The notes under the pieces: generated by a model
Databases searched by the model: none
The model's input: the letters and a program-made list of their open reading frames with translations, nothing else
What the model was told of the DNA's origin: nothing
From: a virus
DNA: 38,534 bases
Strand: one strand, 5' to 3'
IMG/VR virus record: IMGVR_UViG_3300037847_003227
Coordinates: 1-38,534 of that record
In this document: positions 1-38,534 of the stretch, piece after piece
Layout of the letters: every line of letters begins with the position of its first letter
How positions within the stretch are numbered: the first letter of the stretch is position 1
Program-made: the position numbers and the translations under genes

Positions 1-1
1 A

Positions 2-1480
2 GATACATATAATCAAAATAGAATTGTAGATCCTACAAAACCAGATGTTATAGGTATTAATAAACTTGGCAGAAAAATAGCAAGTGTAAAACAAGGTGAA
101 AGCTACGTAGCAAAAAGATTAGAAAAATATATTGAAATGGTATTACTAGGTAAGACTAAAAATGTTGCAATGCTACCTGGTACAAACATACAAATAGATA
201 AAATAATTGATAATATCTTGTCTTATACAGCGATAACAACTTTAGGATTAGACTTCTTAAAAGGATCCAGAAACTGGTTAACAGCTGTATGGCAACAAGG
301 TATAGAAGCTGGAGCAGGAAGAGCAAACAAAGGAAAAATATCATTAGCAGAGTTTTTAGATGGTCATAAAGTTATGGCAGACAAATTTAGAGATTTAACT
401 TCAGATAAATACAAGAAGCTTGGTAACAAATCTTATCTAGGACAATTGTTATTATACTTTGATGCAATACAAGGAGGGTTCGATGACTTTGCAGGAGGTA
501 AACAAACTACAGGTAATGTACTATTAAGACAAACATTATTAAATCCAGACAACTTATTAATAAACTATCATATAGGTGAAGTATCTGCACAAGGTGCTGC
601 AGCTGTAGCATTACTTAAGAAAAGAAAAGTAACTGTAAATGGTGAGCAAGTAGGATTATATGATGCGTTTAGAATAAATAAAATAACTGGTAAGTTTGAG
701 TTTAAAGGTACAGAAGCAGAAAGAAAAGCAGCACAAGAAACTATTAGAACTACTACATTAGAGATAGGAGAGATGAATAGAAGACTTAACGGTAACTATA
801 AATCTATAGATAAAACTGTATTGTCTCAGAGTGCAGGAGGTAGAATGTTAGAGTTATTTAGAAAGTTCCTTATACCTACGGTAATGAATAGATGGAGAGT
901 TGATTTTGTTAACCATGAAAAAGGTGAACCGGATGGAGGATTTTATAGAAGAACTATATCTAATATGTGGAATGCTTGGAAAACCAGTGCAGAGACTGAC
1001 CTAATAAAGAAAGCATTAGATACAAAAAGAAGATCTACACTAACACCACAAGACAAAGAAGCTCTTATGAGAGTTATGCATGAAGCTACATTATTAGCAA
1101 TATTATCAGCACTTGTTAGTATTTTAATGGGTATGCAAGATGATGATGACGAAGAAATTAGTGTACCTTCATATTATTTACTATATTTATTAACTACTAC
1201 TAGAGCAGAGATAATGGCTTTTGCTCCTACACCACAAGCAGCTGGAGAATTCCTTAGAATATTAAGATCTCCAACAGCTATGACAACTAGTATAGAAAGA
1301 ACTATGAAGTTGTTAAAACAATTAGGAGCACCTATGGAAGAATACCAAAGAGACTCAGGACCATGGGAGAAAGGTGAAAATAAACTTAAAGTACGTGCCT
1401 TGCAGTGGCTAGGAATCAGCGGGTTACAGACAGATCCAGAGACTGCCTTAAGAAATTTCTTAATGATAACTGAGAGGTAA
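2..1480 (+). CDS. C-terminal part of a large, probably virion, protein (5' cut by window edge)
   Basis: The frame is open from base 2 to a TAA at 1478-1480, giving 492 residues with no start inside the window that must be used; the first ATG (137) is internal to continuous coding sequence. The visible part is mostly helical and charged. Near the C-terminus there is one hydrophobic stretch (about bases 1090-1130), followed at once by an acidic run of Asp/Glu, then a second moderately hydrophobic segment. It is the last large plus-strand gene before small lysis-type genes and the convergent junction, which in crAss-like phages is where very large internal virion or virion RNA polymerase proteins end. 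I see no catalytic motif in this fragment, so the virion assignment is inferred from position and size only. Confidence 0.6.
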   Translation, partial: DTYNQNRIVDPTKPDVIGINKLGRKIASVKQGESYVAKRLEKYIEMVLLGKTKNVAMLPGTNIQIDKIIDNILSYTAITTLGLDFLKGSRNWLTAVWQQGIEAGAGRANKGKISLAEFLDGHKVMADKFRDLTSDKYKKLGNKSYLGQLLLYFDAIQGGFDDFAGGKQTTGNVLLRQTLLNPDNLLINYHIGEVSAQGAAAVALLKKRKVTVNGEQVGLYDAFRINKITGKFEFKGTEAERKAAQETIRTTTLEIGEMNRRLNGNYKSIDKTVLSQSAGGRMLELFRKFLIPTVMNRWRVDFVNHEKGEPDGGFYRRTISNMWNAWKTSAETDLIKKALDTKRRSTLTPQDKEALMRVMHEATLLAILSALVSILMGMQDDDDEEISVPSYYLLYLLTTTRAEIMAFAPTPQAAGEFLRILRSPTAMTTSIERTMKLLKQLGAPMEEYQRDSGPWEKGENKLKVRALQWLGISGLQTDPETALRNFLMITER

Positions 1481-1489
1481 TGTACAAAA

Positions 1490-1810
1490 ATGAAAAACAT
1501 ATGGATTGCGATTTTAATTGTCCTTTTTGCACAGGCTGCTAACGCTCAATTGATTGAGAAAGACAAGCAGTTACATTTTGCGGCTGGTGTTATAGCATCT
1601 AGCGCAGGATATACGTATGTCTATTCGAAAACAAAAAATAAAAAGAAAGCAACTATAGCAGCAATCGGGACAGCATTACTTGCAGGTACTATAAAAGAAT
1701 GGGTTGACTCAAAACAACCAAAAAATAAATTTGATAAAAAGGATTTAGCAGCTACAGCTATTGGAGGGATTACAGTTACATTAACTATTAATCTATTTAA
1801 TAAAAAATAA
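1490..1810 (+). CDS. Small exported protein, YfiM-like motif
   Basis: 106 residues. Residues 1-19 form a classic signal peptide (MKN, hydrophobic core, then ANA before Gln20), so the mature protein should be periplasmic; the Gln at +1 is typical of Bacteroidota signal peptides. The mature start has the motif DKQLHFAAGVIAS, the DKxxHFxxG signature of small YfiM-like/periplasmic proteins often seen next to phage lysis genes. Two further glycine/alanine-rich hydrophobic stretches (about 58-68 and 87-101) could be membrane-associated. It starts 9 bases after the upstream gene and is followed after 4 bases by a holin-like gene, suggesting a late lysis or envelope role. Molecular function unknown. 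Confidence 0.7.
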   Translation: MKNIWIAILIVLFAQAANAQLIEKDKQLHFAAGVIASSAGYTYVYSKTKNKKKATIAAIGTALLAGTIKEWVDSKQPKNKFDKKDLAATAIGGITVTLTINLFNKK

Positions 1811-1814
1811 AATT

Positions 1815-2042
1815 ATGTGGGCATTATTTAAAGACGAAAACGACATAAACGAAAAAAATGTAGTGGGCTTTGTTTCATTTATAGTTATGGTATTATTTGC
1901 TGTGGCTGATTTAATGACAAGTCTTATTGCGGATAAAGACCTTATTATAAACGAGGTTGTTTACAATTCATTTGTGTGGGTTACACTAGGATGTTTTGGA
2001 ATATCTTCTATTGAAAAAATTAAAGGTAAAGGGGGTGAATAA
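1815..2042 (+). CDS. Two-TM membrane protein, holin candidate
   Basis: 75 residues with two predicted membrane helices (about 17-37 and 48-65), a short acidic N-terminus and a basic C-terminus (KIKGKGGE). Size, two-helix topology, charged tail and position at the end of the late block fit a small phage holin. It starts 4 bases after the exported protein gene and ends 39 bases before the opposing UNG gene. Holins share little sequence, so this rests on topology and place; a superinfection-exclusion membrane protein is the main alternative. Confidence 0.55.
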   Translation: MWALFKDENDINEKNVVGFVSFIVMVLFAVADLMTSLIADKDLIINEVVYNSFVWVTLGCFGISSIEKIKGKGGE

Positions 2043-2081
2043 CCAGTGCTTTTTCATGCATGGGTTACCCACCCGATAACT
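2043..2081. terminator. Convergent gene junction with short inverted repeats
   Basis: Only 39 bases separate the last plus-strand gene from the last minus-strand gene. They contain a GGGTTACCC self-complementary core near 2061-2069 and GTTA/TAAC arms overlapping it. No long T-tract follows on either side, so termination here is inferred from the convergent arrangement more than from a clear hairpin. Confidence 0.3.
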
Positions 2082-3167
2082 TTACCAATTTATAGACAGG
2101 TTGTATTTTTCTAAAAATTTGTTACATTTTGTAAAGGGTTTAGAACCAAAGAACCCAGCTTTACCTCCTGCGTAAGCTTCAGCTGCAGGATGCGGAGCTT
2201 TTATTATATGTATAAGATCTGAACTCTCTTCTTGTACAGAAGCTTGAGCATCTTTACCCCATAATATAAATACTAAAGGTTCGTTTCTTTGTTTCTTAAA
2301 CTCTATTAGCATACGTATTATTATCTCTACAAAACCATCCCACTGTTTTTTATGTGAGTTAGGTTTACCGGCTTCTACCGTAAGAGTCTTGTTTAATAAT
2401 AGTACACCTTGTGTAGTCCATCTAGTAAGAGTAGGACTATGCGCAGATTTAAATGCAAAGTTGTTTGCATAAACGTCCTCTTGTACTTCTTTAAGAATAT
2501 TTCTTAGAGAAGGTGGTATTTTACTTTGCCCTTCTCGTATAGAGAAAGCTAAACCATGCGCACTACCATCGTGATATGGATCTTGTCCTATTATAACTAC
2601 ACGAGTATCTAATAGACTGCAATGCTTAAATGCATTAAAGATCTCGCCAGCTGGCGGATAGACTGTTGTTTGTTTGTATCTATCTTTTAAGAACATGCTA
2701 AGTTGTAACATCTTAGCTGTAGTAAATACAGAGCGTAGTTCTGACCACCACTCGTATCCTAGTTTGTCACATAGCTTTTGATCTTTTGGGTCTTTAAACT
2801 CTATGTTCCAATACTTAATAGGAATATTTACCTTCTTAGTATAGCTTGCGTTTTTATATATCATAAGACCGGATCTTGCTTTAGCATCTACAGTATTTAT
2901 AGTATATACAGCTCTGTTAGTTGTATACTCTATACGTTGTGCAAAGTCTAAAATCCTAGCATGTATACTCCAGGCTTTTGTTTTCCTGTATACATCTGCT
3001 TCCTTCTCATGCTTCTTGTAAGTAAACGTTCCATCTGGTTCAGGTTCTAAAAACCCTACCATACGGTCACGTTCTTCGTCTGATTGTCTAATAAACACCT
3101 TATAAGGTGATTCTTTTTCTATAACCAATACATTACTGTACGGATCTACTATTTCTAAATTACTCAT
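2082..3167 (-). CDS. ung: Uracil-DNA glycosylase (family 1) with an extra N-terminal domain
   Basis: 361 residues, against about 225 for ordinary bacterial UNG. The UNG part starts near residue 138: YPP at 170-172, the water-activating motif GQDPYH at 194-199 (catalytic Asp196), AHGLAFSI at 203-210, LLLNKTLTVEAG at 256-267, NSHK at 270-273, FILWGKDAQ at 300-308 and the DNA-intercalation loop around His326. The enzyme removes uracil from DNA. In the loop the usual HPSPLS reads HPAAEAYAGG, so the serine after HP is Ala and the loop is altered. The first ~135 residues have no family I recognise and are an unusual extension. Last gene of the minus-strand block; its ATG overlaps the upstream 56-residue ORF by 8 bases (ATGAGTAA). 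Confidence 0.93.
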   Translation of the reverse strand: MSNLEIVDPYSNVLVIEKESPYKVFIRQSDEERDRMVGFLEPEPDGTFTYKKHEKEADVYRKTKAWSIHARILDFAQRIEYTTNRAVYTINTVDAKARSGLMIYKNASYTKKVNIPIKYWNIEFKDPKDQKLCDKLGYEWWSELRSVFTTAKMLQLSMFLKDRYKQTTVYPPAGEIFNAFKHCSLLDTRVVIIGQDPYHDGSAHGLAFSIREGQSKIPPSLRNILKEVQEDVYANNFAFKSAHSPTLTRWTTQGVLLLNKTLTVEAGKPNSHKKQWDGFVEIIIRMLIEFKKQRNEPLVFILWGKDAQASVQEESSDLIHIIKAPHPAAEAYAGGKAGFFGSKPFTKCNKFLEKYNLSINW

Positions 3168-3330
3168 TTAATGCTATTATTTTATATTCTGTTATATATC
3201 TGTTTCTCATAAACTGATCAACACTCCATTGAATGTCCTCAGTTTCTAGTATTACATAATCCTCTGACTCTGGTTCATTAGGATTAAATTGTTCTTTGTA
3301 TATTAATTTATACTTCTTGCTCTTGCTCAT
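3160..3330 (-). CDS. Small acidic protein of unknown function
   Basis: A 56-residue frame not covered by the longer ORFs. ATG is at 3330-3328 and TAA at 3162-3160. It begins MSKSKKYKLIYKEQ and contains an acidic middle (EPESEDY, ETED) and an RNRYITEYK segment. It overlaps the upstream DnaA-like gene's 3' end by 23 bases and the downstream UNG start by 8 bases, filling what would otherwise be the only gap in a tightly packed operon; that spacing is the main reason to believe it. No family recognised. Confidence 0.65.
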   Translation of the reverse strand: MSKSKKYKLIYKEQFNPNEPESEDYVILETEDIQWSVDQFMRNRYITEYKIIALNE

Positions 3331-3787
3331 GATGCATTAATTTTAGTCCCTCTAGTTCTAGTTCTAATCTTTGTACTCTTTCTAAAAGGAATTCTACTTT
3401 TTCTAATACGTTCATAGTATCTACTCCAGCTGCTTCAGTTAGGTCTATACTCTTATTATGAACTAACTCATTTAAATAAGCCGTTATATAATCATACCAA
3501 ACTTGTAGTTCTGGATCTTGCGGAATAGTATAAGGAGCATGTTTTAAATGGTGTATAACACTTGCGTGATTCATACCAACATGCCTTGCTATTTCTGAAA
3601 TATTACAAGCAGTATAATGTGATGCTAAATAATAGAATAAAGCTCTTGCATTAACAAAAGCTCTACCTCTATTTCTTTGTTTCATATCATATCCTGTTAT
3701 ACGTAAGATACAGGCTTCTATGTCTTGTAATGTTACTACATTCTTATTTGCTACTGCTACCTGCAGATTCACCTCTTTGACTCTCAT
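3308..3787 (-). CDS. DnaA domain IV-like DNA-binding protein
   Basis: 159 residues. Residues about 20-85 match the C-terminal DNA-binding domain of DnaA: TLQDIEACIL, then a basic loop, NARALFYYLA (the R..A.YLA helix, about 47-55), and the helix-turn-helix ISEIARHVGMNHASVIHHL (about 63-81) in place of the DnaA signature RDHSTVLHA. The AAA+ ATPase domain of DnaA is absent. The last 40 residues are a probable coiled coil rich in Leu and Glu. In DnaA this domain binds DnaA boxes at the origin, so a role in recognising a phage or host origin is inferred. The start overlaps the upstream gene by 44 bases, which is long; no better in-frame ATG precedes the conserved domain. Confidence 0.7.
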   Translation of the reverse strand: MRVKEVNLQVAVANKNVVTLQDIEACILRITGYDMKQRNRGRAFVNARALFYYLASHYTACNISEIARHVGMNHASVIHHLKHAPYTIPQDPELQVWYDYITAYLNELVHNKSIDLTEAAGVDTMNVLEKVEFLLERVQRLELELEGLKLMHHEQEQEV

Positions 3788-4259
3788 CTGTAAAATACTT
3801 TTTATATTTATTATAAACTTTAGGATAGTTCTTTCTTAAATAAGCTCCTTCAGTTCCTGCATCTCCTGGTACAACTGTATAATTACCAAACTGTGGATCA
3901 TATGCTTCACCTACTGAATTTGCTGCTCTACCTATAAATTCTATTTTTACATTTTCACGTTCTTTCATTAACGCATACCCTAGCTGTAAGTAGTTCATTG
4001 CATCTGCATATCTACTTTCTATAGGCTCAGCTTGTTCCATGTCTGGATTAGCAGCATGGCTCTGTATAGCTTGTATGTGTTTATCAAAGAAAACGGACCA
4101 AACCATCATAGGATCTGTTCCTAGTCGATTTGCGGTACTTTTAAAGTTGTGTAGTACATCTGTATTATTGTTAGTGTACTCGGGCTGTTTTGCTTGCATA
4201 ATGCGGTAAGCGTCTTTTTTGAGCTGTCTCGCATGATATTTGTAATCGTTACTGTTCAT
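3744..4259 (-). CDS. Conserved phage protein, possibly Nmad1/DUF1599-like
   Basis: 171 residues. The first ~110 residues are helical with NFKSTANRLGT (about 39-49), a Trp-containing helix with DKHIQAIQSH and then EPIESRYADAMNYLQLGYAL (about 79-98). The pattern of a short K/N loop, a paired lysine/histidine helix and a late ESRxxDxMNYL helix resembles the nucleotide-modification associated domain 1 (DUF1599) and the related MazG-like fold, which act on nucleotides. I hold this only as a family resemblance. The C-terminal ~60 residues are Gly/Tyr/Lys-rich and end in a low-complexity SAGSSSK tail. It overlaps both neighbours, so is part of the operon. Confidence 0.55.
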   Translation of the reverse strand: MNSNDYKYHARQLKKDAYRIMQAKQPEYTNNNTDVLHNFKSTANRLGTDPMMVWSVFFDKHIQAIQSHAANPDMEQAEPIESRYADAMNYLQLGYALMKERENVKIEFIGRAANSVGEAYDPQFGNYTVVPGDAGTEGAYLRKNYPKVYNKYKKYFTDESQRGESAGSSSK

Positions 4260-4443
4260 CTAATTTAAATTTACTTTTTACTTCTTCTAATCTGTTTTTA
4301 CTACAATAAATAACACAGCCGTCCTTATAAAAAGGACCAGCTACGTTATCATTGCTCTTGTGTTTTTTGATACTAGCTTTTATCTTTTTCAATACTTGAT
4401 TAGACTTATTCTGGTATCTCTTTTTTTCCTCGTTAGTTATCAT
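4249..4443 (-). CDS. Small lysine-rich protein of unknown function
   Basis: 64 residues, very basic in its first half (EEKKRYQNK, KKIKASIKKHK), then a CVIYC segment with two cysteines and an EEVKSKFKLDEQ end. It overlaps the next gene by 11 bases and begins 6 bases after the nuclease gene ends, so is translated within the operon. The basic character would suit nucleic-acid binding, but there is no recognisable domain. Confidence 0.6.
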   Translation of the reverse strand: MITNEEKKRYQNKSNQVLKKIKASIKKHKSNDNVAGPFYKDGCVIYCSKNRLEEVKSKFKLDEQ

Positions 4444-4449
4444 AATTTA

Positions 4450-5367
4450 TCAATTTAAGAGTGTTACACCTTTGGATTCAAAACTCTCACGAGATTCCGT
4501 CCATAGCTGTCGTTCTTGATGCCAATCGATACGTTCTAGTAGATTTTTATATTTCTTTCTACCTTCTTCTATTAGATTGTTTCCTATCTCGAACACTCTT
4601 ACTTGATAATAACCGGTTGTTTCTACTGCAATTATATATACTTTGTCAACAAGCATGTAATTGTCTTCTAATGCATCTACATAGAATGCCATCTGCCTGT
4701 CATAATGATAATACTCAAAGGAATCTCTAAACATCTCCACACTTTTGGAGGTAGTCTTGAGATCTATAAGGTTGACTTTAGTACCAGTCTTCTGATACCT
4801 GTCAATTTTGGATTTATACGCTTGATTTGGTCCCCAAAAATACTCTGATTCATTTTCTCCATCGCCTGTAAATAACAGGTCAGATGCTGCTTTGTGTGTA
4901 GTTATAGAATCTTTAATAGCTGATAACATACTAGCCATCTTCTGATCTATACATACTTTACCATCAGCACGTAGTAAAAAATCATAGTAGTCTTTACCCT
5001 GATCAATAACTTTCTTGATTAGTGTATCTGGTTTCCAGGTTTGTCCATAATTTAGTTCTCTTGCAGAACCAAATATGTATTCATGGTATTTATTTATGTC
5101 TGTATCTATTTCTCCTTTTGTTATATTATATACTTTCTCCATGATCTTAACAATAGTATCACTAGGTCTTTCTACATCCGCAATAGCAAACGTTTCAGGC
5201 TCTAGTATAAACTTATGGATCATACTACCATGATATAACGAAGGAGTTTCTAGATGCTCTAAATTACCATCTAGATAGTCTTTAAATTTACGTGGACTAC
5301 CTCCTTGTTCTGGGTTAATATAACTTAAGGAGGAGTTACTTATTCTTTTATCTTTATAATACTCCAT
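4450..5367 (-). CDS. RecE-like PD-(D/E)XK exonuclease
   Basis: 305 residues. It has the layout of RecE/exodeoxyribonuclease VIII-like nucleases: YHGSMIHKFILEP (about 45-57, the G-x-x-H helix), a long helical middle, then the catalytic core KSKIDRY (Asp189), LIDLKTT (Asp202, Lys204; here the D/E-x-K has Asp) and the following YDRQMAFY helix with the conserved Gln (225). These enzymes resect double-stranded ends 5'-3' and work with single-strand annealing proteins. A Sak4-like ATPase, an SSB-like protein, NinB-like and RusA-like genes in the same block fit such a recombination system. A Cas4-type relative is the alternative, but the four-cysteine cluster is missing. Confidence 0.8.
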   Translation of the reverse strand: MEYYKDKRISNSSLSYINPEQGGSPRKFKDYLDGNLEHLETPSLYHGSMIHKFILEPETFAIADVERPSDTIVKIMEKVYNITKGEIDTDINKYHEYIFGSARELNYGQTWKPDTLIKKVIDQGKDYYDFLLRADGKVCIDQKMASMLSAIKDSITTHKAASDLLFTGDGENESEYFWGPNQAYKSKIDRYQKTGTKVNLIDLKTTSKSVEMFRDSFEYYHYDRQMAFYVDALEDNYMLVDKVYIIAVETTGYYQVRVFEIGNNLIEEGRKKYKNLLERIDWHQERQLWTESRESFESKGVTLLN

Positions 5368-5397
5368 TTTATTACAATATAATTAAATTTTTAATAA

Positions 5398-6231
5398 CTA
5401 AAAAATGTATCTTATAGACTCCAAACTAAAATATTGTCTATAGATTTCTTTGAATTCTTCTAATAATCTAGTCTTATGTTTTATAGGATATCGTAATACA
5501 CCTGACCGGTTTTTTACTTCTTTACTATATTGCATAAGCTCTCTAGCTTCTTCGCTTGCTTTAGCCATTTGTAGCGGATGATTAGTAAGCGCTATAACTT
5601 CACACTTATTCTCTCCCGCATGTTCTAGTACATCTTTAAATAGCTTGTCATATAGTTTATCCCAACCAGGATAAAATACTAAAGGACTATAGTTTAAGTG
5701 TACTTCCCATCCCAGGTTCTTTAATCTATTTATATCTTGTATTCTAGATTCTATCTTTTGCATTTTAGGCTCAAGTATATCAGAATACTTTTGCGGCATC
5801 AATGATACACGCACTCTAGGACGTTTAAAGAAATGATTTACATCTAGTTTTAATAAACCAGGATACTTTGTAGCCATAGTTGTATTTATTTCTGGATGCC
5901 CATCATAATATGCAAGATAATCATGTAAGCTTAATGGCATGTGTTTCTGCATTAATACTAGATCTGTATTGCAAGCTATATCTACCATTTTATATACAGG
6001 GTCTTGTTGATCCGGTGTCTTTTCATAGGTTGTAGCCCAATGAAATACAGAATCTACTATATCTAGATAGTTTTCGTTTACAAATACTCTACGTCCATTG
6101 TATCTAGACATATAGCAATATGTATCTACGCAACCACCAAAACATCCATATATAAGATTAGGAGCTATAGCGTTAGCACTATTATTATTAGGTTTTGTTA
6201 CTAAAGTTTTTGTTTTCTGTGTTTTTATCAT
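5398..6231 (-). CDS. Spore photoproduct lyase-like radical SAM protein
   Basis: 277 residues from ATG 6231-6229; a longer frame exists only through a TTG at 6309 across a structured intergenic element. Residues 24-44 hold the iron-sulfur motif, CFGGCVDTYCYMSR, so Cys30, Cys34 and Cys39 are spaced CX3CX4C, not the usual CX3CX2C. The context (CYM then a basic segment and VFVN) matches SplB. DIACNTDL (Cys87) aligns with the EGSCTSDP segment that holds the hydrogen-donor Cys of SplB. RVRVSLMPQ, the EPKMQKIESRI helix, SPLVFYPGWDKLYDKLF and the final RYPIKHK...EIYRQYF region also match SplB. SplB repairs a UV thymine dimer in DNA, so a repair role is inferred. It lies between RIIB and the RecE-like nuclease. 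Confidence 0.8.
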   Translation of the reverse strand: MIKTQKTKTLVTKPNNNSANAIAPNLIYGCFGGCVDTYCYMSRYNGRRVFVNENYLDIVDSVFHWATTYEKTPDQQDPVYKMVDIACNTDLVLMQKHMPLSLHDYLAYYDGHPEINTTMATKYPGLLKLDVNHFFKRPRVRVSLMPQKYSDILEPKMQKIESRIQDINRLKNLGWEVHLNYSPLVFYPGWDKLYDKLFKDVLEHAGENKCEVIALTNHPLQMAKASEEARELMQYSKEVKNRSGVLRYPIKHKTRLLEEFKEIYRQYFSLESIRYIF

Positions 6232-6247
6232 AATTACTATATAAAAA

Positions 6248-6324
6248 GAGGAGGTTGGGACTCGGTAACCCTGCACATTATGCTCAGCAAAAGCCAGTGA
6301 ACTGAACAAACGCTTGACCCCCTC
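6248..6324 (-). terminator. Large branched terminator-like RNA element (77 nt)
   Basis: Read on the minus strand, a 7-bp closing stem (GAGGGGG at 6324-6318 with CCTCCTC at 6254-6248, one G-U) encloses 63 bases and is followed directly by TTTTTAT. Inside are GGG/CCC arms (6257-6259 with 6269-6271) and CAGT/ACTG arms (about 6294-6303). It sits 3' of RIIB and 5' of the radical SAM gene. The size is that of a tRNA, but no cloverleaf with a proper anticodon arm can be drawn. It shares short motifs with the element at 21866-21933. Confidence 0.55.
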
Positions 6325-6338
6325 GATTATAAACCATC

Positions 6339-7478
6339 TTATGCAACCATCACAAGTCTTTCTCTCATAATGTTTGCTTTTTCTGCAGCTTCTTGACTTC
6401 TAGAACCTTGGAACTGTGCCAATTGTTCTTCTAACGTTTCTGTTTCCCACGTTTTATAGTCATACTCAAAGTATGGTGTAGTAATAGTTACGTCATTAGT
6501 CAAGTCTACAATACCATATGCATAGTATTCACAGCATCTCATCTTCATATAAGAATAATCAGATGGTACTGCTACAACATTCATAGGGTTAACTAGACAA
6601 GCAAGGTAAACGTTGCCGTTACCTCCGCCAAATCCTTTTACATAGCCTGGCGCACCAACATGTAAACCAGTAGAACAGGTATTTCTAGGGTCTCCATCAC
6701 ATGCGGATCTATCCATTGTGACAGGAGAACCAAGTCTGATCTCTGATGTACCTTGATGCCAGTCAGTAAACTCAGGAGCTTCTACAGTCTCATCTGTAAG
6801 ATTGTTTATAGAATTAAACATCTCTTCTAGATTACCTGCAACGTGCTCAGGTGCAATAAAATTACCCTTGCTGTCTGTAATAAGACTAGTCTCTACAATA
6901 GAGAAATCACCATTCTTATCTACAACTGTGTAATCTTTTGGATCCTGACCAGATGCTTTTAATTGTATATACTCCTTTGGTACCCACATATTCACTGCTT
7001 TGTATGTTTTCTCAGTCTTCTTTACAGACTTGTAGGCTATAAAATAACCAGAGTCTGTAATAGGAAACTCATACTGATCCATAAAATTATATAGATCTCT
7101 CTTTACATGATCTGCAGGGTTTAACATTAACAGCTTCCAGAAGTTTACAAGAGGAGTCAAAGGCAATCCTTTGTCTATAAACTCTTTCATCTTTGTAAGC
7201 AGTTTACTTGGTAGGGGCTCAGTGAACCCCTTTAAATACCAATTACCTATCTCATCTTTAACTAGACTCTGTGCATCAAACACTTTCTGAGTCGGGTCAA
7301 AGTCTTCTACTAATTGCTTTACAAGGTCATTAGTAGGATTTAGTGCTACAGTTTTAATTTTCTCATATAGAGATTGCGCACTTGTCTTGTCAGTTTCGTC
7401 TCTATAGTAACTGACACCATTAACTAGCGCAGTAACGGCTTTGTCACTGCGAATTGCAAATACTTGATTTTTACTCAT
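6339..7478 (-). CDS. rIIB: RIIB-like protein
   Basis: 379 residues. Recognised by the phage RIIB pattern: LNPADHVKRDLYNFMDQYEF then ITDSGYFIAYKSV (about 118-152), the later block with GSPVTMDRSACD, CSTGLHVGAPGYVKGF (about 268-284), and CLVNPMNVVAVPSDYSYMKMRCCEYY (about 293-318, not quoted in full elsewhere). In T4, RIIA and RIIB are membrane-associated and let the phage escape exclusion by lambda RexAB; the biochemical activity is not known. The gene overlaps the end of rIIA by 8 bases (ATGAGTAA), as expected for a translationally coupled pair. The 77-nt terminator-like element follows. Confidence 0.85.
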   Translation of the reverse strand: MSKNQVFAIRSDKAVTALVNGVSYYRDETDKTSAQSLYEKIKTVALNPTNDLVKQLVEDFDPTQKVFDAQSLVKDEIGNWYLKGFTEPLPSKLLTKMKEFIDKGLPLTPLVNFWKLLMLNPADHVKRDLYNFMDQYEFPITDSGYFIAYKSVKKTEKTYKAVNMWVPKEYIQLKASGQDPKDYTVVDKNGDFSIVETSLITDSKGNFIAPEHVAGNLEEMFNSINNLTDETVEAPEFTDWHQGTSEIRLGSPVTMDRSACDGDPRNTCSTGLHVGAPGYVKGFGGGNGNVYLACLVNPMNVVAVPSDYSYMKMRCCEYYAYGIVDLTNDVTITTPYFEYDYKTWETETLEEQLAQFQGSRSQEAAEKANIMRERLVMVA

Positions 7479-9819
7479 TTTTTAAATAATTATTAATTTT
7501 ATACATTAATTTACGATAATTTCTGCTAGGTATTTCTTTAATAATACTTAGCGCTTTATCATCTAAAACTACTTCTCCTTTAAGTGGAGTATCGATAGAA
7601 AAATATTCATCAATCCATCCAAGCTGTTCTATAGCATCTCTAAAGATTTTATAAAAACTGTCTGTATGGAGTGCGTACTTTCCAAAATGTAATACATGAT
7701 TCTCTGTATTATATGGTATCTTAAAGCTTTCACATAGTTCTTTTAAAACTGTTACTTGTCTACCATCACACTCTACAACACTACCACTGCTGTATCTGTC
7801 TCTTGACCAACGTTTCCATTTGTCCGTGTAGTTTCTATATCTGTCATCATATTGTTGCATATGAGACATCATAGACTGCATGTCTTCAGGAAATACACCA
7901 TAGATAGAATCAAAAAGCTTAGAGTGACTACGATACATATCACCTAACAAATCACACATTGAAATACCCATAAGTTGATTATAATGTTTAACTATAAACT
8001 CTTTAGGGGTTAAAGCTCCTAGAGCTTTATAATGTTTCATATGACTTCTAGCAATCTTATGCACATGCATACGATCTCCAAGTATAGTATCATAACTTTT
8101 AGTCTTACGCCACTCTGGAATAGCACTCATAATAAATGCTAGCTTTCTTAGAGTATCTTCTTCTTCCATATTACCATATACAATAGTATGACCTTGATTA
8201 ATCAAGTTAGCTATACCTTCGTACATGTAATTTTGTTTAGAATAAACTACATCAGTCCAATCATTTCTATCATACTCACCTCGCCATCTAACAAACCTAG
8301 CACAAACTTGTGTTCTAGGAACTTTAGCTTTAGCTGTAGTCTGTGTTGCGGGTTTATAAGAATCAGGAACTTCTATATCATCATACTTGCCTGCGCATTT
8401 ATCTATGATATATTTAAGAAGCAGAGGTTTTATTATAGTATACCTCTCCTTATCTTTCTCTGTCCACACATAACTATCCCAATCTGGTTCTGTTTGTAGT
8501 TCTACACAAACAAATAAATTAGTGTGAGATAGCTCTGTATTTTCATAAATCCACTCATCCTGTATGTACTGACTCTTTAACGTGTTTAACTTACCACGCT
8601 TTCTAAACCAACACTCTTCAGGATTATAGGATTTTAGTAGTCTACTTGCATAGTTATCATACTTCTTCATATCTCTCTTACCATCAGCTACTATGTAAGT
8701 TTTTAAGATAGCATCTACCATCTTATGATCTACATATATATCCCACGGAGCAAATTTTACTTCACCTGGATTTTCTTTACAGAAAGATATATCTACAAAG
8801 TTATCGCCTACAGGTAACTTTACATCGTATCTATTTCTACTACTAGTATTCATAAAATACTCTCTAAAGTCTGTAACCTTCTCCCAAGACTTATCATACA
8901 TAGCACACAATTCTTCTTGTACTAATTTATATTTGTCTTGTATAGCCTTTATACTTCTATCATTATACTCTATATTCTCACGAGACATAGTAACATCTAT
9001 CTCTCCTATATCAAAATTAAGAGCTATAGACGTATTGTTATACTGTGAAAAATAAGAATCAAAGTTAACTTGATTAACATCTAAAGGATAACTAACACCA
9101 CCAAGACATATAGATAGTCTATACTCAACATGATCTTTCTCTCCGTGAAGAGATGCAATCCAATGTTTACCTTTATAAACTTTATAATTATTGTTAATAT
9201 TCATACCCTTGTATGTAATATTATCAAAGAATCTTAGTTGATGTTTACACTCTGATATAAACTTTTGCTCATCACCTGGTTTTACAGGTAATATAACAGA
9301 AGTACCATTACGCTCATCCGTTGCTTGCTTATGAATTAACTTAATCATAGGCACTTGCTCACCTCTATGCACGATATAATTATAGGCAATACCATTGTGT
9401 ATAGTATTAACCTCAAATACATCTGTATAAGCTAACGGAGATTTTGCACCAATACCAAAACCACCAATCTCATTGTTAGTTTCTCTCTTGGTAGAGGAAA
9501 AATATTTAGAATAAATGTCTTCAATACGTTTAGGACTTAGACCTACGCCTACATCTTTAAAACATATCTTACCATTCTTACCTGTCAAAGGATCTGCATT
9601 CTGTAATATGATGACCACGTCATCCTTTACTTTAGCCTCTCTATGAGAGTCAAAGCAGTTAGACGTTAGCTCACGTACAATAGATCCTATCTTGTTAGAA
9701 TATAATGTATCAGAGAAACCTCTAAATAATACACCTATATTCTCTTTGTCGATGCCAAAGTCAATACTCTTATTTATAGTACCAACATGTTGTACATCTG
9801 AATTACTTACTAATTTCAT
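7471..9819 (-). CDS. rIIA: RIIA-like protein with GHKL ATPase domain
   Basis: 782 residues. The N-terminal ~250 residues carry a GHKL ATP-binding fold: N box IVRELTSNCFDSHR (47-60; Glu50, Asn54), G1 box FKDVGVGLS (87-95), and the lid/G2 box IGGFGIGAKSPLAYTD (118-133). This arrangement, with a long divergent C-terminal half and rIIB directly downstream, is that of phage RIIA. In T4 RIIA with RIIB blocks RexAB-dependent exclusion. The remaining ~500 residues have no motif I can name; they are rich in Tyr, Lys and Asp. It begins 11 bases after the small zinc-ribbon gene. Confidence 0.87.
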   Translation of the reverse strand: MKLVSNSDVQHVGTINKSIDFGIDKENIGVLFRGFSDTLYSNKIGSIVRELTSNCFDSHREAKVKDDVVIILQNADPLTGKNGKICFKDVGVGLSPKRIEDIYSKYFSSTKRETNNEIGGFGIGAKSPLAYTDVFEVNTIHNGIAYNYIVHRGEQVPMIKLIHKQATDERNGTSVILPVKPGDEQKFISECKHQLRFFDNITYKGMNINNNYKVYKGKHWIASLHGEKDHVEYRLSICLGGVSYPLDVNQVNFDSYFSQYNNTSIALNFDIGEIDVTMSRENIEYNDRSIKAIQDKYKLVQEELCAMYDKSWEKVTDFREYFMNTSSRNRYDVKLPVGDNFVDISFCKENPGEVKFAPWDIYVDHKMVDAILKTYIVADGKRDMKKYDNYASRLLKSYNPEECWFRKRGKLNTLKSQYIQDEWIYENTELSHTNLFVCVELQTEPDWDSYVWTEKDKERYTIIKPLLLKYIIDKCAGKYDDIEVPDSYKPATQTTAKAKVPRTQVCARFVRWRGEYDRNDWTDVVYSKQNYMYEGIANLINQGHTIVYGNMEEEDTLRKLAFIMSAIPEWRKTKSYDTILGDRMHVHKIARSHMKHYKALGALTPKEFIVKHYNQLMGISMCDLLGDMYRSHSKLFDSIYGVFPEDMQSMMSHMQQYDDRYRNYTDKWKRWSRDRYSSGSVVECDGRQVTVLKELCESFKIPYNTENHVLHFGKYALHTDSFYKIFRDAIEQLGWIDEYFSIDTPLKGEVVLDDKALSIIKEIPSRNYRKLMYKINNYLKNE

Positions 9820-9830
9820 AATTTATTGCT

Positions 9831-10064
9831 TTACTTAAATCTTACTGTTTTATCATCTACTTTTACAAACTTATATCCGCACTTTTCGCATATAGCTTCT
9901 TTTATTGTGTAATAAAATGTCAAGGTACCTTTATGACAGTTAGGACACATTATAACTGGTTCCTTATTACTAGCCATAATAGGTTCTTCTACATTAAAAT
10001 TATCACGTGCTTCATCTGCAGCTTCTTCTTGCATTTGAATAAACAGCTCTTTCATTTTACCCAT
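9831..10064 (-). CDS. Small zinc-ribbon protein
   Basis: 77 residues: an acidic helical N-terminus (MGKMKELFIQMQEEAADEARD) followed by a C-terminal zinc ribbon with CPNC (about 40-43) and CEKCG (about 58-62), the two CxxC knuckles about 15 residues apart. Zinc ribbons of this size usually bind nucleic acid or a protein partner. The start codon shares one base with the stop of the NinB-like gene (TAATG), implying coupled translation. Function otherwise unknown. Confidence 0.7.
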   Translation of the reverse strand: MGKMKELFIQMQEEAADEARDNFNVEEPIMASNKEPVIMCPNCHKGTLTFYYTIKEAICEKCGYKFVKVDDKTVRFK

Positions 10065-10540
10065 TACTTATCTTTTATTTCTATGTTATACTCTATTTTA
10101 GTTTCAGGATCTGGTATCTGTAGGTCTAATGACTGTACAGCCCAGTTCTTGACATTATCTAAATACTTTACAAACTCGTCAGTTGACAGCTGCTTAGTTG
10201 ATTTAGATAAGGTACCTAAAACTTCTCCATCTCCAGAGATAAGATCATCTCTTAGAAAGTTAGATCTAAGAAATTGATGTACATCGTCTCTAGTTAATGG
10301 TGAAGACACGCCATGATCTGACACATCAGTTCTTGTATACCCTAATTCTGTAAATCTTTCTTTTATTGTGTGTACAACTACACCCCAATAATATCTATTT
10401 TGTGGTATTGATCTCTGATTTGTTTTCTCTATGCTTATCTTTACTATCTTCTCGTGGAAAGTTTTAAGTTCATCATTTACTACTAGTGGTTCGTCTGGTA
10501 TTAATCTACCATCACGAATCGTTGCTATAAAATTCATCAT
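10064..10540 (-). CDS. ninB: NinB-like recombination protein
   Basis: 158 residues. The central part RSIPQNRYYWGVVVHTI (about 43-59) with its R-S-x-x-QN-x-x-W core, followed by helices and TKQLSTDEFVKYLD near 115-130, is the pattern of NinB (lambda Orf) family proteins, which help phage recombination by aiding loading onto SSB-coated DNA. It sits beside RusA and in the same block as a RecE-like nuclease, a Sak4-like ATPase and an SSB-like protein, which fits. There are two adjacent ATGs (10540 and 10537). Overlap of 29 bases with the RusA-like gene. Assignment is by pattern and context. Confidence 0.65.
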   Translation of the reverse strand: MMNFIATIRDGRLIPDEPLVVNDELKTFHEKIVKISIEKTNQRSIPQNRYYWGVVVHTIKERFTELGYTRTDVSDHGVSSPLTRDDVHQFLRSNFLRDDLISGDGEVLGTLSKSTKQLSTDEFVKYLDNVKNWAVQSLDLQIPDPETKIEYNIEIKDK

Positions 10541-11123
10541 AATATTTATGCTCTATTACTTCTTTTCTGTTTTCAGGAGATATAGTAAATACAAGCTTAC
10601 GCTCTTGTTCACTATCCACCGGAAAAAACTCTGGTGCTCCTGCTTTTGTTATATATCTAATATCATCATCAGGTAGGATACCATGTTTAACAATCAGATC
10701 CTGGAAACACTTGTTATATAACCACTGGTTATCAAGGTCCCAATTTGCTTGTCTTATAGTATCGTGAAACTGTAATGATATTCTTACTGGTAGATTACTA
10801 ATCGGCTTTATATCTTTTATATGCGGCACAAAAGAATCCTTAACAGCGTTAACTATCTTAGATCTTATATGTGGACTCATACGTGCATTATACAATGCTT
10901 GTCCGTTTATAGTAATATACTTAGGCTTACCTATAGTTCTAGGATTAGCTGCTACGCATTCCCCTTCACTATCTACTAGTCTGCCTTTGCTATCAAACCC
11001 GTAGGACGCATACTTCTTAGGTATCTTACCACCTTTCTTGTAGTATTTAATTCTACGAGCTTTGGATATCATTACCTTCTTTATAAACAAAGGTATAGAT
11101 ATCACTAGGTCATTATTTGCCAT
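10512..11123 (-). CDS. rusA: RusA-like Holliday junction resolvase
   Basis: 203 residues, longer than typical RusA (about 120) because of a basic N-terminal stretch (KKVMISKARRIKYYKKGGKIPKK, about 15-37). The RusA core is in the second half: a beta strand LPVRISLQF, then NWDLDNQW (Asp129, Asp131, Asn132), a helix KCFQDLIVKHGIL and PDDDIRY (Asp152-154). These aspartates bind the metal in RusA, which cuts four-way junctions symmetrically. A phage would use it to resolve recombination intermediates or debranch DNA before packaging. Overlaps the primase gene's end by 11 bases. Confidence 0.8.
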   Translation of the reverse strand: MANNDLVISIPLFIKKVMISKARRIKYYKKGGKIPKKYASYGFDSKGRLVDSEGECVAANPRTIGKPKYITINGQALYNARMSPHIRSKIVNAVKDSFVPHIKDIKPISNLPVRISLQFHDTIRQANWDLDNQWLYNKCFQDLIVKHGILPDDDIRYITKAGAPEFFPVDSEQERKLVFTISPENRKEVIEHKYYDEFYSNDS

Positions 11124-12114
11124 TTTTTTTATTTAAAGTTATTATAGATTCATTAATCAATGCTTGTGTATGTTCATGTCCATACATCTCATAGAAATCA
11201 GATATGTCTTTAGCTTTATAATTATAAGTACCAAACCTACCATTAGTTAGAAACAATGGTCTGAAATTATACTGTTTATATAGCTTGTTAGCCATCTTGA
11301 TTCCTGTATAGTCAAAGTCCATCAGTGTGACAACATCAGTAAACCTGCTTGATAGATCCGCTAAGATCTTTTCTTCAGGTTCTGCAACCTCACTAGCTGG
11401 AGAACATGCATGTACACCAAACTGTCTTAGGCACATAACATCTTTCATAGATTTTGTTATTACCACACAATCACCTGTACTAGGTAACTGCTCTAGTCCC
11501 TGCCAACTAGTAAAATTAGATAACCATCTAAAAGAACTACGTTGAGGTATGTATATCTTATACTTACCTGGACCAAATCTATAAGCATATGCCAAATCAC
11601 TTTTGGTTCTACTATACACTATCTTATTATTATAAAATACTATCTCACAAGGAAACACATTATATAACTCTAGAGTCCTTCTGTTTATACCATAGGTAGA
11701 CCAATATTCTCTATCAGCCACATCCCAGGGTCTAATCTTTATTTGTATTACTGACTCTGTAGGTTCTATCTGTATCTTTGTGTAGTCACGTGTAACCGGT
11801 ACAGCGGGTCTCATCCCTATACGTACCAATTGAAAGTCTTCTGCACATCTATCTAAGGCTTGCTGATAGGTAAGACCATACTTATATTGTATTACCTTTA
11901 TCCAATCACCTGTAAATCCTTGTGCCCAATCCTTAAAATATATTACACCATTACCATTTGCAGAAAAAGAACAAGATGGATTATTATCCATACGTAAGGG
12001 AGACCTTACCTTTTTCTTCTGCACTTTTACACCTAGATAGTATTCTAATATCTGCACTTGATCTAAATTATCCAAAATAAACTCTTTTGTTACTACTGGG
12101 TTTAGATTATACAT
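11113..12114 (-). CDS. DnaG-type primase with degenerate zinc finger and Toprim domain
   Basis: 333 residues from ATG 12114-12112; the longer frame needs a TTG at 12144 inside a terminator hairpin. Residues about 37-90 copy the fold of the DnaG zinc-binding domain (SPLRMDNNPSCSF, FKDWAQGFTGDWIKV, YQQALDRC), but CPFH has become SPLR and CFGC has become FKDW, so the zinc ligands are gone. The Toprim domain follows: ITKSMKDVMCLRQFG where the usual E-G-x-x-D glutamate is Lys, then TLMDFDYTGIKMANKLY (the DxD pair) and a KDISDF end. It should prime lagging-strand synthesis with the DnaB-like helicase. It lies behind a strong terminator but shares the block with the helicase and polymerase. Confidence 0.8.
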   Translation of the reverse strand: MYNLNPVVTKEFILDNLDQVQILEYYLGVKVQKKKVRSPLRMDNNPSCSFSANGNGVIYFKDWAQGFTGDWIKVIQYKYGLTYQQALDRCAEDFQLVRIGMRPAVPVTRDYTKIQIEPTESVIQIKIRPWDVADREYWSTYGINRRTLELYNVFPCEIVFYNNKIVYSRTKSDLAYAYRFGPGKYKIYIPQRSSFRWLSNFTSWQGLEQLPSTGDCVVITKSMKDVMCLRQFGVHACSPASEVAEPEEKILADLSSRFTDVVTLMDFDYTGIKMANKLYKQYNFRPLFLTNGRFGTYNYKAKDISDFYEMYGHEHTQALINESIITLNKKNGK

Positions 12115-12130
12115 ATATCTTAATTTAAAC

Positions 12131-12172
12131 AAAAAAAGGGGCAAGGATACGTATACCCTTAAACCCCTTATT
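12131..12172 (-). terminator. Strong rho-independent terminator
   Basis: On the minus strand AAGGGG (about 12171-12166) pairs with CCCCTT (12143-12138), with an inner AAGGGTA/TATCCTT helix, and a run of seven T follows (12137-12131). It lies after the SSB-like gene and just before the primase ATG, so it probably cuts or attenuates transcription between replication genes. Confidence 0.8.
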
Positions 12173-12193
12173 TATGAATGAAACTTAACTCTA

Positions 12194-12817
12194 TTACCAC
12201 AGATCACCATCACTACTATCAGTACTTGTACTAATAGCTGCTTCAGGTGTAGGTTCTGCAGCAGTGACATTATCTCTAGAGGATATAGTCAGCTGAGTAA
12301 CACTATCTTGTGGTACCATAAATGGTTGTAGTGGACGGTTAGGAAATTGTAAGTACTTTCCTTGCTTGTCATATACACACTTTATCTTAAACTTGAGTCC
12401 ATCATAAGAATTGCCTACAAGTTCTAATACATTTTTACCAAGTTCATCCCAACTTGCACCACCGATACTTACTTTATCTTTTGGTACAAACGCAGATAGT
12501 ATATGATATAGAGATTCGCCTACATTCCTCAATAAATCAGAGTGTAGTTGTTCAGGTGTTGACGACCATGGTCTACCTGACTGAGCTGCATTCTTTGCAG
12601 ACTCTTTTAATCTCTCAAGAGATGTTACCTCCATGTATGTTTGTGTGAATTTAGCACCGCCTTCGTCTTGGAAATAAAATCTAATTACATTACCTCCAGT
12701 GCCATCCTTTCTAAGGGTGTCGAACGTTACGTCTACTAGACTAACATTCTCATTAACACCAGCTTTCATCAATGTGTAGCTTGGTGCGTTACTTTGTGTT
12801 TCTACTAATTTGTACAT
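12194..12817 (-). CDS. Candidate single-stranded DNA-binding protein
   Basis: 207 residues. The body (about 1-175) is mixed beta with no motif I can name with certainty. The C-terminal 30 residues are low-complexity (Pro/Ala/Ser/Thr) and end in the acidic tip DSSDGDLW, similar in design to the disordered linker and acidic/aromatic tip by which SSB proteins recruit partners. It is placed between a Sak4-like ATPase and the primase, exactly where a phage SSB is expected. The SSB call is therefore inference from tail and context; the protein at 21092-21589 has a similar tip and is the competing candidate. Confidence 0.5.
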   Translation of the reverse strand: MYKLVETQSNAPSYTLMKAGVNENVSLVDVTFDTLRKDGTGGNVIRFYFQDEGGAKFTQTYMEVTSLERLKESAKNAAQSGRPWSSTPEQLHSDLLRNVGESLYHILSAFVPKDKVSIGGASWDELGKNVLELVGNSYDGLKFKIKCVYDKQGKYLQFPNRPLQPFMVPQDSVTQLTISSRDNVTAAEPTPEAAISTSTDSSDGDLW

Positions 12818-12871
12818 AAAATTTACTTTAAAAATTGTTTTACTATATACTGCAATATACGAAATTTATTA

Positions 12872-13549
12872 CTATTTACCTACTGCAGTTTTGTATATCT
12901 CTGACCATTTAAAATCTAATATTTTGCCTGCAAGATGCGGTAATCTAGTACCAGCTTCTATCTCATCGGACGCTTCAAATGATATTTTTAAATGACCTTC
13001 CTCGTCTCTGTAGACAAATCCAATAGCATCAGACTTTGCCATTACATAGTTTTTTAATTTACCAGATAAATCAAGAGAACTAACGTTAACTTCTACTGAC
13101 TCATTACCGATAATTGTTTTCTTTCTGTGACCTATAATAATTACATGATCACAACAGTCCATAAGCGCAGTAATCATATTCATTACTCTTGTACGCACTT
13201 GATTATAACCATCACCAAAAGGAATCTTAGCAAAGCTATCTACATTGTTATCTCGGGCTACGTCTTTCTCAAACCAAGATACTACATTATCTATAGTATC
13301 AAGAGCTAAGTAATCATATACTGTACCCTCATCACCTTTTAGTGCTTTTACTACCTCTTTTAATTCTGTGCTATTATTAACATGTACCTTTAATGCATCT
13401 ACATATCTAGTACCTTTCTCAGTATCTATAATCAAACAGTTGTTTAATTTAGATAACATTGTTGTTTTACCCACTTTTGATTGTCCGAAGACAGTTAACA
13501 GTGAAGGGTTTACTGTTTTTGATTTAATTACTTGCGTTGGTAATTCCAT
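12872..13549 (-). CDS. Sak4-like RecA-fold ATPase (AAA_24 type)
   Basis: 225 residues with Walker A FGQSKVGKTT (21-30), a short strand LIIDTEKG (39-46), and Walker B YLALDTID (80-87, Asp84), then VIIIGHRKK and a DLSGKLKNYV segment. This is the layout of the phage RecA-core ATPases (AAA_24, including Sak4), short proteins with no N- or C-terminal RecA domains that anneal single strands together with SSB. Neighbours (SSB-like downstream, DnaB-like helicase upstream, RecE-like nuclease in the block) support recombination. A role as a simple replication ATPase cannot be excluded. Confidence 0.75.
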   Translation of the reverse strand: MELPTQVIKSKTVNPSLLTVFGQSKVGKTTMLSKLNNCLIIDTEKGTRYVDALKVHVNNSTELKEVVKALKGDEGTVYDYLALDTIDNVVSWFEKDVARDNNVDSFAKIPFGDGYNQVRTRVMNMITALMDCCDHVIIIGHRKKTIIGNESVEVNVSSLDLSGKLKNYVMAKSDAIGFVYRDEEGHLKISFEASDEIEAGTRLPHLAGKILDFKWSEIYKTAVGK

Positions 13550-13573
13550 ATTTACTATTAATTTATTAAGTTA

Positions 13574-14536
13574 TTAAAATAATTTACTCTCATAGGTATC
13601 AAAGCGACCGTTCTGTAGATTGTTCTTTAATCTAGTCAAACCTGCAACACCAGTTCTGTTCTTTAAACAGTGTAGGGCTACAAGATCTGTAGTAGGGAAA
13701 CGCTTCTTACCATAATACTCTAAGTTAAGAAGTATTGGTTGATGCAATACCATAACAACATCAGCTGCATGATATATCTGTTTACTACCGTGTATATCAG
13801 TTTTAGTAGGATAATGTAGAGCTGGATTCGTAGGATCTCTACGTTCCTTTGATTCCATCTTGTCATTCATCTGTCCTACAAGTATATTACAGGTATTAAA
13901 CTCTTTTCTTACTTGTATAAACATCTTACCTAGCTCCGCTAGAGACTGTATCTCATTCTCACCGGGGTTAGGTGTTACAAGAAGAGTATGATCTAAAGAT
14001 ATAACTATCTTACTATCTTTGAATTCATTACAAAACTCATTGATAGTAGCATATATTCTATCTCTCGTAGCAGGAGTCTCAACATAAAATACATTATTGT
14101 TCTTCATCCTGGTATATTGTTTTCTTATAACATCAAGCTCTTGCATTGTAAGAGGCTTATCTGATGATACAAGCTTTCTATAATCTACGTCTGTGAGTTG
14201 TGATATCTTTCTTATCATCTCATCTTTTGCGTGCATTTCAAAACTAAAATGTAAAACCTTTACGTCTTCGTTACCTAAATAGTATGAAGTAAAGTCTGTG
14301 TGTAACATGTTGACGAAAAAAGATTTTCCATGTCCTGATGCACCTGCAACAAAGTATGTTTGACCAAAATGAAAACCACCCAATAACATCGTATTAACTT
14401 TTTGCCATCTAGTAGCAAGAAAAGGACGTTCACCCTTAGCGCCTTGCTCTAGAAACTTATCTGCTTCCTTGATAGCTTGATCAGCTGTCTTTATTTGCAG
14501 ACTAATAAAGTTTGTCGTTTGGGGATTCGAATTCAT
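13574..14536 (-). CDS. dnaB: DnaB-like replicative helicase (RecA-like domain only)
   Basis: 320 residues. It lacks the N-terminal DnaB helical domain and starts near the linker. Walker A is VAGASGHGKSFF (63-74), the HFSFEM strand (96-101) is motif H1a of DnaB (FSLEM), Walker B is VISLDHTLLV (178-187, Asp182), then LVGQMND and the arginine-bearing C-terminal strand LHCLKNRTG. It should unwind the fork, working with the primase. The preceding gene overlaps it by 35 bases and may supply the missing N-terminal or loader function. Confident in the family; the substrate role is inferred from the replication context. Confidence 0.85.
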   Translation of the reverse strand: MNSNPQTTNFISLQIKTADQAIKEADKFLEQGAKGERPFLATRWQKVNTMLLGGFHFGQTYFVAGASGHGKSFFVNMLHTDFTSYYLGNEDVKVLHFSFEMHAKDEMIRKISQLTDVDYRKLVSSDKPLTMQELDVIRKQYTRMKNNNVFYVETPATRDRIYATINEFCNEFKDSKIVISLDHTLLVTPNPGENEIQSLAELGKMFIQVRKEFNTCNILVGQMNDKMESKERRDPTNPALHYPTKTDIHGSKQIYHAADVVMVLHQPILLNLEYYGKKRFPTTDLVALHCLKNRTGVAGLTRLKNNLQNGRFDTYESKLF

Positions 14537-15068
14537 CTATGTTTGTTTTCATTAGTTCTAAAATACTTCTATATTGTTCCGTCTCTATCCACTTTTCCAT
14601 GCCCATAGTGACGAGGTTATTACGCTTTGCGTACTCTAAACACTCCATTACCTTTTTATGAAGAGCTCGTTTAGTAGCAATCTTCTTCTTGTAGTAAGTT
14701 CGTGTTTTTAATGTAGCATTTCTGCCCGGTAGTCTTCGACCGTCTACATATATCTGTACAGGATAAGCCTCAAAGAACTCTTCATACGCTGTATTTACAT
14801 CCGTATTGTAGAGCTCCTTAATAAACTTATCTGTAACTGTATAGCAATCTGCTAAAGAGCTAGCTAAATTAGGGTTATCATTTATCATGTACCCTCTATT
14901 CTCAAGATCGTTTAGTTCTGACATGTCAAAGCCTCCATTCTCTTGTACATACTTATACAAAGCCGGATAATCGTTTTCGTATATTATATACAAGAATAAA
15001 AATTGTGTAGGCGACAACTTATGTTTGCACAAAAAGTCTACCCACTGTCCTGGAGATTCTAAGATCAT
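14502..15068 (-). CDS. Helical protein upstream of DnaB-like helicase, possible loader
   Basis: 188 residues. The N-terminal half (LSPTQFLFLYIIYENDYPALYKYVQ, then ELNDLENRGYMIND) looks like a winged helix of the kind seen in replication initiators and DnaD-like proteins; the second half is basic and helical (KTRTYYKKKIATKRALHKK) with a final acidic helix. It overlaps the helicase start by 35 bases and shares ATGA with the SF2 helicase stop. Loader or helicase-partner function is only inferred from position and the missing N-domain in the helicase. Confidence 0.6.
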   Translation of the reverse strand: MILESPGQWVDFLCKHKLSPTQFLFLYIIYENDYPALYKYVQENGGFDMSELNDLENRGYMINDNPNLASSLADCYTVTDKFIKELYNTDVNTAYEEFFEAYPVQIYVDGRRLPGRNATLKTRTYYKKKIATKRALHKKVMECLEYAKRNNLVTMGMEKWIETEQYRSILELMKTNIDEFESPNDKLY

Positions 15069-16303
15069 TGTTCTACGTTTAAATAATTAAGCGAAGCTTG
15101 ACTCAAGGCTTCTTTAATTTGCTTTATCGAGTCAACGTGAGTAGCGTTGATCGTTTTTTTCTGACGGTTACGTAACCATTTCTCATCTTGTGTATCTTTT
15201 ATATATAGATTCACAATCAGACCAGTCTTACCTGGAGCAAATCGTATAGCTCTACCTGTACGTTGTAGATCTTGTCTACTTGTAGAGGTACCGCTGCATA
15301 CGATAGCTAGAGTTACATCTTGTATATCAAACCCCTCATCTAGAGCACGTGCAGTAGAGATAACTTTGATATCAGATCTCTTATCATTGAATTCTTCTAT
15401 CGATTTTATCTTTCTGTACTTACCTATTTTAGAGTGATAAGACACAGCCCACGGATGGCAGGCTTTCGTAAGCTCGTCAGCAAATTTAACACTTTCTGAG
15501 AAAGTAATTGTAGGAACATCAAAGGTATCTATCAATTCTTTTGCTGCTTCTATCTTCATAGGGTGATTATATAAGTACGTTTTACGGTTTCTCATATTCT
15601 TACTCCAGTTGACTGCAGCACTCATTATACCTTTAGGATCATATCCTGTTCTTGCAGCATAGTGTTCTCTGTATTCTTGACTTTGTAGACATTTCATAGC
15701 GATCTGAAAATTAAAATCAAACCATTTAAAATATTTATTAAAGCTATCATGCATAAGTTCGTATTTTATACGCTCTTTTGGATGCAGCTCTAATCCTAAA
15801 TTAAATACCTTGAAGTTAGAAACATAACCCATAGCAAGAGATTCTTTCATAGATATAGTATCTACTACAGGGCACTCGTTCTCTATTATGTAATGCTTCT
15901 TGTCGCTTCTCTCTAATGTAGCTGTTAAGCCAAGTATGTAATGATAGTGTGTAAGGCTAAATATACCCTTAAACACATCAGACGCATAGTTGTGTATCTC
16001 ATCCAATATCAACAGATCTGTCTGTCGCATTGCTTTTACACCTGTATTTATAACCATAACACTTACATTCTTAAGATTATGTTTCTTAATCTCCTCTTTC
16101 CACTGATCCAGTAAGTATCTTGTTGGTACAATTACAAGCGTAGTATCATCAGGACGAGCTTTATTCATGTCTTGTATAATCAAGACAGCCACAAAGGTTT
16201 TACCAAAGCCCGTTACTGCTTCAATAGTACCCTTATAGCCACTTGATTTCCAAACATCTATTGCCCTACGCTGTCTTTTTAATTTATTTTCATCTAGTTT
16301 CAT
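15065..16303 (-). CDS. SF2 DNA helicase (UvsW/RecG-like DEAH-type)
   Basis: 412 residues. Motif I EAVTGFGKTFVAV (28-40), motif Ia VIVPTRYLLDQW (57-68), motif II LLILDEIHNY (97-106, DEIH), motif III GLTATLERSD, motif V region STARALDEGFDI, motif VI QDLQRTGRAIRFAPGK (about 353-368). The size and motif order fit the small SF2 helicases of phages such as UvsW, which remodel forks and recombination intermediates and turn off origin-primed replication in T4. Between the family A polymerase side and the DnaB side of the block. Restriction-helicase ancestry is possible but no nuclease domain is present. Confidence 0.85.
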   Translation of the reverse strand: MKLDENKLKRQRRAIDVWKSSGYKGTIEAVTGFGKTFVAVLIIQDMNKARPDDTTLVIVPTRYLLDQWKEEIKKHNLKNVSVMVINTGVKAMRQTDLLILDEIHNYASDVFKGIFSLTHYHYILGLTATLERSDKKHYIIENECPVVDTISMKESLAMGYVSNFKVFNLGLELHPKERIKYELMHDSFNKYFKWFDFNFQIAMKCLQSQEYREHYAARTGYDPKGIMSAAVNWSKNMRNRKTYLYNHPMKIEAAKELIDTFDVPTITFSESVKFADELTKACHPWAVSYHSKIGKYRKIKSIEEFNDKRSDIKVISTARALDEGFDIQDVTLAIVCSGTSTSRQDLQRTGRAIRFAPGKTGLIVNLYIKDTQDEKWLRNRQKKTINATHVDSIKQIKEALSQASLNYLNVEQ

Positions 16304-16340
16304 ACCTATATAATATACGATTAATTAAGCACATATCAAA

Positions 16341-16697
16341 TTAAAATATGTACTTGTCTAGTAGTATATAAATAATACATATAGCTAGACCTATCAAGGA
16401 CCAGCCTACTACTTTATATTTCTGTTCTCTCTTAAAACGTTCTCTTTCTAGCTTTCTAAAGCGATCATCCCACACATAGTATATGTATAAGGGACCACAA
16501 TCCTCATCATCGTCTACTAAAAACTGTTCTATAGAAAGATAAGCAGGAAACATAGATTTAAATGCCTCTTTATCTATGTGATTCCAATAACCAAATCTGA
16601 AGTATAGTTTACCACTATCATCGGACCCAACCTGGAACTCACCAAACTCTTTTTTGAGTTTCTTTAAAATTTTATAATCTATTCTCATTTTTGCCAT
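16341..16697 (-). CDS. C-terminally membrane-anchored small protein
   Basis: 118 residues: a soluble, acidic and aromatic N-terminal part (FRFGYWNHIDKEAF, DDDEDCGPLYIYYVWDD), a basic helix KLERERFKREQKYK and one membrane helix at the very C-terminus (about 97-114, GWSLIGLAICIIYILL). Tail-anchored topology with the soluble part in the cytoplasm is likely from the basic residues before the helix. The start overlaps the polymerase stop by 13 bases; a second ATG 9 bases on is equally possible. Function unknown. Confidence 0.6.
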   Translation of the reverse strand: MAKMRIDYKILKKLKKEFGEFQVGSDDSGKLYFRFGYWNHIDKEAFKSMFPAYLSIEQFLVDDDEDCGPLYIYYVWDDRFRKLERERFKREQKYKVVGWSLIGLAICIIYILLDKYIF

Positions 16698-18538
16698 TGT
16701 TTAGTAATGTTAGTATCTGACTTTAATAGTCCATTCGTAATGATTTTAAGTGCGGCTTCTTCCATGATACCTTTTAACATTATGCTCCACTCTTCTGCGA
16801 AGTCTTTTTTACATATAGTATCAATCTGATCATGCACTGTCATAATCAATTTAACAGGTAAATCCTGCTGTTTAATGGACTTTCTTACCATAACTAAGGC
16901 TAACTTAGTCATGTCTGCACCGGTGCCTTGTATTGGCGTATTTTTAGAAGCTCGTTCTATACTGCCTAATGCAGCAAAGTCTTCCATTTCTTGTGACCAA
17001 TCCTCAAACCATCGTATGCGTCTGTAAGGAGCAAAGGTTCTGATAAATCCATTTTCTTTACCAAATGCTCCTAAATTGTCTAGAAACTTCTTGATGGCAG
17101 GAAACACTGTAAAGTATTTCTTAATCATCTGTTTAGCCTCTTTGACTGATATTCCTAAAGTATCAGATAGTTTAAACTCTGACATACCATAGGCAAGACC
17201 GAAGTTGATAGCTTTTACAGCTGTACGTAATCTCTTACGCTCTTTATCATCTCCTTCTGCGTCTCTCCACTTGTCTCCAAATATAAGCTCAGCACATATA
17301 GAATGTAAATCCTTTCCCTCTTCTAGTGCATTTAACCACACAGGATCACCAGATCCGAAAGCTATAATACACAACTCCTGTGAGGAAAAGTCAGAAGATA
17401 CAAACACATCGTCACTATTCTTAGGTACAAATGCATTTCTATATGAATTATCGCTAGGGATCTGCTGCATGTTAGGATTTCTTGATGAAACCCTACCTGT
17501 ATTTAATATCTGTTGGAACGATGTATGTATTTTATCGTCCTTATGCAGATATTTATAAAAGTCCAACCCATATGCATTGCATAATTTAGATTGTTCTTTG
17601 TATTTTATATATTTAGACACAATAGGATGCATACCTTTGTGCATCAATAGTACCTTACCGTTAACACTTTCGAGCTCTGGATTGACACACTGCATAAGTT
17701 TTAACACTTGTGAAGGTGAGCTCCATAGCATATCAGTCTTTCTAAGCTCTTCTACAGGTAAAAACATGTCTGTTTGTATCTGTTTTAGCTTAAAATCACT
17801 GAACATTGGGTCATATTCTATAAAATTATCTAGTTCTTCGACAGATTCTTCTAATTCTATCTTGATTTTGTTATAATTTTCTTCCCATTTAGTCTTATTT
17901 AAGTAAATACCATTGTATTCTATGTCTGCGAAGGCTAGTGCAGCTTCATTTTCAAGCTTAACTACCTCTTCGAGATCATGTTCACTAATTAACTCTTGTT
18001 GTTTCTCTACAATTTTGATCAAGAACTCTGTATCAGTAAATGCATAGCGTAGCTGTGACTTACTATAAGGAGCTCCTGGTTTATGTGAAACAAAGGACGA
18101 TCTTGTACTCTTGTCCATAAATATTTCAAAATATCTATCGAGTAGCGCATCAAGACTGTACTTTATACTCTTCTTACCACAGTGTATAACCTGTTCCGCA
18201 AGCATAGTATCATATATTTTCTCTGTTATAATACCATTAGCACGTAGGAACTTGTAATCAAACTTAACATTGTGAAAGATCTTTGTAACATTATTACTTA
18301 AGAACATATTTTTTAGTAGTGATATATCTACAGTAGTACAATCAAATACATAATTATCTTGTTTAGTAGATATTTGTAACAACAATAGTGTATTGTTATT
18401 CCAGTCGAAACCGGTAGTCTCTGTGTCAACACCAACAACCTCACACTTTTTCAAATGTGAGACTGCTGTATCAACTGATATCAATTGTACACCTGGGTAC
18501 ACAGATTGATCTGAATTATTCGTTATCAAGTAGTTCAT
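16685..18538 (-). CDS. polA: Family A DNA polymerase with 3'-5' exonuclease
   Basis: 617 residues, without a 5' nuclease domain. Proofreading domain: Exo I VDTETTGF (37-44; Asp38, Glu40), Exo II HNVKFDYKFL (89-98, Asp94), Exo III YAFTDTEFL (165-173). Polymerase domain: TGRVSSRNPNMQQIP (347-361), motif A DFSSQEL (383-389, Asp383), motif B RTAVKAINFGLAYG (438-451; Lys442, Phe446, Tyr450), motif C MTVHDQID (566-573; His569, Asp570). All catalytic residues are present. It should replicate the phage genome with the DnaB-like helicase and primase. The residue equivalent to E. coli Phe762 is Phe. Confidence 0.96.
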   Translation of the reverse strand: MNYLITNNSDQSVYPGVQLISVDTAVSHLKKCEVVGVDTETTGFDWNNNTLLLLQISTKQDNYVFDCTTVDISLLKNMFLSNNVTKIFHNVKFDYKFLRANGIITEKIYDTMLAEQVIHCGKKSIKYSLDALLDRYFEIFMDKSTRSSFVSHKPGAPYSKSQLRYAFTDTEFLIKIVEKQQELISEHDLEEVVKLENEAALAFADIEYNGIYLNKTKWEENYNKIKIELEESVEELDNFIEYDPMFSDFKLKQIQTDMFLPVEELRKTDMLWSSPSQVLKLMQCVNPELESVNGKVLLMHKGMHPIVSKYIKYKEQSKLCNAYGLDFYKYLHKDDKIHTSFQQILNTGRVSSRNPNMQQIPSDNSYRNAFVPKNSDDVFVSSDFSSQELCIIAFGSGDPVWLNALEEGKDLHSICAELIFGDKWRDAEGDDKERKRLRTAVKAINFGLAYGMSEFKLSDTLGISVKEAKQMIKKYFTVFPAIKKFLDNLGAFGKENGFIRTFAPYRRIRWFEDWSQEMEDFAALGSIERASKNTPIQGTGADMTKLALVMVRKSIKQQDLPVKLIMTVHDQIDTICKKDFAEEWSIMLKGIMEEAALKIITNGLLKSDTNITKQWQK

Positions 18539-18539
18539 A

Positions 18540-18689
18540 CTAATATCTCTTAACCCATTTTTGTTTCTTAGCGCTCCAAGACTTTATACCCTTGTTTGCT
18601 TTTGAATTCTTGCAGCTACCATAGCTTGCACAACTTGCTAGAAACAATCCTGTTACTAACATCACTAAAAATACTCTTAAGTTTCTCAT
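18540..18689 (-). CDS. Tiny lipoprotein (49 residues)
   Basis: A short frame from ATG 18689-18687 to TAG 18542-18540. It begins MRNLRVFLVMLVTGLFLASC, a complete lipoprotein signal with lipobox LASC (Cys20), followed by a short, very basic mature part (CKNSKANKGIKSW, KKQKWVKRY). It lies directly before the polymerase start (1 base apart) and 1 base after the 21-residue membrane ORF, so is in the operon. A second lipoprotein at 20881-21015 has the same design, including the basic body and C-terminal RY. Function unknown; envelope modification, exclusion or outer-membrane spanin are possible. Confidence 0.75.
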   Translation of the reverse strand: MRNLRVFLVMLVTGLFLASCASYGSCKNSKANKGIKSWSAKKQKWVKRY

Positions 18690-18690
18690 A

Positions 18691-18756
18691 TTACTCTGCT
18701 TTTAAGTAGAGGTATAATATTAAAATATATAATCCTCCGGTTATTAATGCTAACAT
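18691..18756 (-). CDS. 21-residue single-TM peptide
   Basis: MLALITGGLYILILYLYLKAE: one membrane helix with almost nothing else. The ATG overlaps the upstream gene's stop (ATGTTAG) and the stop is one base from the lipoprotein ATG, so the ORF exactly bridges its neighbours, which is the main support. Phages do encode such minimal membrane peptides, but a chance ORF in AT-rich sequence cannot be ruled out. Confidence 0.4.
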   Translation of the reverse strand: MLALITGGLYILILYLYLKAE

Positions 18757-19358
18757 ATCTGAAAGCCTCCTGACTCTATCATAAATTGAGCAAACTCTTT
18801 TAGATTCTCTTCACTAAAAGGGTAGCTCCCTTGATGATTTCTTTTATTCCATAGCTCTTGCCATGATTTTGCATGTTCTTCTGGGTAATCATTAGGCACA
18901 ATATCAGGATCACCTGTTTCTGCTCTAACAAGCTCTCTAAGTATCTCTAAAGCTTTGTCAATATTATTATTGTGCTCTTGTGCAAGCTTATACTCTCGCA
19001 TATATTCTTCTTCATATTCACGTGGATTACCCTCTGCTATATCCCATAGTATAAGTTCGCCCCATTTCTTGGCAGTTTTACCATTGACCTCTTTACCTGA
19101 GTTTTCATTACCCCATTCTTCTACTTCTTGTGTTATTACACCGTGCTCTATACCTAAACCACATGCATAACCCCACATAGGTCGCCAATACCACCAGTTA
19201 TTTCTGAAATAATGCCCTGGAACTTCTTTTTCATATTTGTCCATAGCTTCCCAAAAATGCTGTCTGTCTTCCTCACTTGGATCTTTATCCCAATCTATTG
19301 TTGGTTTTTCCAAACTTTTAGGGTTACGAGGAGATAACCCATAACAATCTACTCCCAT
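18750..19358 (-). CDS. Conserved phage hypothetical, MGVDCYG / WWYWRP type
   Basis: 202 residues, very rich in Trp, Glu and Asn. The start MGVDCYGLSPR and the block YFRNNWWYWRPMWGYAC (about 51-67) match a family of hypothetical proteins I recall from marine phages, with no known function. The acidic middle (EVEEWGNEN, EEEYMREYK) and C-terminal helices are soluble, with no signal peptide. It starts 2 bases after the next upstream small gene (19361-19534) ends and overlaps the 21-residue ORF. Confidence 0.65.
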   Translation of the reverse strand: MGVDCYGLSPRNPKSLEKPTIDWDKDPSEEDRQHFWEAMDKYEKEVPGHYFRNNWWYWRPMWGYACGLGIEHGVITQEVEEWGNENSGKEVNGKTAKKWGELILWDIAEGNPREYEEEYMREYKLAQEHNNNIDKALEILRELVRAETGDPDIVPNDYPEEHAKSWQELWNKRNHQGSYPFSEENLKEFAQFMIESGGFQIC

Positions 19359-19360
19359 AA

Positions 19361-19534
19361 TTATTTATTCTTTTTGTAATTCTTAAAAAATTTCTCTTGT
19401 CTTGCTAACATTTCTGTTAGATCAGCACATTGTTCTTTGAACTGTGCAATTATTCTAAGGCACTCCTCCGGGTTTTCTTTATTTTCCGAAAGAGTGTCTA
19501 GAATATTCTTCTCATTAAATTGATACATAGTCAT
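19361..19534 (-). CDS. Small helical protein of unknown function
   Basis: 57 residues, ATG 19534-19532 (or the third codon, also ATG) to TAA 19363-19361. Sequence features: NEKNILDTLSENKENPEEC, then LRIIAQFKEQCADLTEML and a basic end KFFKNYKKNK; probably two helices forming a hairpin or coiled coil. It is fitted between the DUF4846-like gene and the WWYWRP protein with spacings of 11 and 2 bases, filling a gap of nearly 190 bases in an otherwise packed operon. Confidence 0.6.
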   Translation of the reverse strand: MTMYQFNEKNILDTLSENKENPEECLRIIAQFKEQCADLTEMLARQEKFFKNYKKNK

Positions 19535-19545
19535 ATTAATTGGTG

Positions 19546-20316
19546 TTAGTTATTGAATCGTTTAACGCTTCTCTTACTAAATACCCAACCAGGTGTAGCT
19601 ACTACCTTTTCATTCTTATCAAAATCAAACCACACTGTGTCGTTGATATCAAGTAATATGTGATGTGACTGAGCCGGCATGAATGATTGGGCAAGCATAT
19701 ATAATCTCTTACCCTCATCATTCTCTACCATATCAACAATAGTCACAGCATGACCTGGAAATCCACCTTCAACAAAGATGTCTCCTGGTCTCGCATCCTT
19801 AATATTTACTGAATCCGTTTCATATTCTTGTATCGACCACGTACCTGCGTATGTCCATATGTTTTCCATATAAGCTAAGAAACTTGTCTTACCATGTTTT
19901 GCTCTTCGCATTGATAAGAAGCTTCCGTAAGTTAAATGAGATCCATCAGTATAATGCCACTTAATATCATTTATCCCTCTACCTGATTCTAACAAGTATT
20001 GAGTTCTCATGTATATTGAAGCGTCAGCACATTGATGTAGATCTCTTCTACCTATAGCATAGTCAAATATACCGGCATATGTTATACCTAATCCAGGTAA
20101 TGTTTTGCCATCATAATATCTGCCTTCTTCAAGCAATATAGGAAAGTTACGAAAAAAATCTGCATAATCATCCTCTACTCTTTCATATCCTTCTGGTGCT
20201 TGAAATGTATTTTGTATTGTATTTTCTTGCTTTTCTACTTGTGAGTAAGCGTGGATAGCACACATCATGCATGCTAACAAGGCAATACTAAAGCCTCTTA
20301 AATGTATTTTGTCCAT
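19546..20316 (-). CDS. Secreted DUF4846-like protein
   Basis: 256 residues. Residues 1-25 are a signal peptide (basic MDKIHLRG, hydrophobic core, cleavage likely AYS|Q). The mature part carries the DUF4846 pattern known from Bacteroidota: LHQCADASIYMRTQYLLE (about 93-110), YAGTWSIQEYE, DARPGDIFVEGGFPGHAVTIVDM (about 174-196), MLAQSFMPAQSHHILLD and VATPGWVFSKR. The order Cys, then GDIF...GHAVTIVD, recalls the Cys-His arrangement of NlpC/P60 peptidoglycan hydrolases, so cell-wall activity is conceivable but is inference. It is host-type cargo in a phage operon, preceded by a strong terminator. Confidence 0.75.
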   Translation of the reverse strand: MDKIHLRGFSIALLACMMCAIHAYSQVEKQENTIQNTFQAPEGYERVEDDYADFFRNFPILLEEGRYYDGKTLPGLGITYAGIFDYAIGRRDLHQCADASIYMRTQYLLESGRGINDIKWHYTDGSHLTYGSFLSMRRAKHGKTSFLAYMENIWTYAGTWSIQEYETDSVNIKDARPGDIFVEGGFPGHAVTIVDMVENDEGKRLYMLAQSFMPAQSHHILLDINDTVWFDFDKNEKVVATPGWVFSKRSVKRFNN

Positions 20317-20334
20317 AATTATATAAAATTTAAG

Positions 20335-20356
20335 AAAAAGCCCCCGTGCCGGAGCT
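20335..20356 (-). terminator. Rho-independent terminator
   Basis: On the minus strand AGCTCC (20356-20351) pairs with GGGGCT (20344-20339; one G-U) around GGCACG, followed by TTTTT (20339-20335). It lies between the 20399-20641 gene and the secreted DUF4846-like gene. Confidence 0.75.
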
Positions 20357-20383
20357 TAATCTACTCTAACACTTGATGAAAAC

Positions 20384-20403
20384 AATAGTGGACACGCACT
20401 ATT
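20384..20403 (-). terminator. Hairpin overlapping a stop codon
   Basis: AATAGTG/CACTATT, a perfect 7-bp stem with a 6-base loop, followed on the minus strand by GTTTTC. The TAG stop of the 20399-20641 gene lies in its first arm. With the terminator 28 bases further on it makes a tandem pair before the secreted protein gene. Confidence 0.55.
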
Positions 20404-20641
20404 TTAACTCCTTATACTCAAATGTAGGAATAGGTGTACCTGTATCGTCAAAATCCAGGTGTGTTAGAATTTGTTTAACCGTAATGATCTCTTCATTGGC
20501 GATGTAATCGCCTCGAAAATTTTTCTTGTACTGCTTGAGATAGTTCTCAGCCTTTCTACGATGATCGTACAAGCTACTCGTATGGTTACCATGCTCAGTT
20601 ATAAACCGAGCTTGATACCATTTCTTTACATTGAGCTCCAT
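20399..20641 (-). CDS. Small protein of unknown function
   Basis: 80 residues: KKWYQARFITEHGNH, a basic helix DHRRKAENYLKQYKKNF and an acidic C-terminal part (LDFDDTGTPIPTFEYKELK). Soluble, no signal peptide, no family recognised. It follows the 75-residue gene with a one-base overlap of stop and start (TAATG type), so is in one transcript with it, and it is the last gene before a tandem pair of hairpins. Confidence 0.6.
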   Translation of the reverse strand: MELNVKKWYQARFITEHGNHTSSLYDHRRKAENYLKQYKKNFRGDYIANEEIITVKQILTHLDFDDTGTPIPTFEYKELK

Positions 20642-20868
20642 TATGCTCTTGTAAATATATTGATTGAACGTAAGAATGATTTAATCTTACTCCAAGCGAC
20701 ATTGTGAAGATATAATAAGTTAGGATGACTATCGTAGAAGTCTTTCCAGTTATCAAATACATGTACATCTGTACCATGTTGATCATGTGTATAGTGTACA
20801 CATATAATACCTGTATCTAATACTTTTATTTCTTTCATTTGTCTGTGATTATTCTTTAGTTTCTGCAT
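20641..20868 (-). CDS. Small protein of unknown function
   Basis: 75 residues, or 65 if translation begins at the second ATG (20838). VLDTGIICVHYTHDQHGTDVHVF forms a strand-rich core with several histidines, followed by NWKDFYDSHPNLLYLHNVAW and a basic end. No family recognised. It starts 12 bases after the stop of the second tiny lipoprotein gene and shares one base with the downstream start. Confidence 0.6.
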   Translation of the reverse strand: MQKLKNNHRQMKEIKVLDTGIICVHYTHDQHGTDVHVFDNWKDFYDSHPNLLYLHNVAWSKIKSFLRSINIFTRA

Positions 20869-20880
20869 ACTATTGTGATA

Positions 20881-21015
20881 TTAGTATCTATACTTGTGCA
20901 AACCTTTGTTAATCTGTTTACTACTCTTACCACTCGCATTATAACATTGTCTTGAACAAGAAGATAGTATAACTACAACCACTATGGCTATAATTATATT
21001 GATTATTACTCTCAT
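20881..21015 (-). CDS. Second tiny lipoprotein (44 residues)
   Basis: ATG 21015-21013 to TAA 20883-20881. It begins MRVIINIIIAIVVVVILSSC with a lipobox LSSC (Cys20), then a short basic body with one further Cys (RQCYNASGKSSKQINKG) and ends HKYRY. In signal length (Cys20), size, one Cys a few residues into the mature part, a basic S/K/N-rich body and the final RY it matches the lipoprotein at 18540-18689, so the two look like paralogues. It would be lipid-anchored in the envelope. Function unknown. Confidence 0.72.
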   Translation of the reverse strand: MRVIINIIIAIVVVVILSSCSRQCYNASGKSSKQINKGLHKYRY

Positions 21016-21029
21016 GATTAGAATGACAA

Positions 21030-21078
21030 GAAAGGACGCAAGAACCGTAATATAAACTCACGCCCAATCCTATCTTTC
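21030..21078 (-). terminator. Imperfect hairpin after the acidic-tail protein gene
   Basis: GAAAGGA (21030-21036) pairs with TCC...TTTC (21068-21078) with a 4-base bulge, and GGaCGcaAG/CTcaCGcCC pairs partly inside it. It lies between the 21092-21589 gene and the lipoprotein ATG. Read on the minus strand it is followed by TTGTC, not a real T-tract, so termination is uncertain. Confidence 0.35.
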
Positions 21079-21091
21079 AAACTAAACTATC

Positions 21092-21589
21092 TTAGAACTG
21101 ATCCTCGATAGATTCTTCTGCTTCAACAGTAACCTCATCCTCAATGGATAGTTGTTCGCCACTGTTATGTTCCTTCGCTACATTAAAGTCTTTATTTGTA
21201 GCGCTTGAAGCAAGTTCTCTACCAGCATCACTAAGCATACTGTTAACTGCACTGTCAAAGTTTGCGTCTGACTCTAAAGCCTCAACAAAACCTGTGTACG
21301 TGTTAACATTTCTACCATCTATTTCATACTCATCAGTTGATGCAGTATAGATAGTACCATAAACAGCTTGTCCTTCTTTAGCATCATACATATAGTGCTT
21401 GCTACCGTCTAAATAAGACTCTTCCCAAACACATTTCTTCACTGTCTTTGGTGAAGCTAATGCTAAGATTGACTCGCCTGTTGATAGATCAACTACCTCT
21501 TTGAAAGCAGGTGCTTCAAGTGTAATGATCTTGTAGTTCTTCCCGTTACTGTCCTTCACGGGATCACTAATTGATTGGATTTTTACCAT
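21092..21589 (-). CDS. Acidic-tailed protein, second SSB-like candidate
   Basis: 165 residues. The first ~100 residues are strand-rich (YKIITLEAPAFKEVVDL, CVWEESY, GQAVYGTIYTA, VNTYTGFVEAL) and could be an OB-like barrel. The C-terminal third is disordered and acidic (EQLSIEDEVTVEAEESIEDQF), ending in an acidic-aromatic tip like that of SSB. No definite family. Its place near the start of the leftward block suggests early, strong expression, as needed for an SSB, but an unrelated acidic protein such as a DNA mimic is also possible. Confidence 0.5.
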   Translation of the reverse strand: MVKIQSISDPVKDSNGKNYKIITLEAPAFKEVVDLSTGESILALASPKTVKKCVWEESYLDGSKHYMYDAKEGQAVYGTIYTASTDEYEIDGRNVNTYTGFVEALESDANFDSAVNSMLSDAGRELASSATNKDFNVAKEHNSGEQLSIEDEVTVEAEESIEDQF

Positions 21590-21619
21590 AATCTATAAAT
21601 AATAATAAATGGAGACAAA

Positions 21620-21832
21620 TTAAAAGGCAGTCTCCTTAACCTTGTATTTAACTAATTCACTAATCATATCTTTACAATTAAACATAAATGCTTGCTTAAT
21701 ATGATTGTGCCATCTCTTTGGATAACTATTGATAAGAGTATTATACTCATCATTGTTGTCTAGTTTTACTACATTAAACTGTCCAGTACTAACGTAGTGA
21801 CGAATAGACTCGTCAGATAATAATTCTGCCAT
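21620..21832 (-). CDS. Small protein of unknown function
   Basis: 70 residues, MAELLSDESIRHYVSTGQFNVVKL, then a helix with RWHNHIKQAFMFNCKDMISELV and a basic end. Probably all-helical. It lies between two intergenic gaps (30 and 106 bases), the upstream one holding the large branched hairpin at 21866-21933. No family recognised. Confidence 0.6.
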   Translation of the reverse strand: MAELLSDESIRHYVSTGQFNVVKLDNNDEYNTLINSYPKRWHNHIKQAFMFNCKDMISELVKYKVKETAF

Positions 21833-21865
21833 AACTTTATTGATTTAAATAATTGATTTAATAAA

Positions 21866-21933
21866 AGATACAAGGACCACCTTGTTCAGGTTGTTTTAAA
21901 GGGTTACGTAATCGCAACATCTTCCTTGTATCT
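21866..21933 (-). terminator. Large branched hairpin element (68 nt)
   Basis: A perfect 11-bp inverted repeat, AGATACAAGGA (21866-21876) and TCCTTGTATCT (21923-21933), encloses 46 bases that can form two side arms: ACCT/AGGT and GTTG/CAAC, the latter holding the palindrome TTACGTAA. Read on the minus strand the closing stem runs into TTTTAT. It separates the genes at 21939-22142 and 21620-21832. Like the 6248-6324 element it is tRNA-sized; both contain TTGTTCAG and AGGGTTAC in the same order on opposite strands. Confidence 0.6.
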
Positions 21934-21938
21934 GTACT

Positions 21939-22142
21939 TTAGATTGCCATACCTATCGGTTGGGTAATAGTCATATATATCATAAATATAATTCCGGTGT
22001 ATGCTAAGAACATAAGACCTAATACCCATGATATCATAACATATCTAACTATCTTACTCTTATAACGTTTATTACAATCTTGTATTAAATCAGTAATAAA
22101 GAGATAATAAATGTTATAAACTTGCTTTACTAGTGTTTTCAT
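21939..22142 (-). CDS. Small membrane protein
   Basis: 67 residues: a helical N-terminal half with hydrophobic YNIYYLFITDLI, a basic loop KRYKSKIVRY and a strong membrane helix (about 36-59, MISWVLGLMFLAYTGIIFMIYM). One or two membrane passes. It is the second gene from the divergent control region and so probably among the first expressed. Early small membrane proteins of phages often modify the host envelope or block superinfection; that is inference. Confidence 0.6.
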   Translation of the reverse strand: MKTLVKQVYNIYYLFITDLIQDCNKRYKSKIVRYVMISWVLGLMFLAYTGIIFMIYMTITQPIGMAI

Positions 22143-22352
22143 TTGTAAATAACTGTATTAAATGTTGATAAAATTGTAAGCACATTTATGTAGACTAGCT
22201 TACATTTAGTCTATATACTATAATATACACTATTGATATGTGTGGTAAATAGTGGTAGATTGTGGGGTGTGAGACCTGGTTGTCGTAGACACACCTGAAT
22301 TAACTTGTTGAGGATTACACTAGGTAAAGGGAGATGTTACTCTCCCCTAACT
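22143..22352. promoter_or_regulatory. Non-coding island with iterons and inverted repeats
   Basis: 210 bases without a credible gene. It holds an inverted repeat TGTAAGC/GCTTACA (22175-22181, 22198-22204), an alternative overlapping one TAGACT/AGTCTA (22191-22196, 22208-22213), and three head-to-tail 10-base units GTGGTAAATA, GTGGTAGATT, GTGGGGTGTG (22242-22271), then GGTGTG/CACACC arms (about 22266-22298). The 3' end of the island holds a terminator for the neighbouring gene. Iterons, AT-rich flank and hairpins suggest an origin or operator. Confidence 0.45.
22332..22349 (-). terminator. Hairpin terminator after the first leftward gene
   Basis: GGGAGA/TCTCCC, a 6-bp stem with a 6-base loop (GTAACA on the minus strand), followed on that strand by TTTACC. 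It lies just past the stop of the 22353-22604 gene, so it could let that gene be transcribed separately at high level. Confidence 0.55.
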
Positions 22353-22604
22353 CTATGATACTGCTAATTCCTCAACAGTTTCGTACTCGTTAACAGTAGC
22401 TATCGCCTGTCCCTCATCGGTAATTAAGACATTATACTCACTCAATGTACCATTCTGACTACGCTTACCTACTGGTAATGTAAAGATGCTATCACTATTA
22501 TCCCACGAGTCTGTGGTATATGAGATGAATGCACCATTAGGTCCTGAAACCTTTCTAATAAACTTTGCACCTGCGTCTTGCAGATATTCTAATAACTTTT
22601 TCAT
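22353..22604 (-). CDS. First leftward gene, unknown function
   Basis: 83 residues: a helix KKLLEYLQDAGAKFIRKV, a strand-rich part (GAFISYTTDSWDNSDSIFTLPVG, EYNVLITDEGQAIATV) and an acidic end. Soluble, no signal. It is the first gene on the minus-strand arm, next to the divergent control region and followed by its own terminator, which suggests early and separate expression. No family recognised; a small inhibitor of a host protein is a typical occupant of such a place, but nothing in the sequence shows it. Confidence 0.6.
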   Translation of the reverse strand: MKKLLEYLQDAGAKFIRKVSGPNGAFISYTTDSWDNSDSIFTLPVGKRSQNGTLSEYNVLITDEGQAIATVNEYETVEELAVS

Positions 22605-22968
22605 TGTATTACGATTTTTAATTATACTACCACTTTTGGCGGGGGTAGTTACACCGCAATGTTGAGCGGGGGAGGTTTACAATAGGTGGTATATGCATCG
22701 ACACCTTTAGATACTTTATGTATAAGCGCGCTTTTTTTGCTTTAGCACCCCCCAGAACCTTTAAATTTTTAGAAAATGCACGTGAGTAAGTATGATATTT
22801 GGGTGCTCGAAAGGTACAAAGGATAATATCGCTTTTTCTCAGATGTCTTAATTTGCCCGATCCAACAGCTGGTGTACCTGAAGTGTAGCAACTTAACTAG
22901 ATTTGCGACTAGGGGATCAATGATACAAAGAAAAAAGTTTATATGCATATGCACCCTAAAAAATTTTT

Positions 22969-23000
22969 TTTGTGTTTTTTATAGAGACTTTGTATATTTA
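22969..23000 (+). promoter_or_regulatory. Bacteroidota-type promoter for the rightward arm
   Basis: TTTG (22969-22972), 20 bases, then TATATTTA (22993-23000). This fits the Bacteroidota vegetative consensus of TTTG near -33 and TAnnTTTG near -7 except for the last base. The first rightward ATG is at 23022, giving a short leader. The same TATATTTA occurs upstream of the next transcription unit. Confidence 0.5.
22979..22991. repeat. 13-bp inverted repeat, left copy
   Basis: TTATAGAGACTTT, the exact reverse complement of AAAGTCTCTATAA at 23401-23413. This copy lies between the -33 and -7 boxes of the rightward promoter. Confidence 0.6.
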
Positions 23001-23021
23001 CATATAATAAATACATATATT

Positions 23022-23174
23022 ATGCACCATGTTATCGAAAATCAAATCTTTGATCACTGCAGAAAGGAAATAAATGAGACGAAGCAAATGGTAAAGAAAT
23101 TAAAGGAACGAGGCTTCGTAGTTTATGAAAAAGGCAAAAAGAATGAGCAGAATAAGATCGAAGTATTACACTAA
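23022..23174 (+). CDS. First rightward gene, 50-residue protein
   Basis: The frame is open from 22872, but the part before 23022 covers the promoter, so ATG 23022 (MHHVIENQIFDHC) is chosen; it is 21 bases past the -7 box. The protein is helical and basic (REINETKQMVKKLKERGF, then KGKKNEQNK). No family recognised. It overlaps the next gene. Its place suggests immediate early expression. Confidence 0.55.
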   Translation: MHHVIENQIFDHCRKEINETKQMVKKLKERGFVVYEKGKKNEQNKIEVLH

Positions 23175-23400
23175 CAAAAGCATCAAAACAAGGATTGATA
23201 AAATTCTAGAGTTAAATGCTACGTATTGTGCTAACCTAGGAACTAAAACACCATTAGATCTTGGGACCAAAGAAGCTGTGGAAAAAAGGTGGGTAGAAAT
23301 GGCACAGAAAATTTTTGAACTCGATCCCGAGTTCTATATTAGTGTGATGAAAAACACAGATGGTAACTTTATTAGAAAATATAAAGGATACCCTGCGTAA
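23125..23400 (+). CDS. Small basic protein of unknown function
   Basis: 91 residues from ATG 23125, or 85 from ATG 23143 (MSRIRSKYY), which has a smaller overlap with the upstream gene. A basic N-terminus (KKAKRMSRIRSKYY), then helices with GTKEAVEKRWVEMAQKIFELDPEFY and an aromatic/basic end. Looks like a small helical protein; no family recognised. The stop is directly followed by the right copy of the 13-bp inverted repeat. Confidence 0.55.
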   Translation: MKKAKRMSRIRSKYYTNKSIKTRIDKILELNATYCANLGTKTPLDLGTKEAVEKRWVEMAQKIFELDPEFYISVMKNTDGNFIRKYKGYPA

Positions 23401-23413
23401 AAAGTCTCTATAA
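23401..23413. repeat. 13-bp inverted repeat, right copy
   Basis: AAAGTCTCTATAA, exact reverse complement of the left copy at 22979-22991. It starts one base after the TAA of the preceding gene, so the two copies bracket the first two rightward genes. Confidence 0.6.
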
Positions 23414-23458
23414 TAGTCCTATAGTTTAGTAGTTCTTTTATTTCATACGATTTTGCCA

Positions 23459-23466
23459 TATATTTA
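23459..23466 (+). promoter_or_regulatory. Possible -7 box of a second rightward promoter
   Basis: TATATTTA, identical to the -7 box at 22993-23000, in the 104-base gap before the Acb2/Tad1-like gene. A TTTT lies at the right distance for -33 (23435-23439) but is not a clean TTTG. The start codon at 23505 is 38 bases downstream. Confidence 0.4.
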
Positions 23467-23504
23467 TGGGAGAATACAATAAAGAATTATTAAATCAATA
23501 AATA

Positions 23505-23804
23505 ATGGACGTAGTAAAAGCAGGAGTAGAGTATAAAGCGACCGATTTCGCAGACAATACAAAATTTCAAACCATAAAGTTTACCGAAAAAAAGGATGGT
23601 AAGTTTCAAGACGGAACTACTAATGAAGAAGTTATCAATATTCTTATAGATAGGTTCTATAGTTTACAAAAAAAGAATTTTAGTGCAGAGAATCAATGCA
23701 TCATACTGTTATTAAAGAATGTAAGACAGTTAGTTGCTAAAAGACTCTCTAGAAAAATAGAAAAAGTAATTAAGTATAATGAAAGTACAAATACCAACCA
23801 ATAA
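23505..23804 (+). CDS. Acb2/Tad1-like protein, candidate cyclic-nucleotide sponge
   Basis: 99 residues. The pattern is FQTIKFTEKKDG (21-32), then DGTTNEEVINILIDRF (36-51), a loop with FSAEN (59-63), a second helix CIILLLKNVRQLVAKRLSRK (65-84) and a short polar tail. I recognise this as the helical-hairpin family often written DGTTNEEVL..LIDRL..L...CREN...LEEAL.WL..RTRDR, which includes the anti-CBASS protein Acb2 and the anti-Thoeris protein Tad1. Those bind and sequester cyclic nucleotide signals or cADPR isomers. The EN pair and the basic end of the last helix are kept, though RTRDR reads KRLSR. Early position under its own promoter suits an anti-defence role. Binding is inference. Confidence 0.65.
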   Translation: MDVVKAGVEYKATDFADNTKFQTIKFTEKKDGKFQDGTTNEEVINILIDRFYSLQKKNFSAENQCIILLLKNVRQLVAKRLSRKIEKVIKYNESTNTNQ

Positions 23805-24120
23805 CGAGAGATTCCTAAAAGATTATTTAAACGCAATAAACGGAATATTAAAAATGACACAAACAGAAATTAATGTTTGTGCGACTCTTCTTGGTTTAGA
23901 TATAAATAATCCTTGTTCGAAAGATAATAGAATGGAAGCAGCTAAGCAACTTAAGTGGAGCAGAGCAGTTTTAAATAATTCTATTAAAAGTTTAAAAGAT
24001 AAGAATGTCTTGCAGTATGACGCTAGTAAGAAGATACGTTACACGTTTCATCCATTAGTTTATAATTACAAAGCAAACAATGTCTTAACTTTTGAATTTA
24101 AAAACACAGATGAACTATGA
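23779..24120 (+). CDS. Winged-helix-like DNA-binding protein
   Basis: 113 residues. A helical N-terminus (FLKDYLNAINGILKMTQTEINVCATLL) followed by AAKQLKWSRAVLNNSIKSLKDKNVLQ, a helix-turn-helix with the recognition helix around SRAVLNNSIKSL, then a probable wing (KKIRYTFHPLV). The order resembles winged-helix replication or transcription regulators. It overlaps the Acb2/Tad1-like gene by 26 bases and the next gene by 11. Regulation of the middle/late plus-strand genes would fit its position; that is inference. Confidence 0.6.
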   Translation: MKVQIPTNNERFLKDYLNAINGILKMTQTEINVCATLLGLDINNPCSKDNRMEAAKQLKWSRAVLNNSIKSLKDKNVLQYDASKKIRYTFHPLVYNYKANNVLTFEFKNTDEL

Positions 24121-24316
24121 TTATTTTATTGATGTACGTATTGTTGGGCTAGAGAATGTGTTTGAGTTTCTGAATTATCAGAAAAAACAATTTACTCTAA
24201 AAGGAATGCAGTTTGAGCATGATGTACTTGTAGATGTAGAGGATTTTGATACTTACGTTGTAAGAATGTGGATGGATCCACAAGATTATATAGATTTTTA
24301 TGGCAGCAAAAATTAA
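24110..24316 (+). CDS. Small acidic protein of unknown function
   Basis: 68 residues from ATG 24110 (MNYDYFIDVRIVGLENV); an ATG 18 bases earlier is also in frame but deeper in the upstream gene. Alternating strands and acidic stretches (HDVLVDVEDFDTYVVRMWMDPQDYIDFYG). Probably a small alpha/beta protein. No family recognised. Confidence 0.55.
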   Translation: MNYDYFIDVRIVGLENVFEFLNYQKKQFTLKGMQFEHDVLVDVEDFDTYVVRMWMDPQDYIDFYGSKN

Positions 24317-24446
24317 ATTATCAATTTATTATAAGAAACCAAGAAGGAAGAGACCTGGAGTTCATTCCAAAAATAGAAATACAAATCAGAAAACAGGAAA
24401 ATATTATGATGGATCTAAATACAGAGGGCAAGGGAGAGCTAATTAA
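24300..24446 (+). CDS. Very basic 48-residue protein
   Basis: ATG 24300-24302 to TAA 24444-24446. It begins MAAKIKLSIYYKKPRRKRPG, then VHSKNRNTNQKTGKYYDGSK and ends YRGQGRAN. The pattern RRKRPGVHSK...YRGQGR is one I recall from tiny basic proteins of other phages, which supports a real gene. It overlaps the upstream gene by 17 bases and the next by 41. With more than a third Lys/Arg it probably binds nucleic acid. Confidence 0.65.
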   Translation: MAAKIKLSIYYKKPRRKRPGVHSKNRNTNQKTGKYYDGSKYRGQGRAN

Positions 24447-24573
24447 ATACGTAGTATCTACTAACAAAGTATCCATGCCTAAAAAAATGGTTATTACTTG
24501 TTCTAGAGAAGATGCAGCAAAAATTGCAAAACAGCTAGGAGGAGTAGTAATGTACGAAGTTAAAAATGGATAA
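24406..24573 (+). CDS. Small protein of unknown function
   Basis: 55 residues from ATG 24406 (or the next codon, also ATG). The frame is open further upstream to 24268, but that part runs through the basic 48-residue gene, so the later start is chosen. ELIKYVVSTNKVSMPKKMVITCSREDAAKIAKQLGG looks like a small beta-beta-alpha unit. It overlaps the SNase gene by 8 bases. Function unknown. Confidence 0.5.
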   Translation: MMDLNTEGKGELIKYVVSTNKVSMPKKMVITCSREDAAKIAKQLGGVVMYEVKNG

Positions 24574-24961
24574 ATTTATATACAGAGGTAAATTATTAAG
24601 AGTTGTTGATGGTGATACTATCGATGCTATGATTGATTTAGGTTTTGACACCTGGGTTAAAAAAAGAATTAGATATAAAGGCATTGATACATGGGAAAGT
24701 AGAACAAGAGATCTAGATGAAAAGAAAAAAGGACTAGCAGCTAAAGCAAGAAACAAAGAGTTACTAACAAAGGTGTCTAACAAGCCTAATTATTTTAGAC
24801 TTGTGTCTCATGGGACAGGAAAATATGGTAGAGTACTTGGAGAAATACACATAATGGATAAAGACGAGACAAAGATGAGTGTCAATGAGACATTGATACG
24901 TGAAGGACACGCTTATTACTATGAAGGAGGTAAAAAGAAAACGTTCAAAGCAGATGAGTGA
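24566..24961 (+). CDS. Thermonuclease-like (SNase fold) nuclease
   Basis: 131 residues, about the size of the staphylococcal nuclease core. RVVDGDTIDAMIDLG (12-26; Asp15/Asp17 with DGDT), RIRYKGIDTWESR (34-46; Arg36, Asp41, Glu44) and KYGRVLGEI (86-94; Arg89) hold the metal ligands and both arginines and the glutamate used in catalysis. It has no signal peptide, so acts inside the cell, degrading DNA or RNA. Possible uses are host DNA breakdown or genome processing before packaging, as it lies just upstream of the terminase cluster. Confidence 0.85.
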   Translation: MDKFIYRGKLLRVVDGDTIDAMIDLGFDTWVKKRIRYKGIDTWESRTRDLDEKKKGLAAKARNKELLTKVSNKPNYFRLVSHGTGKYGRVLGEIHIMDKDETKMSVNETLIREGHAYYYEGGKKKTFKADE

Positions 24962-25115
24962 AAATAATTTAGTAACTTTATTAAGGAAAGTAGAGCACGA
25001 GTTAAAAGCAAAATGTGAACAAACTTATAACGAATTAGAGTGCGATGAGTGGGCAGCAAAACATGGAATGATAGTTAGAATAAGAAAAGATATAGAAAAC
25101 AATGGCAAAAAATAA
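24954..25115 (+). CDS. Small helical protein of unknown function
   Basis: 53 residues from ATG 24954 (MSENNLVTLLRKVEHELKAK), which overlaps the SNase gene by 8 bases; the longer frame would overlap far more. Highly charged helices with two cysteines (KCEQTYNELECDEW). It overlaps the next gene by 14 bases. No family recognised. Confidence 0.55.
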   Translation: MSENNLVTLLRKVEHELKAKCEQTYNELECDEWAAKHGMIVRIRKDIENNGKK

Positions 25116-25356
25116 GTTAAAACAAGAAATTTATAAGGAAATACAAGAAGAAATGGGAGGTGAGTTACAGGAAATACAACAAATCTGTGAATCACAATTT
25201 GAATACTTAGAAAAAATTATGAAAAGAGGAGCATTTGATAGTGTTAGACTTTCATACTTTGGAAGATTTCATGTAAATCCTAACAGACTAAAAAAATTAA
25301 ACGATGAGGCTTTTCAAAGAAGACAATTTTCAAGTAGTAATAAATCCGGAAGCTAA
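25102..25356 (+). CDS. HU/IHF-like small DNA-binding protein candidate
   Basis: 84 residues. Two N-terminal helices (KLKQEIYKEIQEEMGGELQEIQQICESQFEYLEKIM) are followed by GAFDSVRLSYFGRFHVNPNRLKKLN (about 53-67 the core). The element VRLxYFGRFxVxPxRL resembles the first beta strand pair of HU/IHF (vxLxgFGxFxvxxRaaR). IHF-like proteins with this VRLPYFGKF pattern occur in crAss-like phages near packaging genes. The rest of the HU body is short or missing, so the call is tentative. Confidence 0.5.
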   Translation: MAKNKLKQEIYKEIQEEMGGELQEIQQICESQFEYLEKIMKRGAFDSVRLSYFGRFHVNPNRLKKLNDEAFQRRQFSSSNKSGS

Positions 25357-25876
25357 ATTAATACCGGAGTTTAAAAAAATCATAACTAATGACAAAGACA
25401 GGAAAAAAAGAAACGCACACAAACACCTTGCATACATTTACTTTATGTGCGACTACAGATCACCCTATTCGATATATCCCGAAGGAGAAAGAAAACAAAG
25501 ACTCCTCAAAGACTTACACATTGACGATAAATGTCCAATCACCCAATTCGTACGCAATGGGATGGATAAGTACAATGAGTTACAACGTACCCCAGCAATA
25601 ACTAATTTAAAAGCAATCAAAGAAGGGTTGCTTACATCTTCAAAAGTTATAAATGCGTTGAATGAAAAAATATCTATTGCATTAGATCTTATAGATGGTG
25701 ACGAAGAAGGGGATGTTGGTAATATAATGAAAGATGTAACTAAACTTTTAGAAGTATCTGAGAAAATACCTAAAGCAATAGATACAATAAATTCTTTAGA
25801 AGAAAAAGTTAAGAAAGAACAAGCTAACGAAGCACAAATTCGTGGTGGTGGAACTAAAGGAATGTTTGAAGACTAA
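25304..25876 (+). CDS. Terminase small subunit candidate
   Basis: 190 residues. A basic helical N-terminal region (KKIITNDKDRKKRNAHKHLAYIYFMCDYRSPYS), a middle with YPEGERKQRLLKDLHI and ITQFVRNGMDKYNELQ, then long C-terminal helices (about 110-175, probable coiled coil) with an acidic end. It sits two genes before TerL, has the size of a small terminase, and combines a DNA-binding-like head with an oligomerising helix. No sequence motif proves it. The start overlaps the previous gene by 53 bases. Confidence 0.45.
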   Translation: MRLFKEDNFQVVINPEAKLIPEFKKIITNDKDRKKRNAHKHLAYIYFMCDYRSPYSIYPEGERKQRLLKDLHIDDKCPITQFVRNGMDKYNELQRTPAITNLKAIKEGLLTSSKVINALNEKISIALDLIDGDEEGDVGNIMKDVTKLLEVSEKIPKAIDTINSLEEKVKKEQANEAQIRGGGTKGMFED

Positions 25877-26265
25877 TGGCAAAAATAAAATTTAATACAA
25901 ACTCTAAATTAAAATGTGTCTGTGGACATAAACTAAGAATCACAGAGATAAAATCTGATGGGGTAGAATTTGAAAAATTTTGTCCGCAATGCGGACGTAC
26001 TACTCATGTAGATTATGATAATAATGAAACAGGAGGAGAGTTTGTACCATATGGAGCTGCACATTTTGTATATGAAAACGATGAAGGTAAAAACTTTAGT
26101 GGTACAATAGAAAGAGAAAATGATCTAAAAGGATTAAAAGCATATTGTCATCATCAATATGAAAATGGTCAGAGTTTTTATTTAGTTATATCTAGAATAA
26201 AAGAAGATGGTAATGTAGAGGTAATTAAAAAAGATTATACACGTCCAGAAAGATTAGAAAAGTAA
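25876..26265 (+). CDS. Zinc-ribbon protein before terminase
   Basis: 129 residues. Residues about 13-41 form a zinc ribbon: CVCGH (14-18) and CPQCGR (36-41). The rest is strand-rich (GGEFVPYGAAHFVYEND, GQSFYLVISRIKEDGNVEVI). It is joined end to start with the small terminase candidate (its ATG shares a base with the TAA) and ends 1 base before the TerL ATG. A role in packaging is suggested by context alone. Confidence 0.6.
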   Translation: MAKIKFNTNSKLKCVCGHKLRITEIKSDGVEFEKFCPQCGRTTHVDYDNNETGGEFVPYGAAHFVYENDEGKNFSGTIERENDLKGLKAYCHHQYENGQSFYLVISRIKEDGNVEVIKKDYTRPERLEK

Positions 26266-26266
26266 T

Positions 26267-28225
26267 ATGTTAGTAAATACAAGAGCATTTAGCGAAGAAG
26301 CTACAAAATTTGTAACTGAAGGAATATATTGTGGTGATCCTCCAGGAAGTGCTCCGTATTATGAGTACTGGTCAGAGCAATTGCGTAGATGTACAGAAGG
26401 ATACACTGTAGGAGACACTAGAATTACAGGTCATCACTATTTTTACCTAAATTTTTGTAGGATTAAACTAACCGAAGCTACTGAAAAACGTAAAGCTGGT
26501 CTAAAAACAGTGTCATTTCCTAATTTCTGGGATGGTGACTACCAATATTTCCATGCATTAGAAAAATCTGCAGAAGAAGGCAAGCATTTGATTGTAGCAA
26601 AAGCTAGACGTAAAGGATTTAGTTACAAAAATGCTGCCATAGCTGCTAATTTATTTAATACTAGACGTAATTCTTACACATTGTTGTGTGCTCACGATAA
26701 AAAATACTTATATCCTAAAGGAATTATGACAATGGTAACTGATTACATGAACTTTCTTAACGAACACACAGGATGGCAGAAGAGAAGACAAGTAGTTGAC
26801 AAGATTAATCATAAAAGAGCTAGTTATCTACAATATATCAACAAACAAGCTATAGAAAAAGGATATAAATCAGAAGTTGAAGCAATCACTTTTAAAGATA
26901 ACCCAGATGCTGCAAGAGGTAAAGATGCATCACTAGTTATATTTGAAGAGTGTGGTGCATTTGATAATTTAAAAGCATCTTATCTAGCAACACGTCCCTG
27001 TGTTGAGGATGGTGGTATTGTAACAGGACAGATTGTACTGTTTGGTACGGGTGGTGATATGGAAGGAGGAACAATTGACTTTGAATCTATGTTTTATAAT
27101 CCAGAAGCTTATGATCTGTATCCATTTGATAATATATGGGACGAAGGATCTACAGGATCTACATGTGGTTTTTTCTTTCCGTCATTTCAGAATAAGATCG
27201 GTTACATGGATAATGATGGTAACTCTTTAGCAGAACAAGCAAAGAAAGAAGAAGATGCTAAAAGAGATCAACTAAAGAAAGAAGCAAAAGATGCAAGCAC
27301 GTTAGATAAATACATAACAGAATATCCTTGGATGCCTAGAGAAGCATTCTTACAACAAAGAGGTAATATGTTTCCTGGTGCAGCTTTAGTATCATGGCGT
27401 AATGAGCTAATGAGAACAGGATTACACAATAAGATGGCAGTAAATGGAATACTAGTAGAAACTTCTACAGGTATATTATTTAGACCTAGTGATAAAGTAA
27501 GACCTGTTATGAAATTTCCACATAATAAATCAGATGATGTACGTGGGTGTATAGTTATGTATCAAGCACCTGCATTTAAACAAGATAAGATACCTAACGA
27601 TTTATATTTTATAGTACATGACCCCTATGCAAGTGATGGGTATGGTGCATCGTTAGGAGCAGCATATGTTATAAAAAGAGTAAACAACTTTTCTAAACCA
27701 GATGACATGATAGTCGCATCTTATGTAGGTAGACCTGAAAGTCAAGATGAATATAACTATAATTTATTTTTATTAGCTAAATATTATAATGCACAGATAG
27801 GATTTGAGAATGATAGAGGTGAAGTTATACCATATGCTAAGAGACATAGGCTACTAAACTATTTATTACCAGAAGCAGAACTGTTTGATAAAACAGATGG
27901 TGTACGTATACGAAGATTAAATAGAACATACGGTACATCTATGGGATCTAGTCATAGAAAGAATCAAGCAGAGATATATTTGCGTGATTGGTTAAGAACA
28001 CCAAGAGGAACACAAGAAGATGGTGATCGTAAACTAAATTTACATTATATTTATGACATTGCTCTGATAGATGAGCTAATAAAATACAATACAAAAGGTA
28101 ACTTTGACCGTGTATCTGCTCTTTTAGTCGGTATGTTTCATATGAAAGATCTCTATAATAAAGAGATAGAAGCAGAGTACGAAGAATCCGACAATTCGTT
28201 TTTTAATAGAAGATTTTTTCAGTAA
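26267..28225 (+). CDS. terL: Terminase large subunit
   Basis: 652 residues. ATPase domain: LIVAKARRKGFSYKNAAI (108-125) is the Walker A-like loop of the crAss-like terminases (a variant without GKT), Walker B is ASLVIFEECGAF (221-232, with catalytic Glu), and a coupling motif VLFGTGGD follows (257-264). The nuclease domain starts near 445 with YFIVHDPYASDG (Asp452), a middle acidic residue near GFENDRGEV and a late Asp near YDIALIDELI. It powers DNA translocation into the procapsid and cuts the concatemer. Portal follows after 9 bases. Confident. Confidence 0.9.
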   Translation: MLVNTRAFSEEATKFVTEGIYCGDPPGSAPYYEYWSEQLRRCTEGYTVGDTRITGHHYFYLNFCRIKLTEATEKRKAGLKTVSFPNFWDGDYQYFHALEKSAEEGKHLIVAKARRKGFSYKNAAIAANLFNTRRNSYTLLCAHDKKYLYPKGIMTMVTDYMNFLNEHTGWQKRRQVVDKINHKRASYLQYINKQAIEKGYKSEVEAITFKDNPDAARGKDASLVIFEECGAFDNLKASYLATRPCVEDGGIVTGQIVLFGTGGDMEGGTIDFESMFYNPEAYDLYPFDNIWDEGSTGSTCGFFFPSFQNKIGYMDNDGNSLAEQAKKEEDAKRDQLKKEAKDASTLDKYITEYPWMPREAFLQQRGNMFPGAALVSWRNELMRTGLHNKMAVNGILVETSTGILFRPSDKVRPVMKFPHNKSDDVRGCIVMYQAPAFKQDKIPNDLYFIVHDPYASDGYGASLGAAYVIKRVNNFSKPDDMIVASYVGRPESQDEYNYNLFLLAKYYNAQIGFENDRGEVIPYAKRHRLLNYLLPEAELFDKTDGVRIRRLNRTYGTSMGSSHRKNQAEIYLRDWLRTPRGTQEDGDRKLNLHYIYDIALIDELIKYNTKGNFDRVSALLVGMFHMKDLYNKEIEAEYEESDNSFFNRRFFQ

Positions 28226-28234
28226 TTTGTAGGC

Positions 28235-30496
28235 ATGAGTAGAATTCCGAAGCAGAAACTCCCTCGAAGTCGGAAAACTAAAGAGTGGGGGAAAAAGTCT
28301 ATGAACGCCTTTATTGACAGAACACAGTTCTCTAGTCAACACAAATCTCATATGCATAAATATTATGATGCTTATAACGGCAACTTAGCCGAAGCAGATT
28401 ATAACTATGTAATCAACCCTTATAACTCTGAAAAACATAAAACAAAAGGATTTCCTGCTAAACTCCGTAGCTACAATATTATTAAACCTGTTGTAGATTT
28501 ATTATTAGGAGAAAAAGCAAAAAGACCTTTCTCACATCAAGTAGTCGTACGTAATTCTGATATGAAGAGTATGCAAGATGAATTACTAAAAGATGAATTA
28601 CGAAAATACTTAGAACAAAAGTTTGTTAATGACCTAAATGAAATGGGTGTAGAAACTGGTATGGATTCTAAAGAATTACCAGAACTACAACAAATGCAAG
28701 AAGAAATTGTAGGAAACTACAAAGATATTCGTGCAGTAATGGGTCAACAAACTTTAGATTACTTAATAGATAAATTAGAACTACCAGATAATTTACAAAC
28801 AGCTTTCTTTGACTGGCTAGTAGCAGGAGAAGTTTACACATATAAAGATATATGTATGGATGATTGCGAATATGAAATCGTATCTCCATTAGATATAGAT
28901 TATGAAAAGTCACCAGACGTTCAATTTATAGAAGATGGTGATTGGTGTGTAAGACGTAAGATGATGAGTGTTAATGCTATTGTAGATAATTTTTATGATG
29001 TACTAAAAGATTCTGAAATAGATCGTTTAGAAAATCCATCACAAAAAACATCTACTGGTATGATCTCTCCATTTAGTCCTAACTATCCAGAAACAGACGC
29101 AGAAAGATTTGCAGAAGTATTACATGTAACATGGAAGTCTTTCGCACGCGTAGGTATACTAACTTACTTTGATGATTTAGGTCAAGAACAAAGTATGATT
29201 GTTGATGAAACATACAAAGTAGACAAAGAAGCTAATGAAAATATTGAATATTTTTGGGTTAATCAGGTTTGGGAAGGGTACAGAATAGATGGTGATATAT
29301 ATGTCAACATCAGACCCCATCAAGTACAGAGAAACGAAATGTCTAATCTTTCAATTTGTAAGCTCCCCTACAACGGAAGAATCTACTCTAATAGACATTC
29401 GGATCAGATATCCATCGTTTCCATGGGCGTACCCTACCAGATCTTGTATAACATTTTCCATTATAGATTAGAATTATCTATTGCAAAAAACAAGGATAAG
29501 ATCATGTTAATGGAAATGAATACTATTCCTAAGAGACATGGATGGGACGAAGAGAAGTTTATGTATTATGCTGATGCAATGGGATATGCTTTTATAGATT
29601 CTACTGCAGAAGGTAAAAGAGGAGAAAGAGTTTCTTTTAATCAGTTCCAAGTATTAGATATGAGTCTAGGACAATATATAGCGGCACAGTTTCAGCTATT
29701 ACAGTCTGTAAAAATGGAATGGGAAGAACTAGTAGGAATATCTAGACAAAGAAAAGGACAAGTGCAAGCATCTGATGGTATTGGAGCAACAGAAAGAGCT
29801 GTGTTCCAATCTTCTGTTATGACTGAAGAGTTATTTAGAAGGTTCGATAAATTCACTGAAAGAGAGTTTAACGGTTTATTAGATACTGCAAAAGTTGCTT
29901 GGAAAGATGGTAAGAAAACACAATATATAACTAGTGACTACAGAGAAGCAATATTAGATGTAGATCCTGGATTATTCCAAGAAGCAGAGTTTGGTGTATT
30001 TGTTAAAAATAATTCTATTGAGCAAGATAAGCTACAAGCATTAAAACAATTAACATTATCATTTGCACAAAACGGAAGTCAGCCTTCTACTATAGCAGAA
30101 ATATTAGAAGGAAATAATTTTGCACAAATAAAAACAAAATTACAAGAAGTTGACAAGTTAGAAAAGCAATTACAGCAAGCACAACAACAACAGGCACAAC
30201 AGATGCAAACACAACAATTACAAGCTCAAGCTCAGCAACAACAAGCAGCTAGAGACTTTGAAGCGTCTGAAAATCAGAAAGACAGAGATAGCAAAATGGA
30301 CATTGAACAGATGAAAGTTGCAGCTAAAGCTGTAGATCAAGATATGAATGATAATGGAGTAAATGACCAAGTAGATTTAGCTAAAGTACAGCTAGAAAGA
30401 GAAAAACTTCAGGTTAAAAGAGAAGAAATAAGAAATAAAAAAGATATTGAAGAGAAGAAAATAGCAGCACAAAAGAAAACAGCTGCTAAAAAATAA
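28235..30496 (+). CDS. Portal protein
   Basis: 753 residues. The first ~100 residues contain the crAss-like portal pattern: a basic start, YYDAYNGNL, NPYNSEKHKTKGFPAKLRSYNIIKPVVDLLLGEKAKRPF (key residues FPAK, YNI, PVVDLLLGE, RP). The body (110-620) has the mixed structure of portals with QMAFY-free stem regions; the C-terminal ~110 residues are Gln-rich (about 640-680) and then a charged coiled coil. It forms the dodecameric ring that TerL docks on. Position between TerL and the scaffold/capsid genes agrees. Confidence 0.85.
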   Translation: MSRIPKQKLPRSRKTKEWGKKSMNAFIDRTQFSSQHKSHMHKYYDAYNGNLAEADYNYVINPYNSEKHKTKGFPAKLRSYNIIKPVVDLLLGEKAKRPFSHQVVVRNSDMKSMQDELLKDELRKYLEQKFVNDLNEMGVETGMDSKELPELQQMQEEIVGNYKDIRAVMGQQTLDYLIDKLELPDNLQTAFFDWLVAGEVYTYKDICMDDCEYEIVSPLDIDYEKSPDVQFIEDGDWCVRRKMMSVNAIVDNFYDVLKDSEIDRLENPSQKTSTGMISPFSPNYPETDAERFAEVLHVTWKSFARVGILTYFDDLGQEQSMIVDETYKVDKEANENIEYFWVNQVWEGYRIDGDIYVNIRPHQVQRNEMSNLSICKLPYNGRIYSNRHSDQISIVSMGVPYQILYNIFHYRLELSIAKNKDKIMLMEMNTIPKRHGWDEEKFMYYADAMGYAFIDSTAEGKRGERVSFNQFQVLDMSLGQYIAAQFQLLQSVKMEWEELVGISRQRKGQVQASDGIGATERAVFQSSVMTEELFRRFDKFTEREFNGLLDTAKVAWKDGKKTQYITSDYREAILDVDPGLFQEAEFGVFVKNNSIEQDKLQALKQLTLSFAQNGSQPSTIAEILEGNNFAQIKTKLQEVDKLEKQLQQAQQQQAQQMQTQQLQAQAQQQQAARDFEASENQKDRDSKMDIEQMKVAAKAVDQDMNDNGVNDQVDLAKVQLEREKLQVKREEIRNKKDIEEKKIAAQKKTAAKK

Positions 30497-30577
30497 TAAA
30501 AAGACTATATATAAAGGTAAATATGAACCATATATATTTTAGATAGAAACTAGTATAATTTAATTAATTTTGTAAAA

Positions 30578-31717
30578 ATGAGTAATAAAGAAGAAAACCT
30601 AGATTTATCAAAGATAACCGTAAGTAAGTTATTAAACGATGAATCGATTCCTGATTCTACTGATCCTAAACCAGAAGAACCGGTAGAGGCGCAAGTAGAA
30701 GAGACTGTTGAAGCAACAGACGAATCAGGAGATGTACAAGAAACACCTGTAGAAGGTGAAGCACAGGAAGAAACACAATCTGAGGAGAGTGTTGAAGAGC
30801 CTGTTACTGATGCCACTGAAGAACCAGTAGCTGAAAACTCTGAGTCTGAGGAAGATTCGGAGCCTACAATTATCCAAAGTTTAAAAGATAGACTAGGATA
30901 TGAGATTGAAGGAGAATTTGGAGAAGACTATGATGGGATCATAGGTTTGACCAAAGCAGCAGCTACAAAAATGGCAGAAGAGCAATTTGAATCTGTATTT
31001 TCAGCTTTTCCTGATATACAGGAATATTTAAATTACAGAGTATCTGGAGGAGATCCTGAAAAGTATTTTAAAGTCGCAGCAAAAGAGATAGACTTTAATA
31101 CTTTAAAAGTAGACGAAAAAGACGTAGGCATGCAAAAAAAGATTGTCGAAACGTTTTTAGGTCAACAAGGATATACACCAGAAGAAATTGCTGATACTGT
31201 CCAAGACTATGAAGATGCTAAATTATTATATAAAAATGCATCTAGAGCTGTGCAAAAGTTAGCAGTTACGCAAGAGCAAAACAAAAAACAGTTGTTAGAA
31301 CAACAAAAAAGAGATGCTCAGCAAGCTGCAGAACAAACTCAGCAAACGTGGAATGAGATATCTGGGATTATCAATAAAGGTAAACTAAGAGATTTCACAA
31401 TTCCTGAGAGTGACAAGAAAAAATTCTATAATTGGATGGCGGCTCCAGTGGACGCACAAGGAAGAAGTCAACGATTAATAGACAGAGAAAAGATGGATCA
31501 AGAATCTATATTAGCTATGGAATTCCTTATTTATAAGGGTCTTGACATATCCAAACTCGTAAATACCAAAGCAACCACAAGGCAGGCTGTGAATTTGAAA
31601 GCTAAATTAAAATCGAATACACAAACGGCAACTAGAAGAATGAAGGGTAATAAAGGAGCGTATAATAAATCTCAGAAGAGAGCTAATATACCATCTTTAG
31701 ATAAGCTATTTAGTTAA
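30578..31717 (+). CDS. Scaffold-like protein
   Basis: 379 residues. Residues 1-100 are a highly acidic, low-complexity tail (repeats of Glu, Pro, Val, Thr), the middle is helical, about 215-255 is a Gln-rich coiled coil (QEQNKKQLLEQQKRDAQQ), and the C-terminus is basic (TRRMKGNKGAYNKSQKRAN). Acidic, helical, with a basic C-terminal end, encoded directly before the major capsid gene: the design of a phage scaffolding protein. No sequence family is certain. A portal- or capsid-associated cargo protein is the alternative. Confidence 0.6.
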   Translation: MSNKEENLDLSKITVSKLLNDESIPDSTDPKPEEPVEAQVEETVEATDESGDVQETPVEGEAQEETQSEESVEEPVTDATEEPVAENSESEEDSEPTIIQSLKDRLGYEIEGEFGEDYDGIIGLTKAAATKMAEEQFESVFSAFPDIQEYLNYRVSGGDPEKYFKVAAKEIDFNTLKVDEKDVGMQKKIVETFLGQQGYTPEEIADTVQDYEDAKLLYKNASRAVQKLAVTQEQNKKQLLEQQKRDAQQAAEQTQQTWNEISGIINKGKLRDFTIPESDKKKFYNWMAAPVDAQGRSQRLIDREKMDQESILAMEFLIYKGLDISKLVNTKATTRQAVNLKAKLKSNTQTATRRMKGNKGAYNKSQKRANIPSLDKLFS

Positions 31718-31753
31718 TTTAATTTAATTTTTAATTTTTAATTTTTATTTATC
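31718..31753 (+). promoter_or_regulatory. U-rich leader of the major capsid gene
   Basis: 36 bases made almost only of T and A, with TTTAA and TTTTTAAT units repeated in tandem and ending TTTATTTATC right before the ATG. The gene at 35219 has a very similar leader ending TTTTTATTATC. Such unstructured leaders favour initiation in Bacteroidota, which hardly use Shine-Dalgarno pairing. Confidence 0.45.
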
Positions 31754-33190
31754 ATGGCAGCAGATAACGCTAAAAAGCTTCGTTTATACGAAGACATTTT
31801 CAACGCTGAGGGTATGACTGACGAAAACTCGTTAGCGAACGCTCTCCTTACTCAGCCTGATGTACTTTCACCGGTAATCACTCATCTAGCTGGAAAAGAA
31901 GACAAGAGGTTTCCTCTATCTTTTCTAACAGAGGGTGTAGGAGCGGTTAACTACATCAATGATATTGAGTATGACTATCCAGTAATGGGTAGATTAAACA
32001 AAACCGTTAGAGCCTCTTCATTAGTAAGTGGTTCAGGGGTTAACTTTACTAGATTTAAAGTTAAGTTTGATGAAAAATGGTTCATTAAGCAATACATTAT
32101 TGAAAGTGAAGGAGGAATCCAAGCTAGAATTATGGAAGATCCATATGAAGCTGACGGTGGATGGGTATACACACTACAATTAGTTACAGCTGATGGTACT
32201 GATTCAGTAGCTTCAGGTGATGTAGCAGATAAAAAATGGGTACAATTATTTGCACCTACTGCTATCTCTGGTTCAGTTGGTAACGAAAGTAACTGGGTTG
32301 CTCCATCTAAAATGAGAAACCAAATCTCTCTAATCAGAAAGTCCTACAGATATGAAGGAAACATGCCTGACAGAGTGGTTAATTTTGAATTTAATGTTGA
32401 TGGTAAGAAGACTAACCTATGGTATGACTTCGAAGAATATCAGCATATGTTAAGATGGAAAGAAGAAACAGAATATGCTTTATGGTATTCTAAGTACAAC
32501 AGATCTTCTGACGGAACTATCAATCTTAAAGATGACAATAACAAACCAATTCCTCTAGGAGCTGGAGTTATTGAGCAGATTCCTAACGTAGATTCTTACT
32601 CAACTCTAACAGCAGCAAAAATCAAGTCTGTAGTAAGAGACGCTCTATATGGAGCTTCTGATGCTCAAGACATGAACATTGTTCTATTTACAGGGTTAGG
32701 TGGTATGGAAGAATTCGATAACGCTATGAAAGACGAGCTATCTTCAGGTTCTTATATCAAGAACACAGATCCTAGTGCATTTATGTCAGGAGGAAGTTCA
32801 GCTCTTCAATTTGGTGGATTCTTTACTTCATACAAGCACATTGATGGTCACGTAATTACGGTAAGACACTTACCTTTATTTGATCACGGTGCAAGAGCAT
32901 TAAACAGTCCAAAACACCCAGTGTCAGGACTACCTCTAGAATCATACAGAATGATTTTCTTAGATATGTCATCTTATGACGGTCAAAAGAACGTTCAAAT
33001 GATCTCTAGAAAAGGAAGAGAACTTGTTAGATGGGCAGTAGCCGGAGCAAGTGTTCCTCCAGGATTTAGTGGTGGAAACTCACTAAGAGCAAATGACGTA
33101 GACGGTGCATCTGTACACTTTATGAAAGAGTGCGGAATTGCAATTAGAAGAGCTACTAACTGTTTGCACTTAGAGTGTGTTAAATCATAA
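31754..33190 (+). CDS. Major capsid protein
   Basis: 478 residues. Position after portal and scaffold, size, U-rich leader and strong terminator directly behind all mark the abundant capsid gene. The sequence (AKKLRLYEDIFNAEG at the start, GKEDKRFPLSFLTEG about 44-58, the RKSYRYEGN and YALWYSKYN elements, VLFTGLGGMEEFD about 311-323, SYRMIFLDMSS, ending in CGIAIRRATNC) resembles the HK97-fold major capsid proteins of crAss-like phages as I recall them. Codon use is cleaner and GC a little higher than the neighbours, as expected for high expression. Confidence 0.85.
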   Translation: MAADNAKKLRLYEDIFNAEGMTDENSLANALLTQPDVLSPVITHLAGKEDKRFPLSFLTEGVGAVNYINDIEYDYPVMGRLNKTVRASSLVSGSGVNFTRFKVKFDEKWFIKQYIIESEGGIQARIMEDPYEADGGWVYTLQLVTADGTDSVASGDVADKKWVQLFAPTAISGSVGNESNWVAPSKMRNQISLIRKSYRYEGNMPDRVVNFEFNVDGKKTNLWYDFEEYQHMLRWKEETEYALWYSKYNRSSDGTINLKDDNNKPIPLGAGVIEQIPNVDSYSTLTAAKIKSVVRDALYGASDAQDMNIVLFTGLGGMEEFDNAMKDELSSGSYIKNTDPSAFMSGGSSALQFGGFFTSYKHIDGHVITVRHLPLFDHGARALNSPKHPVSGLPLESYRMIFLDMSSYDGQKNVQMISRKGRELVRWAVAGASVPPGFSGGNSLRANDVDGASVHFMKECGIAIRRATNCLHLECVKS

Positions 33191-33199
33191 TGATTTTAT

Positions 33200-33246
33200 A
33201 TAGTGAATTAGGGGGTATTTTATATCCCCTAGTACACTATTTTTTT
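33200..33246 (+). terminator. Strong double-stem terminator after the capsid gene
   Basis: ATAGTG/CACTAT (33200-33205, 33235-33240) encloses AGGGGGTA/TATCCCCT (33210-33217, 33223-33230; one G-U), followed by six T (33241-33246). Confidence 0.85.
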
Positions 33247-33266
33247 AATTAGTAAATTTTATAATT

Positions 33267-34073
33267 ATGTCAAGAACAGTAATACTTAAAAGGAAAGAAA
33301 ATGCAACTAATCTTCCTGACCACGTTTATGCGGAAGCAAAACGTAAAATCGGATCCACATTTGGAGCTAACGGAGATATAAATACAGGATTAACTTTTGG
33401 TGAGCAGAAAAAATTCTTACCAGGAATAATCGGAGTAGATTCTAAAGATGTTAACTTTCAGAAAGAAGTAAAAAAATACTTCCAGAACTTAACAATAAAT
33501 GTAGAAAATTCAGGTACAAAGTTAGAAATTGGTTTAGATCAAGATGGTGATCCTATTAATTTAATGGATTATGTACGTTACAAATTTGCGTGTGCTCATC
33601 CATATGTTGCAGAGAATGAGCAAGCTATAGGTACTAACCGTAGGTATAAATATTATATTTACGATACTGAGATAGAGAAGGTGAAAAAGCTTTCTAATGT
33701 CAAAAAGCGTAAAGAAGCGTACAAAGAATTTATTAAACTTACAGCAGATGAAGCAAAAGTTAATCAGCTGTTAATGGTGTATGGATACAGTCCTAAATCT
33801 ATGGATGTAGCTCAAAGAGAAATAACTCTTGAGACTGAACTAGATGCTGATCCTACACAGTTTTTAATGTATGCACAAGATAAAAATATCGAGCACCAGG
33901 CGTTTATACAAGATTGTTTAACACATGATGTGTTACGTCAGGTAGGAAATACATATTTAAACGGAGACGAGGCTATTGGAGATAGTTTAGAAGAAGCAGT
34001 TCTATATCTTAAAGATAAAAAGAACTCTAGTGTTTATACAACTTTAAAAGCACGTCTTAAATCATTTAGTTAA
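33267..34073 (+). CDS. Virion-associated protein following the capsid gene
   Basis: 268 residues, mixed alpha/beta, basic N-terminus (SRTVILKRKEN), a core with NLMDYVRYKFACAHPYVAEN and RYKYYIYDTEIEKVKKL, and a helical C-terminus. In crAss-like phages a protein of this size sits between the capsid protein and the ring/stabilisation protein; the exact role is not evident from sequence. The stop shares TAATG with the ring protein gene, so both are co-translated. Confidence 0.6.
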   Translation: MSRTVILKRKENATNLPDHVYAEAKRKIGSTFGANGDINTGLTFGEQKKFLPGIIGVDSKDVNFQKEVKKYFQNLTINVENSGTKLEIGLDQDGDPINLMDYVRYKFACAHPYVAENEQAIGTNRRYKYYIYDTEIEKVKKLSNVKKRKEAYKEFIKLTADEAKVNQLLMVYGYSPKSMDVAQREITLETELDADPTQFLMYAQDKNIEHQAFIQDCLTHDVLRQVGNTYLNGDEAIGDSLEEAVLYLKDKKNSSVYTTLKARLKSFS

Positions 34074-35188
34074 TGACTGTACAAGAAATGCATCATGCGG
34101 TAGAACAGGGTCTACAAAAAGTAGCCTCTAACTCATTCGACACATTTTTGCCGGAAGAGATAGATTTTGCTTTGAATAAAATGCAAGAACGTTTTATAAA
34201 ACAACGTTTTTGGGCTTTATCAGATCCTAAAGCACAGGGTCTTCACGGTGCGCAAAAAAGAGTTGATGATTTACGTATACTCACTGTATTAGATTATAGT
34301 GACGATGTAGTAACTCCTGACCTTTATGCGGATCATGAAGACTTTGATCTACCTACTGATTACATGTTCTTAATAAACGGTAGAGTCAAAATATTATATG
34401 ATGATTGTCAAATAGATCCTGAACTAGTAACTAATAGTACATTTGCTAACGCAACTGATTGGACATTAGGTACTGGAGATCCTAGTGGATACAGATGGTC
34501 AGTTACAGGAGGATACCTCACGCACGCGAGCGGGTCTACAGATTCTGCTACACATTCAGTAAGAGTTAAAAAAGGTAACAAATATCTTATATCTGTTATT
34601 GTAAAAGGAGCTAGTACTGATGATGGTGCCTATAATGGTAGTTTTACTATTTCTTTAGGAACTCCAGGAACACCAGGAGTAGGTAATACATCATATACAT
34701 TTGACCATGCTACAGTTGCTAATGCAACTATATATCAAACTACACATGCTACAACAGCTAAACAGTTTGAATTACATGCGTTAACAGATAATGCTTTATT
34801 ACAAATTAATCCTAGTACGGATTTTAATGGTAAGATTGATAATATATCTGTAAAACGTATAAAAGAAATACCATTGCGTATAATTGAACCCGATGATGCT
34901 TATAATATCTTAGGAAATCCTTTTGCTACGTCCACTCCAAATAGTGCAATTGGCATAGTAAATAACACTGAAATTAAAGTTTTTAATAACAAAAGTTATC
35001 TATTAAAAGGACTGAACGCAGATTACATTAGGACACCTGTAGAAATTTCTCTATCTTCGGGGGTAGATTGTGAGTTAGCAGATCATACACATCAAGAAAT
35101 AGTAGACCTTACGGTCAAGCACTTATTAGAAGCCACAGAGTCACAGAGATACCAGACGAATATTGCAGAAAGCTCACAGACTGAATAA
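34073..35188 (+). CDS. Ring/tail stabilisation protein with an inserted jelly-roll domain
   Basis: 371 residues. Residues 1-112 (EIDFALNKMQERFIKQRF, KRVDDLRILTVL, FDLPTDYMFLINGRVKI) and 265-371 (IIEPDDAYNILGNPF, LNADYIRTPVEISL, ADHTHQEIVDLTVKHLLE) match the crAss-like R1 ring/stabilisation protein that joins portal and tail. Between them, about 115-262, is an insert with the pattern of carbohydrate-binding jelly rolls: ELVTNSTFANATDWTLGTG, GGYLTHASGS, YLISVIVKG, FNGKIDNISVKRI. The insert is placed between two beta segments and leaves the ring fold intact, so it should stick out from the virion neck. Domain calls are by pattern recognition. Confidence 0.75.
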   Translation: MTVQEMHHAVEQGLQKVASNSFDTFLPEEIDFALNKMQERFIKQRFWALSDPKAQGLHGAQKRVDDLRILTVLDYSDDVVTPDLYADHEDFDLPTDYMFLINGRVKILYDDCQIDPELVTNSTFANATDWTLGTGDPSGYRWSVTGGYLTHASGSTDSATHSVRVKKGNKYLISVIVKGASTDDGAYNGSFTISLGTPGTPGVGNTSYTFDHATVANATIYQTTHATTAKQFELHALTDNALLQINPSTDFNGKIDNISVKRIKEIPLRIIEPDDAYNILGNPFATSTPNSAIGIVNNTEIKVFNNKSYLLKGLNADYIRTPVEISLSSGVDCELADHTHQEIVDLTVKHLLEATESQRYQTNIAESSQTE

Positions 35189-35218
35189 CTTTATTTTTAA
35201 TTTTAAATTTTTATTATC

Positions 35219-36031
35219 ATGGCAAAAAAAGAAGTGCTTATCATCAATAGTGACGCAGCCGCATCTAGTGCTTTCGAAGCAGCTAAATTTGGTTATGTAA
35301 GAAATGGAGCTACAAGAGTAGCGACATTAACATCTGGAGATGAAGAAGTATCATTATTTTATGGTACGGCAAACGTAGGTCCTATTAGTGAAGGGGACGT
35401 AAAAAAAATCACAACAATTTCATACTCTGCAGGTACTGCACAATCTAGTACTGCTACTATCGCATTAGATGGTGGAAACGCAGAAGTTAAAGTAATTAAC
35501 ACAACAGCAGGTACAATGAATCTTCCTGTTAAAACTTTTGAATCTGTAGGTGCAGGATCAGCTAACGCTGCTGCGGCTGCAATCAGAGCTTTAATGGTAA
35601 CTGAATTTGCTAAGTCTGATTCTCCATTCTTTGGATTTGGAGCTAGTGTATCAAATGCAGTTATTACTATTACTGCTCCAATTGACTCACACTTTAGATT
35701 AGCAGGTAACGATGCAACAGCGTTTGCATACGGTACAGCAGCAGTTCCTTCAGTAGGTACTGAAAAGAAAGTAAAAGAACTAGAAAAATCAGGTAATACT
35801 GATAGTGGTGTATTTGGAAGAGCTGGATCTGCAGCAACTTTCAAGCAGCCTGATTCTGTTGTTTCTGGAAATTATGATCTTGTTTTAATTGAAGGAACAA
35901 AAAGTTCAAACTCTAAAGCAGTAGGCAATGCTAAAAATTACGATGATTTCGAAATTTGGATAGCAGTTGCAGACGGTAACTCAACTGTAACACCTGCCGC
36001 TATTGTAACTCAAGTTGAAAAACTTAAATAA
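35219..36031 (+). CDS. Abundant structural protein candidate
   Basis: 270 residues, low in charged residues and rich in Ala, Ser, Thr, Gly and Val, typical of beta-rich virion proteins. It has a U-rich leader like that of the capsid gene and its own strong terminator, implying high separate expression. Possible jobs are head decoration, tail-tube or other major virion protein. Repeated TITAP/TIALDGG-like strands are seen but no diagnostic motif. Confidence 0.6.
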   Translation: MAKKEVLIINSDAAASSAFEAAKFGYVRNGATRVATLTSGDEEVSLFYGTANVGPISEGDVKKITTISYSAGTAQSSTATIALDGGNAEVKVINTTAGTMNLPVKTFESVGAGSANAAAAAIRALMVTEFAKSDSPFFGFGASVSNAVITITAPIDSHFRLAGNDATAFAYGTAAVPSVGTEKKVKELEKSGNTDSGVFGRAGSAATFKQPDSVVSGNYDLVLIEGTKSSNSKAVGNAKNYDDFEIWIAVADGNSTVTPAAIVTQVEKLK

Positions 36032-36074
36032 TATATAAAGTAAACTTTACTTTGTTTATTTAGTTAGTTGTAAG

Positions 36075-36103
36075 AAAGGCGGTGTTAACCCATCGCCTTT
36101 TTT
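36075..36103 (+). terminator. Rho-independent terminator
   Basis: AAAGGCG (36075-36081) pairs with CGCCTTT (36094-36100) around a 12-base loop, followed by a T run to 36103. An A/T hairpin AAAGTAA/TTACTTT (about 36038-36055) lies just upstream. Confidence 0.85.
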
Positions 36104-36142
36104 ATATTAAAGAAAAATTGTAAATTTAAGAAACACAGAGTT

Positions 36143-37363
36143 GTGACTATAGAAAGCTTAGAACTATTAATAGAAGACATCCTACAAAAGTATCCAAATG
36201 AATCTTTTAGCAAGACAGCAGACCGTATATTACAAAAGTGTGATTTATTTTCACACAGAACATTAAGGAGACGGGTTGCGAAAGTAGCAAAGCAGATGAA
36301 AGAAAATTTATCTGGTGTAGCTACAACGTATAATTATAAGGGTGAACAGCCTATAACCTCATTAGAGGAAGCTATAAAGTTCTTTGATATTGATGTCAAC
36401 GAGTACGAAGTTACCGGGTATTCTTGTAATGCTTGGGACGTAAGTACAAAGACGGGTAAAAAGACTAATTATCAGGTGAAGCTCACGTTAAAACCGAGAG
36501 CTGAAGAATTAGACTATCAAGAAGTCAAAAAACAACTTGACTATGCGATATCTAAAGTTAATATAAATAAGATTCCTGGTGTAAATACAGGAGTCGTATG
36601 TCTGGCAGATTTACATATTGGCGCTGATATTAGAAATTTACAACGTACACCAGATTTTAATTTTAAATCTGTAATACAGTATTTAAAAGATATTGCAAAT
36701 CAGGTGAACCAACGAGGATATGAAAAAGTAGAAATTATATTTCTAGGAGACTTCATAGAATCGTTTACAGGACTTAACCACATAAATTCTTGGAAATCTA
36801 TGGGTAAAGGAATGTATGGACATCACGTTGTGATTTTAGCATTTGAGATCATGAGAGAGTTTATAAAAAATGTAAATAATCTCAAGTCTGTACACATGGT
36901 TTCTGGTAACCATGACAGATCGACCTCAGATGCTAAACATGACAACGAAGGAGATGTAGCAGGATTACTAGCATATATGCTTCGTAATTCTTTAGATAAA
37001 GTGAATGTAGAATTCTCTCCTTTAGTGTTAGGAAGTGCAATAGATGGTATATATTACATAATGACACATAACCATCATGCACTATCTAGAAGAGATTTAG
37101 GAAAGATAATGTTTGAGTATGGTAAGCAGGGAATGTATAATGTACTTTTAGGAGGGCATTGGCATTCTAGAAAAAGTAAGAAGGTCTTTCATACGTTACA
37201 AGAAACATATGTAGATCAAGCAGATTATAGAGCTATTGATGTTGCTCCATTGTTTACCGGCAACTTTTATAGCGAATCTATGGGTTATTCTAGTGCAGCT
37301 GGATACACACTTATAGAAAATAACGGTAAAGGTAAACCTAACGTATTTGATTATTCATTGTAA
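36143..37363 (+). CDS. Calcineurin-like metallophosphoesterase
   Basis: 406 residues from a GTG at 36143; no in-frame ATG lies between the terminator and the first conserved helix. Residues 1-60 are basic helices, perhaps a helix-turn-helix. The phosphoesterase core has VVCLADLHIG (151-160; Asp156, His158), IIFLGDFIE (198-206; Asp203), VSGNHDRS (253-260; Asn256, His257), IMTHNHHA and LLGGHWHSRK, all five metal-binding blocks. Such enzymes cleave phosphodiesters (DNA, RNA or cyclic nucleotides). Its place within the virion gene block is odd; related genes occur in crAss-like genomes. The stop shares TAATG with the next gene. Confidence 0.85.
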   Translation: MTIESLELLIEDILQKYPNESFSKTADRILQKCDLFSHRTLRRRVAKVAKQMKENLSGVATTYNYKGEQPITSLEEAIKFFDIDVNEYEVTGYSCNAWDVSTKTGKKTNYQVKLTLKPRAEELDYQEVKKQLDYAISKVNINKIPGVNTGVVCLADLHIGADIRNLQRTPDFNFKSVIQYLKDIANQVNQRGYEKVEIIFLGDFIESFTGLNHINSWKSMGKGMYGHHVVILAFEIMREFIKNVNNLKSVHMVSGNHDRSTSDAKHDNEGDVAGLLAYMLRNSLDKVNVEFSPLVLGSAIDGIYYIMTHNHHALSRRDLGKIMFEYGKQGMYNVLLGGHWHSRKSKKVFHTLQETYVDQADYRAIDVAPLFTGNFYSESMGYSSAAGYTLIENNGKGKPNVFDYSL

Positions 37364-37710
37364 TGGCAGCAGGTTCACATAATTTTAAAATAGAGCAGGG
37401 AGCAGATTTTAATAATACAATAACTTATGAAGATGCTTCTGGTAATAAAATTAATTTATCAGGTGCTACTATAACATTAAAAGCTAAAGATAATAGGTCT
37501 GATACAAATTTTGTTATAAATTTGTCTGTAGGGAACGGTATAACATTAAGTAATCCATCACAAGGACAGTTTACTATTGCAATACCAGCAGCAACTACAG
37601 CAACCTATGATTGGAATAGAGCATTCTATGATTTAGATATAACAATATCCAACGTAGTTACAAGATTATTACAAGGACAAATACAAGTAATTAAATCAGT
37701 AAGTGGATAG
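37363..37710 (+). CDS. Small beta-sandwich virion protein (BppU-N-like)
   Basis: 115 residues: HNFKIEQGADFNNTITYEDASG, LSGATITLKAKDN, GQFTIAIPAATTA and YDLDITISNVV, an immunoglobulin-like sandwich pattern found in phage baseplate/fibre adaptor proteins (IEQGADF..Y.D..G..vdLsGat). It would be a fibre- or neck-attached part. It is directly joined to the phosphoesterase gene and followed after 2 bases by a fibre gene. Confidence 0.65.
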   Translation: MAAGSHNFKIEQGADFNNTITYEDASGNKINLSGATITLKAKDNRSDTNFVINLSVGNGITLSNPSQGQFTIAIPAATTATYDWNRAFYDLDITISNVVTRLLQGQIQVIKSVSG

Positions 37711-37712
37711 TT

Positions 37713-38069
37713 ATGGCAAATACGTATGTTACTATATCAACTCCTGCTGGAAATGTAGTTAAAGTTTCCGAAGCTACTAGTAATAAAATAGTTGCTTCTG
37801 GAAATACAATTAAGGTAATATCGGTAGGTGCGCAAGGACCTGCAGGATCAGGAGATTTAAACGCAGTACATACGCAAGACACAGCAGCTTCAACTTGGCA
37901 AGTAACGCATAATTTAGGAAAGTACCCATCAGTTAGTGTAGTAGATACCGCTAATACTGCTGTAAACGGAAAAGTGATATATGAAGATTGGTCGACAAAC
38001 CAACCAAGCACTTCTAAGTTACAGATTATTTTTACCGCAACATTTGCAGGTAAAGCTTTTTTAAATTAA
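37713..38069 (+). CDS. Fibre protein with a short collagen-like linker
   Basis: 118 residues. The N-terminal strands (VTISTPAGNVVKV, GNTIKVISVGA) lead to a short collagen-like GAQGPAGSG (about 39-47), then a C-terminal fibre domain: WQVTHNLGKYPSVSVVDTANTAVNGKVIYEDW and the final IIFTATFAGKAFLN. The HNLGKYPSVxVVD...GKA.LN pattern is common in phage head and tail fibres. Short enough to be a head or neck fibre. Confidence 0.75.
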   Translation: MANTYVTISTPAGNVVKVSEATSNKIVASGNTIKVISVGAQGPAGSGDLNAVHTQDTAASTWQVTHNLGKYPSVSVVDTANTAVNGKVIYEDWSTNQPSTSKLQIIFTATFAGKAFLN

Positions 38070-38081
38070 AAAATTAATATC

Positions 38082-38534
38082 ATGTCAATAAAATATTTAA
38101 ATCATATAAACTTACAAGGTAACAGAATAGAAGGAGCTGCTATTGAACCTTTAGGATCAGCTCCTAGTAATAATCTACAAATAGGTAGAGTTTATTATGA
38201 TACTTCCGGTTCAACAAAAACATTAAAAATCTACGATGGTAGTAACTTTGTATCTATTACAGGGGATGTTACAGGAGTAGAAAATACAACTACAGGTCAG
38301 TTAACTATAACAAATCCAAATGGTCCAATACCAAGTTTTGCTATTTTAACTGGAGCTGTATCTGAAAACGGAGCTAAGCTAGCTACACAAGCACAAATTA
38401 AAGCTTACGTAGACGCACAGGTAGATACTCACGATACATTAGCTGAACTTACAGATACTAACATAACCTCTCCTGCAGACGGATCAATGCTTCTGTATGA
38501 TACAGGCACATCTAAATGGATTGATAATGTAATG
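38082..38534 (+). CDS. Tail fibre protein, N-terminal part (3' cut by window edge)
   Basis: ATG 38082 opens a frame that stays open to the last base: 151 residues visible. It begins MSIKYLNHINLQGNRIEGAA, followed by GRVYYDTSGSTKTLKIYDG, which is a repeat-type module of fibre proteins (L.GN.I......P......G..yydt....l..y.G). Later VSENGAKLATQAQIKAYVDAQV and GSMLLYDTGTSKW are also typical fibre segments. The receptor-binding end is outside the window. Confidence 0.75.
   Translation, partial: MSIKYLNHINLQGNRIEGAAIEPLGSAPSNNLQIGRVYYDTSGSTKTLKIYDGSNFVSITGDVTGVENTTTGQLTITNPNGPIPSFAILTGAVSENGAKLATQAQIKAYVDAQVDTHDTLAELTDTNITSPADGSMLLYDTGTSKWIDNVM

Follow-up and report, generated by a model that had tools for sequence, protein, structure and literature searches.

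The window, by which we mean the whole 38,534-nucleotide stretch of viral DNA analyzed here, carries on its minus strand a genuine open reading frame whose product is an SPL-type (spore photoproduct lyase-type) radical SAM protein. It spans positions 5398–6231, starts with the ATG at 6231 and encodes 277 residues; the assignment draws on Pfam SPL, TIGR03886, an AlphaFold2 model and the VIA match of that model to 4rh0/4fhc. An rIIB-like gene (6339–7478, minus strand; phrog_609, 4.5e-39) lies on the 5' side of the SPL gene, and a PD-(D/E)XK nuclease gene of the ExoVIII/DUF3799 type (4450–5367, minus strand; phrog_412, 5e-38; Pfam DUF3799) lies on the other side. Synteny among contigs with and without SPL marks the two as the left and right borders, respectively, of an accessory site. 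A candidate three-way-junction RNA (6243–6324, minus strand) is located between rIIB and SPL. The TerL protein is 39% identical to that of Flavobacterium phage FpV21, and the MCP is 34.6% identical to that of crAssphage ctcc615 and 32.5% to that of Bacteroides phage crAss002. Judged by its terminase and capsid, the phage is crAss-like (Crassvirales), and its host is probably a member of the Bacteroidota. Bacteroidota form no endospores, and the suggestion of a preliminary description of this DNA, that the phage infects non-spore-formers, agrees with the host deduced from these two proteins.

Between rIIB and the ExoVIII-like gene, the SPL gene forms an accessory cassette. In two contigs with an rIIB identity of 91–93% (L362 and L363), rIIB is followed directly by the ExoVIII-like gene, and SPL is likewise missing between rIIB and ExoVIII in L365 and L372. 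The gene occupies the same site in L368 and L369 and, as far as the contig extends, in L370. An assembly chimera is an unlikely source of this arrangement, since the same order recurs in L368 and L369. In 110-kb phages, the SPL protein is 71–79% identical to that of the window while the terminases are only 26–29% identical, and the gene lies at a different site, often directly after a MazG-like gene. This disparity, together with the different site, argues that the accessory cassette has crossed phage lineages. No family for the protein was found in PHROGs, and PADLOC found nothing for the gene.

The upstream RNA-like element has the form GGGGUCAAGC-[hairpin]-GYRCAGGGUUACCGAGUCCCAACCCC, in which the core is strictly conserved and the stems covary. 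The GYRCAGGGUUACCGAGUCCCAA core is invariant, the outer stem is compensated (the conserved core and compensated stems being seen in 7 distinct sequences), the hairpin is variable and the end is often a run of U. The element is present in 13 IMG/VR stretches and the window, that is, in 14 phage contigs (including L366, L368, L369 and L376–L388); in the SPL-less L362, L363, L365 and L372, its place is taken by a plain terminator. The folding z-score of the region alone is weak (−1.47). No Rfam family was matched at the gathering or a relaxed threshold, and a riboswitch or other known RNA was rejected for that reason; a tRNA was rejected because ARAGORN found none, and protein-coding conservation because the reading frames differ between L366 and L369. 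Since the element also occurs in seven phage contigs without SPL, of up to 113 kb, and has no adjoining SPL gene in L366 and L367, it is not functionally tied to the enzyme, although its position fits the accessory site. It stands outside the enzyme story and deserves its own look. In L368 and L369, the RNA element and SPL are separated by a small ORF of the Fis-like helix-turn-helix type (RLICKALNR...ASKLLGI..RTLYRYL), which in L366 follows the RNA element and which the window lacks.

The window protein matches Pfam SPL (PF20903) at 5e-15 and 55.6 bits, above the gathering cut-off of 27, and a sequence search of the PDB retrieves SPL at 2e-8. Its best NCBIfam family is TIGR03886, “spore photoproduct lyase family protein” (lyase_spl_fam), at 2e-38 and 132.2 bits, under the equivalog cut-off of 437.55; SplB (TIGR04070) comes second at 50.2 bits, under its equivalog cut-off of 400. 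With the Pfam, TIGR03886 and PDB scores and with cysteines invariant in 59 sequences, the match to SPL is far from chance. The protein is thus a member of the SPL superfamily that falls outside both named equivalogs, and by sequence score it is nearer to TIGR03886-type proteins, which come from non-spore-formers, than to SplB, with which the preliminary description had compared it.

An AlphaFold2 model computed from 58 sequences reaches a mean pLDDT of 93.1 and a pTM of 0.91. Six SPL entries head the Foldseek ranking (E of 1e-14 to 2e-13), the next entry being at 5e-5, and VIA-align superposes the model onto SPL (4rh0/4fhc) with a Z of 26.4 and an rmsd of 2.4 Å over 264 residues, the next fold reaching a Z of 13.6. 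The model has the radical SAM barrel fold and also matches PFL-AE, RlmN, viperin and biotin synthase. An unrelated radical SAM family, which the preliminary description had named as one outcome that would overturn its reading, was rejected, as both structure searches rank SPL first and the families retrieved are TIGR03886 and SplB. That the phage encodes a radical SAM enzyme of the SPL type is upheld by the Pfam score, the SPL fold and the crAss-type terminase and capsid. The preliminary description had also seen a match to SplB along the whole length, which is correct in part: model residues 1–277 align to SPL residues 62–341. Residue 1 pairs with SPL residue 62, so that the N-terminal ∼60–80 residues of SplB are missing (277 residues compared to about 340), and TIGR03886 scores better than TIGR04070 (132 and 50 bits). 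The model puts the three cysteines of the cluster motif near the barrel's N-terminal end, the position that the motif has in SPL. The conformation of the cluster loop is less secure, since the model is least certain for residues 31–50, comprising the loop and the segment that follows it, where the pLDDT drops to about 71–74.

The cluster motif (6115–6144, minus strand) reads C30-FGG-C34-VDTY-C39, that is, CX3CX4C, with Y38 preceding the third cysteine. As had been read directly from the sequence, the spacing is two residues longer than the CX3CX2C of SplB, and it departs from canonical radical SAM spacing. Accepted radical SAM members with other spacings exist, such as ThiC with CX2CX4C. ThiC has a non-canonical architecture (PMC4389238). 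Sequence alignments to Geobacillus SPL (4fhc) pair C30/C34/C39, Y38, Y40, C87, D90, K122, R141 and S143 of the window protein with C90/C94/C97, Y96, Y98, C140, D143, K174, R193 and S195, and all ten residues are invariant in the phage set. The codons of Y38 and Y40, which flank C39, lie at 6112–6120 (minus strand) and that of C87 at 5971–5973 (minus strand). C140 of Geobacillus SPL (C141 of B. subtilis) is the hydrogen-atom donor, and Y96/Y98 (Y97/Y99 of B. subtilis) have roles in the tyrosine relay (PMC3742179). The equivalence of C87 with this donor, proposed earlier, is borne out by the alignment and by its retention, along with C30, C34 and C39, in 59/59 distinct phage sequences. At codon 21 (6169–6171), the window protein has an alanine where 58 of the 59 have a cysteine; this extra, nearly invariant cysteine is therefore not essential.

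These 59 distinct sequences represent 134 relatives that were retrieved from IMG/VR with the window protein alone, and CX3CX4C is common to all of them, as is C87. A second IMG/VR scan with a mixed alignment matched at least 599 stretches, at least 587 of which encode a relative. No relative of the window protein was found among 50,697 cultured or deposited phage records, and one weak partial match was obtained when a Bacteroidota chromosomal protein was compared with cultured and deposited phages; no relatives of the window gene were found at the DNA level. A second phage group (L284–L302) also has CX3CX4C, with identities of about 42% to the window protein and about 50% to the Bacteroidota one. 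On chromosomes, CX3CX4C proteins occur in one of 395 sampled Bacteroidota genomes (G180) and in three of 299 genomes of its order (G180, G822 and G844), as a form of 293 residues with a CLGGCRDSYC motif and a GCSTD donor site. G844 has two nearly identical copies about 17 kb apart (L358, 4056–5024; G844:C5:183950–184819), and the locus between them resembles CRISPR-Cas by eye. Among the matches listed, all 118 distinct clade members recovered, from the two phage groups and the three Bacteroidota chromosomes, are CX3CX4C, and no viral sequence falls outside this class. Since the same spacing is seen in every viral genome and in the three chromosomal genomes, we dismissed the idea that the extra residues of the cluster loop are a one-off or a sequencing insertion. 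On the sequences recovered, the motif marks the whole phage-plus-Bacteroidota clade and is not peculiar to the window protein, and the branch is large, strictly conserved and present in phages and some Bacteroidota chromosomes.

A maximum-likelihood tree of 63 proteins unites those with CX3CX4C in a single clade (support 100/98), within which the phage forms are again one clade (100/100) with the chromosomal forms as their sister. The CX3CX4C clade joins the Cys-type Bacteroidota members of TIGR03886 (93/81), in the part of the tree that holds TIGR03886 and away from canonical SPL. The next outgroups are one Rickettsiales MAG protein on a long branch and Spirosomataceae proteins, all with CX3CX2C and a donor-site cysteine (GCNSD, CNED). 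The simplest story is that a cellular Cys-type ancestor lost its N-terminal part and acquired two more residues in the cluster loop, after which phages spread the gene. The median dN/dS in the phage family is 0.085 over 213 pairs, and the gene is under strong purifying selection.

We favor, at a little better than even chances, the interpretation that the protein is an SPL-type radical SAM enzyme that reverses a thymine-dimer-like lesion in phage DNA. A crAss-like phage of Bacteroidota would make this compact enzyme during infection. Going by motif and fold, C30, C34 and C39 would hold a [4Fe-4S] cluster and bind SAM, the cleavage of which would yield a 5'-deoxyadenosyl radical. By alignment with the SPL mechanism, this radical would abstract a hydrogen from a thymine-derived DNA lesion, which would then break apart, C87 would give a hydrogen atom back, and Y40, aided by Y38, would relay the radical back so that SAM is rebuilt. 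The product would be repaired DNA, which could aid replication of a genome exposed to light in the virion. The gene itself is accessory and passes from one phage lineage to another.

Evidence counted for DNA repair comprises the full SplB relay, the SOS/LexA control predicted for SPL-like genes of alpha- and beta-proteobacteria (PMC3323433), the linkage of SPL-like genes to ImuB-C operons and of SplB-like proteins, through operons, to SOS components (PMC3765255), and a photolyase gene that adjoins a TIGR03886 gene in a Streptomyces plasmid. SPL outside spores is thus not itself new (PMC3323433, PMC3765255). Gene neighborhood is no proof of DNA repair, since the neighborhoods of the cellular relatives are uninformative and the Bacteroidota chromosomal copies sit in unrelated contexts. 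The lesion would not necessarily be the classical spore photoproduct, because the HxNxSP residues are shared with TIGR03886 and not with SplB, the cluster loop is longer, the SplB score is low and the N-terminal part is missing. The window enzyme may act on another lesion or substrate, as the preliminary description had it. A further-reaching proposal, which we advance tentatively and consider less likely than not, is that the CX3CX4C branch may constitute a class of radical SAM DNA enzymes distinct in function. Its members would hold the cluster differently and act on a substrate of their own, a lesion or base in DNA that is not spore photoproduct, and crAss-like phages would have spread them among Bacteroidota of the environment. 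Searches of the literature open without subscription found no paper for CX3CX4C plus radical SAM, none for crAss-like phages plus photoproduct lyase, and neither paper nor biochemistry for the TIGR03886 branch.

The SplB set of catalytic cysteines and tyrosines, kept in the window protein where most TIGR03886 members have a donor-site glutamate, could also mean that the enzyme is a true spore-photoproduct lyase. Densely packed, low-water virion DNA, a state that may favor spore photoproduct, would then accumulate this lesion in sunlight and be repaired after injection. We consider this unlikely, as the protein reaches only 50 of the 400 bits of TIGR04070, lacks the N-terminal segment of SplB and has HxNxSP rather than GFVVAP, and the literature yielded no measurement of spore photoproduct in virions. 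It is quite unlikely that SPL chemistry on thymine instead serves DNA or nucleotide modification, installing or editing a modified base, with escape from restriction as one conceivable purpose. The gene does belong to a replication/nucleotide module of the window (UDG, ExoVIII, primase and DNA polymerase), and a MazG-like gene overlaps the SPL start in several 110-kb phages. However, no hypermodification partners (hydroxymethylase, glycosyl- or aminotransferase) were recognized among the window ORFs tested, the hydrogen-donor cysteine is a lyase requirement for quenching the product radical, and close phages lack the SPL gene entirely.

Radical SAM folds are widely reused, and the RNA-modifying RlmN and MiaB come next in the fold list, so that only the SPL fold might have been kept, with RNA, tRNA or protein as the substrate. 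As these next folds stand at half the SPL Z and every residue of the SPL catalytic set is invariant, we regard such a substrate as highly improbable. A decaying, inactive copy acquired from the host is scarcely credible: the accessory gene is missing in close relatives and Ala21 replaces a cysteine found in 58/59 sequences, but the frame is open, the catalytic residues are invariant, dN/dS is about 0.085 and the gene is found at no fewer than 134 viral loci.

To our knowledge, almost all that is known of spore photoproduct lyase comes from spores. The clade described here consists of short SPL-type enzymes in many uncultured phages, with the SplB relay intact, an unusual cluster spacing and strong purifying selection. 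If they reverse a thymine-derived lesion, as we prefer to think, a testable question is which lesion phages of non-spore-formers repair by radical SAM chemistry, and whether spore-type photoproducts arise in packed virion DNA. The natural variants, with cysteine, glutamate or serine at the donor site and two or four residues in the cluster spacing, should be useful to dissect the SPL mechanism.

Compared to SplB (TIGR04070; PDB 4fhc–4fhg, 4k9r and 4rh0), the window protein has the same fold over residues 1–277, three cluster cysteines, and equivalents of Y96/Y98, C140, D143, K174 and S195, with 18% identity in the structure alignment. SplB differs in its CX3CX2C motif, in its N-terminal segment of ∼60–80 residues, which the window protein lacks, and in the GFVVAP segment that takes the place of HxNxSP. 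The C-terminal region of SplB, like its N-terminal segment, is unconserved in the window protein. H178, N180, S182 and P183 are invariant and shared by the window branch and TIGR03886, and are not found in SplB.

The Glu-type TIGR03886 proteins of Proteobacteria, Actinobacteria and Deinococcus share HxNxSP, SLMP, LTxN, RY...K and RYxF with the window protein at about 30% identity, but have CX3CX2C, a donor-site glutamate (GEN[GS]D) and an N-terminal extension. The cellular TIGR03886 proteins of L081–L084 and L094–L164 mostly have this glutamate where SplB has the hydrogen-donor cysteine, and their chemistry may be different; the cysteine is kept in members from Bacteroidota and in three Myxococcaceae proteins. 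In Roseomonas and its kin (L081, 134–1586; L097, L103, L125, L129, L134 and L161), the Glu-type gene is followed directly in tandem by a second SPL gene of the Cys type (GCPAHC...SCYTD). A further Bacteroidota SPL-like group (L256, L258 and L259; NCVYDCDYCYLQ) has a serine at the donor position (ALSYDTD). The nearest well-supported named cellular relatives are the Cys-type TIGR03886 proteins of Spirosomataceae (Larkinella, Spirosoma and Fibrisoma), which resemble the window protein in the donor-site cysteine (GCNSD) and in CFGGC as the first half of the motif, and differ from it in CX3CX2C and a full N-terminal part, at 31–33% identity. The chromosomal proteins of G180, G822 and G844 have the same short form as the phage proteins, with CX3CX4C and the GCSTD donor cysteine, and are 35–40% identical to them (alignment A3); their C-terminal stretch LLWRPDIQEHKRS is shortened in the phage group of the window.
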